Shown here: positions 1 to 64,000 of the stretch, piece after piece | Numbering within the stretch: the stretch's first letter is position 1 | Layout: the number at the start of each line of letters is the position of its first letter | Source of the DNA: Amphibacillus xylanus NBRC 15112 | GTDB taxonomy: Bacteria; Bacillota; Bacilli; Bacillales; Amphibacillaceae | Assembly (NCBI RefSeq): GCF_000307165.1 | Contig: NC_018704.1 | Location: 1,798,001-1,862,000 of the forward strand | Direction: 5' to 3' | Length of the DNA stretch: 64,000 nucleotides | Notes under the pieces: generated by a model | The model's database searches: none | Seen by the model: the letters and a program-made list of their open reading frames with translations, nothing else | What the model was told of the DNA's origin: nothing | Program-made: the position numbers and the translations under genes

Positions 1-591
1 CATTCTATTGACGTCAAACAGTTTAAAAATCGTTTAACTGAAATTATGCATATGTACCCAGAAAACGTTCAAAACTATCTTTTCAATTTATTAGATAGTC
101 ATGATACGCCTAGGGTGCTCACATTAGCTAACCAAAACAAAGATCGTGTGAGATTGATGTATTTATTCCTACTTACGTTTATTGGTTCACCATGTATCTA
201 TTATGGGGATGAAATAGGAATGGATGGTGGTGGTGATCCTGGCTGCCGTGCATGTATGGAATGGGATCCAGACAAACAAGATCTAGAGTTACGTCAATTT
301 ATTCAAAATCTCATTCAATTAAGAAAAGAAACTCCAGTATTTGGTGCAGAAGGGCAATTTGAATTCCTTCACATTTTTGAAGAATCAAATAGCATTGTTT
401 ATCAAAAACAAACTGACAATGAAAAATTAATTTTTGTCATCAATAATAGTGATCAAGAACAAATAATTACAGTTCCTGAATTAGCAGGACAAGCTACTCA
501 GCCAATTTTTGCAGATCAAGCGGCTGAATTAGATGAACACGGCCAAGTTCAACTTTCTAATTACGGTTTTCAATGTTATAAAATTCAATAA
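1..591 (+). CDS. Neopullulanase/cyclomaltodextrinase, C-terminal part (GH13)
   Basis: The reading frame is open from the first base of the window, so the gene begins upstream and only about 196 C-terminal residues are present. The fragment has the end of a GH13 alpha-amylase barrel: LLDSHDTPR carries the conserved histidine-aspartate pair of region IV, and GSPCIYYGDEIGMDGG follows. The cysteine-containing GCRACMEWD stretch is typical of cyclomaltodextrinases and neopullulanases. A small beta-rich C-terminal domain closes the protein. Such enzymes cut alpha-1,4 (and some alpha-1,6) linkages in cyclodextrins, pullulan or maltodextrins and are usually cytoplasmic; location cannot be judged because the N terminus is missing. 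Family is well supported, exact specificity is not. Confidence 0.9.
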   Translation, partial: HSIDVKQFKNRLTEIMHMYPENVQNYLFNLLDSHDTPRVLTLANQNKDRVRLMYLFLLTFIGSPCIYYGDEIGMDGGGDPGCRACMEWDPDKQDLELRQFIQNLIQLRKETPVFGAEGQFEFLHIFEESNSIVYQKQTDNEKLIFVINNSDQEQIITVPELAGQATQPIFADQAAELDEHGQVQLSNYGFQCYKIQ

Positions 592-617
592 TCATTAAGA
601 ACATTTTCCATTTCTTA

Positions 618-646
618 TTGACGCAAGATTAGTTTGCCTATATAAT
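618..646 (+). promoter_or_regulatory. SigA-type promoter of the bmrCD-like leader
   Basis: TTGACG (618-623) and a perfect TATAAT (641-646) are separated by 17 bases. This is the strongest promoter match in this part of the window. It would start transcription about 25 bases before the ribosome binding site of the 34-codon leader ORF. Confidence 0.8.
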
Positions 647-682
647 GATAGCGGATTAATCAAAAATAATAAAAAGGAGGTC

Positions 683-787
683 ATGATAATGATTGTTACT
701 CAAGTAAATCAAGATAAATTATTACATTTAAATAGTTTTAATAATTTCGTGACCCCTATTGATAATAAATTTTCGATCAAATTTTAA
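683..787 (+). CDS. Leader peptide of the multidrug ABC exporter operon (BmrB-like)
   Basis: A 34-codon ORF, too short for usual gene callers, starts with ATG at 683 (a second in-frame ATG lies at 689), behind AAGGAGG at 674-680. It has a good promoter upstream, and a terminator hairpin begins 20 bases after its stop. The product is not membrane-like or signal-like, and I recognise no family. The position matters: in B. subtilis the orthologous bmrC-bmrD genes follow the leader bmrB, whose translation controls transcription attenuation. Codons 22-25 (748-755) can pair with the 5' arm of the downstream terminator, so ribosome position on this ORF could decide readthrough. A cis-acting role is inferred; a function for the peptide itself is unknown. 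Confidence 0.7.
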   Translation: MIMIVTQVNQDKLLHLNSFNNFVTPIDNKFSIKF

Positions 788-846
788 TTGTAAATTTATT
801 TATTATGGGCCACGATATATACTGTGGCCTTGTTCTGTATTTTTTT
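748..846 (+). promoter_or_regulatory. Transcription attenuator before bmrCD-like genes
   Basis: The terminator arms GGCCAC (808-813) and GTGGCC (824-829) are followed by a U-rich tail ending in TTTTTT (841-846). The leader-ORF segment CGTGACCC (748-755) can pair with GGGCCACG (807-814) at seven of eight positions, which would use up the 5' terminator arm. The two pairings exclude each other, giving a terminator/antiterminator pair controlled by ribosomes on the leader. The pairing is read directly; the regulatory mechanism is inferred from the B. subtilis bmrBCD precedent. Confidence 0.6.
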
Positions 847-850
847 GAAT

Positions 851-864
851 TGAAAGCGTTATTA
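851..864 (+). promoter_or_regulatory. cre-like site in the exporter leader
   Basis: TGAAAGCGTTATTA matches the CcpA consensus TGWAANCGNTNWCA at 13 of 14 positions. It lies between the two leader terminators. CcpA bound here could act as a roadblock, but a chance match in AT-rich DNA is possible. Confidence 0.35.
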
Positions 865-893
865 TGTCTTTCATTCTCATTTTACTTATGAGC

Positions 894-930
894 AACGTAT
901 ACGTCACAGGCGTATACGTTTTTTATTTTT
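894..930 (+). terminator. Second Rho-independent terminator ahead of bmrC
   Basis: AACGTATACG (894-903) and CGTATACGTT (911-920) form a perfect 10-bp stem with a 7-base loop, followed by a T-rich tail. It lies only 51 bases before the bmrC start and downstream of the leader attenuator. Full-length transcription must therefore pass two terminators or use a further promoter. Confidence 0.75.
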
Positions 931-980
931 TACATCCTTATAGTCTAGTGTTTAGTCTTTTGAAATGGAGAGTGGTCAAA

Positions 981-2726
981 ATGTTTTCAGTTTTAGGTAA
1001 GTTAGCTTGGTTTTTTAAAGAGCATTGGAAGCGATATACAATTGGCATTATTGCACTAGTAATTGTTAATATCCTCGAGTTGGTACCACCACGCCTACTA
1101 GGTGAAACAATAGATTTGATTCAATTCAATGAGTTAACAAAACCAATTTTAACAAAAACAATTATTGCTTTTTTTGTCGTAATTATTGCAAAGTATTTTA
1201 TTATGCTAATTTGGGACATTAACTTATTTGGCGGATCAATTATTTTAGAGCGTAAAATGCGGTCTAAATTTATGCGTCATTTACTAAAAATGAATCCAAG
1301 TTTCTTTAGCAAAAATCGTTCTGGTGACCTAATGGCCAGGGCAACAAATGATTTAAAATCAATTATGATGACAGCCGGTTTTGGTATTTTAACACTGTTT
1401 GATTCAACCGTGTTAATGGTTTTTATTATCTTTACAATGGGATTTACAATCAGTTGGGCTTTAACATTTGCAGCCTTAATCCCAATGCCATTCATCGCAT
1501 TAGCCATTCAAAAGTACGGTAAGTCAATTCATCAAAGATTTACTGAAGCTCAAGATGCCTTTTCTGAAATGAACAACTATACACTAGAATCTATTCGTGG
1601 TGTCCGTGTTGTTCGAGCTTTTGTTCAGGAAGAGCATGACCAAGAGCGATTTAATGACATTACAGAGGACGTTTTTAATAAAAATAAATCTGTTGCAGAG
1701 CTTGACGCATTATTTGAACCTACAATTAAAATTCTTGTTGGTTTGTCATATGCGATCGGCTTAGGGTACGGGATTTACATGGTGGTTAACAATCTGATAT
1801 CAATCGGAGACTTGGTTACATTTAATATGTATTTAGGTATGTTAATTTGGCCGATGATCGCACTTGGACATTTAATTAACGTAATGCAGCGTGGCCACGC
1901 ATCACTTGATCGAGTTGAAAAAATCTTAAATCAAGAGCCAGATGTTATCGATCCGAAAGAGCCTAAATCAATTAACGCTCCTGAAGTCATTACATTTAAT
2001 AACGTTAGTTTTTCGTATCCCGGTACGAAAGAAAATCAACTTGAAAATATTAATTTAACGATTTATCGCGGACAAACAATTGGTATTGTAGGAAAGACGG
2101 GTTCAGGTAAAACAACAATGTTCAAACAATTACTACGTGATTATCTTCCACCACTTGGTGAATTAACGATTAATGGGATTCCAATTGATCAATTCACGCT
2201 CAATGAGACGCGTAGTTGGATTGGTTATGTTCCTCAAGAGCATATCTTATTTTCAAAAACAATTAGAGAGAACTTGAGCTTTGGAACAGGACCAATCAGT
2301 GATGATGTAATTTATCAAGTTTTAACATCGACTTCTTTAAAAGAAGATATCGATGCATTACCAAAAGGGTTAGATACTGTAGTTGGAGAAAGTGGTGTCA
2401 CTTTATCAGGAGGACAAAAACAACGTGTCTCACTGGCACGTGCATTACTTGTTAATCCAGAGATCTTAATTCTAGATGACTCACTCTCAGCTGTTGATGG
2501 AGAGACAGAAGCCACAATTATTGACCATTTAAGAAGAGATCGTAAAAATAAAACGACCTTAATTTCTGCTCACCGTTTATCTGCGGTCAAACATGCAGAC
2601 CAAATTATTGTATTAGACCAAGGAAAAATTGTTGAGCGCGGTACACACGATCAATTAATGGAACGTGGCGGTTGGTATCAAGAGCAATACGTGATTCAAC
2701 AAATGGAAAGGAAGGTGACAGAATGA
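981..2726 (+). CDS. bmrC: Multidrug ABC exporter half-transporter, BmrC/YheI type
   Basis: A 581-residue ABC half-transporter with six N-terminal membrane segments (to about residue 310) and a C-terminal ATPase. Walker A GKTGSGKTT is near residue 371, the LSGGQ signature near 474, and Walker B ILILDDSLS near 496. An aspartate (LDDS) replaces the usual catalytic glutamate, the degenerate ATP site known for BmrC in the BmrC-BmrD heterodimer. The start MFSVLGKLAWFF at 981 is chosen because it aligns with YheI and follows a GGAGAGTGG ribosome site. A longer in-frame start at 864 would translate through the leader terminator and is rejected. It overlaps bmrD by ATGA, implying translational coupling. 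Likely exports drugs from the membrane together with BmrD. Confidence 0.9.
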   Translation: MFSVLGKLAWFFKEHWKRYTIGIIALVIVNILELVPPRLLGETIDLIQFNELTKPILTKTIIAFFVVIIAKYFIMLIWDINLFGGSIILERKMRSKFMRHLLKMNPSFFSKNRSGDLMARATNDLKSIMMTAGFGILTLFDSTVLMVFIIFTMGFTISWALTFAALIPMPFIALAIQKYGKSIHQRFTEAQDAFSEMNNYTLESIRGVRVVRAFVQEEHDQERFNDITEDVFNKNKSVAELDALFEPTIKILVGLSYAIGLGYGIYMVVNNLISIGDLVTFNMYLGMLIWPMIALGHLINVMQRGHASLDRVEKILNQEPDVIDPKEPKSINAPEVITFNNVSFSYPGTKENQLENINLTIYRGQTIGIVGKTGSGKTTMFKQLLRDYLPPLGELTINGIPIDQFTLNETRSWIGYVPQEHILFSKTIRENLSFGTGPISDDVIYQVLTSTSLKEDIDALPKGLDTVVGESGVTLSGGQKQRVSLARALLVNPEILILDDSLSAVDGETEATIIDHLRRDRKNKTTLISAHRLSAVKHADQIIVLDQGKIVERGTHDQLMERGGWYQEQYVIQQMERKVTE

Positions 2727-4753
2727 AACCTTCTACAGAAAAAAGATTATTTCAATATGCAAAATCAAATATAAAAATTGCTGTCTTTTCACTTACCTGT
2801 TTAATTATCGGGGTTGGATTAGAATTAATTGGACCTTTTATTGCTAAATCGATAATCGATGACCACATTGTTGGTGTTCAAGCAGAATGGGTAGAGTTAG
2901 CACAGGACCAAGATGGTGCTGTTAAATTTAACGAAACATATTTCAAAAGAGCAGATCGAGTCACTTCAGATGATCAAGTTGTAGGATATCATACACTTGT
3001 GCAATCTAATCGAAGCTATTATTTTATTGATGGGCAAGTTCCAATTAATAGTCACATTCTAATTGAAGATGATCAGGATTGGGTAGCAGAATTCAATGGA
3101 GAAACCTTCGATATCGAGGGTGAGCGATTATCAACCGCTGAATTGTATCAATTCTTCAAACCAGAACTTAAACCAATTGCAATATTATTAGCAATTTCGA
3201 TAGGATTAATTTTAATCTCATCAGTATTTGCATACTTTAAGACATATTTATTACTAGTCTATGCAAATCGAATTATTGTCAATATCCGCCGAGATGCCTT
3301 TGCAAAAGTTCAACAATTACCGATGAAATATTTTGTTGATCGTCCTGCAGGTAAGATTTTAGCAAGAATCACAAATGACACTGAAGGAATTAAAGAACTA
3401 TACGTTAACGTGTTGGCAACCGCGGTCAATAGTGTTGTGTTTATGTCAGGGATTCTAATTGCGTTATTTATTCTTAATGTTAAACTAGCGTTAATTTGCT
3501 TATTAACTATACCAGCTCTATATTTATGGATTAAATTTTATTCAAAATATGCAGGTAAATTTAATCGCGTGATTCGCTCAGTCAATAGTGCAATAAACGC
3601 ATCAATTAACGAATCCATTCAAACGATGCCTATTATTCAAGCGTTTAGACGTACAAAAGAGCGACAAGAGGAATTTGAAGAGCTTAATCATCGTCATTAT
3701 CGCTATCAACAAAAGCTTGTTCGATTAGAAGCATATACGACTTTTAATCTCGTCGGATTATTAAGAGGCTTTGCACTTTTAGGCTTTATTTGGTTCTTTG
3801 GTAATGGTGCGTTAACTTCTGAAGGACTGATCACAACTGGTGTACTCTATGCCTTTGCTGATTATTTAGGTCGTTTATTTGAGCCAATGGAAATGTTGAT
3901 TAACCAACTTCCACAGCTTGAGCAAGCACGTGTCTCTGCTTCTCGCGTATTTGAATTATTAGATGAAGAAAGTGAAGTTGTTGATCATCAAGAAATTCCT
4001 CGAATTAATGGTCGAATCGAATTTGACCATGTTCACTTTGCTTATGAAGAAGATGATTATATCTTAAAAGATTTATCATTTAAGGTTGAGCCAGGCGAAA
4101 CAGTCGCTTTTGTTGGTCACACAGGTTCTGGTAAGAGCTCAATTATGAATTTATTACTACGCTTTTACGATCAACAAAAAGGAACAATTACAATCGATCA
4201 ATATGATCATAAACAACTATCACGACAACAAGTTCGTCAGCATATAAATATTGTTTTACAAGATCCATTTATTTTTACAGGAACAGTTTTATCAAATATT
4301 ACGTTAAATGATCCGAGAATAACGCGTGAAAAAGCAATTGAAGCATTAAAAACAGTTGGTGCAGATGAATTTATTGAGAAATTACCACTGAAATACGATA
4401 ATCCTGTTGGGGAAAACGGAGCTGACTTTTCAACTGGTCAACGACAACTGCTATCTTTTGCTCGTGCGTTAGCCTTTGATCCAGCAATTCTTATTTTAGA
4501 TGAGGCAACTGCAAGCATCGATACAGAGACAGAAGGATTAATTCAAAATGCGATTAATATCCTTTCTGAAGGTCGTACCATGTTGATCATCGCCCACCGA
4601 CTATCAACCATTCAACATGCCGATCAAATCATTGTTATGAAAAAAGGCAGAATGATTGAAAAAGGTACACATGATGAGCTGCTAGAATTAAACGGTAACT
4701 ACTATCAAATGTACAAAATGCAACAAGCAGGAATCATCGAACAAACTGTTTAA
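2723..4753 (+). CDS. bmrD: Multidrug ABC exporter half-transporter, BmrD/YheH type
   Basis: A 676-residue partner subunit, close to the length of B. subtilis YheH. Between the first and second membrane segments (about residues 45-145) lies a polar insert predicted to be extracellular, a feature of the BmrD subfamily. Walker A GHTGSGKSS is near residue 465, the signature is the variant STGQRQ near 569, and Walker B LILDEATASID keeps the catalytic glutamate. So this subunit supplies the competent catalytic residue and BmrC the degenerate one. ATG 2723 follows GGAAGG and overlaps the bmrC stop; the longer frame from 2672 lies inside bmrC and is rejected. Confidence 0.9.
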   Translation: MKPSTEKRLFQYAKSNIKIAVFSLTCLIIGVGLELIGPFIAKSIIDDHIVGVQAEWVELAQDQDGAVKFNETYFKRADRVTSDDQVVGYHTLVQSNRSYYFIDGQVPINSHILIEDDQDWVAEFNGETFDIEGERLSTAELYQFFKPELKPIAILLAISIGLILISSVFAYFKTYLLLVYANRIIVNIRRDAFAKVQQLPMKYFVDRPAGKILARITNDTEGIKELYVNVLATAVNSVVFMSGILIALFILNVKLALICLLTIPALYLWIKFYSKYAGKFNRVIRSVNSAINASINESIQTMPIIQAFRRTKERQEEFEELNHRHYRYQQKLVRLEAYTTFNLVGLLRGFALLGFIWFFGNGALTSEGLITTGVLYAFADYLGRLFEPMEMLINQLPQLEQARVSASRVFELLDEESEVVDHQEIPRINGRIEFDHVHFAYEEDDYILKDLSFKVEPGETVAFVGHTGSGKSSIMNLLLRFYDQQKGTITIDQYDHKQLSRQQVRQHINIVLQDPFIFTGTVLSNITLNDPRITREKAIEALKTVGADEFIEKLPLKYDNPVGENGADFSTGQRQLLSFARALAFDPAILILDEATASIDTETEGLIQNAINILSEGRTMLIIAHRLSTIQHADQIIVMKKGRMIEKGTHDELLELNGNYYQMYKMQQAGIIEQTV

Positions 4754-4789
4754 AATTTTTTATATAAAATATCGAAAAATGTGTTTGTT

Positions 4790-5303
4790 TATCGAAAAAA
4801 CGGGAATAGTATTACCACAAGGCGGTTGTAGTAAGGTATAAATCACTTACTCAATCAAATGCCTTGGCGGAAAATTTGTTTTAAACAGCTGGCGATAAGA
4901 AAACTCGTCAGGAACGTAGCCAATTTATTAAAAGCTATCGCTTGCAGGTAAAATGGTAAAAAACAATTTTTTGACAAAAGAATATTTAACAGCTAAAGAA
5001 TATTATTAAACTCCTCTGAGCTTTATAGTATTCGACTCTGCCGAGTTATAGGCACGAGGGAAAAATGCAGTTTAGCTTCTAGTACGACGAGTTAGTTCGT
5101 CAGAGTAGATTGATTTGTAAGAAACAGTTAACGATATAAAGGGAAACAGATTTTCCGCGCACCCTTTTCTATAGGGGGATATTGAAAGGCATGCTCATAA
5201 AGTCGAGCGTGCCTTTCGTATACAATGAGAGTAGGCCATGTAGATTCTCCTTTAAATTGGTTTTCGTCGACTTAATTATAAAGGAATCTACTGGCCTTTT
5301 TCT
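4790..5303 (+). ncRNA. Candidate large structured non-coding RNA
   Basis: About 500 bases without a credible ORF contain many local stems. Examples are a hairpin around 4811-4845, GACTC/GAGTT near 5034-5047, GACGA/TCGTC near 5088-5103, and a 13-bp stem 5184-5196/5205-5217 with one G-U pair. The region ends in a long intrinsic terminator (5233-5303), as expected for an independent transcript on the + strand. I see none of the conserved cores of RNase P RNA, tmRNA, SRP RNA or known riboswitches. Its size and Gram-positive host would fit the OLE RNA class of extremophilic Firmicutes, but I cannot confirm that from memory. The 5' boundary is arbitrary. Alternatives are a degraded mobile element or the untranslated tail of bmrD. 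Confidence 0.45.
5233..5303 (+). terminator. Long intrinsic terminator ending the structured region
   Basis: AGGCCA...GTAGATTC...CCTTTA pairs with TAAAGG...GAATCTAC...TGGCC across a loop near 5258-5272, giving over 20 pairs with single-base bulges, followed directly by TTTTT (5297-5301). Strong for the + strand. Confidence 0.75.
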
Positions 5304-5319
5304 ATGGATACACAAAAAA

Positions 5320-5371
5320 GGTGCCAGCGAATTCGAAAAAAGAACTCACCAACACCAAAAATTATAGAACC
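5320..5371 (-). repeat. Solo end of an ISL3-type element
   Basis: Positions 5329-5371 are an exact reverse complement of 12386-12428 (43 bases), the left end of the ISL3-type MITE described below. The match continues imperfectly to 5320. Its outer end reads GGTTC on the minus strand at 5371. No matching right end is found nearby, so this is a remnant. It abuts the T-tract of the CE15 gene terminator. Confidence 0.8.
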
Positions 5372-5374
5372 TTA

Positions 5375-5417
5375 AAAACAAAAACAATTCCACCTACTTC
5401 AGACTAGGTAGAATTGT
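5375..5417 (-). terminator. Terminator of the CE15 esterase gene
   Basis: A 13-bp stem (5384-5396 with 5405-5417, one G-U pair) is followed on the minus strand by a T-rich run (5375-5383). Confidence 0.85.
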
Positions 5418-5424
5418 CTTTTGC

Positions 5425-7326
5425 TTACTTATCATATTTATCAATACTAAAATCTTTTGCAGGTTTTATTTGGCGAAATAATTGGTCACCAAAATCTAAC
5501 ACGCGTTCAATATCTTCAAACTCGATAGAATGTGCGCCAGGTCGATAGGCGATACCTATATTTTCCTCCGCATTTAACAGCTGATAGACTTTTTTCGCTT
5601 CTAGTAAACTATCATACATACCTTCAGGATTTGTGTGATAGTCAGCGTAACCGCATGTTATGATCAATCCTCTAGGTGCAACGAGTGCCGCTAATTGATG
5701 TTGATCAAACGGTAATTGATCAATCGATTCAAATCCTAAGAAGACTGATGTAAACCAATGATTTAATGCAGAACTTTGGAGACTGCCTATCTCCTCTCCC
5801 GGACCCGCTACTCCCCATGGATAGACTTTTCCATTATATGAACTGCGAAATAGTGTCATTCCGCCAAGTCCTGATGCGTGAGGATTAACGAGTGCAAATC
5901 TATGATCGAGAGCACCGGCTACTAAAGCAGCTTTTCCGAATCGTGAAAATCCTGTAATCCCTACTTGTTTAGGATTGATCTCTGGAAAAGCATTTAATTC
6001 AAGTGCATCAATCACTTTCCCTGCTCCCCACGCCCACGCAATTAAAGTTCCGACATCATTATCCACTTCAGAGTATGGATAAAGATCAAAAAACGCCCCA
6101 GTTCGTGATGCGTTATCTGCAGCCACATTAGCCGGCTTAATTGTGATCACGGCATAACCTCGTTGATTGACTAAATCTTCTTTTGGCAATTCTTTTGGTC
6201 GAACAAAAGACATCGTTTCCTCATCAAAAGCAAGATCAAGTCCACCATTTGTAATAATCACTGGAAATGGAGCCTTAAATTTAGATTGATCTCCTGGCAA
6301 CGTGACAATTACAGGAAAACTAGTTTCTTTATCTTGAACTGAAATTTTAATTATCATACCTGAATCAGTTCTCTCAAACCCTACTTTCTCTTTTGAAGTA
6401 TCTGGCATGTAACCATACATGTAAAATTGATACATGTCCCGAATTTCTTCAGCTCTTTGCCACCAATCAGCTTCTGTATTTACTTTAGCTCCATCACCAA
6501 ATGTGAATATATCTGGTAACTGATCAAGTTTTGGAAGCCTATGCGGCTCAGTATATTGATTAGTTCTTCGTAAACTAGCGACTGTTTCTTTAAGCTTAAC
6601 TAATGCTTGGTCAATTTCAGTTTGAGAAAACTCATGACTTGCTAATAACTTTTCTGCAGCATCAATCTTAACATTCAAACTTTCTCCATTAATGTAAACC
6701 GCTTGATTAAGGCTTTTAGCGTAATCTAAATAAGCAAGTAAATCATAGCGGTTGATGCTAGTTTTCTCACCGGGCTCCTTCCCGACTAACTTAAGCTCAC
6801 CGAATAATTTTGGCATCGCATATGCTTGTCCAGTTTGATCAAATAAACTTAATGTCGCAACTCGCTTACCAGTTGCATCAGCATCATTAATTTGCAAATC
6901 AAATCCAATGACCTGCTCATTCTTCGGTTTTTCACTTAATCCAATTCGGGCCTCTATTATGTAACCAGTCTCTGTCAAGATTGAACGTGAATAAAGACGA
7001 GTAATATTACCACTATCAACTGTCTTTTCATTTTTATAATTTATTCTAAAATGTAAATCATCTTCCTCATATCTTATGGCCTTATCATTAAATTCATCGA
7101 TAAAAATCTCGATTGAATCTTGAAAATAAGGTGTTGGACTTTCGGCATTGAGTATGGCATCATTGACCTCAACTAAAAAGTATATCGCATGATCATCCCA
7201 CATAGCTCTAACCGATCCAGTCGTAGATGTAACATCTCCACTTGAAGTAACACACATTTTAGGAACAGTATCCCACAACTGATCAATTTCTCCACTCATC
7301 TTTGGCAAACCATAAATAGCTTCCAT
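5425..7326 (-). CDS. CBM9-like module fused to CE15-type esterase
   Basis: A 633-residue protein in two parts. Residues 1 to about 180 resemble the CBM9/DOMON-like carbohydrate-binding fold (VRAMWDDHAIYFLVEV, DSIEIFIDEFND). After a helical linker, residues about 270-625 form an alpha/beta hydrolase of the glucuronoyl esterase type. The nucleophile motif GFSRFGK lies near residue 460, and a C-terminal histidine is in RPGAHSIEF. CE15 enzymes cut esters between xylan glucuronic acid and lignin. There is no signal peptide, so it is probably cytoplasmic and may act on imported oligosaccharides or another acyl sugar. ATG 7326 follows AAGGATGTGA. A cre-like site upstream suggests glucose repression. 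Placement in CE15 is by motif and could be a related esterase group. Confidence 0.75.
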   Translation of the reverse strand: MEAIYGLPKMSGEIDQLWDTVPKMCVTSSGDVTSTTGSVRAMWDDHAIYFLVEVNDAILNAESPTPYFQDSIEIFIDEFNDKAIRYEEDDLHFRINYKNEKTVDSGNITRLYSRSILTETGYIIEARIGLSEKPKNEQVIGFDLQINDADATGKRVATLSLFDQTGQAYAMPKLFGELKLVGKEPGEKTSINRYDLLAYLDYAKSLNQAVYINGESLNVKIDAAEKLLASHEFSQTEIDQALVKLKETVASLRRTNQYTEPHRLPKLDQLPDIFTFGDGAKVNTEADWWQRAEEIRDMYQFYMYGYMPDTSKEKVGFERTDSGMIIKISVQDKETSFPVIVTLPGDQSKFKAPFPVIITNGGLDLAFDEETMSFVRPKELPKEDLVNQRGYAVITIKPANVAADNASRTGAFFDLYPYSEVDNDVGTLIAWAWGAGKVIDALELNAFPEINPKQVGITGFSRFGKAALVAGALDHRFALVNPHASGLGGMTLFRSSYNGKVYPWGVAGPGEEIGSLQSSALNHWFTSVFLGFESIDQLPFDQHQLAALVAPRGLIITCGYADYHTNPEGMYDSLLEAKKVYQLLNAEENIGIAYRPGAHSIEFEDIERVLDFGDQLFRQIKPAKDFSIDKYDK

Positions 7327-7362
7327 TTTGTCACATCCTTATAAAAAAATTCACCCTTTAAT

Positions 7363-7376
7363 TGTAAGCGCTATCT
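7363..7376 (+). promoter_or_regulatory. cre-like CcpA site upstream of the CE15 gene
   Basis: TGTAAGCGCTATCT matches TGWAANCGNTNWCA at 13 of 14 positions and lies 37 bases before the esterase start. That placement fits catabolite repression of a polysaccharide gene. Confidence 0.6.
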
Positions 7377-7460
7377 AATTTAAGTAAAAAATTTTCCCCC
7401 TTGATAGAGACGTCTATGAATCAAATCGTAACGAACCTAAGCAATTTCGTCAATAAAATA

Positions 7461-7488
7461 CCCCCTCTTAATAAAACCTAAGAGAGGG
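7461..7488 (-). terminator. Terminator-like hairpin after ilvD
   Basis: Arms 7461-7470 and 7479-7488 pair at nine of ten positions and are followed on the minus strand by TATTTTATT. A moderate terminator, just downstream of the ilvD stop. Confidence 0.6.
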
Positions 7489-7501
7489 CCGATGGTTAAT
7501 T

Positions 7502-9187
7502 TTATTTATCATCAAAATGGTCAGTAACTGCACCTTTTGATGCACAAGAAACTTGATGTGCGTATTTTCCTAATACACCTTTCTGATGAAGCTTAGGTGC
7601 TTGCCAACTACTAAGTCGTTGTTCGATCTCTTGATCTGTAAGCGAAACCGTCAATTCTTGTGTCTCAGAATCAATTATTACTTGATCACCATTTTTTAGG
7701 ATCGCGATTGGTCCGCCTGATTGTGCTTCAGGTGCAATATGTCCGACAACAAGTCCATGGGTACCTCCTGAAAAACGACCGTCTGTTAATAGCGCTACTT
7801 TTTCACCTAAACCTTTTCCGACGAGGATGGCGGAAATTGAGAGCATTTCAGGCATACCAGGCGCTCCCTTAGGACCTACATGCCTTATTACTAGAACATC
7901 ACCTTCGTTTATTTTATTTTCCATTACGGCTTTAGTCGCTTCTTGTTCTGTATCAAATACTCTTGCAGGGCCAGTATGGCGTTTTACTTTAACACCAGAA
8001 ACTTTAGCAATCGCACCACTTGGTGCTAAGTTACCTCTTAAAATCACTAATGGGCCATCTTTTCGATATGGATCTTCAAGCGGTCTAATGATTTTTTGCT
8101 CTTCAGCTAGATTTGGTGCGTCAGCTAAATTTTCTGCTAGAGTTTTTCCTGTTACAGTTAAGCAATCCCCATGGAGATAGCCGTTTTCTAATAAATACTT
8201 CATGACGGCTGGAACTCCACCAACTTTGTATAAATCCTCCATTACATACTTCCCACTTGGTTTTAAGTCAGCTAAATGTGGAACTTTCTTTTGGAGCCGG
8301 TCAAAATCGTCTAAACTTAGCTTCACACCGATTGAATGAGCTATCGCTAACAAATGAAGCACCGCATTTGTCGAGCCACCTAATGCCATTACCACAGTAA
8401 TCGCATTCTCAAATGCTTCTTTCGTCATAATATCTTTTGGATAAATACCCTTTTCCAACAATTTATATACCGCTTCGCCTGCACGTTCAACATCATCATA
8501 TTTATCCTTTGATTCTGCTGGATTAGATGAGCTACCTGGTAAACTCATCCCCATTGCTTCTACAGCAGAAGCCATCGTGTTTGCAGTATACATACCACCA
8601 CATGAACCTGCTCCAGGACATGCAGAACATTCTATTCCATGGAGTTCTTGATCTGTAATGTCCCCATTATTATGCTTACCAACACCTTCAAATACAGAAA
8701 CAATATCAAGCTTTTGGCCATTACGATAACCTGGTGCAATTGTTCCACCATAAACAAAAACAGCTGGCACTTCAGTTCTTGCAATTGCAATCATACAACC
8801 TGGGATGTTTTTGTCACATCCCCCTATCGCAACATAAGCGTCTAAATTCTCTGCAGCTACAACAGTCTCAATTGAATCAGCAATAACTTCTCGGCTTGGT
8901 AATGAATAGCGCATCCCCTCTGTCCCCATTGAAATACCATCTGCCACTGTAATTGTGTTAAAAATCATTGGGAATCCGCCAGCAGCTTCTACGCCTGACT
9001 TTGCTTTTTCTGCTAAACCGTGCAAATGAATGTTACAAGGGGTTACTTCACTCCAAGTACTTGCTACGCCAATCATTGGTTTCTCAAAACCCTTATCGGT
9101 TAGACCAACTGCTCTTAACATCGCTCGGTTTGGTGCACGCTGCGCGCCATCAAACACATGACTTTTGATACGCAAATCTTTTGACAT
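7502..9187 (-). CDS. ilvD: Dihydroxy-acid dehydratase
   Basis: A 561-residue protein of the IlvD/Edd family, essentially the B. subtilis length. It removes water from dihydroxy-acids to give the keto-acid precursors of valine, isoleucine and leucine, using an iron-sulfur cluster. Cysteine motifs [10 protein letters not shown] (around residue 123) and [13 protein letters not shown] (around 193) are intact, as is the C-terminal GRFSGGTHG. It stands alone here, away from any ilvB-leu cluster. No T-box is visible between it and the divergent gene. GGAGGG precedes ATG 9187. Sugar-acid dehydratases of the same family are the main alternative, but the sequence reads as classical IlvD. Confidence 0.93.
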
Positions 9188-9385
9188 TTTTCAACCCTCC
9201 ATCCTCTTTTCCTCTACTTTAACACAATTTACCCTAGGGAAAATAAGATTTAATTAAATTTTTTATCTATTCTGATAAATCTTTGTCTAATATGAAAATC
9301 TTTTCCTTCCTCGTCACAAAAAGTCATGGTATAATAAGACTAGTCATTTATGAAAGCGGAACCAATTGTAGAAAGGTGATAAATA

Positions 9386-12340
9386 ATGAACAAACAATTT
9401 GTGATTGGTCTTTTAACACCTGCTTTAGATGGTTACTACTTCGGAAATATTATAAAAAGTTTGTCTCATTATGCAGATAAAGAAGGAATAAAAGTCGTCG
9501 TTGTCGCTTCAACACCTACTTATGTTGAGGGCTACGCACTTGATTACGTTGATCTCTGGGTTGTCGTAATGGATATGACTGATCCTCAATATATTAAAGA
9601 AATTAAAGATCAAGGTAAGCCAATTATAGGTATTAATTCACTTCAAGAAACCGATTATGAAATTTTAATCGATAACGAAGATCTAATCATTAAAGCGATT
9701 ACTCACTTGAAGAATCATGGTCGTAATCGAATTAGTTATGTTGGTACTAAAAATTATCGTGATGGTATTGAGCGTCTTGAGGCGTTTGAAACACATAGTG
9801 ATTCAAACCACACATATCAATTCTTTGATACTTATAGAAATAATATTCCTATGATTACAAATGAAATTGCCCAATCAAAAGAAAAGATTGATGGACTTAT
9901 TTGTGGTACAGATTTAATCGCTGCTGAAATTATTAATGAGCTAAAACATTACAATATTAATGTTCCGGAAGATATTGCGGTTATTAGTTTTGATGATATT
10001 CCTGTTGCACAGTCTAACTTACATAGTTTATCAACGATACATATTAATTTTTATGATATAGGACGATATATTGTTGAGGCATTCTTATATTATATTGAGA
10101 ACCACAAATTTGACGGGAAAAGTGCTTACTTAGATGCCTATCCCGTATTTCGTAGTAGCTGTGGCTGTGAGTGGGAAGATGGTCATATCGGCTTAACTAA
10201 TCCAATTGAAACAATCGATTATTTATCGAATATGATTTCAAGAAATTTTGTTTTGGGACAACAAATGCAATTTTTAAATACAGAAGAATTATTACAGCTT
10301 AACTGGCTAAATCAGACGCCAATTAGAAAAGGTTTAATTGGGTTGAAAGATGACCAAACAATTAAAACACATACATTTGAAACATTTGAAGAGATAACCG
10401 AAAAACCGACAGAGCAATATTTTTACGGGAAAGTTGACGTAAACCATTTCCCACCGAAAGAATTACTATTTAACTCTACATTTATGAAAAATGACAATAC
10501 AATTATCGTCATTCCGATTATTCAAGATGAACACTATTTTGGTGTGTTCGGCTTTGTAGGATTAGAAGATATTCCTACGCAGCTCATGCCTTTACACACA
10601 ACGTATCAACTAGCAAACTACTTTGGGGCTAACTATTTACGCGCACAAATTATCGAACGCATGAATACATATGCCCAGCAACTCGAAATGGTCACTGATA
10701 TTATCTACGATGGTATATGGGAATATACAGATACGACAAAACAGGTGACCTGTCGCGGTGGTATCGTTCAACAGTTTGGTAGGAGTACAAACTATACTCA
10801 AGTAGATTTTATCGATGTTCTTAATTTAATCTATCCAAATGATCGAGACTTTTTCTTAGCTAAACTTGAATTAGATCGAAAAGTAACCAAACAAGTAGAC
10901 TTTGAAGTGCGCCTAGTCACTTCGAATAAACAGTTATTATGGATTCATATCATAGGACAATTAATTTATAGCCAAGGAAAAATGGTATCAGCGGTTGGCT
11001 CAATTAAAGACATTACCAATCGTAAACGCGTGGAAGCTAAAATTCATGAACTTGCTTTCTATGATTCATTGACAGGATTAGCGAATCGAATATCTTTCGA
11101 GAATCATTTAGAAAAAGTATTAGAGACAGCAAAAGAAAACAATCAAAATCTTGCACTAATTCTATGTGATCTTGATCGCTTTAAAATTATAAATGATAGC
11201 TATGGTTATAAAGTCGGCGACCACATCTTAAAAACTATCGCTGAGCGGGTAAAACCGATCTTGTCACATGACCAGTTCTTTGCTCGTTTTGGTGGGGACG
11301 AATTTGTTGTCATCATGCCGAATATTAAGGATAATGATGAAGCCTATCAGCTAGCCAGCAATATCGTCCATCTGATTAACCAACCTATATACGATGAACA
11401 TCGACATTATCAAATATCAACAAGTGTAGGGATTAGTGTCTTCCCGCATAATTGTAAATCAGATGAATTGCTTGTATCTGCTGATATCGCGATGTACAGC
11501 GCTAAATCTGAAGGGCGTAATCGAATTCATATCTTTAATGATCAAATTAAACATCACAATGTTAATCAAATTAAATTAGAGGAACAATTACGCCATGCGA
11601 TTGAATATGATGAACTGTCACTTCATTTTCAACCGATTTATTTCGTAAATTCAGAGGATATTTATGCTGTTGAAGTGTTACTTCGCTGGAATTCACGTGA
11701 ATTTGGTCAAGTTAGCCCACGGGATTTTATTCCTCTAGCTGAAGAGACTGGTTTAATCGTCTCAATTGGAGAATGGGTGATCTATGAAGCGATTCGTGTC
11801 ATGAAAAAGTGGAAACGACAATTCGACCTACCGATTAAGTTATTTATTAATCTCTCATCAAGACAAATTAATCATCCTAATTTCACAAGAGAGTTGAGGC
11901 GAATCTTCGATATTACTGAGATTGATCCAAGACAAATATCATTTGAGATTACTGAAAGTATGATGATAGATAATTTCGATCAAGGTAAGAAGATCCTCGG
12001 TCAACTTATTGATATGGGAGTAAAATTATCATTAGATGATTTTGGTACGGGCTACTCGTCACTTTCATCATTACGTCATTTACCATTCCAAATTTTAAAA
12101 ATTGATAAATCATTCATTGATGATTTATCAGCGGTAGATGCGAATGTCGCAATATTAAAAGCAATTATAGAAATGGCTCACTCATTAGATCTATTAGTCG
12201 TTGCAGAAGGGATTGAAAGCCAAGAACAATACGATTTAGTCGCCAGCTTAGGCGTCGACTTTATTCAAGGCTATTATACTACTCCCCCACTACCTGAAAA
12301 TAAAATTGAAGAAGTTTTTCGACAGAGAACATTATCATAA
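9386..12340 (+). CDS. LacI-type sensor / PAS / GGDEF / EAL cyclic-di-GMP protein
   Basis: A 984-residue soluble protein with an unusual domain order. Residues 1 to about 265 are a periplasmic-binding-protein-like domain of the LacI/GalR effector type (VISFDDIPVAQSNLHSLSTI), without a helix-turn-helix. A GAF-like linker follows, then a PAS domain (about 430-550), GGDEF (RFGGDEF near 634) and EAL (VEVLLRW near 760, DDFGTGYSS near 884, QGYYTTPPL). GGDEF is intact, but the inhibitory RxxD is not evident (LSHD). The EAL signature is EVL, with the glutamate kept. The protein could therefore make and/or break cyclic di-GMP in response to a small ligand, perhaps a sugar. GAAAGGTGAT precedes ATG 9386. 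A TATAAT at 9330 and a weak cre-like site at 9355-9368 (12/14) lie upstream. Confidence 0.88.
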   Translation: MNKQFVIGLLTPALDGYYFGNIIKSLSHYADKEGIKVVVVASTPTYVEGYALDYVDLWVVVMDMTDPQYIKEIKDQGKPIIGINSLQETDYEILIDNEDLIIKAITHLKNHGRNRISYVGTKNYRDGIERLEAFETHSDSNHTYQFFDTYRNNIPMITNEIAQSKEKIDGLICGTDLIAAEIINELKHYNINVPEDIAVISFDDIPVAQSNLHSLSTIHINFYDIGRYIVEAFLYYIENHKFDGKSAYLDAYPVFRSSCGCEWEDGHIGLTNPIETIDYLSNMISRNFVLGQQMQFLNTEELLQLNWLNQTPIRKGLIGLKDDQTIKTHTFETFEEITEKPTEQYFYGKVDVNHFPPKELLFNSTFMKNDNTIIVIPIIQDEHYFGVFGFVGLEDIPTQLMPLHTTYQLANYFGANYLRAQIIERMNTYAQQLEMVTDIIYDGIWEYTDTTKQVTCRGGIVQQFGRSTNYTQVDFIDVLNLIYPNDRDFFLAKLELDRKVTKQVDFEVRLVTSNKQLLWIHIIGQLIYSQGKMVSAVGSIKDITNRKRVEAKIHELAFYDSLTGLANRISFENHLEKVLETAKENNQNLALILCDLDRFKIINDSYGYKVGDHILKTIAERVKPILSHDQFFARFGGDEFVVIMPNIKDNDEAYQLASNIVHLINQPIYDEHRHYQISTSVGISVFPHNCKSDELLVSADIAMYSAKSEGRNRIHIFNDQIKHHNVNQIKLEEQLRHAIEYDELSLHFQPIYFVNSEDIYAVEVLLRWNSREFGQVSPRDFIPLAEETGLIVSIGEWVIYEAIRVMKKWKRQFDLPIKLFINLSSRQINHPNFTRELRRIFDITEIDPRQISFEITESMMIDNFDQGKKILGQLIDMGVKLSLDDFGTGYSSLSSLRHLPFQILKIDKSFIDDLSAVDANVAILKAIIEMAHSLDLLVVAEGIESQEQYDLVASLGVDFIQGYYTTPPLPENKIEEVFRQRTLS

Positions 12341-12374
12341 ACCGATTAGTCTTTAGCGCTAGTCGGTTTTTTTT
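12341..12374 (+). terminator. Terminator of the GGDEF/EAL gene
   Basis: ACCGATTAG (12341-12349) pairs with CTAGTCGGT (12359-12367, one G-U), followed by eight T residues. Confidence 0.9.
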
Positions 12375-12377
12375 ACT

Positions 12378-12385
12378 AAAATATC
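12378..12385. repeat. Target-site duplication, left copy (ISL3-type element)
   Basis: AAAATATC here is repeated exactly at 14290-14297 and brackets the element 12386-14289. Eight bases is the usual duplication length for ISL3-family insertions. Confidence 0.85.
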
Positions 12386-12576
12386 GGTTCTATAATTTTT
12401 GGTGTTGGTGAGTTCTTTTTTCGAATTCATGGGCACCTTTAATTTAGAAGTGAAAAACAGCAGGTGAAATACACGAGACTCCTGCGGGAAGAGCACGAGC
12501 TGAAGATCCACTAAGGCAAGCGCTCTTTGCTTGCCTTAGTTAGCTAAAAGCCGTGCCCGCGGAAACATACTAAGAT

Positions 12577-12620
12577 TAGTAGTACAAGACCTAGGCCAGG
12601 TTTTGTGCTACTATTTTTTT
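12577..12620 (+). terminator. Terminator-like stem inside the IS110 left end
   Basis: A 16-bp stem (12577-12592 with 12598-12613, two G-U pairs) is followed by seven T residues. It would stop transcripts entering from outside. Its 3' arm CTACTA also pairs with TAGTAG just downstream (12608-12614 with 12621-12627), so transcripts starting inside the element would fold differently. Confidence 0.6.
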
Positions 12621-12621
12621 A

Positions 12622-12770
12622 TAGTAGAAGTGAAGTAAAGCCGAATCACGCTAAGGACCTTGAGTTCGACGATCGGAAACTGGCTAACTTCACTCCCTTA
12701 TTTGAATCAGCTTAGTATGTTGGGTCCCCAGAGACCGTGTATAAGAAAGTGGAATCGATAAGGTAAAGTG
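12622..12770 (+). ncRNA. IS110 bridge RNA, copy 1
   Basis: Two stem-internal-loop units lie upstream of the transposase. Target loop: outer stems AGTGAAGT/ACTTCACT (12629-12636, 12687-12694) and AGCC/GGCT (12639-12642, 12682-12685). Its strands contain cacgct (12647-12652) and cggaaa (12674-12679). Donor loop: stem CCTTAT/ATAAGG with inner GGTC/GACC. Its strands contain cttagtatgtt (12711-12721), the exact complement of the element's left end aacatactaag (12564-12574), and taagaaag (12742-12749), identical to the right end 14177-14184. In the target loop cggaaa equals the occupied left target and cacgct complements the right target AGCG with one mismatch beyond. Right guide on the 5' strand and left guide on the 3' strand in both loops supports the assignment. 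Exact RNA ends are unknown. Confidence 0.82.
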
Positions 12771-12805
12771 GAGACTTCTACAAAAATATTAAGGAGGAGA
12801 AGAAA

Positions 12806-14026
12806 ATGAGATGCGTTATTGCTTTCGACGTTAGTCGAAAGAGTAGTACCATGGCCGCTTACAACGAGCAAGGTAACTGTGAATTTGAAGGGAGGTTAAT
12901 TCATTCAAAAACGGGATTCTCTAATTTAAGTAAAATCATTAAAGATCTAAGTGAAAAGAATAATTATACCTTAGAATTTGTTTTTGAAGCGACTGGAGTA
13001 TATTCGGCTGCTTTAGAACGATTCTTACGAGAGAATAATCTCGTTTATTATTCTTTAAATCCTTTATTAGCACACCTTAACACCCAATCTCTAAGAAGAA
13101 ACAAAACAGATATAAGTGATGCGCATCAACTGGCTAAGAATCATTTTAAAAACGATTATTTCCAAACTTATCGCGAAGATTCTTATTACGAACAGATGCG
13201 TACAATGTCACGTCGCTATGATGAGATTATGAAAGAGAGGATTCAGTACAAAAATCGACTACATGCATCATTACAATTATCTTTCCCAGACTTTGATACG
13301 GCTTTTATTAACAAATCAAAACTTTATTATAATCTTGTACAAGTATTCCCTCACCCAAACTTGATATTAAAACGATCTAAAACAGTTATTAAAAATCGTA
13401 TTAAAAAATGCACTAAGAAAAACTATTCATTAAAAAAGTTAGAGGAAAGAGCAATTTTATTGATTGAAATCGCAAAGGATTCATTTCCAGCAGTTGATGA
13501 AACAGACTATTCTTGTGAGTTAGTAAGGGATTATGCCAAGAAAATATTAGAGATGGAGGAAGAGCAAGATGAAATCATTCAAAGAATGACAGAAATGTCA
13601 AAAGACCGTAAAGAATACAGGATCCTTCGGTCATTTCCCGGAATAAAAGATAAATTAGCCTGTAGAATCATAGCTGAACTAGGGGATTTAACACGTTTTA
13701 AAAATAATAAACAACTAAATGCATACGCCGGTATAGATATCGTAAGATATCAGTCTGGAAATATGGAGTATAAAGATCGTATAAATAAACGCGGTAATAG
13801 TAGACTGCGTGGTATTTTGTATTTTATGATTGTCTCAATGCTTTCTGCTAAAGGAAAACAAATAAATCATTTAGTTGATTATTATTATAAATTAAAAAAA
13901 CAACCCTATAATAAGCATCATAAGGTTGCAGTAGTCGCTTGTATGAATAAATTCTTGAAAGTCGCATTTCATCTTATTCAAAACGACCTATTGTATGATT
14001 ATGAGAAAGCTTCAAGCCAACAATAA
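12806..14026 (+). CDS. IS110-family transposase (DEDD recombinase), copy 1
   Basis: A 406-residue transposase with an N-terminal RuvC-like DEDD domain: D8 in AFDVS, E61 in FEATG, and D102/D105 in KTDISDAHQLA. A C-terminal Transposase_20 domain (FPGIKDKLACRIIAELGD, AYAGID, YQSG with the likely nucleophile serine near residue 316, NKRGNSRLRG) follows. It should cut and rejoin DNA as a complex with the bridge RNA encoded just upstream. GGAGGAG precedes ATG 12806. It differs from the copy at 16913-18133 by one residue in the translations (lysine here, asparagine there, in the HQLA-NHF stretch), so the copies are recent or homogenised. Confidence 0.95.
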   Translation: MRCVIAFDVSRKSSTMAAYNEQGNCEFEGRLIHSKTGFSNLSKIIKDLSEKNNYTLEFVFEATGVYSAALERFLRENNLVYYSLNPLLAHLNTQSLRRNKTDISDAHQLAKNHFKNDYFQTYREDSYYEQMRTMSRRYDEIMKERIQYKNRLHASLQLSFPDFDTAFINKSKLYYNLVQVFPHPNLILKRSKTVIKNRIKKCTKKNYSLKKLEERAILLIEIAKDSFPAVDETDYSCELVRDYAKKILEMEEEQDEIIQRMTEMSKDRKEYRILRSFPGIKDKLACRIIAELGDLTRFKNNKQLNAYAGIDIVRYQSGNMEYKDRINKRGNSRLRGILYFMIVSMLSAKGKQINHLVDYYYKLKKQPYNKHHKVAVVACMNKFLKVAFHLIQNDLLYDYEKASSQQ

Positions 14027-14103
14027 TCATACTATGATTTAATTATAACACAATAGACCTTGAAAAAAAGACAAAAAACACAAGGTCTATTCGAAGTGCA
14101 AAA

Positions 14104-14149
14104 TTTTAATTAATTCCCGGAGGGGTACCCCTCCGGGAATTAATTAAAA
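14104..14149. repeat. 46-base perfect palindrome in the IS110 right end, copy 1
   Basis: Each 23-base half runs from TTTTAATTAATTCCC to GAGGGGT, with no spacer at the centre. It lies between the transposase stop and the right end. It could form a cruciform or a very stable RNA hairpin. Confidence 0.9.
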
Positions 14150-14289
14150 AAAGGGATTTAAACACTTGACTAAACGTAAGAAAGCGAGTGTATTTCACCT
14201 GCGGTGAACAAGTTATAACTTAATTAAGATTAATATAAATTTATTCTCGACTTATTATAAAACCTACCAACACTATTTGACGTTGAACC

Positions 14290-14297
14290 AAAATATC
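14290..14297. repeat. Target-site duplication, right copy
   Basis: AAAATATC, identical to 12378-12385; marks the right edge of the ISL3-type element. Confidence 0.85.
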
Positions 14298-14371
14298 AAT
14301 TTATCAAGAGTCTTATTTCTAAAAATGGGTATATTATAGAGAAATTGTACTAACAAAGGAGTGAAGTAGAT

Positions 14372-15145
14372 TTGAAAGATCGCGTAGCCATTATAACTGG
14401 AGCAAGCTCCGGCATTGGGGAAGCAACTGCAATTCGATTTGCAAAAGCTGGTGCAAAAGTCGGGTTAATAGATATCAAAGAGGAAAATGCTAAAAAAGTA
14501 AAAATGGCGATAGAAAATCAAAATGGCCAAGCTTTTATTGCTGAAGCTGATGTCAAAGATCCTGAACAAATTCAACAAGCAATCAATTCAATTGTTGACC
14601 ATTTTGGACAATTGGATTTTGTCTTCGCCAATGCTGGGATAAATGGCAAATTAGCGCCTATTGAAGATATTACACCAACAGAATGGGATGAAACTCTTGA
14701 AACAAATTTAAAAGGAACATTTTTAACCGTTAAATATGCCATCCCTCATATGAAAAAAAACGGTGGTAGTATTGTGATTACAAGTTCTATTAATGGGAAT
14801 AGAGAATTTGCTGGCTTTGGAATGGCAGCATACAGTTCAAGTAAAGCTGGGCAAATGGCTTTTGGAAAAATGGCAGCACTTGAGCTATCTAACTATCGAA
14901 TCCGAGTTAATATTATTTGTCCTGGTTGGATAAAAACTAATATTCAAGAAAACACATTTCCCGAAAAAGAAAACCTTGAAAAAATAGAAATTCCAGTAGA
15001 ATACCCTGAAGGATCGCAGCCGTTAGATGGTGAACCTGGTACCCCTGAAGAAGTAGCTGATCTTGTGTACTTCCTCGGCTCTGACCAAGCTAGCCATATC
15101 TCAGGAACAGAAGTATATATTGACGGAGCGTCAACATTATTATAA
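14372..15145 (+). CDS. Short-chain dehydrogenase/reductase
   Basis: A 257-residue classical SDR. The nucleotide-binding TGASSGIG motif is near residues 10-17, NAG near 90, the catalytic serine in TSSIN near 142, and YSSSKAG supplies tyrosine and lysine. An aspartate in the second beta strand (GLIDIKEE) suggests NAD rather than NADP. Substrate cannot be read. The start is TTG 14372 behind AAAGGAGTGAAG. The gene lies between the two inverted IS110-bearing elements, together with the MATE pump. Confidence 0.88.
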   Translation: MKDRVAIITGASSGIGEATAIRFAKAGAKVGLIDIKEENAKKVKMAIENQNGQAFIAEADVKDPEQIQQAINSIVDHFGQLDFVFANAGINGKLAPIEDITPTEWDETLETNLKGTFLTVKYAIPHMKKNGGSIVITSSINGNREFAGFGMAAYSSSKAGQMAFGKMAALELSNYRIRVNIICPGWIKTNIQENTFPEKENLEKIEIPVEYPEGSQPLDGEPGTPEEVADLVYFLGSDQASHISGTEVYIDGASTLL

Positions 15146-15152
15146 TTTCTCT

Positions 15153-15185
15153 AAAGGCCTTGGAGCATATAAATCCAAGGCCTTT
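15153..15185. terminator. Hairpin after the SDR gene
   Basis: AAAGGCCTTGGA (15153-15164) pairs perfectly with TCCAAGGCCTTT (15174-15185). The T-tract is short, so termination may be weak. Confidence 0.55.
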
Positions 15186-15255
15186 AAATCGCTAGATTGT
15201 ATTCTCAGCTTTTTTATCATGACTATGATAAGATAGTTTAGAGGGGGAATGAAAT

Positions 15256-16632
15256 TTGGAAACAACTACAGACAGACTTGCCAGTGCACCGATAGGCAAG
15301 CTTTTATTTGCACTTGCAATCCCAAATATTTTCGCACAGCTCGTTAATATGCTCTACAATATCGTCGATCGAATATATATCGGTAGAATCCCAGATATTG
15401 GTGCTGATGCATTAACTGGTGTTGGGGTAGGCTTCCCAATTTTTATGATTATTACTGCATTTAGTTCACTAGTCGGAATGGGTGGTGCCCCACAAGCCGC
15501 GATTAAACTAGGTGAAGGAAAAAAGGATGAAGCTGAGAAAATTCTCGGTAATAGTATTGCATTATTGATTGCGTTGTCTATTCTACTGACAGCGGTCTTT
15601 TTAATTTTTGGGAGAGATTTACTATTCATGTTCGGTGCTAGTCATCAAACCATTGATTATGCCTGGGACTATATTAAAATTGTCATCATTGGATCAGTTG
15701 CCATTCAATTTGCTCTCGGTTTAAATCCATATATCGCAACACAAGGTTTCGCTAAGTATAGTATGTTAACAGTGTTAATTGGTGCTGTACTTAATATCGT
15801 GCTCGATCCAATCTTAATCTTTGGATTCGATATGGGTGTAAAAGGAGCTGCGATTGCAACGGTCTTTTCACAGGCTGTATCAGCTGTATGGGTCATGCAA
15901 TTCTTAACAGGTAAAAAATCAACACTAAAAATACACCCTAAATATATTCGATTAAAGAAATCTTATGTCATACTTATCATTAGCTTAGGTGTATCACCAT
16001 TTATTATGCAAAGTACTGAGAGCTTATTAAACATTACATTTAATACATCACTCCAAAAATATGGCGGTGATTTAAATGTTGGTGCGATGACAATCACTGC
16101 AAGTTTAATGCAAATATTAATGCTTCCATTAATGGGGCTTACTCAAGGTGCACAACCAATTATTAGTTACAATTTCGGTGCAAATAAATTTGATCGGGTT
16201 AAAAAAGCATTTAAATATCTATTTATTAGTTCGATCGCTTATTCAACAATATTTTGGATTGTAGTTCAATTCTTTCCAAATATTTTTATTGCACTATTCA
16301 CAAGCGATCCATCTTTGGTTGAGGTTACAACGAATAATATGCGTATTTATATGGGTGTCGTCTTTATGTTTGGTGCTCAAATCGCTTGTCAGCAAACATT
16401 TATCGCACTCGGTCAAGCAAGAATGTCACTATTCTTAGCTTTACTGAGAAAGGTAATTTTATTAATCCCATTAATTCTAATCTTACCATTCTTCTTTACG
16501 AATAAAGTATTTGGTGTGCTTGTTGCTGAACCAATTGCTGACTTTATCGCAGTTGCAGTAACAGTCATTATCTTTTTCAGCAACTTTAACAAAATACTCA
16601 AAGAAAAAGAAATGAAACAACAGTCCATTTAA
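15256..16632 (+). CDS. MATE-family efflux transporter (MepA-like)
   Basis: A 458-residue membrane protein with about twelve hydrophobic segments and MATE hallmarks (LVNMLYNIVDRIYIG, GMGGAPQAAIKLG, TQGAQPIISYNFGA). It should export cationic drugs or metabolites using an ion gradient. The start is TTG 15256 behind GAGGGGGA. The terminator overlaps its last codons. It is one of two MATE genes here and is only distantly similar to the one at 28375-29715. Confidence 0.9.
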   Translation: METTTDRLASAPIGKLLFALAIPNIFAQLVNMLYNIVDRIYIGRIPDIGADALTGVGVGFPIFMIITAFSSLVGMGGAPQAAIKLGEGKKDEAEKILGNSIALLIALSILLTAVFLIFGRDLLFMFGASHQTIDYAWDYIKIVIIGSVAIQFALGLNPYIATQGFAKYSMLTVLIGAVLNIVLDPILIFGFDMGVKGAAIATVFSQAVSAVWVMQFLTGKKSTLKIHPKYIRLKKSYVILIISLGVSPFIMQSTESLLNITFNTSLQKYGGDLNVGAMTITASLMQILMLPLMGLTQGAQPIISYNFGANKFDRVKKAFKYLFISSIAYSTIFWIVVQFFPNIFIALFTSDPSLVEVTTNNMRIYMGVVFMFGAQIACQQTFIALGQARMSLFLALLRKVILLIPLILILPFFFTNKVFGVLVAEPIADFIAVAVTVIIFFSNFNKILKEKEMKQQSI

Positions 16633-16646
16633 TTGGACTGTTGTTT
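16615..16646 (+). terminator. Terminator overlapping the MATE stop codon
   Basis: AAACAACAGTCCA pairs with TGGACTGTTGTTT (16615-16627 with 16634-16646). The 5' arm contains the last sense codons. An ISL3-type element starts four bases later. Confidence 0.8.
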
Positions 16647-16789
16647 ATTGGTTCAATGTCAAATAGTGTTGGTAGGTTTTATAATTAGTCGAAAATAAAT
16701 TTATCTTAGTTTTAATAAAGATACAACTTGTTCACCGCAGGTGAAATACACTCGCTTTCTTACGTTTAGTCAAGTGTTTAAATCCCTTT

Positions 16790-16835
16790 TTTTAATTAAT
16801 TCCCGGAGGGGTACCCCTCCGGGAATTAATTAAAA
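16790..16835. repeat. 46-base perfect palindrome, copy 2
   Basis: Counterpart of 14104-14149 in the inverted IS110 copy. Confidence 0.9.
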
Positions 16836-16912
16836 TTTTGCACTTCGAATAGACCTTGTGTTTTTTGTCTTTTTTTCAAGGTCTATTGTGTTATAATTAA
16901 ATCATAGTATGA

Positions 16913-18133
16913 TTATTGTTGGCTTGAAGCTTTCTCATAATCATACAATAGGTCGTTTTGAATAAGATGAAATGCGACTTTCAAGAATTTATTCATACAA
17001 GCGACTACTGCAACCTTATGATGCTTATTATAGGGTTGTTTTTTTAATTTATAATAATAATCAACTAAATGATTTATTTGTTTTCCTTTAGCAGAAAGCA
17101 TTGAGACAATCATAAAATACAAAATACCACGCAGTCTACTATTACCGCGTTTATTTATACGATCTTTATACTCCATATTTCCAGACTGATATCTTACGAT
17201 ATCTATACCGGCGTATGCATTTAGTTGTTTATTATTTTTAAAACGTGTTAAATCCCCTAGTTCAGCTATGATTCTACAGGCTAATTTATCTTTTATTCCG
17301 GGAAATGACCGAAGGATCCTGTATTCTTTACGGTCTTTTGACATTTCTGTCATTCTTTGAATGATTTCATCTTGCTCTTCCTCCATCTCTAATATTTTCT
17401 TGGCATAATCCCTTACTAACTCACAAGAATAGTCTGTTTCATCAACTGCTGGAAATGAATCCTTTGCGATTTCAATCAATAAAATTGCTCTTTCCTCTAA
17501 CTTTTTTAATGAATAGTTTTTCTTAGTGCATTTTTTAATACGATTTTTAATAACTGTTTTAGATCGTTTTAATATCAAGTTTGGGTGAGGGAATACTTGT
17601 ACAAGATTATAATAAAGTTTTGATTTGTTAATAAAAGCCGTATCAAAGTCTGGGAAAGATAATTGTAATGATGCATGTAGTCGATTTTTGTACTGAATCC
17701 TCTCTTTCATAATCTCATCATAGCGACGTGACATTGTACGCATCTGTTCGTAATAAGAATCTTCGCGATAAGTTTGGAAATAATCGTTTTTAAAATGATT
17801 ATTAGCCAGTTGATGCGCATCACTTATATCTGTTTTGTTTCTTCTTAGAGATTGGGTGTTAAGGTGTGCTAATAAAGGATTTAAAGAATAATAAACGAGA
17901 TTATTCTCTCGTAAGAATCGTTCTAAAGCAGCCGAATATACTCCAGTCGCTTCAAAAACAAATTCTAAGGTATAATTATTCTTTTCACTTAGATCTTTAA
18001 TGATTTTACTTAAATTAGAGAATCCCGTTTTTGAATGAATTAACCTCCCTTCAAATTCACAGTTACCTTGCTCGTTGTAAGCGGCCATGGTACTACTCTT
18101 TCGACTAACGTCGAAAGCAATAACGCATCTCAT
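16913..18133 (-). CDS. IS110-family transposase, copy 2
   Basis: 406 residues, identical to the transposase at 12806-14026 except for asparagine in place of lysine in HQLANNHF. All DEDD residues and the C-terminal serine motif are intact, so it should be active. The ribosome site and the upstream bridge RNA are conserved. The two copies form a long inverted repeat around the SDR and MATE genes. Confidence 0.95.
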   Translation of the reverse strand: MRCVIAFDVSRKSSTMAAYNEQGNCEFEGRLIHSKTGFSNLSKIIKDLSEKNNYTLEFVFEATGVYSAALERFLRENNLVYYSLNPLLAHLNTQSLRRNKTDISDAHQLANNHFKNDYFQTYREDSYYEQMRTMSRRYDEIMKERIQYKNRLHASLQLSFPDFDTAFINKSKLYYNLVQVFPHPNLILKRSKTVIKNRIKKCTKKNYSLKKLEERAILLIEIAKDSFPAVDETDYSCELVRDYAKKILEMEEEQDEIIQRMTEMSKDRKEYRILRSFPGIKDKLACRIIAELGDLTRFKNNKQLNAYAGIDIVRYQSGNMEYKDRINKRGNSRLRGILYFMIVSMLSAKGKQINHLVDYYYKLKKQPYNKHHKVAVVACMNKFLKVAFHLIQNDLLYDYEKASSQQ

Positions 18134-18168
18134 TTTCTTCTCCTCCTTAATATTTTTGTAGAAGTCTC

Positions 18169-18317
18169 CACTTTACCTTATCGATTCCACTTTCTTATAC
18201 ACGGTCTCTGGGGACCCAACATACTAAGCTGATTCAAATAAGGGAGTGAAGTTAGCCAGTTTCCGATCGTCGAACTCAAGGTCCTTAGCGTGATTCGGCT
18301 TTACTTCACTTCTACTA
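18169..18317 (-). ncRNA. IS110 bridge RNA, copy 2
   Basis: Minus-strand counterpart of 12622-12770. Target guides (cggaaa, cacgct) and donor guides (cttagtatgtt, taagaaag) are unchanged, consistent with both copies sitting in the same target sequence. Confidence 0.8.
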
Positions 18318-18373
18318 TAAAAAAATAGTAGCACAAAACCTGGCCTAGGTCTTGTACTACTAATCTTAGTATG

Positions 18374-18535
18374 TTTCCGCGGGCACGGCTTTTAGCTAAC
18401 TAAGGCAAGCAAAGAGCGCTTGCCTTAGTGGATCTTCAGCTCGTGCTGGGACTGCGATTACTCGTCCCACCGAAAAGATTTATTCCCGCAGGAGTCTCGT
18501 GTATTTCACCTGCTATTTTTCACGTCTAAATTAAA
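18374..18535. repeat. REP-like repeat half flanking IS110 copy 2
   Basis: Homologous to 12440-12565 in reverse orientation (gcaggtgaaatacacgagac arm, complementary gcttgcctta stem, CCGCGG). It carries an extra segment of about 35 bases (18448-18482) with arms GGGAC/GTCCC that is absent from copy 1. Confidence 0.75.
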
Positions 18536-18545
18536 TGGCTGCCTC

Positions 18546-18691
18546 TTATCGTGTTTCTTTTTGCATTTTTTTACTCAAATTTGTTTCTATTGATTTAAAC
18601 TTGAAGTGAATCATAATTCGTTTCTTGAAATTATTAAAATTACGATAACCGTATGCGACTTTGCTTAGTACCTTGATCTTGTTGTTAATCC
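18546..18691 (-). pseudogene. ISL3-family transposase, C-terminal remnant
   Basis: The minus strand reads INNKIKVLSKVAYGYRNF, then NNFKKRIMIHF, and stops at 18546-18548. This is the characteristic ISL3 transposase C terminus. The upstream part was separated by the ISLre2 insertion at 18692; the duplicated target bases lie at 18683-18691. Confidence 0.85.
18683..18691. repeat. ISLre2 target-site duplication, left
   Basis: TGTTAATCC, repeated exactly at 20299-20307 on the other side of the ISLre2 element. Confidence 0.85.
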
Positions 18692-20298
18692 GTATGAGTA
18701 AAATTATTGTGGGCGCAAAAATATATTAACCCCTTCACTAAGTGAAGGGGCCAGCAAGCGATAGCGCGGTAGGAAACAAAGCAAAAGTCATGAAAAAAGG
18801 GACACTCCTTGGTAAAATGATAGTCTACTAAAACACCATTACCGAAAGGAGAATCCCTCATGGAAAAGAATATCATAAAATACCCAAATTTAAAACAAAT
18901 TGAGCAATTGGTTTGGAGACAATTACAAGAAACCTTTGGTTTCGTTATGAAACAGGTCTTGGAGGATATGGACCAACAGATTGCCGATGAACGTGATAAA
19001 AAGCGCTATCGTCTTATTGATAAAAGAAAGTTTAATATAGCTAGTCTCTTTGGTGAGATTGAATTATATCGCAATTATTACCTTGACCGATCAACTGGGG
19101 AATATGTCTATCTTCTTGATCGTTATCTAGAGTTTGAGGAGGCCGGTTCTTTTAGTCCATTGATTGAGGAAGCTGCCATTGAGCTAGCTGTTAAGGGTCG
19201 CTCCTATCGAAATGCAGCTAATACATTACAAACTCTATTAGGTTACCGGGTTATCAGTCATGAGGCAATTCGTCAACACCTATTAGAGGTTACGTGTAAA
19301 CCTAAAAAGCGTGAACCTATACTCCAACCCGTCTTATTTGTAGAAGTAGATGGTTTATTTGTAAAACGCCAAGGTAAATGGAAAAAGGGAAAAGAAGAGA
19401 AAATAGCAGCTGTCCATCAAGGATGGGAAGTCAATGGAAAACGGGTTAGCCTTAAGAACAAACGTCATTTTATTCACAAAGGAAAGCAACCCTTTTGGGA
19501 GGCTTTTGAGGACTTTCTAATTGAAAACTTCGAATATGACCCGACTTTTCACAAGCTGGTTATAAATGGAGATGGTGCCAACTGGATTACATCCTGTCGT
19601 GAGTATTTTAAAGGTCGTGTATTCTTTTCTCTTGATCGCTTTCATGTGGCACGAGAGGTTAAGAGTATATTCAGCAAGCATCCTCGTTATCGGTCCATTC
19701 GTAAAGCCCTTGCGGCATACAAATACAAAACGTTCTTAACAGAGCTTAACAGTGCCGTAGGAACGCTTGAGGATGAGGAGAAGGAGGAACGACTTGTGTC
19801 GTTTATCCGCCAATTAGAAAAATATCCAGAAGCATTGGGAGATTATAGAATATGGTTAAAAGAACAGGGAATTGATACAACTGGTATGCGTCCAATGGGA
19901 AGCGCAGAGGGAACCATGAGTGTGTTTGCCAAAAGACTAAAAAATGGCCGTAGTTGGTCGGATAAAGGTGTAAGTGCCATGGGCACTGCATTAGTGGCCT
20001 TCTTGGATAATTTGTCCCTAAAGACTTTATTCGGGCGAATAGATAAATGGACAGAAATCGAGCTGGAAAAGAAACCACCAAGACATTATAAAGAAAAGGT
20101 TAAAAGAACCATTGGTCAGGTTACCAGAGACAATCTTATGTACCTAAAAGGAAAGGCAAATATTCCGATATACAACGTGTTAAAGGAGTTATCTGGTTTT
20201 TAAAAAAGGCAAAAACTTTATCAAGGGGTCACCTTAAAATGATGAATCCGCTTTCATTATTAACGTAGAAAAATTGCCTACAAATACTTGACTCAAAC
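18692..20298 (+). mobile_element. ISLre2-family insertion sequence
   Basis: 1607 bases bounded by imperfect 23-base inverted repeats (GTATGAGTAAAA at the left, GTTTGAGTCAAG reading in from the right; 17 of 23 match) and by the 9-base duplication TGTTAATCC. A perfect CCCCTTCACT/AGTGAAGGGG hairpin lies 38 bases inside the left end. It interrupts an ISL3 transposase gene. Confidence 0.88.
18860..20203 (+). CDS. ISLre2-family transposase (UPF0236)
   Basis: 447 residues, full length for the family. Recognisable stretches are FGEIELYRNYY, LFVEVDGLFVKRQG, VINGDGANWI, FSLDRFHVAREV and the C-terminal SAEGTMSVFAKRLKNGRSW. The acidic residues of the central region (EVDG, GDGANW, LDRFH) are likely catalytic. 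Start ATG 18860 follows AAAGGAG. No frameshift, so probably functional. Confidence 0.93.
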   Translation: MEKNIIKYPNLKQIEQLVWRQLQETFGFVMKQVLEDMDQQIADERDKKRYRLIDKRKFNIASLFGEIELYRNYYLDRSTGEYVYLLDRYLEFEEAGSFSPLIEEAAIELAVKGRSYRNAANTLQTLLGYRVISHEAIRQHLLEVTCKPKKREPILQPVLFVEVDGLFVKRQGKWKKGKEEKIAAVHQGWEVNGKRVSLKNKRHFIHKGKQPFWEAFEDFLIENFEYDPTFHKLVINGDGANWITSCREYFKGRVFFSLDRFHVAREVKSIFSKHPRYRSIRKALAAYKYKTFLTELNSAVGTLEDEEKEERLVSFIRQLEKYPEALGDYRIWLKEQGIDTTGMRPMGSAEGTMSVFAKRLKNGRSWSDKGVSAMGTALVAFLDNLSLKTLFGRIDKWTEIELEKKPPRHYKEKVKRTIGQVTRDNLMYLKGKANIPIYNVLKELSGF

Positions 20299-20307
20299 TG
20301 TTAATCC
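20299..20307. repeat. ISLre2 target-site duplication, right
   Basis: TGTTAATCC, partner of 18683-18691. Confidence 0.85.
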
Positions 20308-20370
20308 CTTCAATTTGACCGTTGTTGTATGTGTGAATAAAACTATTCTGAATATATGGTAAGTGCATAC
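20308..20370 (-). pseudogene. ISL3-family transposase, upstream remnant
   Basis: The minus strand reads HLPYIQNSFIHTYNNGQIEG and continues IN into the ISLre2 duplication. Joined to the fragment at 18546-18691 it restores the ISL3 motif NNGQIEGINNKIKV. Everything upstream of this short piece is deleted. Confidence 0.75.
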
Positions 20371-20371
20371 T

Positions 20372-20419
20372 TAAAATAAAAAAATAACGTTAGTAAGTTT
20401 TCAAACTCACCAACGTTAT
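20372..20419 (-). terminator. Terminator of the GH43 gene
   Basis: A 17-bp stem (20384-20400 with 20403-20419, two G-U pairs on the minus strand) followed by a T-rich run on the minus strand (20372-20383). Confidence 0.85.
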
Positions 20420-20435
20420 ATATTGTACAACCTTT

Positions 20436-21989
20436 TTATTCTGTCTTTTGATTAGTTCGTTTAATTTTAAACCAATTAAAATACGCAGGTGTTTTGCTAT
20501 CTTGACCATTTCCTGTTGCATATAGTCCAAGCATAACGCCAGTGAATACAGCTCCTGTACCACCATTCTCTTCGACTGATAAATATTTTAATGGACTCTT
20601 CGCTAATTGAACCCATGACTTACCTTTTGCCTTATATAAGAAATAATAGTATTCTTGATCGATCGCAAACTTCAATTCTAATTGATCTTCTTTGATTAGA
20701 ACATTTGCTAAGACGACCGTGTCACCTGTAACTGTTTGACGAGCTAAAAGATAACGCTTACCTTTTATCCGTTTTATAACGAGGTCATAATGTGCACGTT
20801 CATTCAAGCGCGCAACCAATCCCGCTTCTTCTTGATCTTGTTCAGGTGAAAATAACATTTCAGTAGACACTTCAATATCGATATCAGTTTGCGGAACAGC
20901 AATAAACGCCGGTACACCTAATTGATCATTTAAAGTATCCTTATTTCCATCTAATCTTAACCAACCATTTCGACTACAAAGATGTAAATACGAATTCTCG
21001 TCTCGATATCTTAAGTAATACCAGTTTGGTAACATTTTTCGTTCTTTAAAATCAGTAAAAAACTCATTAGGTCTATTTATATTAGTTGCCGTCAACTCTG
21101 TAGATTCCATCAGTTGATTAACTGTTCCTTTATTAGGATCAATTATCGGCCAACCATCTTCTGTCCACTCAATTGGTGCTAGGAATGTTTCTCGACCAAA
21201 GATTGTGTATTTACCTTGGACTGGGCGAGTTGCTAAAAATACTGCCCACCAATTGCCATCATTATCTTCGACAAAGTCAGCATGACCAAGTGCTTGAATT
21301 GGGTGATCGGGTAATTGATTATGGGTTAAGATTGGCATCTCACATAATTCAAATGGTCCGTACGGTTGATCACTTCTTGCAATTATCGCACGGTGATTAA
21401 GTCCTGTTCCCCCACTTGCACAAAGTAAATAATATAAACCATGAATATTGTATAGATGCGGCGCTTCAGTCCATTCGCCCCCATCTCCATCAAAAATTCT
21501 GACAGGTTCAGTTAACGCCTCACCTGTTAAAGGATCAATTTCATATTGAATCACATGTGAATCTAACCCAGCTCCATTTTGAACCGTTACATAAACTTTG
21601 CCATCCTCATCAAATAAAAGTGATGGATCAATATTTCCATATGGAATCTTAATCGGTTCAGACCATGGACCGCGGGGATCCTTTGCTGTAACGTAAAAAT
21701 TCCCGATCCCTCGGACATCTGTTGTAATTAAATAAAATGTTCCTTGATGGTAACGTAGAGTCGGTGCGTAAATACCTGAAGAACTTGGGGTGTTTGATAA
21801 ATCGAGTTGTGACTTTCTTGTTAAGGCATGACCAATCTGTTGCCAGTTGACAAGATCGACACTATGAAAAATTGGTACACCCGGGAAGTATTCAAAAGAA
21901 CTTGTTGCCATATAATAATTCGTTTCATCCACTCTAACAATACTTGGATCTGGATAGAATCCTTTTATTACTGGGTTTTCGTATTGCAT
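20436..21989 (-). CDS. GH43 beta-xylosidase/arabinofuranosidase
   Basis: 517 residues. An N-terminal five-bladed propeller (to about residue 310) carries the GH43 triad: D14 in GFYPDPSI, an aspartate near 124 in GNIDPSLLFD, and a glutamate near 175 in WTEAPHLY. The C-terminal beta-sandwich (about 320-515) is typical of two-domain xylosidases. No signal peptide, so it probably trims imported xylo-oligosaccharides in the cytoplasm. The ATG at 21989 (MQYENPV) is preferred over GTG 21998 because GAGGAG lies eight bases before it. Arabinofuranosidase activity is an alternative. It is divergent from the sugar isomerase gene. Confidence 0.88.
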   Translation of the reverse strand: MQYENPVIKGFYPDPSIVRVDETNYYMATSSFEYFPGVPIFHSVDLVNWQQIGHALTRKSQLDLSNTPSSSGIYAPTLRYHQGTFYLITTDVRGIGNFYVTAKDPRGPWSEPIKIPYGNIDPSLLFDEDGKVYVTVQNGAGLDSHVIQYEIDPLTGEALTEPVRIFDGDGGEWTEAPHLYNIHGLYYLLCASGGTGLNHRAIIARSDQPYGPFELCEMPILTHNQLPDHPIQALGHADFVEDNDGNWWAVFLATRPVQGKYTIFGRETFLAPIEWTEDGWPIIDPNKGTVNQLMESTELTATNINRPNEFFTDFKERKMLPNWYYLRYRDENSYLHLCSRNGWLRLDGNKDTLNDQLGVPAFIAVPQTDIDIEVSTEMLFSPEQDQEEAGLVARLNERAHYDLVIKRIKGKRYLLARQTVTGDTVVLANVLIKEDQLELKFAIDQEYYYFLYKAKGKSWVQLAKSPLKYLSVEENGGTGAVFTGVMLGLYATGNGQDSKTPAYFNWFKIKRTNQKTE

Positions 21990-22135
21990 GATGTCCACTC
22001 CTCACTAAGCCTATCATCCATCATAAGTTTAGCGATTTTGTCTATAAACTTAAACCTCGGTTTTATACACTTTTCCTAATAAACTATAGAAAATCCACCA
22101 AAACCAACCAAAAAAGTAGCTAATATAAAAAACTC

Positions 22136-22183
22136 GTCTATATATAGACAATAAGCTATACTATAATAGAGTAAGCGGTAACA
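22136..22183 (+). promoter_or_regulatory. Promoter with palindrome and cre-like site before the isomerase gene
   Basis: A perfect palindrome GTCTATATATAGAC (22136-22149) covers the -35 position, TATAAT is at 22162-22167, and AGTAAGCGGTAACA (22170-22183) matches the CcpA consensus at 13 of 14 positions just after the -10. No good -35 hexamer is visible, suggesting an activated or tightly regulated promoter. Confidence 0.6.
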
Positions 22184-22207
22184 TGTTATTTGAAAGGGAG
22201 GGGTTAT

Positions 22208-23041
22208 ATGCGTTTAGGTGGACAAGTTTTTATTGAAGATATTACACCTGAAAAATGGATAAAAAAATTACAAGAAAAAAACTATCGTGCTGCTGTATTT
22301 CCAATCGATCATACAGCAAGTGATGAGGAAATCTTAAGCTATCAGAAAGCCGCTGAAGCTGCAGATATTGTTATTGCAGAAGTAGGCGCTTGGTCAAATC
22401 CAATAAGTCCTGATCCAGTCGTGCGTGAAAAAGCAATTAACTATTGTAAAGATCAATTAAGACTTGCAGATCGAATTGGAGCTAATGTATGTGTTAATAT
22501 TTCTGGATCTCGAGGCAATCAGTGGGATGCTCCCCATCCTGATAATTTCTCTGAAGCAACTTTTAATTTAATTGTCAAAACAGTTCAAGAGATTATTGAC
22601 GATGTAAAGCCTACTAACACATTCTTTGCCCTGGAAATGATGCCATGGGCACTACCAGATGATACAGAAACATACTTAGAGCTTATGAAAGCAATTGATC
22701 GTAAAGAATTTGCTGTTCACTTTGACCCTGTGAATATGCTTAATAGTCCAAGAAAAGTGTATCGTAATCGTGAGCTGATTGAAGAGTTCTTTGAAAAATT
22801 AGGACCTTATACAAAAACTGCACACGCAAAAGATATTGCACTTGGAACAGAGCTTACAACACATTTAAGTGAAGTAATACCTGGTGAAGGTATTCTTGAT
22901 TATGATGCATTCTTACTGGGTATGGACAAGCTCGGTCCTGAGATTCCACTAATGATGGAGCACCTTGATACAGAAGCAGAATACGACAAAGCAACAGCTT
23001 ACATTCGTAAGAAAGCTGAGCAATTAGGTATTCAATTATAA
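22208..23041 (+). CDS. Sugar phosphate isomerase/epimerase-like TIM-barrel protein
   Basis: 277 residues of the xylose isomerase-like/AP endonuclease 2 TIM-barrel family. Likely metal ligands sit in FALEMMPWA (glutamate), HFDPVNML (aspartate, histidine), TAHAKDI (histidine) and MMEHLD (glutamate). Members isomerise or epimerise sugars or inositol derivatives; substrate is unclear. ATG 22208 follows AAGGGAGGGG; the TTG 22190 start lies upstream of this ribosome site. With a cre-like site upstream and a GH43 gene divergent, a role in hemicellulose-derived sugar use is likely. Confidence 0.82.
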   Translation: MRLGGQVFIEDITPEKWIKKLQEKNYRAAVFPIDHTASDEEILSYQKAAEAADIVIAEVGAWSNPISPDPVVREKAINYCKDQLRLADRIGANVCVNISGSRGNQWDAPHPDNFSEATFNLIVKTVQEIIDDVKPTNTFFALEMMPWALPDDTETYLELMKAIDRKEFAVHFDPVNMLNSPRKVYRNRELIEEFFEKLGPYTKTAHAKDIALGTELTTHLSEVIPGEGILDYDAFLLGMDKLGPEIPLMMEHLDTEAEYDKATAYIRKKAEQLGIQL

Positions 23042-23048
23042 ACAAGCA

Positions 23049-23080
23049 AACCTCCCTAAAAATCTTAGGGAGGTTATTTT
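23049..23080. terminator. Terminator between convergent genes
   Basis: AACCTCCCTAA (23049-23059) and TTAGGGAGGTT (23065-23075) form a perfect stem, followed by ATTTTAATT. Confidence 0.8.
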
Positions 23081-24135
23081 AATTCAATTGAATATTTATC
23101 ATTGATAAAAGGTACATCTGCATTTAATTGACCTGTCACTCGCTTAATTCGAATCGTTTCGCCTTTTAAAAAATTTGCCAAATTAATTCGAACAGGTATT
23201 TGATTAGCACCAATTCCGTAAAGTGCTGTTAATGTAGTTGGCTCATAATAGCTTGTATGAAGCGTACCTGACCAAGCGCCATATCGATCAGAGAAAATCC
23301 CGTTTGCTCGATCATTAAACATTTGATAGGCCTCTCTAATTGATAAATTGGGTTGCCAACTGCTTTTGATTTTATTTAATCGTTCAATCGATTCATCACT
23401 TTGATAACGATTTTCTTCATGTAGTAATTCAAAATGATTTGTACACATATTAGCTGGCCTTACAACAACACTTCTCGGACTAGCCTCTACGACAACAGAT
23501 CTTCCTGTAAGATCAAATAACACATAAGAAAAAGCACTTCGATGTGGTATAGCTTTCAATAATTCAATACCTTCATCAACTGTTGCGCAGTTTTCTAATA
23601 ATATGCGTCCTATCATATTACAGACAAACCCATCATCAGAACCAATTCGATTAGTAAAATTATACCCCATGGAAAAGCCCTTCTCATTAATCCCATCCAT
23701 GCGACCAGTTATTTGCATTGATGGACCAATTGTTGCGTATCCCCCATCATTTGGTTGATAGACAACTAAACGGCCTTCATAACTACTTGGATGACTATCA
23801 TAATTACGTACAAGGAAGTCATGACCTGTCATAATCGAACAACCGCTTCTTTCCTCTTCTAAATAGTAACCACTAAATGCTCTAACTGCTTGCTCAAATG
23901 ACCAGTCTAACCCATCGGCTAACCCCTCTATCTCAGCTAAAAGCATTGGGCTAAATTGGTTAAGTAATTGTACTGCCTCATTTACATCTGTATAAAAGTG
24001 ACGTTTGCGCCGCTTCTTTGATTGAATTTGCCGATTTCTTAATAGAATCGATGATTTTAATTGCTTACCTTGCTCAAATCCAAATTGATAATGTGAACCA
24101 CGATATTGTATAACATCAGTAAAAACACTAACCAA
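23074..24135 (-). CDS. C45-family autoproteolytic acyltransferase/hydrolase
   Basis: 353 residues related to acyl-CoA:6-aminopenicillanic acid acyltransferase. The family cuts itself before a cysteine that becomes the nucleophile; GCSIMTGHDFLVRNYD fits this site near residue 98. The downstream NTN-hydrolase core (TGRMDGINEKGFSMGYNF) is intact. In bacteria these proteins hydrolyse amides of unknown identity. TTG 24135 is the start, behind AAAGGAG. It lies 28 bases after the DUF368 gene, so the two may be co-transcribed. Confidence 0.82.
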   Translation of the reverse strand: MVSVFTDVIQYRGSHYQFGFEQGKQLKSSILLRNRQIQSKKRRKRHFYTDVNEAVQLLNQFSPMLLAEIEGLADGLDWSFEQAVRAFSGYYLEEERSGCSIMTGHDFLVRNYDSHPSSYEGRLVVYQPNDGGYATIGPSMQITGRMDGINEKGFSMGYNFTNRIGSDDGFVCNMIGRILLENCATVDEGIELLKAIPHRSAFSYVLFDLTGRSVVVEASPRSVVVRPANMCTNHFELLHEENRYQSDESIERLNKIKSSWQPNLSIREAYQMFNDRANGIFSDRYGAWSGTLHTSYYEPTTLTALYGIGANQIPVRINLANFLKGETIRIKRVTGQLNADVPFINDKYSIELK

Positions 24136-24163
24136 TGACCTGCTCCTTTAGCGATTAATCAGT

Positions 24164-24994
24164 TTACGTATAGCGTCGCTCCAACTCACTCATCCACCAA
24201 CCAAGTAATATTCCTAATTCAAAAAGAACTACACATAAAAGTATTCCTATCCAATTAATCCCCTGATAATTTGTTGGAATAATCATAACTGTTGATGCAA
24301 AAACAACACCTAAAATAAAATGAAATAGTGTCGAATACGCACGGTCCAGAATAAATTCAATTAATTTTGAAAGTGCTAATACACATAATACAGCACCAAC
24401 ACCAATTGGAATAATAACACCAAAATCAAGATTCTTTATCCCATCAGACATTGCTTTATACATACCAAAATAAATTAAGAAATTTGATGGACTGAGTCCA
24501 GGTACGATCATCCCTAACCCAATTAAACCACCCGCAATTGTCCATGTCCAAATATTTTGCTCAATCGTAGTCGTAAGGAGCTGTTCACCAAACGATAAAA
24601 ACAAGAAAAACACTATAAATGTAATGACTGTATTAACGATATCCTTTTTATTTCGCCCCCGTTTACCTGCTTCTCTCCAAAGCGCTGGTACGGTACCTAC
24701 AATACATCCAACGAAGAACCAAAGGATAATTGTTTCATAATTACCTAATAAAAAACTGACCGCAAATGATAGTAGAAAGATCCCTGTTACTGCCCCTAGA
24801 CCTACTGGGAAGAAAAACCGTACATTATCTTTAAAATTTTTCGTTAAATTAGCTAAAAATAAGATGATTCGCTCGTAAATGCCAAATACCGCGGCTAAGG
24901 CTCCGCCACTAACACCAGGTAAAATAAAGCCTGAGCCAATAAAAATCCCTTTAATAAAGCGTAACCACCAATCGATAAAGTTTTTTTGTTTCAT
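24164..24994 (-). CDS. popT: DUF368 polyprenyl-phosphate translocase
   Basis: 276 residues, largely hydrophobic with about eight to ten membrane segments. DUF368 hallmarks are GVSGGALAAVFGIYER and the mirror motif GLSPSNFLIYFGMY, typical of its internal inverted repeat. DUF368 proteins were shown in other bacteria to return undecaprenyl phosphate across the membrane for wall synthesis. AGGAG precedes the ATG. Family assignment is firm; the symbol follows that published role. Confidence 0.85.
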   Translation of the reverse strand: MKQKNFIDWWLRFIKGIFIGSGFILPGVSGGALAAVFGIYERIILFLANLTKNFKDNVRFFFPVGLGAVTGIFLLSFAVSFLLGNYETIILWFFVGCIVGTVPALWREAGKRGRNKKDIVNTVITFIVFFLFLSFGEQLLTTTIEQNIWTWTIAGGLIGLGMIVPGLSPSNFLIYFGMYKAMSDGIKNLDFGVIIPIGVGAVLCVLALSKLIEFILDRAYSTLFHFILGVVFASTVMIIPTNYQGINWIGILLCVVLFELGILLGWWMSELERRYT

Positions 24995-25271
24995 AAAGAC
25001 TAATCTCCTCTACATCTATCTTCAAATCTATCCTATTATAGCATGAACTATTCTAGAATTAGTTAAATTAAACTTTAGTAAGAATATAGAGCAATTATAA
25101 ATTTCAGACCATAGATAAAAGTAAGTTTAAGCAGCTCATCATTATTTATTCTTCATGCTTTATTTAAGTGAGTCAATTTCATAATACAAAATCTAGTTAA
25201 GAACACGAACAATTACAAATGAAAATACAATATCATACGTAAATAAAGAAGCCTAATCAAGTGATTAGAAC

Positions 25272-25380
25272 GGCAGGCGGCGACTCCAGCGGGAACAATC
25301 GTGTCCGAAGATCCAGTGATAAAAGCTTGGAAAGCTTTTATCAATTAGCTGAGGCCGATCCCGCGGAAAGCGTCCGCCTA
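25272..25380. repeat. Uninterrupted REP-like repeat
   Basis: A palindromic unit with outer arms related to aggcggcgactccagcggga and tcccgcggaaagcgtccgcc, and a perfect inner stem TGATAAAAGCTT/AAGCTTTTATCA. It shares GACTCC-GCGGGAA, GAAGATCCA, AGCTGA and CCCGCGGAAAGCG with the repeats split by IS110 at 12565 and 18374. It therefore shows the empty target site. Confidence 0.75.
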
Positions 25381-25443
25381 GAGTGGAAATCACCGCGTCA
25401 CCTGTAACCCAATTGTTCGTGTTTTATAGCCAATTAAGTCATT

Positions 25444-25602
25444 ATGAAATTCATTCAAGTCATAAAAATTGATCAACCAAAGTTATTTCCAATGCTAGCA
25501 GAATTAAAAGAGCGCGCAAGTTTTATTACACGCTCAAATGAAGAGGATGCGGTTTTATTAATAATTCAACAACTATTAGCTTTACAGCTAGAGCAAGCTT
25601 AA
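25444..25602 (+). CDS. Small ORF, 52 codons, doubtful
   Basis: MKFIQVIKIDQPKLFPM... ends with a leucine/glutamine-rich helix. There is no clear ribosome binding site, but the composition looks protein-like (amphipathic helix, acidic NEED). It could be a gene remnant. I do not recognise it. It lies in a 780-base gap (24995-25774) that otherwise holds only the REP-like repeat. Confidence 0.25.
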   Translation: MKFIQVIKIDQPKLFPMLAELKERASFITRSNEEDAVLLIIQQLLALQLEQA

Positions 25603-25774
25603 CTGACATAATTCTATCTATTTCATAGCGTGCGTATTTCAGAAAAGCTAAATAGCCATCATTATGCTCGCATCTCGACAAACCGAAATAACTTACTGCA
25701 TATTTTTTCGAAACTAATCAATAATAAAACTATATTTTATGCGGTTGATAACTCTATAAAGGAGCGATAAGTTA

Positions 25775-26494
25775 ATGGCTAAAGATAGAGATAAGAAATT
25801 TTATCAAAGATGGTGGTTTTGGTTAATCATCATTGTCGTTTTATTTGCATTATTTTCGAATGATGATGAAGAGGATCCAACGACAACTGATGATCAACCT
25901 CAAGTAACTGATGAAACGAATGTTGATGAGCCTGATGTAACTGAAGATCCAGCTGATGATACAGACATTGATGAAGTTGAAGAGGATCCGACTGATCAGG
26001 AAGATGAATTTGAAGCAATTAAGTCTGGAACATATAAAGTTGGCAGCGATATCCCTGCAGGTGAATATTTAGTCTTTGCTGATGGGATGAGTTATATCGA
26101 AAGTGCCTCAGATAGTACTGGGGAATTAGATAGTATAATTTTTAATGATAACTTAATGAATGATGCGCATACGTACGTTACATTAAATGATGGTGAGTAT
26201 TTCAAATTACAAAGTGGCAAAATGTACCCTGTAGATCAAGCCCCATCTGTCATACCTGATGACGGTATTTATCGTGATGGAATGTATAAGGTTGGTGTCG
26301 ATATAGAGCCTGGTGAATATCAAGTTTTATTAAATGAAGATGCACCATTAGGTATGGGGTATTTAGAAGTTAGCTCTAGTAGTTCACATCGCTTAGAAGA
26401 TATAGTCACAAATGATAATATTGAGAGTAACACGTACATTACTGTCTCAGAAGGACAATATTTAACACTGTCAAATCTAAGAATCGAAAAATAA
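25775..26494 (+). CDS. Membrane-anchored surface protein with two beta repeats
   Basis: 239 residues: one N-terminal membrane segment (WWFWLIIIVVLFALF, about residues 13-28), then an extremely acidic, threonine-rich linker (about 30-80). Two copies of a domain follow, with the shared core GTYKVGSDIPAGEYLV / GMYKVGVDIEPGEYQVLL (about 84-155 and 165-239). The repeats should face outside the cell. No known enzymatic motif. Such acidic linkers are common in salt-adapted bacteria. Function unknown; a strong terminator follows. Confidence 0.75.
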   Translation: MAKDRDKKFYQRWWFWLIIIVVLFALFSNDDEEDPTTTDDQPQVTDETNVDEPDVTEDPADDTDIDEVEEDPTDQEDEFEAIKSGTYKVGSDIPAGEYLVFADGMSYIESASDSTGELDSIIFNDNLMNDAHTYVTLNDGEYFKLQSGKMYPVDQAPSVIPDDGIYRDGMYKVGVDIEPGEYQVLLNEDAPLGMGYLEVSSSSSHRLEDIVTNDNIESNTYITVSEGQYLTLSNLRIEK

Positions 26495-26498
26495 ATTT

Positions 26499-26528
26499 AA
26501 CAGGCGCGAAAATTTGCGCCTGTTTTTT
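26499..26528 (+). terminator. Terminator after the surface-protein gene
   Basis: AACAGGCGC pairs with GCGCCTGTT (26499-26507, 26516-26524), followed by TTTTTT. Confidence 0.9.
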
Positions 26529-26589
26529 CGTATAAGTATATCATGATAAATTAGTCCACACTCGTGACCAAAATCCATTGATATACCTG

Positions 26590-28314
26590 TTATTTCATTT
26601 GAATTTTATGAAGCTTTGCAAAAATACCATCCTGCTCAATTAATTCATCATGACTACCCTCTTCAGCAATTCCATCTTTTGTGACAACCATAATTCGATC
26701 TGCATTCTTAATCGTTGCAAGTCTGTGAGCAATAACAATAGTTGTTCTGTTTTTCGCCAGGTCATTTAGTGCTTTTTGAATAATCATTTCTGTTTCTGTA
26801 TCCAATGCAGATGTAGCTTCATCTAATATTAATATCGGAGGATTTTTCAAAAACATTCTCGCAATCGCAATGCGCTGCTTCTGTCCACCTGATAGTTTAA
26901 AACCACGCTCTCCAACTTGTGTATCATAACCATCTGGTAACTCATTAATAAAATCTTCCATATGGGCTTGTCTAGCTGCTTCTATGATTTCTTCATCAGT
27001 AGCATCTAGCTTTCCATAAGCAATATTTTCTTTTAAAGTTCCGGTAAATAAGAAAACATCCTGTTGGACTGTACCGATTTGATGTCTTAATGACGTTTTA
27101 GTATAGTCACGAATATCAACACCATCAATCGAAATACTTCCTCGATCGACATCATAAAATCTAGGAATTAGTGCTGATATCGTTGTTTTTCCAGCACCAG
27201 AAGGTCCAACAAGTGCGATCGTTTCTCCTGCCTTCACATTAAAACTCACATTTTTTAAGATTGGAGCTTGCGTTTTCTCATAACCAAATGTTACATCGTC
27301 AAAAACGATATCCCCTTTTAGGTTCGTTGCTTCCATCGCACCCGGACGGTCTTCAACCTCTGGCTCAACGTCAATCAATTCAGTAAAACGTCTGAAACCC
27401 GCCATTCCCTTTGGATAAAGTTCAAGTAATGCACTTATCTTTTGAATCGGGTTAAACAATACATTCATATATAAAACAAATGCAACGAGTTCTCCATAAG
27501 ACAATTGATCATTAAAGCTTAGCCATGCCCCTACCACAAGTACAAAAAGAATTGCAAAGCGCATGACTAAATAAATGTTCGAATGTACAATAGCCATCAC
27601 ACGATAAGCCATTAGTTTAGCTGATCTAAATAGGTTATTGTTTTCTGCAAATTGATCCATTTCATGTTGTTCATTAGTAAAAGATTGTACGACTCTAACC
27701 CCTGAAACAGCATCTTCAACTTGAGCATTAACGTCAGCAATATGATCATACATCTTTCGCCAAGTCTGACTCATCTTCACATTACTATAACTCATTAATA
27801 CAATTAAAATAGGGATAATAAACATGATGATCACTGTGAGTCGCGTATTAATTGTAAACATAATCGAGAATGTACCAATAAACGTCATCACAGCAATAAA
27901 GAAGTCCTCTGGTCCATGGTGAGCAAGCTCTCCAATATCGAATAAGTCATTAGTGATTCGACTCATAATATGACCCGTTTTCGTATTGTCAAAGAAGCGA
28001 AAAGATTGTTTTTGAACATGATTAAACAATTCTTCACGCATGTCAGATTCAATATTCAAACCCAATTTATGACCATAGTAGGTTACAACGTATTGTAAAA
28101 ATGTACTTAATAAATAAGCGATAAATAATAAAATACTTATTTTTACTACTTGATTCCAATTTCCACTCGGTAATAGTTCATCAATAAACCACTGAACTGC
28201 AACAGGGAAAAACAACTCCAATAATGCTACGATAACTGCAGATGCAAAATCAACAATAAATAAGCGCTTATGCGGCTTATAGTAAGAAAAAAAACGACGA
28301 ATCAAAATCTCCAC
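26590..28314 (-). CDS. ABC exporter (fused membrane and ATPase domains)
   Basis: 574 residues: six membrane segments (to about 310), then an ATPase with GPSGAGKTT, KLSGGQKQR and LILDEATSALD all intact. It therefore works as a homodimer, unlike the degenerate BmrC/BmrD pair. This architecture exports lipids, drugs or peptides; the substrate cannot be inferred. GTG 28314 follows AAGGA very closely; a TTG nine bases later is an alternative start. A MATE pump lies upstream on the same strand, 60 bases away, so the two may form an efflux operon. Confidence 0.9.
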   Translation of the reverse strand: MEILIRRFFSYYKPHKRLFIVDFASAVIVALLELFFPVAVQWFIDELLPSGNWNQVVKISILLFIAYLLSTFLQYVVTYYGHKLGLNIESDMREELFNHVQKQSFRFFDNTKTGHIMSRITNDLFDIGELAHHGPEDFFIAVMTFIGTFSIMFTINTRLTVIIMFIIPILIVLMSYSNVKMSQTWRKMYDHIADVNAQVEDAVSGVRVVQSFTNEQHEMDQFAENNNLFRSAKLMAYRVMAIVHSNIYLVMRFAILFVLVVGAWLSFNDQLSYGELVAFVLYMNVLFNPIQKISALLELYPKGMAGFRRFTELIDVEPEVEDRPGAMEATNLKGDIVFDDVTFGYEKTQAPILKNVSFNVKAGETIALVGPSGAGKTTISALIPRFYDVDRGSISIDGVDIRDYTKTSLRHQIGTVQQDVFLFTGTLKENIAYGKLDATDEEIIEAARQAHMEDFINELPDGYDTQVGERGFKLSGGQKQRIAIARMFLKNPPILILDEATSALDTETEMIIQKALNDLAKNRTTIVIAHRLATIKNADRIMVVTKDGIAEEGSHDELIEQDGIFAKLHKIQMK

Positions 28315-28374
28315 TTCCTTCTAATATGAAAAATTATTTTAGCTGAGCAAATTTAAAAACAACGATATAGAATA

Positions 28375-29715
28375 TTATTTTTCCCTAATGAGATCTTTAT
28401 GTCGCCATTTACCAAATTGATAATAGAGAAAAGCAACGATACTACTAACTAAAAAGCTTAGCCCCATGCCAAGGCCAATACCATTCTCACCAAAACGCTG
28501 AGCAAATATAGATGTTAAGGGAAAACGTAAGATCCAAAATGAAATAAAATTAAGGACTAATACTTGAAACATCGCGCCTGAGGCTCTTACTGTTCCATTC
28601 AGGATAAAATTAATCCCTAAAAACGGATAGAAAAAAGCAATGATCTTTAAATACTTCGTCCCAAAGTCAACTGCCTGTGCTTCCTGGAGAAATAACTTAA
28701 TTCCATAGTCAGCAAACAGAAAAATCAAAACAGCAAAACCCAACATAAAGATAACATTATAAATAAAGCCATATAACGTAATTTTGTGAACCCTTTTCCA
28801 ATTACCAGCTCCAATATTTTGTCCAGCCATACTATTAACTGATGTGCCCAGAGCTTGAGCTGGTAGCATAATTATACTATCTAATCGTTTTGCAGCTCCA
28901 TAACCAGCAACAACCGGTGAGCCAAACGAGGTAACCACTCCCATAATCGCCATACTACCTGCCGAAATCACACTCATTTGAAGTCCAGCAGGAACCCCTA
29001 ATTTTAAGATTGTAAAAATCTCATTCTTAGCTGGTAAGTGTGGCTTTACTAATGGTACAAGCTTATGTCTATATGTATAAATCGCACCTATCAGAAATGC
29101 CAGCGCTTGAGAAAAGACTGTCGCAATTGCCGCGCCTTTAATTCCCCAACCAAATCCTGCAATAAAGATTGGATCGATAATCGCATTACAAATAACAGCA
29201 ATCAGAACAAAATATAATGGCGTCTTGGAATCTCCAATTGAACGAAATACCGTCCCTATAAAATTATATCCATAGATAAATAAAATTCCTAGAAAACTTA
29301 TTTTCAAATAAGCATCCGCCATGTCTAGCATGTCGGCTGGTGTACCCATTAATCGTAATATAGGCTCCGAGAATAGAAAGCCAAAGATACCAAATACCAG
29401 TGATAGCACTGTTAAGATGACGATAAATGCATTTAAATATCGCTTTAATCCCGCTTCACTACCACGACCTTTTTGTTGTGATAAAATTGTTAATGCTGCA
29501 TTATTTAAACCAATCACAAACGCTAACACTGTTGTTAAGACTGTACCAGCTAAGGAAACTGCCCCTAATCCTTCTTCACCAATTAAATTACCTACCCATA
29601 AACTATCGATAAATTGATATGAGATTTGAAGTAAATTAGTTAAAATAATTGGCCCAGAAAATACAAAAAGTTGCTTGAATATATTCCCTTGTGTAAAATC
29701 ATAACTTTTCACCAA
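28375..29715 (-). CDS. MATE-family efflux transporter
   Basis: 446 residues with about twelve membrane segments and MATE motifs (GPIILTNLLQISYQFIDSLWVG, reading in shorter blocks, and GAAIATVFSQ, SMAGQNIGAGN). It exports drugs or metabolites by ion exchange. The start is TTG 29715 or GTG 29712, behind AGGAG. An out-of-frame ATG with a 6-codon reading frame lies between the ribosome site and the start and might lower expression. Confidence 0.9.
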   Translation of the reverse strand: MVKSYDFTQGNIFKQLFVFSGPIILTNLLQISYQFIDSLWVGNLIGEEGLGAVSLAGTVLTTVLAFVIGLNNAALTILSQQKGRGSEAGLKRYLNAFIVILTVLSLVFGIFGFLFSEPILRLMGTPADMLDMADAYLKISFLGILFIYGYNFIGTVFRSIGDSKTPLYFVLIAVICNAIIDPIFIAGFGWGIKGAAIATVFSQALAFLIGAIYTYRHKLVPLVKPHLPAKNEIFTILKLGVPAGLQMSVISAGSMAIMGVVTSFGSPVVAGYGAAKRLDSIIMLPAQALGTSVNSMAGQNIGAGNWKRVHKITLYGFIYNVIFMLGFAVLIFLFADYGIKLFLQEAQAVDFGTKYLKIIAFFYPFLGINFILNGTVRASGAMFQVLVLNFISFWILRFPLTSIFAQRFGENGIGLGMGLSFLVSSIVAFLYYQFGKWRHKDLIREK

Positions 29716-30003
29716 TCATAATCGCTCCTTTAAAAACAGCCTAATTAAAATCATACCATACAATTTCAATTAGGTATAAAAAACTGATACGACTAAATAA
29801 TAATCTAGATAACTTTTTTGTCTTGAACTACTCTCTCTTTACAAGACTGAAACTGAACTGTCTCATTAAATAATTAAATAGAGGTTATGGTACGACTAAA
29901 ATAACTCAGGATAAAAACTCCGTGTCTGGAAATACTTTAATGTATAGTTCCGTTAAATATAATCTTTACTTAAAAGTCATGAATAAAAGAGTGATCAACT
30001 ATC

Positions 30004-31533
30004 ATGTGGAAAAGAACACTACCAGTAAAAGAATCATTATCAGCTTCATTAGAACAAAACAAACAAACGATTCTTGAAAAGCTAGGAAATAGTCAAGATA
30101 TTGTAATAAGAGAGTTTAAGCTCGGTGCAAACCCTAAGATATCTGTCGCAGTATTTTATACAGATGGATTAACAGACACAGTAGCACTCCAAATGTTAAT
30201 TGATGAACTGTTAGGCGCAAAGTTTAACAATATTAAAGAAAATCAGTTTCAAAATAAAAATTCGTTATTGGATCAGTTAAAAAATCTAGTATTGAACGCA
30301 ACTGACGTAAAAGAAATCAGTGATCTTGATGCGATATTAGTTAGTTTACTTTCAGGGAGTGTCATATTCCTCGTCGACGGCCAAACAGAAGGATTTGAAA
30401 TCGGTCTAAGAAAGTGGAATCAAAGAAGTATTACAGAATCCACGAATGATAGTGTCTTACGAGGACCTAAAGAATCATTTACAGAGAACCTCCGTTCCAA
30501 CACTGCTTTAATTAGGCGGAAAATAAAATCACCAAATTTATGGATGGAGAGTCGTGTGATTGGCACAGTAACTCAAACAGATGTGGCGATTATGTATCTA
30601 GAAGGGACAGTCGATCAAGCTTTACTAACAGAAGTAAAAAGTCGCTTAGATCGAATAGCTATTGATGGCATTTTAGAAAGTGGCTATATTGAAGAATTGA
30701 TTCAGGATGAAGCGTTAACACCATTCCCAACGCTCTATAATTCGGAACGTCCAGATGTAGTAGCAAGTGCTATTTTAGAAGGACGTGTTGCCATATTAGT
30801 AGATGGGACTCCGTTCGTCTTATTAGCACCAGCATTATTTGTCCAATTCTTTCAAGCTGCTGAGGATTATTATGCAAGAGCCGGCATAAGCTCTGCGTTA
30901 CGTGTACTTCGATATATGTGTTTTTTAATTGCCTTTTTGGCTCCATCATTATTTATTGCAATCACAACATTTCATCAAGAAATGATTCCAACTGATTTAC
31001 TTTTTAGTTTGCTTGCACAAAGAGAACAGATCCCTTTCCCAGCGGTTTTTGAGGCACTGTTAATGGAAGTTGCTTTTGAAATTTTGCGAGAAGCAAGCTT
31101 GAGAATGCCCAAAGTGATTGGTTCTGCAATTTCAATCGTTGGTACATTAGTGATTGGTCAAGCTGCCGTTGAAGCAGGACTTGTATCAGCAGCTTTAATT
31201 ATTGTCGTTTCAACAACTGCAATCGCATCATTTGTTTTCCCATCTAATGACTTATCTATTGCTACTCGAATGCTTCGATTCCCGTTAATGCTATTAGCCG
31301 GAAGCTTCGGGTTATTCGGGGTCATGATCGGGGTTATCTCATTAGTCTTACATTTATGTAATCTTCACTCATTTGGTGTACCATATATGAGCTCAATTGC
31401 ACCTTATATTAATGATGAACAAAAAGACACACTCATTCGACTCCCCTTTTGGTTCATGCGAACAAGACCAAAAGAATTAAAGCGTAAGAATTTAATTAGA
31501 AATCAAACACCAAAGCCTCGACCACCGAAATGA
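30004..31533 (+). CDS. Spore germinant receptor subunit A (GerA/GerKA family)
   Basis: 509 residues. A large N-terminal soluble part (about 1-290) and four to five membrane segments (about 300-470) match GerA-type A subunits. The motif SALRVLRYMCFLIAFLAPSLF and a basic proline-rich tail are typical. In the spore inner membrane it forms, with subunits B and C, the receptor that starts germination in response to small nutrients. First gene of an A-C-D-B operon. The ribosome site GAGTGAT is weak, typical of low-level forespore genes. Confidence 0.92.
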   Translation: MWKRTLPVKESLSASLEQNKQTILEKLGNSQDIVIREFKLGANPKISVAVFYTDGLTDTVALQMLIDELLGAKFNNIKENQFQNKNSLLDQLKNLVLNATDVKEISDLDAILVSLLSGSVIFLVDGQTEGFEIGLRKWNQRSITESTNDSVLRGPKESFTENLRSNTALIRRKIKSPNLWMESRVIGTVTQTDVAIMYLEGTVDQALLTEVKSRLDRIAIDGILESGYIEELIQDEALTPFPTLYNSERPDVVASAILEGRVAILVDGTPFVLLAPALFVQFFQAAEDYYARAGISSALRVLRYMCFLIAFLAPSLFIAITTFHQEMIPTDLLFSLLAQREQIPFPAVFEALLMEVAFEILREASLRMPKVIGSAISIVGTLVIGQAAVEAGLVSAALIIVVSTTAIASFVFPSNDLSIATRMLRFPLMLLAGSFGLFGVMIGVISLVLHLCNLHSFGVPYMSSIAPYINDEQKDTLIRLPFWFMRTRPKELKRKNLIRNQTPKPRPPK

Positions 31534-31632
31534 TAAGCAATTTAGGTTTGAGATACTTAAACTAGTGATGATTGATGCTAACAAAAATATGAGAAACCAC
31601 ACAATTGAACTAGAAGGAAGGATTCGTTTATT

Positions 31633-32829
31633 ATGAAACTACACTTTCGGCTACTATTAATCATATGTATTTTGATTCTTTCTGGATGCTGGGATAAAAA
31701 AGAATTAAATGAATTAGCAGTAGCTACTGGCGTTGCTATCGATAAAGCTGAGGATGGTTATCGAGTTAGTGTACAAACCGTCAATTCAAGTGAAGTAACC
31801 TCACAGTTAGGTACGAGCGGTGTGATTCCTGTCAATGTTCGGAGTGAGTTTGGGGTAACGATGTATGATGCGACGAGAAAATTAAGCCTTACAAACTCAA
31901 AGAGGCCCTATGGCTCTCACTTACAAGCGCTTATCATTAGTCAGGAGGTCGCTAAAGAAGGGATCGCTGCAGTTATCGACTATTTTTCACGTGATAATGA
32001 CTTTCGTTCTGATTTCTTGATTATATTAACTAGGGATACAGAAGCTAAAGATATATTAAAAATGCAAACCGTAACTGAAAAAATCCCAATGAAAGCGATC
32101 CTTTCTATGTTAGAGATATCAGCAGATATTACCGGTAGTACTCATATTATGGATATGAGGGACTTTTTAAATATAATCGCATTACCTGGGCGAAGTCCTA
32201 TTATCCCTGTTATTGATGTTGTGGGTGATCTAGAAGTTGGGCCGACGAAAGCTAACACTGAAAGCACAGAACCACCTGCTACTTATATTTACAACGGTGC
32301 AGGGATCCTACAAGAGGATAAGCTTATTGGTTATATTGATTCAGAGGTTATAAAATCGGTGAATTATTTGACAGACAATATTACTCACACCATTGAAAAC
32401 TATACTTGTTCCGACAGCGGAAAGATATCTTTAGAAATTCTCCAATCCAAAACTAAACGTAAAGCTAAGCTAAATGAAGAAGGCAAACCATTCATTGATG
32501 TTAATATTCGTTCAATCGCAAATATTGGTGAATCCAATTGTTCATTAGATTTATTAGATCCCAATTCAATTAACGAACTAGAAAAAAATTTTGCAGAACA
32601 ACTTAAAACAGATCTTCAAACATCTATTAAAATGATTCAATCGGAATATCAGTTAGACATCTTTGGCTTTGGTGAAGATATCTATCGTTATCATCCTAAA
32701 GTTTGGGCAGAGCTTAAAGACGATTGGCAAGAGCATTTTGCGAATTTAGAGGTCAATATTGATGTGGGTGTGAACATTACACAATTAGGCTCTACAAAAA
32801 ATTCAATTCAACAGTACATTCAGGAGTAA
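31633..32829 (+). CDS. Spore germinant receptor subunit C lipoprotein
   Basis: 398 residues, Ger(x)C family. A signal peptide ends in the lipobox LSGC with C19 as the likely lipidated residue. The mature protein starts WDKKELNELAVATGVAIDK, the family signature. It is anchored on the outer face of the spore inner membrane in the receptor complex. GGAAGG precedes the ATG. It ends three bases before the next gene. Confidence 0.93.
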   Translation: MKLHFRLLLIICILILSGCWDKKELNELAVATGVAIDKAEDGYRVSVQTVNSSEVTSQLGTSGVIPVNVRSEFGVTMYDATRKLSLTNSKRPYGSHLQALIISQEVAKEGIAAVIDYFSRDNDFRSDFLIILTRDTEAKDILKMQTVTEKIPMKAILSMLEISADITGSTHIMDMRDFLNIIALPGRSPIIPVIDVVGDLEVGPTKANTESTEPPATYIYNGAGILQEDKLIGYIDSEVIKSVNYLTDNITHTIENYTCSDSGKISLEILQSKTKRKAKLNEEGKPFIDVNIRSIANIGESNCSLDLLDPNSINELEKNFAEQLKTDLQTSIKMIQSEYQLDIFGFGEDIYRYHPKVWAELKDDWQEHFANLEVNIDVGVNITQLGSTKNSIQQYIQE

Positions 32830-32832
32830 GTT

Positions 32833-33066
32833 ATGTTGAAAATAATAATCATTTTATTTGTCGCTGCTATGATCATTTTCATAGAATATCCAACAATCAA
32901 ACAAAAAAATATCAAAAGTGATAAAGTAAGCTTTTTTATGTTCCTAATCATTGGTATTGGGATAAATTTGATTGCTAATATAAACATTAAAGTTCCAAGT
33001 TTAATTAAATGGCTTAAGATAGTCTATCAGCCAATAAGCCAACTTGTCGCAAGTTGGCTTAGTTAA
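32833..33066 (+). CDS. Small two-helix membrane protein, germinant receptor D subunit
   Basis: 77 residues with two hydrophobic segments (about 3-18 and 34-52), starting three bases after gerC. Some Bacillus receptor operons carry a D gene of this size and topology that modulates germination. Position and topology fit that role; sequence conservation in this group is low, so assignment is by context. Its 3' end contains a perfect hairpin (33035-33061). Confidence 0.7.
   Translation: MLKIIIILFVAAMIIFIEYPTIKQKNIKSDKVSFFMFLIIGIGINLIANINIKVPSLIKWLKIVYQPISQLVASWLS
33035..33061 (+). other. Hairpin between receptor D and B genes
   Basis: TAAGCCAACTT and AAGTTGGCTTA form an 11-bp perfect stem with a 5-base loop and no T-tract, right before the AAGGAGA of gerB. 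It may stabilise mRNA or set subunit ratios. Confidence 0.55.
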
Positions 33067-33082
33067 GGAGATCTTACTTAAA

Positions 33083-34204
33083 ATGAGTACAAAAGAAATG
33101 ATTAATTCCTATCAACTTACCATTATGGTTGCGCTCATAACAGTTGGTGATGCCATATTAGTCTTACCAGCATCAGTAGCAATTGTCGCTAAACAGGATG
33201 CTTGGATCTCGATGTTATTAAGTTTACTTTTTGGTTCACTCGTAGTACTTTTGTTTGTAAAAGTAAGTAAACTTCAGTCGAATCTATCCTTTGTACAGGT
33301 AATTCTAAAAATTCTCGGTAAGCCAATTGGCTCAATTGTCGTAATGTTTTTTTTACTTTATTTACTATTCTCAGTCTCCATCCTTTTACGTGAATTAGGC
33401 GATTTTATTACGACACAAATTTTGCTTGAAACGCCCATAAAGGTCATTAATTTATTGTTTATTACTGTTATTATCTTTGGCGTTCGATCTGGATTAGCAA
33501 CACTTGCACGTGTGAGTGAAGTTTTCTATCCTGTCGTTTTCTTATTTTTGGTGACATTGTTTACCCTAGTATTACCTAGTATTCAAATCGAGTGGATTCG
33601 GCCATTACTCGGACATGGATTTAAACCAGTAATCAATGGAACGATTATCGCAACGTCATTTCCATTCATGGAGTTAATCGTTATCTTAATGTTTATACCG
33701 AATATACTGAAAAAAAATAAATTCAGAAAAAACTTTTTAACAGGTGCATTATTTGGAGGTACTGCATTATTTATTAATGTTTTACTATGTACTATCGTTT
33801 TAGGCGTACCAACAACGATCCGTAACGTATACCCTACCTTCATCTTAGCACGGTCAATTTCTGTCGGGCACTACATTCAGAGGATCGAAGGATTAATTGC
33901 AATTTTTTGGATGATTACTGTTTTTATTAAAATTACGCTGTACTCTTATGCATTTCACATTGGTGTGAAGCAACTATTTAACTTGAAAAATTATCGCCAG
34001 TTAACTTATCCATTTGGCTTTATTTTATTTGGAACGTCAATACTCGTTGCTTCAAATTATACTGAATACAGCGAAATAATTTCCAAATATTGGTCGTATT
34101 ATGATATGACAGTCGCTATATTCATCCCATTCCTATTGATCATCGTATCAATGTTTAGAAAAAAAACGAACCCACAAAAAAATAAACAGCAAAAAAAAGC
34201 TTAA
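33083..34204 (+). CDS. Spore germinant receptor subunit B (GerB, APC-type transporter fold)
   Basis: 373 residues with about ten membrane segments and the GerB/Spore_permease signature (SYQLTIMVALITVGDAILVLP). B subunits are thought to bind or conduct the germinant in the spore inner membrane. ATG 33083 follows AAGGAGA; the TTG at 33044 lies inside the D gene hairpin and is rejected. Last gene of the receptor operon, followed by a bidirectional terminator. Confidence 0.92.
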   Translation: MSTKEMINSYQLTIMVALITVGDAILVLPASVAIVAKQDAWISMLLSLLFGSLVVLLFVKVSKLQSNLSFVQVILKILGKPIGSIVVMFFLLYLLFSVSILLRELGDFITTQILLETPIKVINLLFITVIIFGVRSGLATLARVSEVFYPVVFLFLVTLFTLVLPSIQIEWIRPLLGHGFKPVINGTIIATSFPFMELIVILMFIPNILKKNKFRKNFLTGALFGGTALFINVLLCTIVLGVPTTIRNVYPTFILARSISVGHYIQRIEGLIAIFWMITVFIKITLYSYAFHIGVKQLFNLKNYRQLTYPFGFILFGTSILVASNYTEYSEIISKYWSYYDMTVAIFIPFLLIIVSMFRKKTNPQKNKQQKKA

Positions 34205-34228
34205 CCCATATTGGGTCAAGCTTTTTTA
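34191..34228. terminator. Bidirectional terminator (gerB / tRNA-Val)
   Basis: GCTTAACCCA (34199-34208) and TGGGTCAAGC (34212-34221), flanked by an A-run on the left and a T-run on the right, so it works for both converging transcripts. Confidence 0.8.
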
Positions 34229-34231
34229 CTA

Positions 34232-34303
34232 TGGGCTGTACTGGGATCGAACCAGTGACCTCTTCGATGTCAACGAAGCGTTCTCCCGCTGAACTAACAG
34301 CCC
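34232..34303 (-). tRNA. tRNA-Val (anticodon GAC)
   Basis: The minus strand gives a complete cloverleaf: acceptor GGGCTGT/ACAGCCC with discriminator A, D arm with AGTTCAGCGGGAGAAC, anticodon stem CTTCG/CGAAG with loop TTGACAT (anticodon GAC), and T arm CTGG-TTCGATC-CCAG. CCA is not encoded, so it must be added after transcription. It is a lone tRNA gene. Confidence 0.93.
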
Positions 34304-34519
34304 GTAATATGGGATAGGTTATTAAGGTTAATTTATACGCTTAAGTCCTATTTAATTTATAGCGTGTTTATAATATAATCGAAATAGACTTTTTCGTCAA
34401 GTCTTGATAAATTTTCAGATAATTTGATCTGATTAACACCTTTTAGCTTTTTTTGATATGATAAGAATACACACATAAAACAATGTCTAATAATCCGTTT
34501 TAGAAAATGAGGAATATAA

Positions 34520-35701
34520 ATGGAAACACAAAACAATCTCCAATCTAGAAGAATTCCAATTGATTATACAATTGCATTTTTAGTCTTTATCCTTGCAATC
34601 TTTAGCCTAGTAGCTATTTATAGTGCCTCTGGTCAATATGCCAGTGGAGATAGTACATACTTTGTTAAACGACAATTAGTTTTTTATGGACTAGGTTTTA
34701 TCGCCATGATGGTCGTTGCTTCAATTGATTTTGAAATACTTGAGAAGCTAACAATCCCACTCTATATCTGTGGCATACTTCTACTAATGGCTGTTGAGGT
34801 ATTTGGTGTTGAGAAACTTGGTGCGAAGCGTGCAATTAGTTTGAAAGTTATTGATGTTCAGCCTTCAGAATTTATGAAGTTCTTCTTAATTATCTTAATA
34901 TCATCATTACTTGCAAAACTAGGAAAGAGCAGACTTAGTTTTAAAGAAAGCATTGTTGTAACAATTAAAATACTCTTCTTTACAGCAATACCACTTGTCT
35001 TAATCCTAAGACAGCCTGACTTAGGAACAACTTTAATGATTATCTTTGCTGTTGCGATGTTAATTTACACATCAAGTATTTCATTAAAAATGAGTTATTT
35101 ACTTACGGCATTAGGAATCAGTGGATTAGGCGCGTTAGTCTTCTTATATTTTAATAATTTTGAGCTTTTTAGTAAGCTTATTCATAGTCACCAACTTTCA
35201 AGAATTTATGGTTGGTTAAATCCTGCCGAGCATTCCCAAGGATTTGGCTACCAGCTCCAACAAGCACTACTCGGCATTGGATCGGGACAACTTACTGGTT
35301 CTGGCTTTAATCAAGGCTATCAAGTTCAAAGTGGACGTATACCTGAGGTTCACACTGATTTTATTTTTGCTGTCATTGGTGAGGAGTTTGGCTTTATTGG
35401 GACAAGTCTATTAATTATCGTATTTTTCTTACTTATCTATCGAATTATCACGATTGCGATAAATGCCAATTCGTTATTTGGTGTTTATATTTGCATTGGT
35501 GTTATCGCACTATATACGTTTCAAATTTTCCAAAATATCGGTATGACAATTGGTTTAATGCCGATTACAGGTATTGCACTGCCATTTATCAGTTATGGTG
35601 GGAGTTCATTATTAACGAATATGATGGCCCTAGGGTTAGTCACAAGTGTCCATCTAAGAACAAAAACTTACATGTTTGGTGAGGACGAATCAATGGAATA
35701 G
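34520..35701 (+). CDS. rodA: RodA-type SEDS peptidoglycan polymerase
   Basis: 393 residues, about ten membrane segments, SEDS family (FtsW/RodA/SpoVE). These proteins polymerise lipid II into glycan strands with a partner penicillin-binding protein. Conserved blocks include QPSEFMKF, RQPDLGT and SYGGSSLL. The loop GYQVQSGRIPEVHTDFIFAV with GEEFGFIG reads as RodA type (cell elongation). It is followed six bases later by a second SEDS gene. The symbol is a best guess. Confidence 0.8.
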   Translation: METQNNLQSRRIPIDYTIAFLVFILAIFSLVAIYSASGQYASGDSTYFVKRQLVFYGLGFIAMMVVASIDFEILEKLTIPLYICGILLLMAVEVFGVEKLGAKRAISLKVIDVQPSEFMKFFLIILISSLLAKLGKSRLSFKESIVVTIKILFFTAIPLVLILRQPDLGTTLMIIFAVAMLIYTSSISLKMSYLLTALGISGLGALVFLYFNNFELFSKLIHSHQLSRIYGWLNPAEHSQGFGYQLQQALLGIGSGQLTGSGFNQGYQVQSGRIPEVHTDFIFAVIGEEFGFIGTSLLIIVFFLLIYRIITIAINANSLFGVYICIGVIALYTFQIFQNIGMTIGLMPITGIALPFISYGGSSLLTNMMALGLVTSVHLRTKTYMFGEDESME

Positions 35702-35712
35702 GGGAAATGATT

Positions 35713-36825
35713 ATGAAGAAACGACTGAAAAAATTTGATTATGGACTGATTGCGGTTGTTTTAGCACTATCAGTTTTTGGTACGATTATGATCTACAGCT
35801 CTAGCTATACGCTTAGTACATTACAATATGATCATGGTCATTACTTCTTTATGCGTCAATTAGTGTTTCTCGTTCTGGGATTATCAGTCTTTGCTGTCAT
35901 GTCGTTTATTTCATTAAAGACTTTAGGAAAGTTAAGCCCATTTTTAATCATTATTTCAATTATTCTACTCTTTCTCGTATTAATTCCAGGTATTGGCGTT
36001 GTGCGAAATGAGGCTCGAAGATGGCTTGCATACCCATTTACATTTCAACCTTCAGAAATTGTTAAAGTATTTATGATCATTTACTTTGCTCATATTTATG
36101 CAAAAAAACAACCTTATATCGACCAATTTAAAAAAGGAGTATTACCTCCTCTCTTAATATTGGCATTTGTTTTTTACCTTATTTTACAACAACCCGATTT
36201 TGGGACTGCAACTCATATTTTATTAATTTGTGGTCTAATTATCTTCTTTAGTGGTGTAAAGATGCGTCATATTTTATTACTAGGTTCAATCGGGCTTTCT
36301 GGATTATTCTTCATTATGATTTCTCAACCGTATCGATTAAATCGAATTACATCTTTTATGAATACATTCGATGATCCTAGTGGTGATGGCTATCAATTAA
36401 TTAATTCATATATTTCAATCGCTACAAGCGGGCTTTCTGGCAATGGTCTTGGTAATAGTGTGCAAAAGCTTGGCTACTTACCTGAGGCTCATACGGATTT
36501 TATTATGGCTGTTATTGTTGAAGAGCTTGGTTTAATTGCTGTTATTTTTGTAATCGGCTCTTACTTGTTTATTTTATATCGAGGTATTCGTATCGCAAAA
36601 GAAGTCGATTCACTATATTTAAGATTATTAGCGTTAGGCGTGACCTTTCAAATTATCATTCAAGCGGTCTTTAACTTAGGTGCAGTGAGCGGCGTGCTAC
36701 CAATCACTGGAATCCCACTACCTTTTATTAGCTACGGAGGAACATCACTCGTCTTTACATTACTCTCAGCAGGGATTTTAGTTAACATCTCAGGACGGCG
36801 AAGAGAACCTGCAATTAATAATTAA
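35713..36825 (+). CDS. FtsW/SpoVE-type SEDS peptidoglycan polymerase
   Basis: 370 residues, SEDS family. NSVQKLGYLPEAHTDFIMAV with EELGLIA resembles FtsW/SpoVE (division or spore cortex) more than RodA. QPSEIVKVF, QQPDFGT and SYGGTSL are intact. ATG 35713 (MKKRL) fits the AGGGGAA ribosome site better than ATG 35707. Tandem with the RodA-like gene, so co-expressed. Whether it serves division, elongation or cortex cannot be decided here. Confidence 0.82.
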   Translation: MKKRLKKFDYGLIAVVLALSVFGTIMIYSSSYTLSTLQYDHGHYFFMRQLVFLVLGLSVFAVMSFISLKTLGKLSPFLIIISIILLFLVLIPGIGVVRNEARRWLAYPFTFQPSEIVKVFMIIYFAHIYAKKQPYIDQFKKGVLPPLLILAFVFYLILQQPDFGTATHILLICGLIIFFSGVKMRHILLLGSIGLSGLFFIMISQPYRLNRITSFMNTFDDPSGDGYQLINSYISIATSGLSGNGLGNSVQKLGYLPEAHTDFIMAVIVEELGLIAVIFVIGSYLFILYRGIRIAKEVDSLYLRLLALGVTFQIIIQAVFNLGAVSGVLPITGIPLPFISYGGTSLVFTLLSAGILVNISGRRREPAINN

Positions 36826-36858
36826 ATATAAAAATAGCGTTATTAAGAAAGGATTATT

Positions 36859-37281
36859 ATGACATTTCAAGTTATTCAAGCACAGACAGACAAAGAAATA
36901 GCAGATGCGCTGTCAATTCGCAATCAAGTTTTTATTGAAGAGCAAGGTGTAGACCCTAAAATTGAGCATGACCAATATGATGCGGAAGCAATTCATTTTG
37001 TTGGTTATCTGAATCAAGAACCGATTGCGGTGGCAAGAGTTCGAATCATTGATCACAAAGGTAAAATTCAGCGTGTTGCTGTATTAAAATCATATCGAAA
37101 CAAAGGTTATGGAAAAAAGCTGATACTTGCGATTGAGTCATTTTTATCAGAAAAACAGATTTCAAGCTTTTATTTAAATGCGCAGTCTCAAGTCATTGAA
37201 TTTTATCAATCCCTCGGTTACACCGTTTCATCTGAACCATTTTACGAAGCAAATATTCAACATGTCACGATGGCTAAATAA
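36859..37281 (+). CDS. GNAT-family N-acetyltransferase (YjcF-like)
   Basis: 140 residues, single GNAT domain. The acetyl-CoA loop is RVAVLKSYRNKGYGKKLI (about 75-92), followed by FYLNAQSQVIEFYQSLGY, the hallmark of the YjcF/ElaA-like group. Substrate unknown. AAAGGA precedes the ATG; a terminator overlaps the stop codon. Confidence 0.85.
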   Translation: MTFQVIQAQTDKEIADALSIRNQVFIEEQGVDPKIEHDQYDAEAIHFVGYLNQEPIAVARVRIIDHKGKIQRVAVLKSYRNKGYGKKLILAIESFLSEKQISSFYLNAQSQVIEFYQSLGYTVSSEPFYEANIQHVTMAK

Positions 37282-37297
37282 TGCCATCGTTTTTTTA
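37268..37297 (+). terminator. Terminator overlapping the GNAT gene end
   Basis: CGATGGC (37268-37274) pairs with GCCATCG (37283-37289), followed by eight T residues. Confidence 0.9.
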
Positions 37298-37379
37298 TCG
37301 CTCAATCTGGATGAGTTATAAGTATATAATTTATAAAATTTGTCTAACCTTACATTATGAAGTTAAAGGGGGACAATAA

Positions 37380-38060
37380 ATGGGATATAATTATAGCTCT
37401 GTATTTTTCGAGACTGTCTTTGGTTATTTTGCCTTATTTGTGATTGCAAAAATATTAGGAAAAACACAAATTCGACAACTAACTGCCTTTGACTTTATTT
37501 CAGCACTATTACTTGGTGAGTTAGTTGGTAATGCTTTGTACGATGAAAATGTAGGCATACCACATGTAGCCTTTGCGATTGCTACGTGGGGTACGTTAAT
37601 GTATGTAACAGAGTTCATTACTCAACGATTCAAGGGATCACGCTCTTTACTAGAAGGCCGCCCTGCTATTATTGTTAGAAAAGGCAAGATCGATCGTGAA
37701 GCAATGAAGAAAAACAAATTAGACATCAATCAATTTCAACATTTATTACGCTTAAAGGATGTATTTTCATTAAGAGATGTCGAATATGCCATTTTAGAAA
37801 ATGACGGTACGATATCTGTATTAAATAACACACGCTCACAAACACCTACAAGAAAAGACCTTAAACTTCAAGATGAAAAAGTCTATTTACCTGTTACATT
37901 AATAAATGATGGTGAAATTATTGAAGATAATCTAGCTGAAATCAACAAAGACAAAGACTGGCTATACGACCAGATTAAAAAACAAAAAATCTCTTCAATC
38001 GAAGAGATCTTTTATGCAGAGTATTTAGAAGATGAGCCACTTTTCATTCAAAAGATGTGA
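37380..38060 (+). CDS. DUF421 membrane protein (YetF/YrbG family)
   Basis: 226 residues. Three N-terminal membrane segments (to about residue 80) are followed by a cytoplasmic DUF421 domain (GRPAIIVRKGKIDREAMKKN, LRLKDVFSLRDVEYAIL). Several paralogues of this family are present in Bacillus; some are linked to spores or the envelope. Function unknown. Good AAAGGGGG ribosome site. Confidence 0.85.
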   Translation: MGYNYSSVFFETVFGYFALFVIAKILGKTQIRQLTAFDFISALLLGELVGNALYDENVGIPHVAFAIATWGTLMYVTEFITQRFKGSRSLLEGRPAIIVRKGKIDREAMKKNKLDINQFQHLLRLKDVFSLRDVEYAILENDGTISVLNNTRSQTPTRKDLKLQDEKVYLPVTLINDGEIIEDNLAEINKDKDWLYDQIKKQKISSIEEIFYAEYLEDEPLFIQKM

Positions 38061-38073
38061 AAAGCGGCTTTTT

Positions 38074-38358
38074 TTATATAGAATAATTGATTTGGCGGCC
38101 AATTCCTGTTATTTCAGCATAACGGTCATCATGTTGATCTGAACTTGATGTTTGTTGCGTCTGATTATTTGTAGTTTGCTTTAAAGGCTTAAATTGGTGA
38201 GTGAACCTTGCCATTTTACCATGAGCAGAAGTAAAATAGCGGACTTTAACCTCTTTTGGGTAGATGCGGTCTACTGGAATAAAATCACGCTCTATTACGC
38301 TGATACGTTCATGGTAATGTAGTGTTTGATAATTGGTGATTGGCAGAATATATCCCAT
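38074..38358 (-). CDS. Small hypothetical protein in coat-gene region
   Basis: 94 residues, no membrane segment, rich in tyrosine at the start (MGYILPITNYQTLHYHERI) and glutamine/threonine/serine in the middle. ATG 38358 is chosen because GGAGGG ends just before the earlier ATG 38364, leaving ideal spacing to 38358. I do not recognise the family. Location next to coat genes suggests a sporulation role, by context only. Confidence 0.6.
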   Translation of the reverse strand: MGYILPITNYQTLHYHERISVIERDFIPVDRIYPKEVKVRYFTSAHGKMARFTHQFKPLKQTTNNQTQQTSSSDQHDDRYAEITGIGRQINYSI

Positions 38359-38425
38359 GACCATCCCTCCTCAATAATCTATACCCGCTTCTTGATCCTC
38401 TTATGCAAATATTTCACTATTTTTT

Positions 38426-38674
38426 CTAAAGCCATGAAAATGGTGGACGACGATTAGGTTGATCTTCTGACTGTTGTTCAACTTCTTCCTCATCATTCTC
38501 TGACTCTTCTATAGGTTGTTCTTCATTTTCCACTTCAGATTGTTCGAATCTAGGTGGACGAGGGCCAAAGAATGGATGTCCTGGTCTCCCTTTACGAACG
38601 ATAGGTTCAAAATAGACGTTTTCAGCCTGAATTACCAAGTCCTTTACTTTAATAATTTTTCTTTGATCAGACAT
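38426..38674 (-). CDS. Small acidic protein, possible coat-associated
   Basis: 82 residues: a conserved-looking start (KIIKVKDLVIQAENVYFEP), a glycine/proline stretch GRPGHPFFGPRPPRF, then an almost purely acidic/glutamine tail ending RRPPFSWL. The low-complexity acidic tail is expected to be disordered. Family not recognised. AAAGGAGTGAT precedes the ATG. It is divergent from cotZ and may be a spore surface component by context. Confidence 0.6.
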   Translation of the reverse strand: MSDQRKIIKVKDLVIQAENVYFEPIVRKGRPGHPFFGPRPPRFEQSEVENEEQPIEESENDEEEVEQQSEDQPNRRPPFSWL

Positions 38675-38792
38675 TTACTTATCACTCCTTTTCTAACTAA
38701 GTATGAAGTCGCTAATAGTTTATGTGAACACGAACTGAATGTGCCTTTTTTTTATCCCATCCACATTTGCCCACACTAACAAACTACTTGCA

Positions 38793-38801
38793 CATACCTT
38801 A
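38793..38801 (+). promoter_or_regulatory. SigK-like -10 element of cotZ
   Basis: CATACCTTA matches the mother-cell sigma-K -10 consensus CATANNNTA, 38 bases before the cotZ start, with AC dinucleotides about 16 bases upstream as the -35 requires. It fits late coat gene expression. Confidence 0.55.
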
Positions 38802-38838
38802 TAAGTGAAGAAGATTATATGAAAGGGGATAATTGCTT

Positions 38839-39291
38839 ATGTCATGCGGCTCAAAATATCACACAGGTAGTTGTGTAGCGGATATATTAAAAGAAATTGT
38901 TGCAGCTCAGGACAATATTGCAGGGGATTGTTGTGATACAAGTTGTGAACGTTCAATAGCGGAATTGCTTGGTGATACTCAGGCTCCAACGAACTTAGAC
39001 ACTGTTCCTGTCCTGCTATATTGTAAAGATTGTACGCCATTTAAAGGATATGGTGCACCATTTAACGCGATTGCAGACGTAGTTGGAAGCTTCTACTTTA
39101 GAGTTAAAAAAGTTGATAGCAAAAACTGTGCAGTCCTTGAATTATTAAGAACACCAAATGATCCAGAAGCTGACCCAGTTTCACCAGTTACTCAATTTAC
39201 AGCAAACTTACAAGCAACAGGTATTTGTATCACTGTAGATTTAGATTGCTTCTGTCATGTTACATGCTTACCTCCAATCACTGCACTATAA
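38839..39291 (+). CDS. cotZ: Spore coat/crust protein CotZ/CotY
   Basis: 150 residues, cysteine-rich (MSCGSKYHTGSCV, CCDTSCE, YCKDCTPFKGYG, CFCHVTC), the pattern of the CotY/CotZ family that crosslinks the outer coat or crust. Length is between B. subtilis CotZ and CotY, so a single ancestral-type gene stands for both. ATG 38839 is chosen over TTG 38833 by the AAGGGG site. It is convergent with cotO, as expected for the coat cluster. Confidence 0.9.
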   Translation: MSCGSKYHTGSCVADILKEIVAAQDNIAGDCCDTSCERSIAELLGDTQAPTNLDTVPVLLYCKDCTPFKGYGAPFNAIADVVGSFYFRVKKVDSKNCAVLELLRTPNDPEADPVSPVTQFTANLQATGICITVDLDCFCHVTCLPPITAL

Positions 39292-39300
39292 GGTTCAAAC

Positions 39301-39330
39301 AAGAGGTTCCATTATTGGAACCTCTTTTTA
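39301..39330. terminator. Terminator between cotZ and cotO
   Basis: AAGAGGTTCC (39301-39310) pairs with GGAACCTCTT (39317-39326), followed by TTT. Confidence 0.85.
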
Positions 39331-39380
39331 CTTAGCACGTTTATTGTCAATCTATTCAGACAGGGAAGCTAATTCCATTA

Positions 39381-39752
39381 TCAAAAGCCTATGATCCTTA
39401 AATCACTAATCTCTTCAATCATAAAATTCCGTTTCCTTTTTGTATGTCTATCTTCAAAAACAAACTGCTGTCCTTCTCTAGCTATAATTCTCCCGCGATA
39501 AAGTTTATTACCTACTGAAAATCTACAGTTTAATTTCGGTAAAAAAGCAGATGGCTTGGCTAAATAATCTAGTTTTTCCTCAATAGTCATCTGATTAAAT
39601 GCATTTCTCGATTGATTCGTATGTCTACCCAGTTCTTGTTGAACTGATGGGTTTGAAGATTCTTCATATTCAGTATGGTATTCAGCTTGCATTGGCGCAT
39701 GTGGAGTCATTGAGCTAGACTGATCAATAAATAATAATGGTTTTGAAGCCAT
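39381..39752 (-). CDS. cotO: Spore coat protein CotO
   Basis: 123 residues. N-terminal KPLLFIDQ and HAPMQA, and a C-terminal domain ending EEISDLRIIGF, match CotO (YjbX), a morphogenetic coat protein. It is about 100 residues shorter than the B. subtilis protein, lacking much of the middle. ATG 39752 is preferred over GTG 39758 because GAGGAGG lies eight bases before it. Order fabI-cotO-cotZ matches B. subtilis. Confidence 0.82.
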   Translation of the reverse strand: MASKPLLFIDQSSSMTPHAPMQAEYHTEYEESSNPSVQQELGRHTNQSRNAFNQMTIEEKLDYLAKPSAFLPKLNCRFSVGNKLYRGRIIAREGQQFVFEDRHTKRKRNFMIEEISDLRIIGF

Positions 39753-39811
39753 GAACACATCCTCCTCTCTTTAATTACTATATGAAAAATGCCGAAAATG
39801 TGTTATAACCC

Positions 39812-39840
39812 ATAAAAAAAACAAGCAGCTCTGCTCGTTT
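39812..39840 (-). terminator. Terminator of fabI
   Basis: AAACAAGCAG/CTGCTCGTTT (39819-39828, 39831-39840) with a T-run on the minus strand. Confidence 0.8.
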
Positions 39841-39843
39841 TTT

Positions 39844-40623
39844 TTATGCTAAACCTAAAATATTATATCCTGCATCGACATGAATGATTTCTCCTGTAAC
39901 GCCTTGTGATAAATCACTTAATAGGTAATATGCAGTAGATCCTACTTCTTCTTGAGTTACTGTTCGTCTTAGTGGCGCCTTCGTTTCAATCTCTTTTAAA
40001 ATCGAATTAAAGTCACCAACACCTTTTGCCGATAAAGTTCGGATTGGGCCTGCTGATATAGCATTCACTCGAATATTATCTTTACCTAAATCATTGGCTA
40101 AGTATTTCATGCTTGCATCAAGACTTGCTTTGGCCACACCCATAATATTGTAATTCTGGACAACTCGTTCTCCACCTAAATAAGTTAATGTTATAATGCT
40201 GCCACCCTCAGTCATTAATGGTTTAGCAGCTCTAGCTACACCAACTAATGAATACGCACTTATATTATGCGCAAGTAAGAAACCATCACGTGATGTATCA
40301 ACAAACTCCCCCTTTAAATCGTCTCGTTCAGCAAAAGCGATACAGTGAGCGACGCCATGAATCGTACCGACATCAGCTTGAATTTGCTTAAATGTATCTT
40401 GAATCGATTGATCACTTGACACATCACACTGATAAAATAATGACGAGTTCCCACTTAATGTTTCGGCTAATTGTTTTACTGGTTTTTCAAATCGTTCACT
40501 TGCATAAGTAAAAATTAACCGCGCCCCAACTTGATCAAGTGCCTTAGCAATTCCCCATGCTAAGCTTCGTTTATTTGCTACACCCATGATGACATATGTT
40601 TTATCTGATAATGAAAAGTTCAT
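39844..40623 (-). CDS. fabI: Enoyl-[acyl-carrier-protein] reductase FabI
   Basis: 259 residues, SDR-fold enoyl-ACP reductase of type II fatty acid synthesis. It has the divergent glycine motif GVANKRSLAWGIA, and the catalytic tyrosine and lysine in YNIMGVAK (about 158 and 165), six residues apart as in FabI. The C-terminal VTGEIIHVDAGYNILG is typical. It lies in the yjbW position of the B. subtilis map. Confidence 0.95.
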   Translation of the reverse strand: MNFSLSDKTYVIMGVANKRSLAWGIAKALDQVGARLIFTYASERFEKPVKQLAETLSGNSSLFYQCDVSSDQSIQDTFKQIQADVGTIHGVAHCIAFAERDDLKGEFVDTSRDGFLLAHNISAYSLVGVARAAKPLMTEGGSIITLTYLGGERVVQNYNIMGVAKASLDASMKYLANDLGKDNIRVNAISAGPIRTLSAKGVGDFNSILKEIETKAPLRRTVTQEEVGSTAYYLLSDLSQGVTGEIIHVDAGYNILGLA

Positions 40624-40780
40624 TTTACCAACCTCCCGGCGATTTTATAACTTGTTATTAGTACCTGATACTATATTAACGGAATCAATCAAAAAAAACA
40701 ACTTTTTTCTTTAATTGAAAACAAAATAAAGACAGCAATTATTATTTCATGCTGTCCTTATAATTATGAAGCTATTTTAT

Positions 40781-42142
40781 TTATAGTAAAAATTGCATAA
40801 ACATCGTTGCCATACCAAAGTATATTGTAATTGAAATAATATCATTGATCGTCGTAATAAATGGCCCGGATGCAACGGCTGGATCAATATTCAATCGATT
40901 CATTAATAAAGGAACAAGCGCACCAGAAATCGTCGCGACAAATAACGTTATCGCTATCGACAGCCCGACTAAAAAGCCTAAAAACATCGTTCCTTGCCAA
41001 ATAAAGATGATTAACCAAATCGCTAATCCACACGTAATACCCGTAATCATTCCTGTTATCGATTCACGCATAATTGTTTTGACAATACCGTGCTTTTGGA
41101 ATTCACCTGTTGCGATCCCTCGAACGGCAACCGCCAATGATTGTGTACCAGTATTACCAGCCATACCAGCAATGAGTGGAATAAAAATCGCAAGTAATGC
41201 GACTTGTTCAAGCGTTTCTTCAAAACGTGCGATAATACTTGCTGTAAATAAGCCTAAAATTAATAAAATGATTAGCCAAGGTAATCGTTTTTTTGCTGCA
41301 GTAATAGGGTTTTGATCAACATCGTCAACATCGACCCCAGCTAATTTGGAGTAATCATCACTTGCTTCTTCATCCATTACGTCCATAATGTCATCAACTG
41401 TAATAATCCCTAATAAATGATTTTGGAAATCAACGACTGGAAGTGCTAGGAAATCATAATCTCGCATCATTCGTGCAATGTCTTCCTGGTCATCACCTAC
41501 TGACACTGAAACAATTTGACGATTCACCACTTCATCAATCGTCAAATCTCCCTCTGCAATGATTAAATCACGTAATGAGATAACACCAATCAATTGCTGA
41601 TCATCATTTACGACATAAATATAGTAGATCGTTTCAGCATCTGGAGCTGCTTTTCGAAGGTGACGCATTGCTTCTTTCACGGTCATATGAGTGTTTACAA
41701 CGACAAATTCTGTCGTCATAATACTTCCTGCTGTTTTCTCTTCATAATGTAATAAATCTTTAATTTCGTCAGCTTCATCTTCAGGCATGATCGTCAAATA
41801 ACTAGCAACTTTATTTTTATCAAGGTCATTTAAAAGGTCAACTGCATCGTCTGTTGCCATATTAGCTAAGACTTGTGCAGCATAGGTTGGATTCATTTCA
41901 ACGATAAAATCACTTTGTTTTTCTCGTTCGACATGCTCAATCACATCAGCCATTTCCTCAGGAGACAAATAGGAATAAATTAAATATCTAACTTCCTCAG
42001 TTTGCGCCTCAAAAAACTCTGATTGGTCATAAGGGTGTATTTTAAGGAATTCATCCCTAAATTGGTTAATATCCTCATTTATAAGTGCTGCTTCAATGGC
42101 ATCGTTTATTTTTTCACGTGCATTTATCGTCACATTATTCAT
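40781..42142 (-). CDS. mgtE: Magnesium transporter MgtE
   Basis: 453 residues: N-terminal superhelical domain (about 1-130), tandem CBS domains (about 135-255; SIMTTEFVVVNTHMTVKEAM, LPVVDFQNHLLGIITVDD) and a five-helix channel domain with GNTGTQSLAVAVRG. Mg2+ bound at the CBS dimer closes the channel. No M-box riboswitch is visible in the 160-base upstream gap. GAGGAGGG precedes the ATG. Confidence 0.94.
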   Translation of the reverse strand: MNNVTINAREKINDAIEAALINEDINQFRDEFLKIHPYDQSEFFEAQTEEVRYLIYSYLSPEEMADVIEHVEREKQSDFIVEMNPTYAAQVLANMATDDAVDLLNDLDKNKVASYLTIMPEDEADEIKDLLHYEEKTAGSIMTTEFVVVNTHMTVKEAMRHLRKAAPDAETIYYIYVVNDDQQLIGVISLRDLIIAEGDLTIDEVVNRQIVSVSVGDDQEDIARMMRDYDFLALPVVDFQNHLLGIITVDDIMDVMDEEASDDYSKLAGVDVDDVDQNPITAAKKRLPWLIILLILGLFTASIIARFEETLEQVALLAIFIPLIAGMAGNTGTQSLAVAVRGIATGEFQKHGIVKTIMRESITGMITGITCGLAIWLIIFIWQGTMFLGFLVGLSIAITLFVATISGALVPLLMNRLNIDPAVASGPFITTINDIISITIYFGMATMFMQFLL

Positions 42143-42305
42143 AACTAAAACCCTCCTCTTTCTCTAAAGTTAATAAATTCATCAATACATTGTCTACAAT
42201 ATCTATTATTTGATACCCTTTACACTAAAATTGTACACTTTCTTTGTATTGAAAACCAGACAGATGCTAAACTTAACTTAAACAAGTGTTATGGAGGTTT
42301 AAATC

Positions 42306-43049
42306 ATGAAATATGATATTATCGGCGATATCCATGGTTGTTATGAGGAGTGCCTAAAATTAATTGATAAATTAGGCTATCAATCAAACGGACAAAATTA
42401 CTACCACCCTGAAAAAAGAATGCTTGTATTTTTAGGTGATCTAACCGATCGTGGACCATCATCATTAAAAGTTATTGAACTCGTTTATCAGCTAGTCATA
42501 GTAGATAAAATTGCTTACTACACACCTGGGAATCATTGTAATAAACTCTATCGATATTTCCTAGGAAATAAAGTTCAAATTCAGCATGGACTTGAAACGA
42601 CTGTTGAAGAATACCAAGCACTTTCAAATCGCGATCAAAAAATGATACGGCAAAAATTTATTACTCTTTATGAGCAAGCTGATTTGTACATCCAATTACC
42701 TGATGTAAAAGCCGTCGTTGCCCATGCTGGAATTCGATCAGATTACATTGGACGTTATGATAAAAAAGTTCAGTCTTTCGTCTTGTATGGTGATGTCACT
42801 GGTGCTAAACACCCTGATGGAAGACCTATTCGTCGAGACTGGGCAAAGGATTACCACGGTGATCAATGGATTGTCTTTGGACATACACCTGTTTTAAAAC
42901 CGAGACAACTAAACAAAACAATCAACATCGACCTCGGTTGTGTCTTTGGTAATAAACTAGCTGCGTTTCAATTACCTGAGGAAAAAGTTGTCACAGTTAC
43001 TTCTAATCAGCCATTACAAGCTGAAAAATTTCATCAATACGACGAATAA
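42306..43049 (+). CDS. prpE: Bis(5'-nucleosyl)-tetraphosphatase PrpE
   Basis: 247 residues, PPP-type metallophosphatase with [19 protein letters not shown] and FGHTP motifs. PrpE cuts Ap4A-like nucleotides and affects spore germination in B. subtilis. There it follows yjbO on the same strand; here it is convergent with yjbO, nine bases apart, showing a local inversion. Confidence 0.92.
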
Positions 43050-43057
43050 CGCTGCGA

Positions 43058-43924
43058 CTATTTTTCAATGACATTAAGATCTTCTGGCCAGTTAGATTCA
43101 AACTGTAAACGTTCATTCGTAATCGGATGATTAAATGATAATTTTGTACAATGGAGCGCTTGTCGTTTAACTAAATCTACTGATCCACCATAAAGCTGAT
43201 CACCGGCTAACGGATGACCAATATGAGCAAAATGCACTCTAATTTGATGTGTTCTCCCTGTTTCTAATTGAACAGCGACAAGACTATAATCATCATACGC
43301 ACGAATAAGTTGATAATGCGTAATCGCCTGCTTACCTTCTGGTGTCACCATGCGTTCTATAATTGATTCAGATTTTCTACCAATAGGTGCATTAATTGTG
43401 CCAGAATGATTCATTAGTTTACCGTGGACAAGCGCCATATAATGCCGTTCTATAGGCTTCTGATGTAGTAGACTATGGCAATAATCCTGTTTAGCAACTA
43501 GCATTAGCCCTGACGTATCTCGATCTAGTCGAGTCACAATATGAACAGTATAATCAACATTTTGTTGATCATAATGATAAATCAAACCATTCGCAATCGC
43601 TGGCTCTTGGTTACCAAGTGAAGGTATAACTGCGATATTTGCATCTTTATTTAAAATAATTATGAAGTCATCTTCATAGATAATGTCTAGCTTTAACTTA
43701 ACTGGTGTTAAGCTCGGTGATCGTATTTCTTTAGGGAATACAAGCCTTACCTGATCACCTGCTGTTAATACCTTTCTAACAGTAACTAACTCATCATTTA
43801 CCAAAATCTGTCCACCATCAAATTTTAATGTTTTCACCATTGCACGTGATAAACCTATCTTTTCTCTCAAAAAATCACGGAGAATCATTTGATTCTCCGC
43901 TTCTGTTACTTGCCAAATTAACAA
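43058..43924 (-). CDS. RluD-family pseudouridine synthase (YjbO)
   Basis: 288 residues. An S4-like N-terminal segment (REKIGLSRAMVKTLKFDGGQ) precedes the RluA/RluD catalytic domain, whose HIVTRLDRDTSGLMLVAK contains the catalytic aspartate. It modifies uridines in ribosomal RNA. Third gene of a sasB-nadK-yjbO operon with gaps of under 30 bases. Position equals B. subtilis yjbO. Confidence 0.9.
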   Translation of the reverse strand: MLIWQVTEAENQMILRDFLREKIGLSRAMVKTLKFDGGQILVNDELVTVRKVLTAGDQVRLVFPKEIRSPSLTPVKLKLDIIYEDDFIIILNKDANIAVIPSLGNQEPAIANGLIYHYDQQNVDYTVHIVTRLDRDTSGLMLVAKQDYCHSLLHQKPIERHYMALVHGKLMNHSGTINAPIGRKSESIIERMVTPEGKQAITHYQLIRAYDDYSLVAVQLETGRTHQIRVHFAHIGHPLAGDQLYGGSVDLVKRQALHCTKLSFNHPITNERLQFESNWPEDLNVIEK

Positions 43925-43952
43925 CGCTCTCTACACCTTTCTCCAATAACAC

Positions 43953-44756
43953 TTAATACTCATCTGAAATAAATGAATCTCTAACCCGCTTCCAAAATGG
44001 AAATGGTCTAAATCTTGCAAAACGAATCCGTTCTTTCGCAACTGTATATTCTAACGAAACAACATTTTCAACGCTTTTCGTCATATGATCAATCGTTAAT
44101 ACAAACTTTTGATCGCGATTAACTGGTACAAACTGACAAATATGGTGGCTCGGTAAAATTAGGGGTGAACCGATCGTACGAAAGACTCGATTGTTAATCG
44201 AAGACATTTCAGTCACCTGCATTGTTGACAACGATGGATGCACAATCGCACCACCTAACGCTTTATTATAAGCCGTACTCCCTGATGGTGTTGAGACACA
44301 TAAACCATCACCACGAAAACGTTCAAAATGCATATCGTTAATTTTCACATCAAGAACGAGAGAGCCTTCAATTTTTTTAATTGTCGCTTCATTTAATGCT
44401 AAATACTTTTCTGGTTTAGTCTCGCCTTCTTTATGAATACTCATTGAAAGTAAAGGGTACTCTTTAATTTCAAACTGTCTTCTTGATATGGCGATCACAA
44501 GCTTTTCAATCTCCTCTGGCAACCAATCGGCATAAAAGCCTAAGTGACCAGTATGTAAGCCAATAAAAGCAGTCTCTTCTAGTCGGTGAAAATAGTCATG
44601 AACCGTATGTAAAAACGTTCCATCTCCCCCTACTGAAATCACTAACTCTGGTGCTTCTTGACTAATTTCTAAATCTAAATCCAATAAATACTTTTCAACC
44701 ATAGATTTAATCATATTTGATTTATGATCACCTTTTGATGCAACATAAAACTTCAT
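43953..44756 (-). CDS. nadK: NAD kinase
   Basis: 267 residues. [20 protein letters not shown] and [17 protein letters not shown] are the NAD kinase motifs. It phosphorylates NAD to NADP. Four consecutive ATG codons (44765-44754) make the start uncertain; [10 protein letters not shown] at 44756 is the usual N terminus of Bacillus homologues. Middle gene of the operon. Confidence 0.93.
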
Positions 44757-44784
44757 CATCATCATGGCCACCTTTTAACATTTA

Positions 44785-45405
44785 CTATTTTTTATGAAAA
44801 ATCCACTGCGCTTCCTGTACTTCTTCTCTAATCTTCGCCATTTCCTCATCTAATTGAAAGGCTGCTTCCGCTGCTTTTTTTAACCGCATTTGAATATCCT
44901 TTGGAATCTCACCACTATATTTATAATTAAGTGAATGCTCATTAATTGCCCAGAAGTTCATCGCTAATGTACGAATTTGAATTTCAACAGCGACAAACTG
45001 CTCACCATGAATTGTGGCAACTGGATAGCGAATAATAAGATGATATGATCGATAACCGCTTGACTTTTTTTCTTTTAGGTAATCCTTTTCTTCAATGATT
45101 TCAAAGTCATGACGAGCACGGAGTAAGTCGACTATGGTGTAAATATCATCAACAAATTGACAAACAATTCGAATTCCACCGATATCCTGAATTTTTTCTT
45201 TAATTTCATGCAAGCCAATATTTTTCCGTTCCGCCTTTGATAAAATACTTGCCACTGGTTTCACGCGGCCTGTGACGAGTTCAATCGGTGAATATTGCTT
45301 TTCAATTTCATACTGTTTTCGCATTCCGCGTAGCTTTACTTTTAATTCATCTACTGCTTGATGATAAGGGACTAAAAATGTTGTCCAATCGATTCGCTCT
45401 TTCAT
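44785..45405 (-). CDS. sasB: Small alarmone synthetase (RelQ/YjbM)
   Basis: 206 residues, single RelA-type synthetase domain without hydrolase or regulatory domains. Motifs: RVKPVASILSKAERK, DIGGIRIVCQFVDDIY, SSGYRSYHLIIRYP, EIQIRTLAMNFWA. It makes (p)ppGpp from ATP and GDP/GTP. The RelQ group forms tetramers. First gene of the operon, divergent from yjbK. Confidence 0.92.
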   Translation of the reverse strand: MKERIDWTTFLVPYHQAVDELKVKLRGMRKQYEIEKQYSPIELVTGRVKPVASILSKAERKNIGLHEIKEKIQDIGGIRIVCQFVDDIYTIVDLLRARHDFEIIEEKDYLKEKKSSGYRSYHLIIRYPVATIHGEQFVAVEIQIRTLAMNFWAINEHSLNYKYSGEIPKDIQMRLKKAAEAAFQLDEEMAKIREEVQEAQWIFHKK

Positions 45406-45563
45406 TCTTACACCACCTTCAATTTTATTGTATCACAGCAGGTTAATTTTTCGAGATGATTTCTCGACTTTTATCGTAACAATCATCTATACTAAGTTTA
45501 TCGCTTCTGTGACTTTTTTAAGCAAAGTAACGTAGTCACATTGAACAATAAGGAGTTGATCAT

Positions 45564-46139
45564 TTGCAACAAGAAATGGAATTCGAAGCAAAGAATATGT
45601 TAACTGAACAAGAATATAATCGGGTACTTAACTACTTTATTCAAGATCAAGCACAAGTTCAAACGCAAATTAATTATTATTTTGAAACAGATGATTTAGC
45701 ATTAAGACATCACGGCTCTGCATTAAGAATACGTGAAAAAAATGGCCAATATGTTATAACGTTAAAACAGCCACAAGCAGATGGTTTACTTGAGACACAT
45801 GTTAAGATTTCTGCTGAAATTAAAGATCAGTGGATTAACGAACAGCCAACGCGCATCAATCAGCTTGAAGTCATACTGAACCAATTAGGAATAGATTATC
45901 AAACCCTCAAATATCGAGGAAAACTAAAAACTGAGCGTATTGAATTAAACGATGATGACATAACATATGTATTAGATAAAAGCTATTATAATGGCGTAGT
46001 TGATTATGAAATCGAAGTAGAGGCAACGAGCTTTTTACAAGCAAACAGTAAGTTAGCTGATTTTTTAACGAAATACAACATTGAAAGAAAGACAACAAAC
46101 AATAAGATAGCACGATTCTTTCAAACGTTAGGCGCTTGA
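45564..46139 (+). CDS. yjbK: CYTH-domain triphosphate tunnel protein YjbK
   Basis: 191 residues. The N-terminal EMEFEAKNML holds the ExExK signature of CYTH enzymes, and charged strands (LRIREKNGQYVITLKQP) line the tunnel. Members hydrolyse triphosphates or inorganic polyphosphate, or bind alarmones. Divergent from sasB, as in B. subtilis. Start is TTG/ATG-ambiguous: TTG 45564 follows AAGGAGTTGATCA. Confidence 0.88.
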   Translation: MQQEMEFEAKNMLTEQEYNRVLNYFIQDQAQVQTQINYYFETDDLALRHHGSALRIREKNGQYVITLKQPQADGLLETHVKISAEIKDQWINEQPTRINQLEVILNQLGIDYQTLKYRGKLKTERIELNDDDITYVLDKSYYNGVVDYEIEVEATSFLQANSKLADFLTKYNIERKTTNNKIARFFQTLGA

Positions 46140-46256
46140 TAGTTTTTTCCATCGAGGCTTATCAGTTGCTCAATCATCATAGTCCTTGTTACAATGTAGA
46201 TATATTTAGAAATGAACTGTCTAACCAGCAGTTTACCAAAAGAAAGGAGAATCGAT

Positions 46257-47156
46257 TTGAGCTTCAAACAAACTGAACCTTACATTGATTTCAACACTCG
46301 TACAAAAAAGGTCCAGTGTAGCTATTTTGATCTTCTAAAAAAACCTATTGAAATTTATTTATTTATTGATCCGATCTGTCCGAATTCATGGACAATCAAT
46401 CCATATATTAGAAAATTACAACTTGAATACGGTCGTTTTTTTACGATTCGACCCATTTTATGTAGTCATTTATTACAAACTAATCAATTTTTTATTAATC
46501 ACCCTGAACAAATTGATGAGATTAACCATCGCATGATGCTACACCCGCAAAAATGTTTTGGTCCGAAAAATTTTAACCGAACAGAATTGAAGTATCCAGC
46601 AGACATCTTCTTCGCAATCAAAGCTGCTGAACTTCAAGGAATTAATGCTGGTAGACGGTACTTGCAAAAAATTCAAGAACATTTACTCTTTAATCAGACT
46701 GACATCTCAATTGATGATGTTCTAATCCAGGTTGCAAAGGAAGCGAAGCTCGATGTTGATGAATTCATACGCGATCTCCATTCTAACAGTGCAAAAAAAG
46801 CCTTGCGATGTGATTTAAAAGTATCAAGGGAAATGGAAATTGATCAAACACCATCAATAGTCTTTTTTAGTGAATCAGATGAAGATGAAGGCTTAAAAAT
46901 CGCTGGATCTTACGGATACGATATTTATGTAAAAGTCTTATCAACATTGCTACAAACACAGATTCAGCCAATTGATAAACCTGAACTTGAAGACTTTATG
47001 TCATACTATCATTTCACAAGTTCAGAGGAAATTGCTATTATTTATGATTTTTCTGTTAAAAAAGCAGAACGCGAAATGAAAAAACTTCAACTCAAACAAA
47101 TTGTGAAAAAAGTTTATGTTAATGGGCAATCATATTGGCATTATCAAAAGCAATAG
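46257..47156 (+). CDS. spxH: Spx adaptor SpxH (YjbH)
   Basis: 299 residues, the same length as B. subtilis YjbH. DsbA-like thioredoxin fold with EIYLFIDPICPNSW near residue 38; GPKNFNRTELKYPADIFFAIKAAELQG and the C-terminal DFMSYYHF fit the family. It delivers Spx (encoded at 53223-53618) to ClpXP. The active-site pair reads CPNS rather than CxxC, so the second cysteine is lost. TTG 46257 is chosen behind AAGGAGA; the longer frame from 46212 lacks a ribosome site. Confidence 0.9.
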   Translation: MSFKQTEPYIDFNTRTKKVQCSYFDLLKKPIEIYLFIDPICPNSWTINPYIRKLQLEYGRFFTIRPILCSHLLQTNQFFINHPEQIDEINHRMMLHPQKCFGPKNFNRTELKYPADIFFAIKAAELQGINAGRRYLQKIQEHLLFNQTDISIDDVLIQVAKEAKLDVDEFIRDLHSNSAKKALRCDLKVSREMEIDQTPSIVFFSESDEDEGLKIAGSYGYDIYVKVLSTLLQTQIQPIDKPELEDFMSYYHFTSSEEIAIIYDFSVKKAEREMKKLQLKQIVKKVYVNGQSYWHYQKQ

Positions 47157-47180
47157 CAATTATATTTTTACTAATTTATG

Positions 47181-47222
47181 ATGATGTTCACCGGTTTTTA
47201 GCTGGTGAGCATCATTTTTTTA
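47181..47222 (+). terminator. Terminator of spxH
   Basis: ATGATGTTCACC (47181-47192) pairs with GGTGAGCATCAT (47204-47215, with a mismatch), followed by a T-run. Confidence 0.85.
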
Positions 47223-47283
47223 TTTTTATATACATATTATATGAATAGCAGCTAAAAATTAATTTTGAAGTGTAGGGATGGAT

Positions 47284-47463
47284 ATGACTCAATTCGTTCG
47301 TTTGGCAATCGGATTGGCTTTGTTTATTTTTGCTGTCATTCTCAATCTATTTGGGCTAATGCGCATCGCTCCAATCTTAATCACGCTACCGCTTCTATTT
47401 ATCTCGATTTATCTTCTTCTCAGTTTTTTATTACAACGTCATACATTTAGAGGTTTTAAATAA
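47284..47463 (+). CDS. Small two-helix membrane protein
   Basis: 59 residues with two hydrophobic helices (MTQFVRLAIGLALFIF...; PILITLPLLFISIYLLLSFL) and a basic tail. It has its own terminators on both sides. TAGGG precedes ATG 47284; ATG 47278 is possible but too close. No family recognised. Confidence 0.55.
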   Translation: MTQFVRLAIGLALFIFAVILNLFGLMRIAPILITLPLLFISIYLLLSFLLQRHTFRGFK

Positions 47464-47500
47464 TCGATCATTCATTCATGAACTGTCGATTATTTTTTTT
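47459..47500 (+). terminator. Terminator after the small membrane protein
   Basis: AATAATCGA pairs with TCGATTATT (47459-47467, 47486-47494), followed by a T-run. Confidence 0.7.
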
Positions 47501-47639
47501 GCTTACAATTACCAACTACGATTATGTTGGCTTTTCTAGATATTATTAGCTATATTTAATAGTGGGCTTTTATGCAGTTTTTTTGAATCGACACAAAACA
47601 GCCTAATAGACAGAAATTAAATAAGGGAGACAGTATTTA

Positions 47640-48839
47640 ATGCAACATGAATCTAAATTATGGACAAGCAATTTTATTATTATTTCATTAACGAATTTTT
47701 TGCTATTTAATGCTTTTTATATGTTAATGGTCACTTTAACGACATATACGAGTAGTCATTTTCAAGCTAGTCAAAGCGTTGCTGGCTTAGCATCAAGTAT
47801 CTTTGTACTAGGTGCAGTTTTAATTAGGCCTATTGCAGGCAAAATCATCAATCAGGTTGGTAAAAAGAAATTATTAGTGTTCGGATTAGTGATGTTTTTC
47901 GGCTTTATGATTTTTTATTTCGTCGTCGATTCTCTCGTTCTTTTATTAATCCTACGCTTTATTCATGGATTTTCTTTTGGGATTAGTACAACAGCTACAA
48001 ATACGATTGTTGCTGATTTCGTGCCGATTACAAGACGCGGAGAAGGACTTGGCTATTTTGCAACGAGTACAAACTTAGCCGCTGCAATCGGACCTTTTTT
48101 CGGATTATTTATTAGTCAACGCTACAATATGTTGATTTTATTTATTTTCACATTATTATTAGCTACGATTTCTTTACTTATTTCATTTTTTATCAAAATG
48201 CCATTAGTCGAATTATCTACAGTGAAAAAACAAATGAAGTCGAAATTTCAGCTAACTGATTATATCGAAAAGACTACGCTTCCGATTGGGGTTGTTGTGC
48301 TTTTAATCGGATTTGTTTATTCAAGTATTCTCTCATTCTTAACTCAATATGCTACAGAGATTAACTTAGTAAATGCCGCTAGCTTCTTCTTTATCTTTTA
48401 TGCCATTTGTTTAATACTCTCAAGACCGTTTAGCGGTAAAATGTATGACTTAAAAGGAGAAAATCCTGTTATCTATGCTTCGTTAATTATTTTTACTGTT
48501 GGAATGCTTATTTTCAGTCAAACTAACTCTGCTATTACATTATTACTTGCTGGTGCATTAATTGGTATTGGCTGTGGTACAATCCAGTCAAGTACGCAAA
48601 CAATTGCTATTTCAAAAGCTCCTAAAGAAAGAATTGGACTTGCGACATCAACATTTTTTGTTTGCTTTGATTTCGGAATTGGAGTAGGTCCATTTTTATT
48701 AGGATTTATCCTACCACTTATGGGCTTTAGACAACTATACTTGATCATGGCAGGAATTTTAATATTATGTATTGCAATTTACTATCTCGTTCACGGTAAA
48801 TCTGCAAATCAAGCACGAAACTTTACGAGTGAAAACTAA
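47640..48839 (+). CDS. Major facilitator superfamily transporter
   Basis: 399 residues, twelve hydrophobic segments, MFS. The loop 2-3 motif is GKIINQVGKKKLLVFG and the fifth-helix region LGYFATSTNLAAAIGPFFG is typical of drug or metabolite exporters of the DHA1 type. Substrate unknown. AGGGAG precedes ATG 47640. Confidence 0.88.
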   Translation: MQHESKLWTSNFIIISLTNFLLFNAFYMLMVTLTTYTSSHFQASQSVAGLASSIFVLGAVLIRPIAGKIINQVGKKKLLVFGLVMFFGFMIFYFVVDSLVLLLILRFIHGFSFGISTTATNTIVADFVPITRRGEGLGYFATSTNLAAAIGPFFGLFISQRYNMLILFIFTLLLATISLLISFFIKMPLVELSTVKKQMKSKFQLTDYIEKTTLPIGVVVLLIGFVYSSILSFLTQYATEINLVNAASFFFIFYAICLILSRPFSGKMYDLKGENPVIYASLIIFTVGMLIFSQTNSAITLLLAGALIGIGCGTIQSSTQTIAISKAPKERIGLATSTFFVCFDFGIGVGPFLLGFILPLMGFRQLYLIMAGILILCIAIYYLVHGKSANQARNFTSEN

Positions 48840-48843
48840 TCGT

Positions 48844-48977
48844 GTGCGAAATTCTAATTTTGAGTGCGAATTTTTAGTTTTGAGTGCGAAATTCTAATTT
48901 TGAGTGCGAAATTTTGATTGTATAGTGCGAATTTTTAATTTTGGGTGCGAACGCACTATGAGATGGTGCGTTCGCAC
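48844..48977. repeat. GTGCGAA tandem array ending in a perfect hairpin
   Basis: Six units of 20-22 bases, each starting GTGCGAA followed by an AT-rich spacer (attctaattttga and variants), run from 48844. The last unit extends into GTGCGAACGCAC (48945-48956), which pairs perfectly with GTGCGTTCGCAC (48966-48977). It lies between convergent genes (MFS and pepF). Confidence 0.85.
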
Positions 48978-49004
48978 ACAAAACGTTAGATATTACCAAA
49001 TCAA

Positions 49005-49037
49005 AAACCTGCGAGATAATTAAATTCTCGCAGGTTT
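49005..49037. terminator. Terminator of pepF
   Basis: AAACCTGCGAGA (49005-49016) and TCTCGCAGGTTT (49026-49037) form a perfect stem with flanking A/T runs. Serves pepF on the minus strand and probably the + strand too. Confidence 0.85.
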
Positions 49038-49045
49038 CTTATTAC

Positions 49046-50863
49046 TTAGTTTAATTCTTCAAATAATGCTTCCATTTCGTTCAGTTTTTCTTCAAAAATA
49101 TCTAGTGCTTGCAAGATCGGTGTCTTCTCAGTCATATCTACACCTGCTTGTTTTAATACTTCAATTGGATAATCACTGCTTCCTGCTTTTAAGAAACCGA
49201 AGTAGCGATCAATTGCAGGTTTTCCTTCTTTTAAGATTTTCAGTGATAAGGCTTGAGCTGCTGAATAGCCTGTTGCATATTGATAAACATAATAATTGTA
49301 ATAGAAGTGTGGGATACGTGCCCATTCTAAGCCGATTTCTTCATCATGAATGACATCTTCACCATAGTACTTCTTATTTAACTCATAATAATGTTTAGTC
49401 AATGTATCAGGTGTTAATGCTTCACCTTCTTGATCAAGCTTATGAATTAAATGCTCAAATTCAGCAAACATTGTCTGACGGAAAACAGTACCTCTAAAGC
49501 CTTCTAAGAAGTTATTTAGTAAGTAGAGTTTCTCTTTTGGATCTTCTGTACGCTTAACTAAATACTCATTTAGTAACGATTCATTTAACGTTGATGCAAC
49601 TTCTGCAACGAAAATAGAATAGTTACCATAGCGATAAGGTTGGTTTTCACGTGTATATAGGCTATGCATTGAGTGACCAAACTCGTGAGCTAGTGTAAAG
49701 ACGTTATTTAGGTTATCTTGCCAGTTCATTAAAATATATGGGTTAGTACCATATACTCCTGATGAATATGCTCCACTACGTTTACCTTTATTTTCTTCAA
49801 CGTCTACCCAGCGGTTGTCAAAACCTTCCTTCATTCGCTCAATATACTCTTCCCCAAGTGGAGCAAGGCCATCGATTAAAATTTGCTGTGCTTGCTCATA
49901 AGTATATTTAAAATCAACATCCTTAACGAGAGGTGTGTACATATCGTACATGTTCATCTCATCAAGACCAAGAATTTTCTTACGTAATTTTACATAGCGA
50001 TGTAAAAGATCAATTCTATCGTTAACTGCTTCAACTAAGTTATCATAAACAGTTTCTGGAATGTTATTTCGGTCTAAAGCAGCTGCTCTAGCAGATGTAT
50101 ATTTTCGTACTTTTGCCATCGTATTATCTTTTTTCACTTGGCCAGATAATGTGGATGCAAATGTGTTAATAAACTTCTTATACGTATGATACATAGCTAA
50201 GAATGCATCACGACGAACTGCTCGTTTAGTTGATTCCATAAAATTAGTGTAACGACCGTGTGTTAATTCTACTTCGTTGCCGTCTTCATCTTTAATTGTT
50301 GGGAACGTTAAATCGGCATTATTAAGGGCACCAAATGTTTGTGAAGAACTATCAATCACTTCACTCATTTGCGCTAGAAGTGCTTCTTCTTGTTCTGATA
50401 ATACATGCTCAGCTTGACGAACTATATCTGTTAATACTTTATTATATAGTTCAAGTTCTGGTTTTTCTTTAACGAACTGATCAAGTTTTTCCTTATCAAT
50501 TGCTAAAATTTCCGGAACAATAAAGCTCATTTCGCTAGCTGCTTCAGTATACAGCGTTAGTGCTTTCGCATTTAATGCTTGATAGAATGAATTGGTTGTA
50601 TCTTGGTCATGACGCATGTGGGCATATGTATATAGCTTACCAATTCGTTCAGATACAGCATCCTCTAATGTAAGCAGCTGATAGAGCTGATCAGCAGAGT
50701 CTGCTAAAGTGCCTTTAAAAGCAGAAAACTTCTTCAACTCCTCAGTAACTGCCTTTCTCTCCTCTTCCCAAATGTCGTCCGTAGCAAAAATATCTTCTAA
50801 TCGCCACGTTCTCTCTACAGGAATCTCTTCCCTTGACTGTAATTTACTCGCTTCTTTTGTCAA
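49046..50863 (-). CDS. pepF: Oligoendopeptidase F
   Basis: 605 residues, M3-family zinc metallopeptidase with HEFGHSMHS near residue 391 and a downstream glutamate. It cuts short peptides in the cytoplasm and so complements the Opp importer further right. TTG start at 50863 behind GGAGGAAG. Its place next to coiA matches B. subtilis. Confidence 0.95.
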   Translation of the reverse strand: MTKEASKLQSREEIPVERTWRLEDIFATDDIWEEERKAVTEELKKFSAFKGTLADSADQLYQLLTLEDAVSERIGKLYTYAHMRHDQDTTNSFYQALNAKALTLYTEAASEMSFIVPEILAIDKEKLDQFVKEKPELELYNKVLTDIVRQAEHVLSEQEEALLAQMSEVIDSSSQTFGALNNADLTFPTIKDEDGNEVELTHGRYTNFMESTKRAVRRDAFLAMYHTYKKFINTFASTLSGQVKKDNTMAKVRKYTSARAAALDRNNIPETVYDNLVEAVNDRIDLLHRYVKLRKKILGLDEMNMYDMYTPLVKDVDFKYTYEQAQQILIDGLAPLGEEYIERMKEGFDNRWVDVEENKGKRSGAYSSGVYGTNPYILMNWQDNLNNVFTLAHEFGHSMHSLYTRENQPYRYGNYSIFVAEVASTLNESLLNEYLVKRTEDPKEKLYLLNNFLEGFRGTVFRQTMFAEFEHLIHKLDQEGEALTPDTLTKHYYELNKKYYGEDVIHDEEIGLEWARIPHFYYNYYVYQYATGYSAAQALSLKILKEGKPAIDRYFGFLKAGSSDYPIEVLKQAGVDMTEKTPILQALDIFEEKLNEMEALFEELN

Positions 50864-51043
50864 AATGACTTCCTCCCTTGTTTTTCGAAGAATCTTGCCA
50901 TTTGATCTTACTCTTGTTAATTAACAAAGATTCTTATTTGATGATTAATTTTTATTAATTTAATTTCAACCATTTGCAATAATTTTGTCGGTTGATATTT
51001 CCACTTTATTATACCGCAATCCTTGCAATTTTATTGAACAAAA

Positions 51044-52195
51044 CTACTCGATTAATTTATTATGAAGTAATCGATCACTCCTTAATGCCTCTTCAACAGA
51101 TGCATGCTGATTAATTGATCCATGGAAAATGTATTGATCATCTATCTTTGTCATTTTACCAAGCTTAATAAAATAGGCCAAATAGTCTGAAACCGGATCA
51201 ACCACTTGTTGGAGTAAAGGATACTGATCTTGATGATTAATAAACGTTCGCATATAACGATTCAATTGATTAACAGTAAATTGCGGAAAGTGATTAAGAA
51301 AATCATAACATAAGTATGTCTGCCAAGTCCAAGCTGACACTTTCATTTTCCACTGACCATTGACAGGCAAACCAACCCAACTCGATAATAGTGATGGAAA
51401 TAGCTGATTTATATAAAGCCATTCTCTAAATTTTTGCTCACGGGGGTTGAGTTTTTGAGGGATATTTAATCTGAAGCGTCGTTTCTCTAATAACCATTCA
51501 TGGGTGAGATGATTGATTAACTTCTTCTCAAAAAAATTCTCGAGATGAATTGAGGCTGATGGATAAAATTTAAGCTTACCAATAGCACGATTATAGCCAG
51601 TTAAACAAGCTAGATCAAACCGAGCAAATTGTCGAGCATTTGGACAATAAAAATATATTTTCGCTACTGGATCATTTGAGAATTGATGAAGAAAATATTG
51701 TTCAGTAGGAGTTAAAAATAGACCTTGTTTACCTAATCGCCGCATCCGATTACCACCTAAAATCCATAATGGCGTTACTCCAATTGATTGATAACCTTTC
51801 GTTCGTGATACAATCTCACTTACAGGAATCGTCGCGCATTGGTATTCGATTGCTAATCGTTTCTTCTTAAATTGAATCAAAAGGTCCGCTCGTTGCTTAA
51901 TCTCGGGAAAAAAGCATTCTAATTTGACATTTAAGTTTAAGCTTTTAAACAATGTAAACAAATCCAGCTTACCTCTTTCATGATACACACCCTCACCACC
52001 AACACGATTAGGACAGTTTTCTGTTGTTCGATGAGCAAAATGGGGAATCATTTTTGTTCCTGCTTTAATGACTAATTTACTCTTACAAATAGGACAATAG
52101 AACGGGGAGTTTTCTTGCTTAAGTTGACTGATTTTTGATTTAGAGAGGAGTGCGAGGGTAACCAATTGACCATTCTTTGAAACAGCCTGAAGCAT
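51044..52195 (-). CDS. coiA: Competence protein CoiA
   Basis: 383 residues. N-terminal zinc-finger-like YCPICKSKLVIKAGTKMIPHFAH, then a nuclease-like domain (RKLDLF, KQRADLLIQFKKKRLAIEYQ, with aspartate and glutamate-x-glutamine of a PD-(D/E)xK fold). CoiA is needed in natural transformation in Bacillus and Streptococcus. AAGGAAGGTGG precedes the ATG. Suggests the organism has or had competence. Confidence 0.9.
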   Translation of the reverse strand: MLQAVSKNGQLVTLALLSKSKISQLKQENSPFYCPICKSKLVIKAGTKMIPHFAHRTTENCPNRVGGEGVYHERGKLDLFTLFKSLNLNVKLECFFPEIKQRADLLIQFKKKRLAIEYQCATIPVSEIVSRTKGYQSIGVTPLWILGGNRMRRLGKQGLFLTPTEQYFLHQFSNDPVAKIYFYCPNARQFARFDLACLTGYNRAIGKLKFYPSASIHLENFFEKKLINHLTHEWLLEKRRFRLNIPQKLNPREQKFREWLYINQLFPSLLSSWVGLPVNGQWKMKVSAWTWQTYLCYDFLNHFPQFTVNQLNRYMRTFINHQDQYPLLQQVVDPVSDYLAYFIKLGKMTKIDDQYIFHGSINQHASVEEALRSDRLLHNKLIE

Positions 52196-52264
52196 TTTCC
52201 ACCTTCCTTTTATATTGTGATATGTCTATATTCGACGCTCTACTCTAATTTCCCTTTTTTCAAT

Positions 52265-52300
52265 AAAAAAGTCAATAACCGATCCTGTTCGGCTATTGAC
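52265..52300 (-). terminator. Terminator of mecA
   Basis: GTCAATAACCG (52271-52281) pairs with CGGCTATTGAC (52290-52300, one G-U on the minus strand); T-run on the minus strand at 52265-52270. Confidence 0.85.
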
Positions 52301-52312
52301 CATTGCTTAAAG

Positions 52313-52999
52313 CTATTTAAAATAATGTTGAGTTTGTTCTAAAGCATTTTCAGCGAAAATAACTTTACCATATTCTAAAATGACTGGGATAGTATCCTTT
52401 TCCTTATTTCCATATTCATAAATAATGCTCAATAAATTATCTTGAACATGGTCATCAATCACATCATCATCAAATTTAACAATTAGGACGTAGCGCTCAT
52501 GATAATGGTATAATTCGCTCGATATCCCGTCTACTAAGTTAATCTGATGACTTAATTGAATAACGTCCTCAAAGTCTTTAAAGGCAACTGTATGTTGAAT
52601 TAATCGTGCTTGATTATCTTGCTTAGCTTGCTTTTCACGCGATGCTTTGCGAATTTTCTCGCCAAGCTGCATATCTAATAAATCCTCAAGACGTTCATTT
52701 AATCCTTCATCAATTTGTGATGGTTCATTCGGTACTTGATAATCTTGTTCTTCTTTTGAGAGTTGTGCTTTAGTGACTGTAATCTCCAAGCCCTTCTCCA
52801 TCGCTTGAACTTGAATCCAAAGAGGACCATCCATATCAAAAGCCTCTTGATCGCCCGCCTCGTCCATCACTTGCCAAAACAGTTGCTCACTTCGCTCGCG
52901 GCTATACCAAATTTCTTCACGATCGAAGCCTCGATTTTCAATATCTAAATACGACATATAAAATTTAATTGTATTATCATTAATTCTTTCAATTTCCAT
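52313..52999 (-). CDS. mecA: Adaptor protein MecA
   Basis: 228 residues. The N-terminal MEIERINDNTIKFYMSYLDI domain binds substrates such as ComK. A glutamine/lysine-rich linker (about 115-140) leads to the C-terminal ClpC-binding domain. MecA targets ComK for ClpCP and also acts in stress control. Own terminator; sits between coiA and spx as in B. subtilis. Confidence 0.94.
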   Translation of the reverse strand: MEIERINDNTIKFYMSYLDIENRGFDREEIWYSRERSEQLFWQVMDEAGDQEAFDMDGPLWIQVQAMEKGLEITVTKAQLSKEEQDYQVPNEPSQIDEGLNERLEDLLDMQLGEKIRKASREKQAKQDNQARLIQHTVAFKDFEDVIQLSHQINLVDGISSELYHYHERYVLIVKFDDDVIDDHVQDNLLSIIYEYGNKEKDTIPVILEYGKVIFAENALEQTQHYFK

Positions 53000-53165
53000 C
53001 CAGCTTCTCCCCTTTCAAAAAAAGGTCCATCGCCATTCACTTTATTTATATCTTACTCTACCCTATTTAAACTTGTGCTAAGCATTTCTAAAATGTATTC
53101 ATATTAAATACCTATTTTAACGTATTTATCAACAATTGTCATCCTAATTTATCAAGGGAATCACG

Positions 53166-53205
53166 AAAAAACACAACCGATAACGATGTTTATGGCTGTG
53201 TTTTT
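53166..53205 (-). terminator. Terminator of spx
   Basis: AAAAACACAACC (53167-53178) pairs with GGCTGTGTTTTT (53194-53205) and is followed on the minus strand by T residues. Confidence 0.8.
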
Positions 53206-53222
53206 ACAGTAAGTATGAAAAT

Positions 53223-53618
53223 TTAATTGACCATTCTTTGAGCTTCAAGTAATTGTAAGTTTCTAACCTTACGAGGTAAAAAGCGTCTAATTTCATCTTC
53301 ATTATATCCGACTTGTAGTCGTTTCTCATCTAGAATAATTGGACGTCTTAAGATACCAGGATTTTCTTGAATCGTGTCGATTAAATCCTTCAATGACATT
53401 TGTTCAATATCAACTTCTAACTTTTGGAATGCTTTAGAACGAGTTGAAATAATTTCATCTGTTCCATCCTCAGTCATTCTCAAAATTTCCTTAATCTCAT
53501 CAATTGTCAACGTATCGGAGAAAATATTTCTTTCATGATAAGGTATATCGTGTTCTTCTAACCATGCTTTCGCTTTCCGACATGATGTACAGCTCGGCGA
53601 GGTATAAAGTGTAACCAT
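53223..53618 (-). CDS. spxA: Redox-sensing transcription regulator Spx
   Basis: 131 residues, ArsC-like Spx family, full length. The CxxC redox switch is C10/C13 in SPSCTSCRK, and [26 protein letters not shown] is the conserved region that contacts RNA polymerase alpha. It redirects transcription under disulfide stress; its adaptor SpxH is encoded at 46257. GAGGAG precedes the ATG. The 339-base gap upstream (53619-53957) holds only its AT-rich promoter region and the terminator of the next gene. Confidence 0.95.
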
Positions 53619-53848
53619 TTGACTTCACTCCTCATATATATAAATTTAATTGTTCACTATTTCATTTCATTATCAGATGACAATAAGTATAATGTAATAA
53701 CTAATTATTATTATACTACATATTGTGTTATATTAATAGACCCTGATACATATTTACAAAGTATTTACACAATTAGTGATATTGAAATGATCGCTTTTAC
53801 ACGGTATTCCCTATTTTTATGCTTTTAAACTATATCTCAACAAATAAA

Positions 53849-53903
53849 AATAACTTTTCTCAATTAGCATCAGTAAAACATTCGTTAATTGAAAAAAGTT
53901 ATT
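53849..53903 (-). terminator. Terminator of the DUF4015 gene
   Basis: An 18-bp stem (53849-53866 with 53886-53903) is followed on the minus strand by TTTTTATTTG. Confidence 0.8.
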
Positions 53904-53957
53904 TCATCTACATATAGATATATGACGATCAGATATCGTTTATAATAAGTAAAAAAA

Positions 53958-55175
53958 TTAATCAAGTGGTGTATAGTCTACTCCTTCTGTATACACGTTA
54001 CCTGCATTCCATAGTAAGAATTCATTAATACCATTCTCATTTAACGCGCGAATTTGCGCTTCAACCTCTGCAACACCATATTGGAATGTTGGACCACTAT
54101 ACAACCACGGAGCTTCAAAGTCTTGAATCCACGGACGAGATATTGGTGGATTATCTAAAGCACCTAATACTTTATTTTCAAGCTTACTGTACTCATTTAC
54201 TAAACGATACGGTTCTTTATCAGGAAAATCAATACCAAAGTGTGGTGTCCAGTGACTTGGATAAATCATTGATGAAATGACATCAACATTTTCTGAAATA
54301 CGAGAAAAGTTTTGTCCAATCCCTGGTGTTTCCTCAACTGTAACAGCATAACCAAAGATATCAACTGATACATCGACACCATATTGATTCAATGTTTCTC
54401 TAGCATATGCAACAAAGTCTGTTACTGCTTCAACACGTTTTTTCACTGGTTCCATATCTAAATCAGCATAGTCTCCTAAACCATATTGCAAGATATCGTC
54501 ACGAAGTTCGAAACCTTCTGGAAATCGAACATAATCAAATTGAATATCCTGAAAACCAAGTTCAACCGCCTTTTTAGCGATTTCTACGTTATACTCCCAT
54601 ACTTCCTTTTCATATGGGTTAACAAAGGCCTCTCCTCTGTTATTTACCCACACGTTACCGTTTTCGAGAAATGAGAGGTCTGGACGTTGCTTAGCTAAAA
54701 CACTATCCTTAAATACAACAATCCGAGCAATAGGATAAATTTGATTTTCTTCTAATACTTCCATCATTTTCACTGGATCACCAATGTACGGTTTTGAAAT
54801 ATCATAAAATGGGGAATTTTCATCTGGTCTGAACGTTAAGTTCCCATAATCATCTTTAATATCGATTACCATTGCATTTAATTCAGTCGACTTTACAAGC
54901 TCTAATAATGTTTGAAAACGGGCACCACCTGCGGAATGACCTGTTACGTAAATTCCTCGTACATGATCCGGATAATTAAAAGTATATCCAGAATTATATG
55001 TAAAACGTGCTAAAAATCTATTTGGTTCAATTAACTGAATTTGCGTCTCTCTGGTTGAATGATCATTAACAATAAGTTGTTCTGAATTCTCTGCCATTAT
55101 CGTTGGTTGATTTATTAATAAGCTGATTATTATAATCGCAAAAATAACCCAACCCTTTCTAAGTTGTTTAAACAT
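53958..55175 (-). CDS. Secreted putative glycoside hydrolase (DUF4015)
   Basis: 405 residues with a signal peptide (MFKQLRKGWVIFAIIIISLL, cleaved after about 29 residues) and one TIM-barrel domain of the DUF4015/GHL13 group: VRGIYVTGHSAGG, MVIDIKDDYG, FQDIQFDYVRFPEG, ISSMIYPSHW, FLLWNAGN. Conserved acidic residues in IDIKDD and FDYVRFPE are catalytic candidates. Substrate unknown, wall or capsule polysaccharide is possible. ATG 55175 is preferred over TTG 55190 by the GGGGGTAGAG site. Confidence 0.85.
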   Translation of the reverse strand: MFKQLRKGWVIFAIIIISLLINQPTIMAENSEQLIVNDHSTRETQIQLIEPNRFLARFTYNSGYTFNYPDHVRGIYVTGHSAGGARFQTLLELVKSTELNAMVIDIKDDYGNLTFRPDENSPFYDISKPYIGDPVKMMEVLEENQIYPIARIVVFKDSVLAKQRPDLSFLENGNVWVNNRGEAFVNPYEKEVWEYNVEIAKKAVELGFQDIQFDYVRFPEGFELRDDILQYGLGDYADLDMEPVKKRVEAVTDFVAYARETLNQYGVDVSVDIFGYAVTVEETPGIGQNFSRISENVDVISSMIYPSHWTPHFGIDFPDKEPYRLVNEYSKLENKVLGALDNPPISRPWIQDFEAPWLYSGPTFQYGVAEVEAQIRALNENGINEFLLWNAGNVYTEGVDYTPLD

Positions 55176-55344
55176 GCTCTCTACCCCCAAGTCATTATTC
55201 CGCTATACAATATCAACAAGATAGTTATAAACACTTCATTTTTTCTATCTAGTTACTACTTTTTATAGCTTCTCACCTAATCCCCATTATATAAGAAAAT
55301 ACGATAAATTGATACGTGTAAACAGATATTTAGACAATTGAAGT

Positions 55345-55384
55345 ATAAAAAACCCCAAACGAGTAACAATGACTCGCTTGAGGT
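55345..55384 (-). terminator. Terminator of the opp operon
   Basis: ACCCCAAACGAGT pairs with ACTCGCTTGAGGTT (55351-55384, G-U pairs on the minus strand), followed by a T-run (complement of 55345-55350). Confidence 0.85.
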
Positions 55385-55398
55385 TGGGTTGTGATTTA

Positions 55399-57171
55399 TT
55401 ATTCTGCTTTAACTGGCTCGTCTTGTGATACAGCTAGTTCATGACGGTAAATACCAGTTGATGAATCAAATCCAACAGCATAGTTTAATACTCTGTTATT
55501 AACAGGTACAAGTTTTGCTCGGTAAACTGTTGGGAATACTGGAACTTCCTCTACCATTAACTTCTGCCATTCTTTATAAACATTTTGACGATACTCTTGA
55601 TCGAAAGCTGCTTCAGAAATACCTTCAGCTAATAAACGATCATTCTCTTCGTTTGTATAACGTGGGAAGTTAAATGCAGCATTTCGGCCATATAATCCTG
55701 ATGGGTCAACGTCAGATGCAACACCCCAAGCACCTTGGTAAATGTCAATAGCTGGATCATCAGCTTCTACACGGTCATAGAATGTATTAAATTCTTGTAA
55801 ACGGCCATCTAGTAATTGAACATTTAGTCCAACTGCTTCCCACGCTTGCATGTAGTAGCGTGCGATTGGTTCAGCTGTATCTCCACCTGACATTGATGCA
55901 AAGTTAATCACTAATTTATTTCCATCGCGGTCTTCACGGAAACCATCACCGTCAACGTCAATATAGCCTGCTTCATCTAAGATTTCATTTGCTTTTTCCG
56001 GATCATAAAGTGGAGCTTCAATCGTTCCATCATGATAATCTGGGTGTGAAGGTGGAATTAGAGTTGTTGCATTCCAACGTAAACCATTATAGAACTGTTT
56101 ACCGATTGTATCATTATCAACTGCATACCACATCGCACGACGTAGGTTTACGTCAGCCATCTTCATATCTGGGTCCATAACAACTTCGCCAGCTTCTTCA
56201 TCCCATTTTCCTAATTTAAAACCAATATACGTATAAGCATTTTCAACATCTGCTAAGAACTGAACGTTAGATAAATCTTTATTATCTGGATACTGATCAG
56301 TAGGGAATGAAGAAACTAAGTCAACTTCACCATTTTTAACAGATTGAACAACAACGTTCGGGTTCACAACACGAATCGTTACGCCATCAAGGTTTGGTTC
56401 ACCTCTCCAGTAATCTTCGTTTTTCACTAAAGTTACCGATTCACCTGGTACAATACTGTCTACTTTAAATGGTCCCATACCGATTGGGTTACGACGAACT
56501 GCATCTGATGAAGACATTTCTGCTACTGGAATATCTTCAAAAATATGCTTAGGCATTGCATATGTCCAAACACCACTTGCTAATAAAGAAGGTGTAAATT
56601 GATCATAAGTAATTGTAAATGACTTTTCATCGTGAATTTCAATTCCTGAAATAGAATCTGCTTCACCTTTATGGTATGCTTCCATACCTTGAATAATTGT
56701 AAAATCAGAATTGTAACGAACACCATCATACTCTGGGTGACCAATTACTTCATAAGAAAATACCCAGTCTTCTGCTGTTACAGGCTTACCATCATGCCAG
56801 TTCACATTATCTCTAATTGTGAATGTAATTGAGTTTTCCTCTTGATTCACCTCAAAAGTTGCTGCGCCATCTTGAGTGAAATTGTAATTTTCATCAATCG
56901 CTAAAAGTGATTCATCAAACCAGTCAATAATCTCAACATCTGGATTTCCAGAATAGAAGGTATAGTTTAATGTTCCTTCAAATGGAGAATCTGTTACAAG
57001 GCCATAATTGATTGTACCACCTTCAATTGCCTCTCCTTCATTTGTTTTTATCTTGTCAAAATCATCGATAGAAAAAATCTGATCATCAGCTTTTTCACCA
57101 CATGCAGCAAGAATTAATACTAATCCTACTAAAAGAACGGCTGAAAGCTTTTTCATGCTGTTTTTTATCAT
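55399..57171 (-). CDS. oppA: Oligopeptide-binding lipoprotein OppA
   Basis: 590 residues. Signal peptide with lipobox LAAC (C24 lipidated). SBP_bac_5 fold, with SITFTIRDNVNWHDGKPVTA, PIGMGPFKV and ADVNLRRAMWYAVD motifs. It captures extracellular peptides for the Opp importer. It is the last gene of the operon, separated from oppC by 102 bases with a small hairpin, which may allow higher expression of the binding protein. Confidence 0.92.
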   Translation of the reverse strand: MIKNSMKKLSAVLLVGLVLILAACGEKADDQIFSIDDFDKIKTNEGEAIEGGTINYGLVTDSPFEGTLNYTFYSGNPDVEIIDWFDESLLAIDENYNFTQDGAATFEVNQEENSITFTIRDNVNWHDGKPVTAEDWVFSYEVIGHPEYDGVRYNSDFTIIQGMEAYHKGEADSISGIEIHDEKSFTITYDQFTPSLLASGVWTYAMPKHIFEDIPVAEMSSSDAVRRNPIGMGPFKVDSIVPGESVTLVKNEDYWRGEPNLDGVTIRVVNPNVVVQSVKNGEVDLVSSFPTDQYPDNKDLSNVQFLADVENAYTYIGFKLGKWDEEAGEVVMDPDMKMADVNLRRAMWYAVDNDTIGKQFYNGLRWNATTLIPPSHPDYHDGTIEAPLYDPEKANEILDEAGYIDVDGDGFREDRDGNKLVINFASMSGGDTAEPIARYYMQAWEAVGLNVQLLDGRLQEFNTFYDRVEADDPAIDIYQGAWGVASDVDPSGLYGRNAAFNFPRYTNEENDRLLAEGISEAAFDQEYRQNVYKEWQKLMVEEVPVFPTVYRAKLVPVNNRVLNYAVGFDSSTGIYRHELAVSQDEPVKAE

Positions 57172-57208
57172 TTTGTATGACTTCCCCCTTCAATTTTATC
57201 TATAATTA

Positions 57209-57235
57209 ATTGTGCTTTATTTATATATGCACAAT
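57209..57235. other. Hairpin in the oppC-oppA gap
   Basis: ATTGTGC (57209-57215) pairs with GCACAAT (57229-57235), no T-tract. Possible RNA processing or stabilising element between oppC and oppA. Confidence 0.4.
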
Positions 57236-57273
57236 AAAAATTATTTTATTTATAAATTAAGACATATAAATAT

Positions 57274-58194
57274 TTAACCACGACGCTGTCTTGCGTCTGT
57301 TGCTCTTTTCAATGCTTCACCGACATTTCGGACACTAAGCATTAATAAGAAAATTAAGATCGCAGCTGGTAACCAAATCCACCAACGGTACTCTAATGTT
57401 TGTGGGTTTCTTGCATAGCTGAGTAATGTACCTAAACTTGGTGTTGATTCAGGGAAACCAAAGCCTAAGAAAGATAGACCTGATTCTAAACCAATGTTTG
57501 CTGCTAAGTTCAATGTCATTGAAACAATAATAATTGAACTAAGGTTAGGTAACACTTGACTAAACATAATCTTCCATTGTGGTGTACCTAATGTTTTTGA
57601 TGCTTGCGCGTAATCTAACTCGCGCTCTTGTAATGCCTTTGAACGAATTAAACGGGCAATACCCATCCATAAAAAGGCGGTCATAATTAATGAAAAAGCT
57701 AATGTACTATAGCTTGGTACAATCGCAACAAATACGATAACGATCATTAAGAACGGTAGGATTTGGAAGAAATCTAACACACGCATCATAACGTTATCAA
57801 CATTTCCACCAAAGTAACCAGCAATTAAGCCATATGTTACACCGATAACCCCAGTTAAGAAGGTTACGACAAAACCGATCCATAATGAGTTTCGTGTACC
57901 GATGATTAACTGACCGAAAACGTCACGTCCACCGTAGTCTGTTCCTAACCAGAATCTACTACTTGGTGGTTCGTGAATCGCAAATAGGTCAACTTTTACA
58001 ATTTCCTCTAAATCTAATATTCCAGAGATTACAAACACAATGACAGTAATCCCAACAAAGAATATTAATGAAAATAAAGCTAATTTATCACGCACGATTT
58101 CGCGCCAAAGAATGTTTAAACCACTTTGACTGCGGTGTGCCTTTTTCTGTTTCTTAGCATCTAAATTTACTGTTTCTACTTTTGTTTCTTCCAC
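57274..58194 (-). CDS. oppC: Oligopeptide ABC transporter permease OppC
   Basis: About 306 residues, six membrane segments with a periplasmic-side loop, and the permease EAA-type loop (ERELDYAQASKTLGTPQWKIMFSQVLP). Paired with OppB to form the membrane channel. GTG 58194 is preferred to GTG 58203 because AAGGAG directly touches the latter. Confidence 0.9.
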   Translation of the reverse strand: MEETKVETVNLDAKKQKKAHRSQSGLNILWREIVRDKLALFSLIFFVGITVIVFVISGILDLEEIVKVDLFAIHEPPSSRFWLGTDYGGRDVFGQLIIGTRNSLWIGFVVTFLTGVIGVTYGLIAGYFGGNVDNVMMRVLDFFQILPFLMIVIVFVAIVPSYSTLAFSLIMTAFLWMGIARLIRSKALQERELDYAQASKTLGTPQWKIMFSQVLPNLSSIIIVSMTLNLAANIGLESGLSFLGFGFPESTPSLGTLLSYARNPQTLEYRWWIWLPAAILIFLLMLSVRNVGEALKRATDARQRRG

Positions 58195-58214
58195 TCCACT
58201 CACTCCTTCCTCAA

Positions 58215-59177
58215 TTACTTAATTCGAATTCTTGGGTCAACTAAACTTAGGATAATATCAGAAAGTAGCGCTCCTAAGATAGAAGCAATTCCGAATAATA
58301 ACACGACCGACGTTACGACACTATAGTCTCTCTGAATGATTGACTCCATAAATAGAAGGCCCATTCCAGGATAACTATAAATGGTTTCAATAAACACGGT
58401 CCCACCAATTAACCCTGTAATCTCAAATCCGAAAAATGCAGCAATCGGCAATAGTGAGTTTCTCAGCACGTGACGGTTATAGACACGTGATTCTGAAGCA
58501 CCTTTAGCACGAGCAGTTAAGATAAAATCTTTTTGTTTCGTATCAATAATTTCATTACGTAAATATTGAACGGTACTTACCGTTGTAATCAATGCCATTG
58601 ATAAAGATGGTAACATTAAGTGATGCGCTCGACTTAACACGTATTCAAATGTACCTGGTGTTAAACCTGCTTGCACACTTGATCCCGTTGGGAACCAACC
58701 TAAGTTGAAACCAAAAATCCATAAAGCAACAAGGGCAAAGATAAATAATGGTGTTGCAAAACCAACATACGTATAACCTGTAATCAACTGATCACGTAAC
58801 GTATCATTGTAACGACCACTTGTAATACCAAGTGGAATGGCAATTAAATACGTAAACACTAACGTTGTTAGTGATAACCAAACCGTATTGTTTAAACGTT
58901 GACCGATTAACTCAGTAACATCCATTTTAAATCGGAACGATTGACCTAAATCACCTTTTATTGCACTAGAAATCCAGTTTGCATACTGAACATACCAAGG
59001 ATCATTTAAACCAAGACGTTCTCTCTGTTCTGCGATTGTTGCAGGGTCAAGGTTTGGATCAATTAAACCTGTTAATGCATCACCCGACATGAGTTGTGCC
59101 ATTAAAAAGATCAGCACACTTAGTAAAAGAATTTGCGGTAATGTTGTAATTAAGCGTCTAATAATAAATTTCCACAT
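58215..59177 (-). CDS. oppB: Oligopeptide ABC transporter permease OppB
   Basis: 320 residues, six membrane segments, start MWKFIIRRLITTLPQILLLS as in OppB/DppB. The EAA loop reads QKDFILTARAKGASESRVYN. Starts seven bases after oppF. Confidence 0.92.
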   Translation of the reverse strand: MWKFIIRRLITTLPQILLLSVLIFLMAQLMSGDALTGLIDPNLDPATIAEQRERLGLNDPWYVQYANWISSAIKGDLGQSFRFKMDVTELIGQRLNNTVWLSLTTLVFTYLIAIPLGITSGRYNDTLRDQLITGYTYVGFATPLFIFALVALWIFGFNLGWFPTGSSVQAGLTPGTFEYVLSRAHHLMLPSLSMALITTVSTVQYLRNEIIDTKQKDFILTARAKGASESRVYNRHVLRNSLLPIAAFFGFEITGLIGGTVFIETIYSYPGMGLLFMESIIQRDYSVVTSVVLLFGIASILGALLSDIILSLVDPRIRIK

Positions 59178-59184
59178 CGGTCAT

Positions 59185-60117
59185 TCACCCTCTCTCTGGC
59201 AAAGCAACAAGATGAGTGTCTGAGTGGCGACGCAATGGATAAGCTAAGCCCTTTTCATCAAAGTACTTATCATAATCTTGTTCATATTCTCTTTGAACAG
59301 CTTCTCTAAATTCCTTTTGCTTTGCTCGATTATTTGGATTAATATCTGGAATGGCTGCAACTAAGCGCTTCGTATAAATATGTTGTGGATTAGAGAAGAT
59401 ATCATCTGTATCCCCTTCTTCTACAAAACGACCTTTATACATGATGCCAATCCGGTCACTCATATGTTTAACAATACCTAAATCATGACTAATAAATAAG
59501 TACGTTAAATTCAGTTCTTTCTGAATATCTTGCATAAAGTTAAGCACCTGTGCTTGAACTGATACGTCAAGTGCAGATACAGGCTCATCAGCAATAATCA
59601 GTTTTGGCTTTAGGGCAATCGCACGGGCAATCCCAATACGTTGACGTTGTCCACCTGAGAATTGGTGAGGGTACTTATAAATACTCTCTTCAGATAAACC
59701 AACCTTCTCCAATAAACCGATAACTTCAAATAACTCTTCTCTCTTCGTCATCTTTTCAAAGTTTCTAAGTGGTTCAGCGACGATATCAAGGACACGTTTT
59801 TTCGGGTTAAGTGATGAATACGGGTCTTGGAAGATCATTTGAATATCGCGTCTAAAGTCTAATTTTTTATTCTTTTTCGAATATAAATCTTTTCCTTCAA
59901 ATAGCACTTGACCTGATGTAATATCATTTAAACCAATGATAGCTCGACCTGTCGTTGTCTTACCTGAACCTGATTCACCAACAAGACCATAAGTCGTTCC
60001 TTGTTCTATTTGAAAAGATACCCCATCGACTGCACGAACTGCGTCGATTTTACGATTCAAGATTCCTCCTCGAATCGGGAAATGAACTTTTAAATCTTTT
60101 ATCTCAAGAAAGGTCAT
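59185..60117 (-). CDS. oppF: Oligopeptide ABC transporter ATPase OppF
   Basis: 310 residues with GESGSGKTT, FSGGQRQRIGIARA and KLIIADEPVSALD. The C-terminal extension (RRHSDTHLVALPERG) is typical of OppF. Overlaps oppD by four bases (ATGA). Hydrolyses ATP to drive peptide import. Confidence 0.93.
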   Translation of the reverse strand: MTFLEIKDLKVHFPIRGGILNRKIDAVRAVDGVSFQIEQGTTYGLVGESGSGKTTTGRAIIGLNDITSGQVLFEGKDLYSKKNKKLDFRRDIQMIFQDPYSSLNPKKRVLDIVAEPLRNFEKMTKREELFEVIGLLEKVGLSEESIYKYPHQFSGGQRQRIGIARAIALKPKLIIADEPVSALDVSVQAQVLNFMQDIQKELNLTYLFISHDLGIVKHMSDRIGIMYKGRFVEEGDTDDIFSNPQHIYTKRLVAAIPDINPNNRAKQKEFREAVQREYEQDYDKYFDEKGLAYPLRRHSDTHLVALPERG

Positions 60118-61127
60118 TTCTTTTCGACCCCCTCTTTATCTGGAAAATAAAAATGTTGATAACATGAGCAGCGGACAAAGTGTCCTGGCTCAATTTCTCT
60201 TAATTCTGGGTGTTCCTCGTGTGCAGAATCATCAATCCAAGGAATCCGATCTTTAAAGCGACAACCTACTCGTGGTAAGTGAGCTAATGAAGGGACAATC
60301 CCTTGAATAACATGTAACTTCTCTTGTTTTTTAGAATCTGTTGAATTAGGAACTGAATTTAATAATGAACGTGTATATGGATGTTTCGGGTTTTCAAACA
60401 ATGTTTTCACATCGGTAATCTCAACAATTTCCCCCGCATACATTACCGCTACACGGTCTGCCATCTCCGCCACAACTCCAAGGTCGTGCGTAATTAAAAT
60501 AATGCCTGCGTCCATTTTTTCTTTAAGGTCTCGAATCAAATCGAGAATTTGCGCTTGGATTGTTACGTCCAGAGCAGTAGTTGGTTCGTCTGCAATTAAC
60601 AACTCTGGGTCATTAGCAATCGCAATTGCGATCATGACACGTTGGCGCATTCCACCTGATAATTCATGTGGGTATTGATCAATCACATAATTTGGTCGAG
60701 GAATACCAACCTGATCCAGCAAATCAATTACTCGATCTTGAACATCCTTTTTCGTTAATTTACGGTCATGTAAAAAGAGCGCCTCACCGATCTGTTGCCC
60801 TACTGTCATTAATGGGTTCAATGCAGTTAATGGGTCTTGGAAAATCATCGCCATGTCCTTACCTCGCATCTCATTAAGACGTGAAGCTGACATGTCAATT
60901 ACATTCTCACCTTTAAATAAGATTTCCCCTTCAATTTTCGCGCGATTATGCAGGCGCATGATTGAAAAAGCTAACGCACTTTTCCCTGATCCTGACTCTC
61001 CTACGATAGCTAAGACTTCATTTTTTCTCACATTTAATGAGACGTTGTCAACTGCCGCATAATAATCATCGCGAATTCGAAAGGAGGTCTGTAAATTCTT
61101 AATTTTCAATAGCTCTTCGTTACTCAC
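60114..61127 (-). CDS. oppD: Oligopeptide ABC transporter ATPase OppD
   Basis: 337 residues with [21 protein letters not shown] and [12 protein letters not shown]. Its C-terminal cysteines ([19 protein letters not shown]) fit the iron-sulfur or zinc site common in OppD/DppD. GTG start behind GGAGAGG. First gene of the operon, in order D-F-B-C-A. Confidence 0.93.
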
Positions 61128-61237
61128 TTAAAACCTCTCCTCTCTCACTCTCTATCCTTTGAAATTTATCAAGCATTTTTATACAAAAGATCTAAATGAT
61201 TAATTATGAATGCTTTTTAGTAGGCTGACTGTCGTCA

Positions 61238-61548
61238 AATGTGAGATTTAAATAATTAATCAACTACCCTTTTACATAAAAAAGGCATCGACAGTTAACC
61301 TGCAATAAAAAATCTCTATATTTAGAAAATTTAGTAGAGATTAAAATATAAATACTTTTGTATAAACTTGTTTTAAAATATCTACGTATGTAGAAAAATA
61401 ATTAAAGGACTAAATATTTAGATCTAAAAATGGGCATGCATTTAATTGCATAGAAAGAATTATATTGGATTGGCTTTAAAAATGCAATATTAATCGAATA
61501 ATAAGATAATATTCGCAAATATAGCAATTTTCAGTTAAATCTCACATT
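61238..61548. repeat. AT-rich region bounded by 14-base inverted repeats
   Basis: AATGTGAGATTTAA (61238-61251) recurs as its exact complement at 61535-61548. The 311-base interval is over 75% A+T, with small palindromes (TCTAC/GTAGA, TTTAGATCTAAA) and no ORF. It fills most of the 630-base gap between oppD and the next gene. It may be a MITE-like insertion or paired operator sites. No target-site duplication is evident. Confidence 0.5.
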
Positions 61549-61791
61549 CCTTGATTCTCAAAGGGTTAGAAGTTTTTTAAAATCATTGATTTGACCTATG
61601 TAATTTCTTCCTATAAACGTTTTAAACATAATTTATGCAATTTTTGCATTATTTGATTTCCTTTTTCTATTAATAGAATTCACAAATCATAGTAGATTAT
61701 ACAAGTTTTCTTGAATGAAACTTCACGATATATTAAAGTTGTTAATATATAGAAGTATATGACTATACTAAATAATAAGGGGATTAGACAG

Positions 61792-63144
61792 ATGAAAAAG
61801 ACACGCGTTTTTGTCTTAACTGATATCGAAAATGAACCTGATGATGCGATGTCTCTCGTTCGATTTCTTGTATATGCTAATCAATGGGATATTGAAGGAC
61901 TTGTAGCCACAACGTCAATTCATTTAAAGGATCGGACGGCAAAACATCGGATTGAAGAGATTGTCACTGCTTATGGAAAGGTTAGAGATCAATTAGAAAA
62001 GCATGAACAAGGTTTTCCAACAGCTGATCAACTTAAATGCGTAATTAGTGAGGGGCTTCCCGTCTATGGGTTCAAAGGAGTCGGTAAAGACAAGGATTCA
62101 GCTGGATCTGAACGTTTAACACAAGCAATTAAACGACAAGACCATCGTCCATTATGGGTGTTGTGCTGGGGTGGCACGAACGTGCTTGCTCAAGCTCTCT
62201 GGAAACTGAAACAAATCTGTTCTCCAGAAGAATTCGATCATTACATTGCACAGCTCCGTGTCTTTACAACTTCTGATCAGGATGATACTGGTCCGTGGCT
62301 CCGCAAAACATTTCCGCAATTATTCTATATAACTAGTCCAGGCTTTCATGATGGTGGTGCATATCACTATGCAACGTGGAGTGGAATTAGTGGAGACAGG
62401 TTCCATGGACGATTTACTGGTGCTAACTTTGACATTGTTGATAATCCTTGGCTTGAGGAAAATATTAGGTGCAAAGGTCCGCTTGGCGCAAAATACCCTG
62501 AAAGTAAGTATTTAATGGAAGGAGATTCACCTACTTTTCTCTATTTAATACATAATGGACTTAGTAATCCAGAACATCCAGAGTGGGGTAGCTGGGGAGG
62601 ACGCTATGAACTATATACACCTAGAATGCAGAAATACTTTTTAGAAGCAGAAACAAGACCAATATATTCAGACTGTATGGATGAAGTCTTAGGCATTGAC
62701 GAGCATTGGCATACGAGTAATCATGCCACGATTTGGCGATTTAGAGAAGCATTTCAAAATGACTTTAGTGCACGAATGGATTGGACGATTAAGGAAGTTG
62801 ATGAAGCGAATCACCCACCAGTTGCTCAGTTAAATCACCCCAATGTTTTATCTGCTAGACCTGGTGATAAAATTGAGCTTAGCGCGAAAGGTTCCTTCGA
62901 CCCTGATGGTGATCAATTGTCTTATCATTGGTTTTACTATCCAGAAGCAGGATCATTTACATTCAGTCATCCAACGACCCCCGAATCCATTAATATTCAT
63001 CACGCTGATCAAGAAGAAGCTTATTTTATTGTACCAAGTGAAAATATATTCCGAACTGGTACGATTCATATTATATTAGCGGTCACAGACAACGGGACAC
63101 CCGCTTTAACTAGATACCAACGCGTCATTATTCACGTAAACTAA
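61792..63144 (+). CDS. Sde182/DUF1593-type nucleoside-hydrolase-like protein
   Basis: 450 residues in two domains. Residues 1 to about 320 resemble inosine-uridine nucleoside hydrolases, with LTDIENEPDDAMS as the metal-binding aspartate cluster and LWVLCWGGTNVLAQAL. Residues about 350-450 form a beta-sandwich (PPVAQL...SFDPDGDQLSYHWFYYPEAG) of the PKD/Sde182 C-terminal kind. No signal peptide, unlike the secreted cellulose-binding relatives. Likely acts on a plant-polysaccharide-derived glycoside; substrate unknown. ATG 61792 follows AAGGGGATT. Confidence 0.85.
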   Translation: MKKTRVFVLTDIENEPDDAMSLVRFLVYANQWDIEGLVATTSIHLKDRTAKHRIEEIVTAYGKVRDQLEKHEQGFPTADQLKCVISEGLPVYGFKGVGKDKDSAGSERLTQAIKRQDHRPLWVLCWGGTNVLAQALWKLKQICSPEEFDHYIAQLRVFTTSDQDDTGPWLRKTFPQLFYITSPGFHDGGAYHYATWSGISGDRFHGRFTGANFDIVDNPWLEENIRCKGPLGAKYPESKYLMEGDSPTFLYLIHNGLSNPEHPEWGSWGGRYELYTPRMQKYFLEAETRPIYSDCMDEVLGIDEHWHTSNHATIWRFREAFQNDFSARMDWTIKEVDEANHPPVAQLNHPNVLSARPGDKIELSAKGSFDPDGDQLSYHWFYYPEAGSFTFSHPTTPESINIHHADQEEAYFIVPSENIFRTGTIHIILAVTDNGTPALTRYQRVIIHVN

Positions 63145-63180
63145 AACCAGCAACAGTGATCTTGTTGCTGGTTTTGTTTT
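63143..63180 (+). terminator. Terminator of the Sde182-like gene
   Basis: AAAACCAGCAACA (63143-63155) pairs with TGTTGCTGGTTTT (63163-63175), then GTTTT. Confidence 0.9.
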
Positions 63181-63475
63181 ATTTATGATATTCGAATGTA
63201 ATTTCGTCTTGTTCTTCTAAATAGTCAATTTTTAAATCATGACCATCAAAAAACCATAAATCGTCTTGTTCTACAAGGAAACGAACTTTATCTCTTTCAA
63301 AAATAATTGCTTCGCCGATCGGTTGATCGACTTTCAAGAAAGCTAAGGCAAAGTTTTTTTGAACTGGACTTGTCCCATATATTTGCGGGTAGAACTTCAC
63401 ATATTCACTTTCATTTACACCGTAATCTTCTTTGAACCATTTTAAAGCTCGATCAGTTGCTTCTATATTCATCAT
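63179..63475 (-). CDS. HesB/YneR-like protein
   Basis: 98 residues, related to the HesB/IscA-like fold family without the cluster-binding cysteines, as in YneR. VEQDDLWFFDGHDLKIDYLEE is the recognisable stretch. Function unknown. ATG 63475 is preferred to TTG 63490 by the AAAGGA site. Convergent with the Sde182-like gene. Confidence 0.75.
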   Translation of the reverse strand: MMNIEATDRALKWFKEDYGVNESEYVKFYPQIYGTSPVQKNFALAFLKVDQPIGEAIIFERDKVRFLVEQDDLWFFDGHDLKIDYLEEQDEITFEYHK

Positions 63476-63611
63476 AAAAAATCCTTTCAAGCTTGATTTT
63501 AGTTAATTATAAAGCTACTCATATTATACCACGTTTCCCCAATTTTAAAAGAAATCTGATTTACCAGCCAAACCCCATCGATATTACCTATTCATACTTA
63601 CATATGTCGAC

Positions 63612-63640
63612 TTGCCTTACTTAGTGGAATTGATTATAAT
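63612..63640 (+). promoter_or_regulatory. SigA promoter of trpS T-box
   Basis: TTGCCT (63612-63617) and a perfect TATAAT (63635-63640), spacer 17 bases. Confidence 0.75.
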
Positions 63641-63655
63641 ATGAATAATTATATT

Positions 63656-63895
63656 TTAGTGCGTTGACAAAGTTTAGGATTCATAACCACTGGTTTACAA
63701 GAGAGTCTGGTCGCTGGAAACAGACACCAAGTTGTGATGAAATTGGGGCTTTCGAGCATGTATGGATAACATACCGTTTTGATCAAACGTTATCAGATCT
63801 AAAGTGATCTCATTTTCCGAGATAATTAGGGTGGCACCGCGATCTATTCGTCCCTTTATGATAATTTCGGATTATGGGTTTTTTTATTTTTTTGA
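63656..63895 (+). promoter_or_regulatory. T-box riboswitch of trpS
   Basis: Stem I runs from about 63656, with a GAGAG/K-turn region near 63700. A TGG specifier codon (63744-63746) fits tryptophan. The T-box core AGGGTGGCACCGCG is at 63828-63841. A terminator hairpin follows (CCC...ATAAT/ATTAT...GGG, about 63853-63878) with a long T-run. Uncharged tRNA-Trp would stabilise the antiterminator and switch on trpS. Specifier placement is by eye. Confidence 0.9.
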
Positions 63896-63927
63896 CTATA
63901 TTTAGCTAAAAAGGATTGGTGAAACAA

Positions 63928-64000
63928 ATGGAAACAATTTTTTCAGGGATTCAACCTAGTGGTTCATTAACATTAGGAAATTATTTAGGCGCAATGAAAC
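63928..64000 (+). CDS. trpS: Tryptophanyl-tRNA synthetase, N-terminal fragment
   Basis: The first 24 codons (METIFSGIQPSGSLTLGNYL...) of TrpS run off the window edge. The start is ATG 63928 behind AAGGATTGG. The class I HIGH-like TLGNYLG is present. It attaches tryptophan to its tRNA and is controlled by the T-box directly upstream. Confidence 0.95.
   Translation, partial: METIFSGIQPSGSLTLGNYLGAMK

Follow-up and report, generated by a model that had tools for sequence, protein, structure and literature searches.

To our knowledge, only a small number of large structured RNAs of unknown function are found in bacteria, and the SigB regulon has been studied mainly for its proteins and smaller RNAs. 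SigB-dependent RNAs include S1136-S1134 of B. subtilis, Rli47 of Listeria and RsaA of Staphylococcus. Among larger RNAs, OLE is presented in two reports as a large ornate Bacillota RNA tied to stress adaptation (PMC10898510, PMC12054373). The ModT or raiA-motif RNA is described as a conserved, structured, trans-acting Bacillota RNA with two pseudoknots (PMC11706538), and GOLLD and ROOL as large ornate bacterial RNAs that form homo-oligomers by cryo-EM (PMC12286853). Here, we analyse a locus of Amphibacillus xylanus that is probably a free-standing gene for a large pseudoknotted ncRNA, whose transcription under general stress would depend on SigB RNA polymerase.

The locus in Amphibacillus xylanus

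The window, that is the whole stretch of 64,000 nucleotides analysed, covers positions 1798001-1862000 of the A. xylanus NBRC 15112 genome, a single contig of 2,569,486 bases. It also bears one tRNA (34232-34303, -) and, near its end, a T-box leader (63655-63858, +; 97.1 bits). The original prediction placed a large structured ncRNA, perhaps of a new class, in a gene-free interval at 4790-5303. The interval is gene-free as proposed: the flanking ORFs, a 693-aa ABC transporter upstream (2672-4753, +) and a 633-aa protein without NCBIfam match downstream (5425-7326, -), stop at 4753 and 5425, and the sole ORF listed in between (61 aa, TTG start, 5182-5367) lies mostly inside a dispersed repeat. 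Structure is beyond chance, with a z of -8.24 for 4790-5310 and of -6.28 for 4814-5182, where both terminator-type hairpins are taken out. The features assigned to the region are as follows.

4783-4788, +: predicted -35 element GTTTGT of SigB type, aligned with GTTTAA/GTTTAT of the homologs, N13 to the -10 element
4802-4807, +: predicted -10 element GGGAAT of the same promoter, from homolog spacing and the published consensus
4815-5222, +: RNA gene in the 47-sequence alignment A4, its start inferred from promoter spacing and its end set by the conserved hairpin
4818-4823, +: 5′ strand of P1, CAAGGC, pairing with 4861-4866 (100% of cells paired)
4861-4866, +: 3′ strand of P1, GCCUUG, partner of 4818-4823
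4867-4878, +: 5′ strand of P2, GCGGAAAAUUUG, in the most conserved stretch, pairing with 5147-5158 about 270 nt off
4889-4895, +: 5′ strand of P3, CUGGCGA, long-range partner of 5097-5103
4903-4909, +: 5′ strand of P4, ACUCGUC, long-range partner of 5086-5092
4967-4972, +: conserved U-run, followed in most homologs by GUGAAAGUGCA, the 3′ strand of PK1
4991-5077, +: inner domain closed by AGCUAAA (4991-4997) and UUUAGCU (5071-5077), possibly P6
5086-5092, +: 3′ strand of P4, GACGAGU, long-range partner of 4903-4909
5097-5103, +: 3′ strand of P3, UCGUCAG, long-range partner of 4889-4895
5147-5158, +: 3′ strand of P2 (96.6% of P2 cells paired)
5184-5217, +: the RNA's own terminator-type hairpin, conserved, without U-tract in A. 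xylanus
5214-5372, +: dispersed-repeat fragment, outside the RNA class, holding the palindrome 5232-5303

The structured region thus stands, but not the exact limits first given to it. Positions 4783-4807 correspond to the putative promoter, so the RNA is expected to start near 4815-4817, and the conserved RNA ends at the 5184-5217 hairpin. The window copy, at about 4815-5222 (+), is one member of a class with a size of roughly 365-520 nt.

A long intrinsic terminator had also been proposed. The palindrome at 5232-5303 exists on the plus strand, but it belongs to the repeat and not to the conserved RNA. Five further repeat copies are present in the A. xylanus genome (91-95% identity over 157-160 bp), near genome positions 43042, 952326, 2212735, 2536537 and 2549048, and these share longer stretches among themselves, the longest in the compared part being 758 bp. 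The repeat has a palindrome and a T-run at one end, and 72-bp pieces of it are found at contig ends in another genome of the genus (G002). A 63-bp match (95%) to a Brochothrix thermosphacta plasmid was rejected as an RNA homolog, as it covers the repeat only. Since the RNA's own hairpin lacks a U-tract where the repeat begins, the transcript may continue into the repeat hairpin; in A. xylanus it may then stop near 5305, and the end originally proposed could be the true 3′ end.

Rfam 15 was scanned with the gathering threshold of each family and also in E-value mode up to 10. On the RNA itself no family attained its gathering score, whether in the window or in 48 additional locus scans (9 + 20 + 19, two of the loci being chance hits and some repeating the same RNA), and in E-value mode the window and two distant members yielded sub-threshold hits only. 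Common housekeeping RNAs, which had been judged not to fit, are ruled out by this absence of a match.

The suggested resemblance to OLE (RF01071) did not hold. The OLE model (criterion >50 bits) matched nothing in 4700-5440 even with E allowed up to 10, and OLE was not found in the A. xylanus genome (G000) or in two others of the genus (G001 and G002), whereas the same search detected it in 111 of 159 family genomes, with scores reaching 548 bits (about 480 bits and above in 110 genomes, 133.8 in the remaining one). Of the 25 family genomes with the new RNA, 11 also have OLE, at a separate location, compared with 100 OLE-bearing genomes among the other 134 (Fisher p 0.0039, kinship ignored), a difference to which we attach no conclusion. 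OLE is absent from the window's genus (three genomes) and from all ten g14 genomes that carry the RNA. The membrane-protein partner of OLE was correctly said not to lie beside the RNA: the adjacent ORFs, to which this comparison was limited, are the transporter and the 633-aa protein, and neither is an OapA gene. Size class and hosts are like those of OLE, but with no score here and other loci in the 11 genomes holding both, OLE or a diverged OLE is ruled out as an almost certainly wrong reading.

Homologs and the long-range fold

A blastn search in 100 relatives provided the first seven homologs besides the window copy (L002, L004, L005, L006, L007, L008 and L017); L009 and L010 were left out as chance matches. 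Of the 18 stretches that a degenerate pattern picked out of the genome contig collection, 11 were genuine: one each in Halolactibacillus miurensis, H. halophilus, H. alkaliphilus, Streptohalobacillus salinus, Natronobacillus azotifigens, Saliterribacillus persicus, Oceanobacillus polygoni, Amphibacillus sp. MSJ-3 and a Bacilli MAG, and two on an Arthrobacter-labelled contig. The other seven (L023, L027, L029, L030, L033, L036 and L038) were dropped as having neither 3′ half nor promoter, and a viral match (L039) was rejected on the same grounds.

A sequence-only model of the roughly 60-nt core detected the RNA in 25 of 159 genomes of its own family, where 31 had been listed and six weak ones (G041, G031, G014, G149, G154 and G051) were dropped on inspection, and in 4 of 24 and 3 of 34 genomes of two other families of the order. 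In the class sample, the core matched 26 of 398 genomes, of which 24 come from one further family; in that fourth family it matched 114 of 250 genomes at E <= 1e-4, among which 16 loci with 21 copies were inspected. L064, L065, L067, L068 and L069 of an earlier homolog search were dropped as chance, as were L073-L081 from the order-sample hits; L066 was retained as genuine, and so were L060 and L062 despite their low scores. An early match in G017 has no locus, and the core model no longer finds that genome. Beyond these four families, the samples of order, class and phylum yielded no confirmed member, two weak matches of the phylum sample (E 7e-4 and 8e-4) falling outside the confirmed set. 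By blastn, two members had no RNA match in phage (50,697) and plasmid (72,556) records, and a third had none in plasmid records.

The RNA is mostly present as a single copy per genome, with two copies in each of three Halolactibacillus genomes and tandem copies 409-470 nt apart in some genomes of the fourth family, and its distribution is patchy even inside genera. Scaffold NZ_JADHDX010000001.1, labelled Arthrobacter beigongshangensis REN13, bears the RNA twice (L022 and L028) and a small acid-soluble spore protein gene recognized by eye. The Arthrobacter label is therefore probably wrong, and the scaffold probably belongs to a Bacillota assembly under a wrong name. The taxid adjoining the Arthrobacter beigongshangensis entry, 2782538, is Sporosarcina beigongshangi.

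An mRNA for a small protein could be read from the ORFs that every member contains, the longest in each of the 47 homologs being 21-52 aa. However, these lengths scatter up to the maximum of 52 aa and the middle of the alignment is dominated by indels, and we regard this reading as very unlikely.

A comparison of relatives for covarying stems, put forward in the original prediction together with the Rfam search, was carried out on 47 sequences and revealed conserved, covarying stems. Among the signs then named as together speaking against the RNA, the lack of an Rfam match is present, OLE included, and the lack of conservation is not, conservation being strong. A column scan without preset structure (47 sequences, 415 columns) ranked highest the terminator hairpin, P6, PK1 and the long-range ACUCGUC/GACGAGU pairing. 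The model on alignment A4 comprises P1, P2, P3, P4, P5, P6, PK1 and the terminator, with 93.2% of its cells paired. Its both-sided changes amount to 142 cells; shuffles give 43.0 (0 of 500 reach 142) and slid versions 27-41, so that covariation exceeds both controls, as looked for in a structured ncRNA.

Individual helices contribute to this signal. P1 passes from C-G to U-A twice on the tree, and P2 displays a G-C to A-U swap and a nearly invariant AAAA/UUUU core. P3 is paired in 86% of cells and in Halolactibacillus has U-A in place of A-U; the outermost P4 pair is A-U in 29, U-A in 7, G-C in 3 and C-G in 1 (script alignment). In the terminator hairpin, 7 of the 8 scored pairs are changed on both sides across the 47 sequences. 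P6 covaries in the homologs, and the AGCUAAA/UUUAGCU pairing that the energy fold gives for A. xylanus may correspond to it. Covariation supports a predicted nested long-range stack of P1 to P4 with an inner helix.

Two putative pseudoknots are supported by covariation less firmly. PK1 (UGCAC/GUGCA) is near-invariant in 44 of the 47 sequences, with G-U in two of one genus, and it is lost on both sides together in three sequences of the window's genus; the pair tested had no Watson-Crick swap on the tree, and PK1 is thus suggestive, not proven. P5 (AAACU/AGUUU), which crosses P3 and P4, is paired in about 81-82% of cells, and three of its five pairs have changes on both sides.

The strands of P3 and P4 can also form local hairpins. 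Folded alone, the window RNA returns P1, P2, P3 and P4, and energy-only folds of the 47 single sequences split into 22 long-range, 18 local, 6 other and 1 unassigned. A conformational switch, responding for example to temperature or ions, in which CUGACGA, ACUCGUC, GACGAGU and UCGUCAG alternate between two local hairpins and P3-P4, would fit these folds, the sequence allowing both arrangements. Compensatory changes, by contrast, back the long-range form only. P3 and P4 in this form have 27 both-sided cells versus 7.9 in shuffles (0 of 500), whereas the rival local hairpins have 1 versus 1.9, a value reached by 449 of 500 shuffles. On a quick tree built without the tested columns of the model pairs, nine variable pairs picked from the model underwent a total of 24 changes from one Watson-Crick pair to another, and four pairs chosen from the local rival none. 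Moreover, the position that swaps in the long-range form in Halolactibacillus is exactly where a local pair is disrupted. We therefore consider a switch rather improbable. Local hairpins P3/P9 of a first model (33 sequences) were dropped after the 47-sequence comparison favouring the long-range P3 and P4, and the strands of its P9-inner helix are now assigned to P4 and P3.

SigB-type promoter and gene neighbourhood

The published SigB consensus is GTTTAA-N15(+/-2)-GGGTAT (PMC9847131). We defined a strict pattern, GTTT-N15..17-GG[GT][AT]A directly upstream of the first helix, and found it in 39 of 47 flanks, compared with 18 hits among 8889 control 45-mers taken at these loci. Between the fifth base of the -10 element and ACAAGG, the 39 flanks with the strict pattern have 8-11 nt. 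Six more flanks (L007, L180-L183 and L186) have, by eye, GTTTAA with a TGGTAT -10 element. The two exceptions (L057 and L063, genus g26) carry a SigA-like TTTACT..TATAAT, and their genomes keep rsbW. A slightly looser pattern matched all 11 of the additional copies, among them tandem pairs in which each member has the motif.

In A. xylanus itself, the -35 element GTTTGT has two mismatches to GTTTAA. The genome contains an anti-anti-sigma (rsbV-type) gene, rsbW and sigB in a row, the SigB protein scoring 429.9 bits, and a promoter of the same type, GTTTAACAAAAGTCTAATGGGGAAT, stands about 40 nt before the rsbV-type gene. In the family, rsbW is above cut-off in 156 of 159 genomes. The promoter pattern is not enriched across the A. 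xylanus genome, where it has 17 sites and its reversed form 14, and the GTTTG upstream of the RNA falls outside that genome-wide search pattern; the case for the promoter is thus one of position and conservation, not of count. With the motif directly upstream of the RNA and both sigB and rsbW in the genome, SigB would drive transcription of the RNA under stress. Another SigB-type promoter match in the window (53806-53830, -) lies about 190 nt upstream of a 131-aa ORF (53223-53618, -) that by eye resembles Spx/ArsC.

The genes around the RNA vary. Over 37 placed loci (35 distinct, given the duplicates L026/L166 and L035/L160; L159 and L171 of the 39 were not placed), there are 21 downstream and 21 upstream gene families, and synteny holds mainly within clades, neighbours changing between them. 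In 20 loci the ORF that comes next downstream runs on the opposite strand, and in 17 on the same strand, so that no conserved gene in the same orientation follows the RNA over the 37 loci. In genus g14 a same-strand ABC-type ATPase ORF is often found downstream, as would suit a cis-acting leader or riboswitch for the adjoining gene. However, such a leader is highly improbable in view of the opposite orientation and the diversity of the downstream ORFs, of the RNA's own 3′ hairpin, and of the tandem copies, each of which has its own promoter and its own hairpin. Own promoter, own hairpin, tandem copies and changing neighbours together fit a free-standing gene and not a leader.

Proposed role and comparison with described RNAs

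Homologs, covariation, the conserved promoter motif and the conserved 3′ hairpin support the large structured ncRNA, perhaps a new class, that was originally predicted. In the mechanism that we propose, the SigB holoenzyme would read GTTT(A)-N13 to N15-GGG(A/T)A, and transcription would start about the ACAAGGC strand and halt at the conserved hairpin. P1 would close the 5′ part of the RNA and the long-range P2-P3-P4 stack the rest, the strands of this stack being about 180-270 nt apart in A. xylanus, with P6 inside and the pseudoknots PK1 and P5 joining the domains. Speculatively, given their conservation, the AAAA/UUUU core of P2 and the U-run that immediately precedes the PK1 strand could be parts of a U-A-U triple helix at the centre of such an RNA.

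We further infer a SigB-induced structural RNA acting in trans. It would act by the fold itself, as an RNP scaffold or decoy or as an RNA-only particle, and not through a short antisense seed. A SigB-dependent antisense regulator, whose fold merely presents a short mRNA-pairing seed, would be in line with the SigB-dependent antisense RNAs known in B. subtilis, and with the near-invariance of the U-run and the GUGAAAGUGCA strand after it. Conservation nevertheless extends to the whole architecture, long-range helices included, and not to a single open stretch, which makes the antisense reading unlikely. For the structural RNA acting in trans, we tentatively suggest that this undescribed class could be a dedicated SigB stress product, a compact pseudoknotted particle, possibly RNA-only or multimeric as in the recently solved OLE, GOLLD and ROOL complexes, acting by its shape; we view this as a possibility short of an even chance.

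The RNA offers a stress-type promoter handle, a covariation-based structure and a broad host list. With that handle, a structure and mostly single copies, its role is testable. The results also suggest that the SigB regulon would include a large structural RNA.

No description of this RNA class was found in the literature searched, which was mainly open-access and available in part (including PMC11109978, PMC9847131, PMC8632094, PMC11332333, PMC8464778 and PMC11706538). OLE and the new RNA are both large, ornate and from Bacillota, and OLE is stress-linked. The new RNA differs from OLE in having no match to its model, no OapA-like neighbour in the ORF list and different places in shared genomes; it has a SigB-type promoter and roughly 365-520 nt, and the OLE model has 616 positions. 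The short isoform of ModT is 215 nt, and the new RNA matches no Rfam model. With GOLLD and ROOL it shares the character of a large ornate bacterial RNA; unlike them, it has no Rfam match and was not found in the phage and plasmid records searched. S1136-S1134, Rli47 and RsaA share SigB-type promoter control, as proposed for the new RNA. Unmatched in Rfam 15 as a family, the RNA stands, as a kind, beside OLE, GOLLD, ROOL and ModT.
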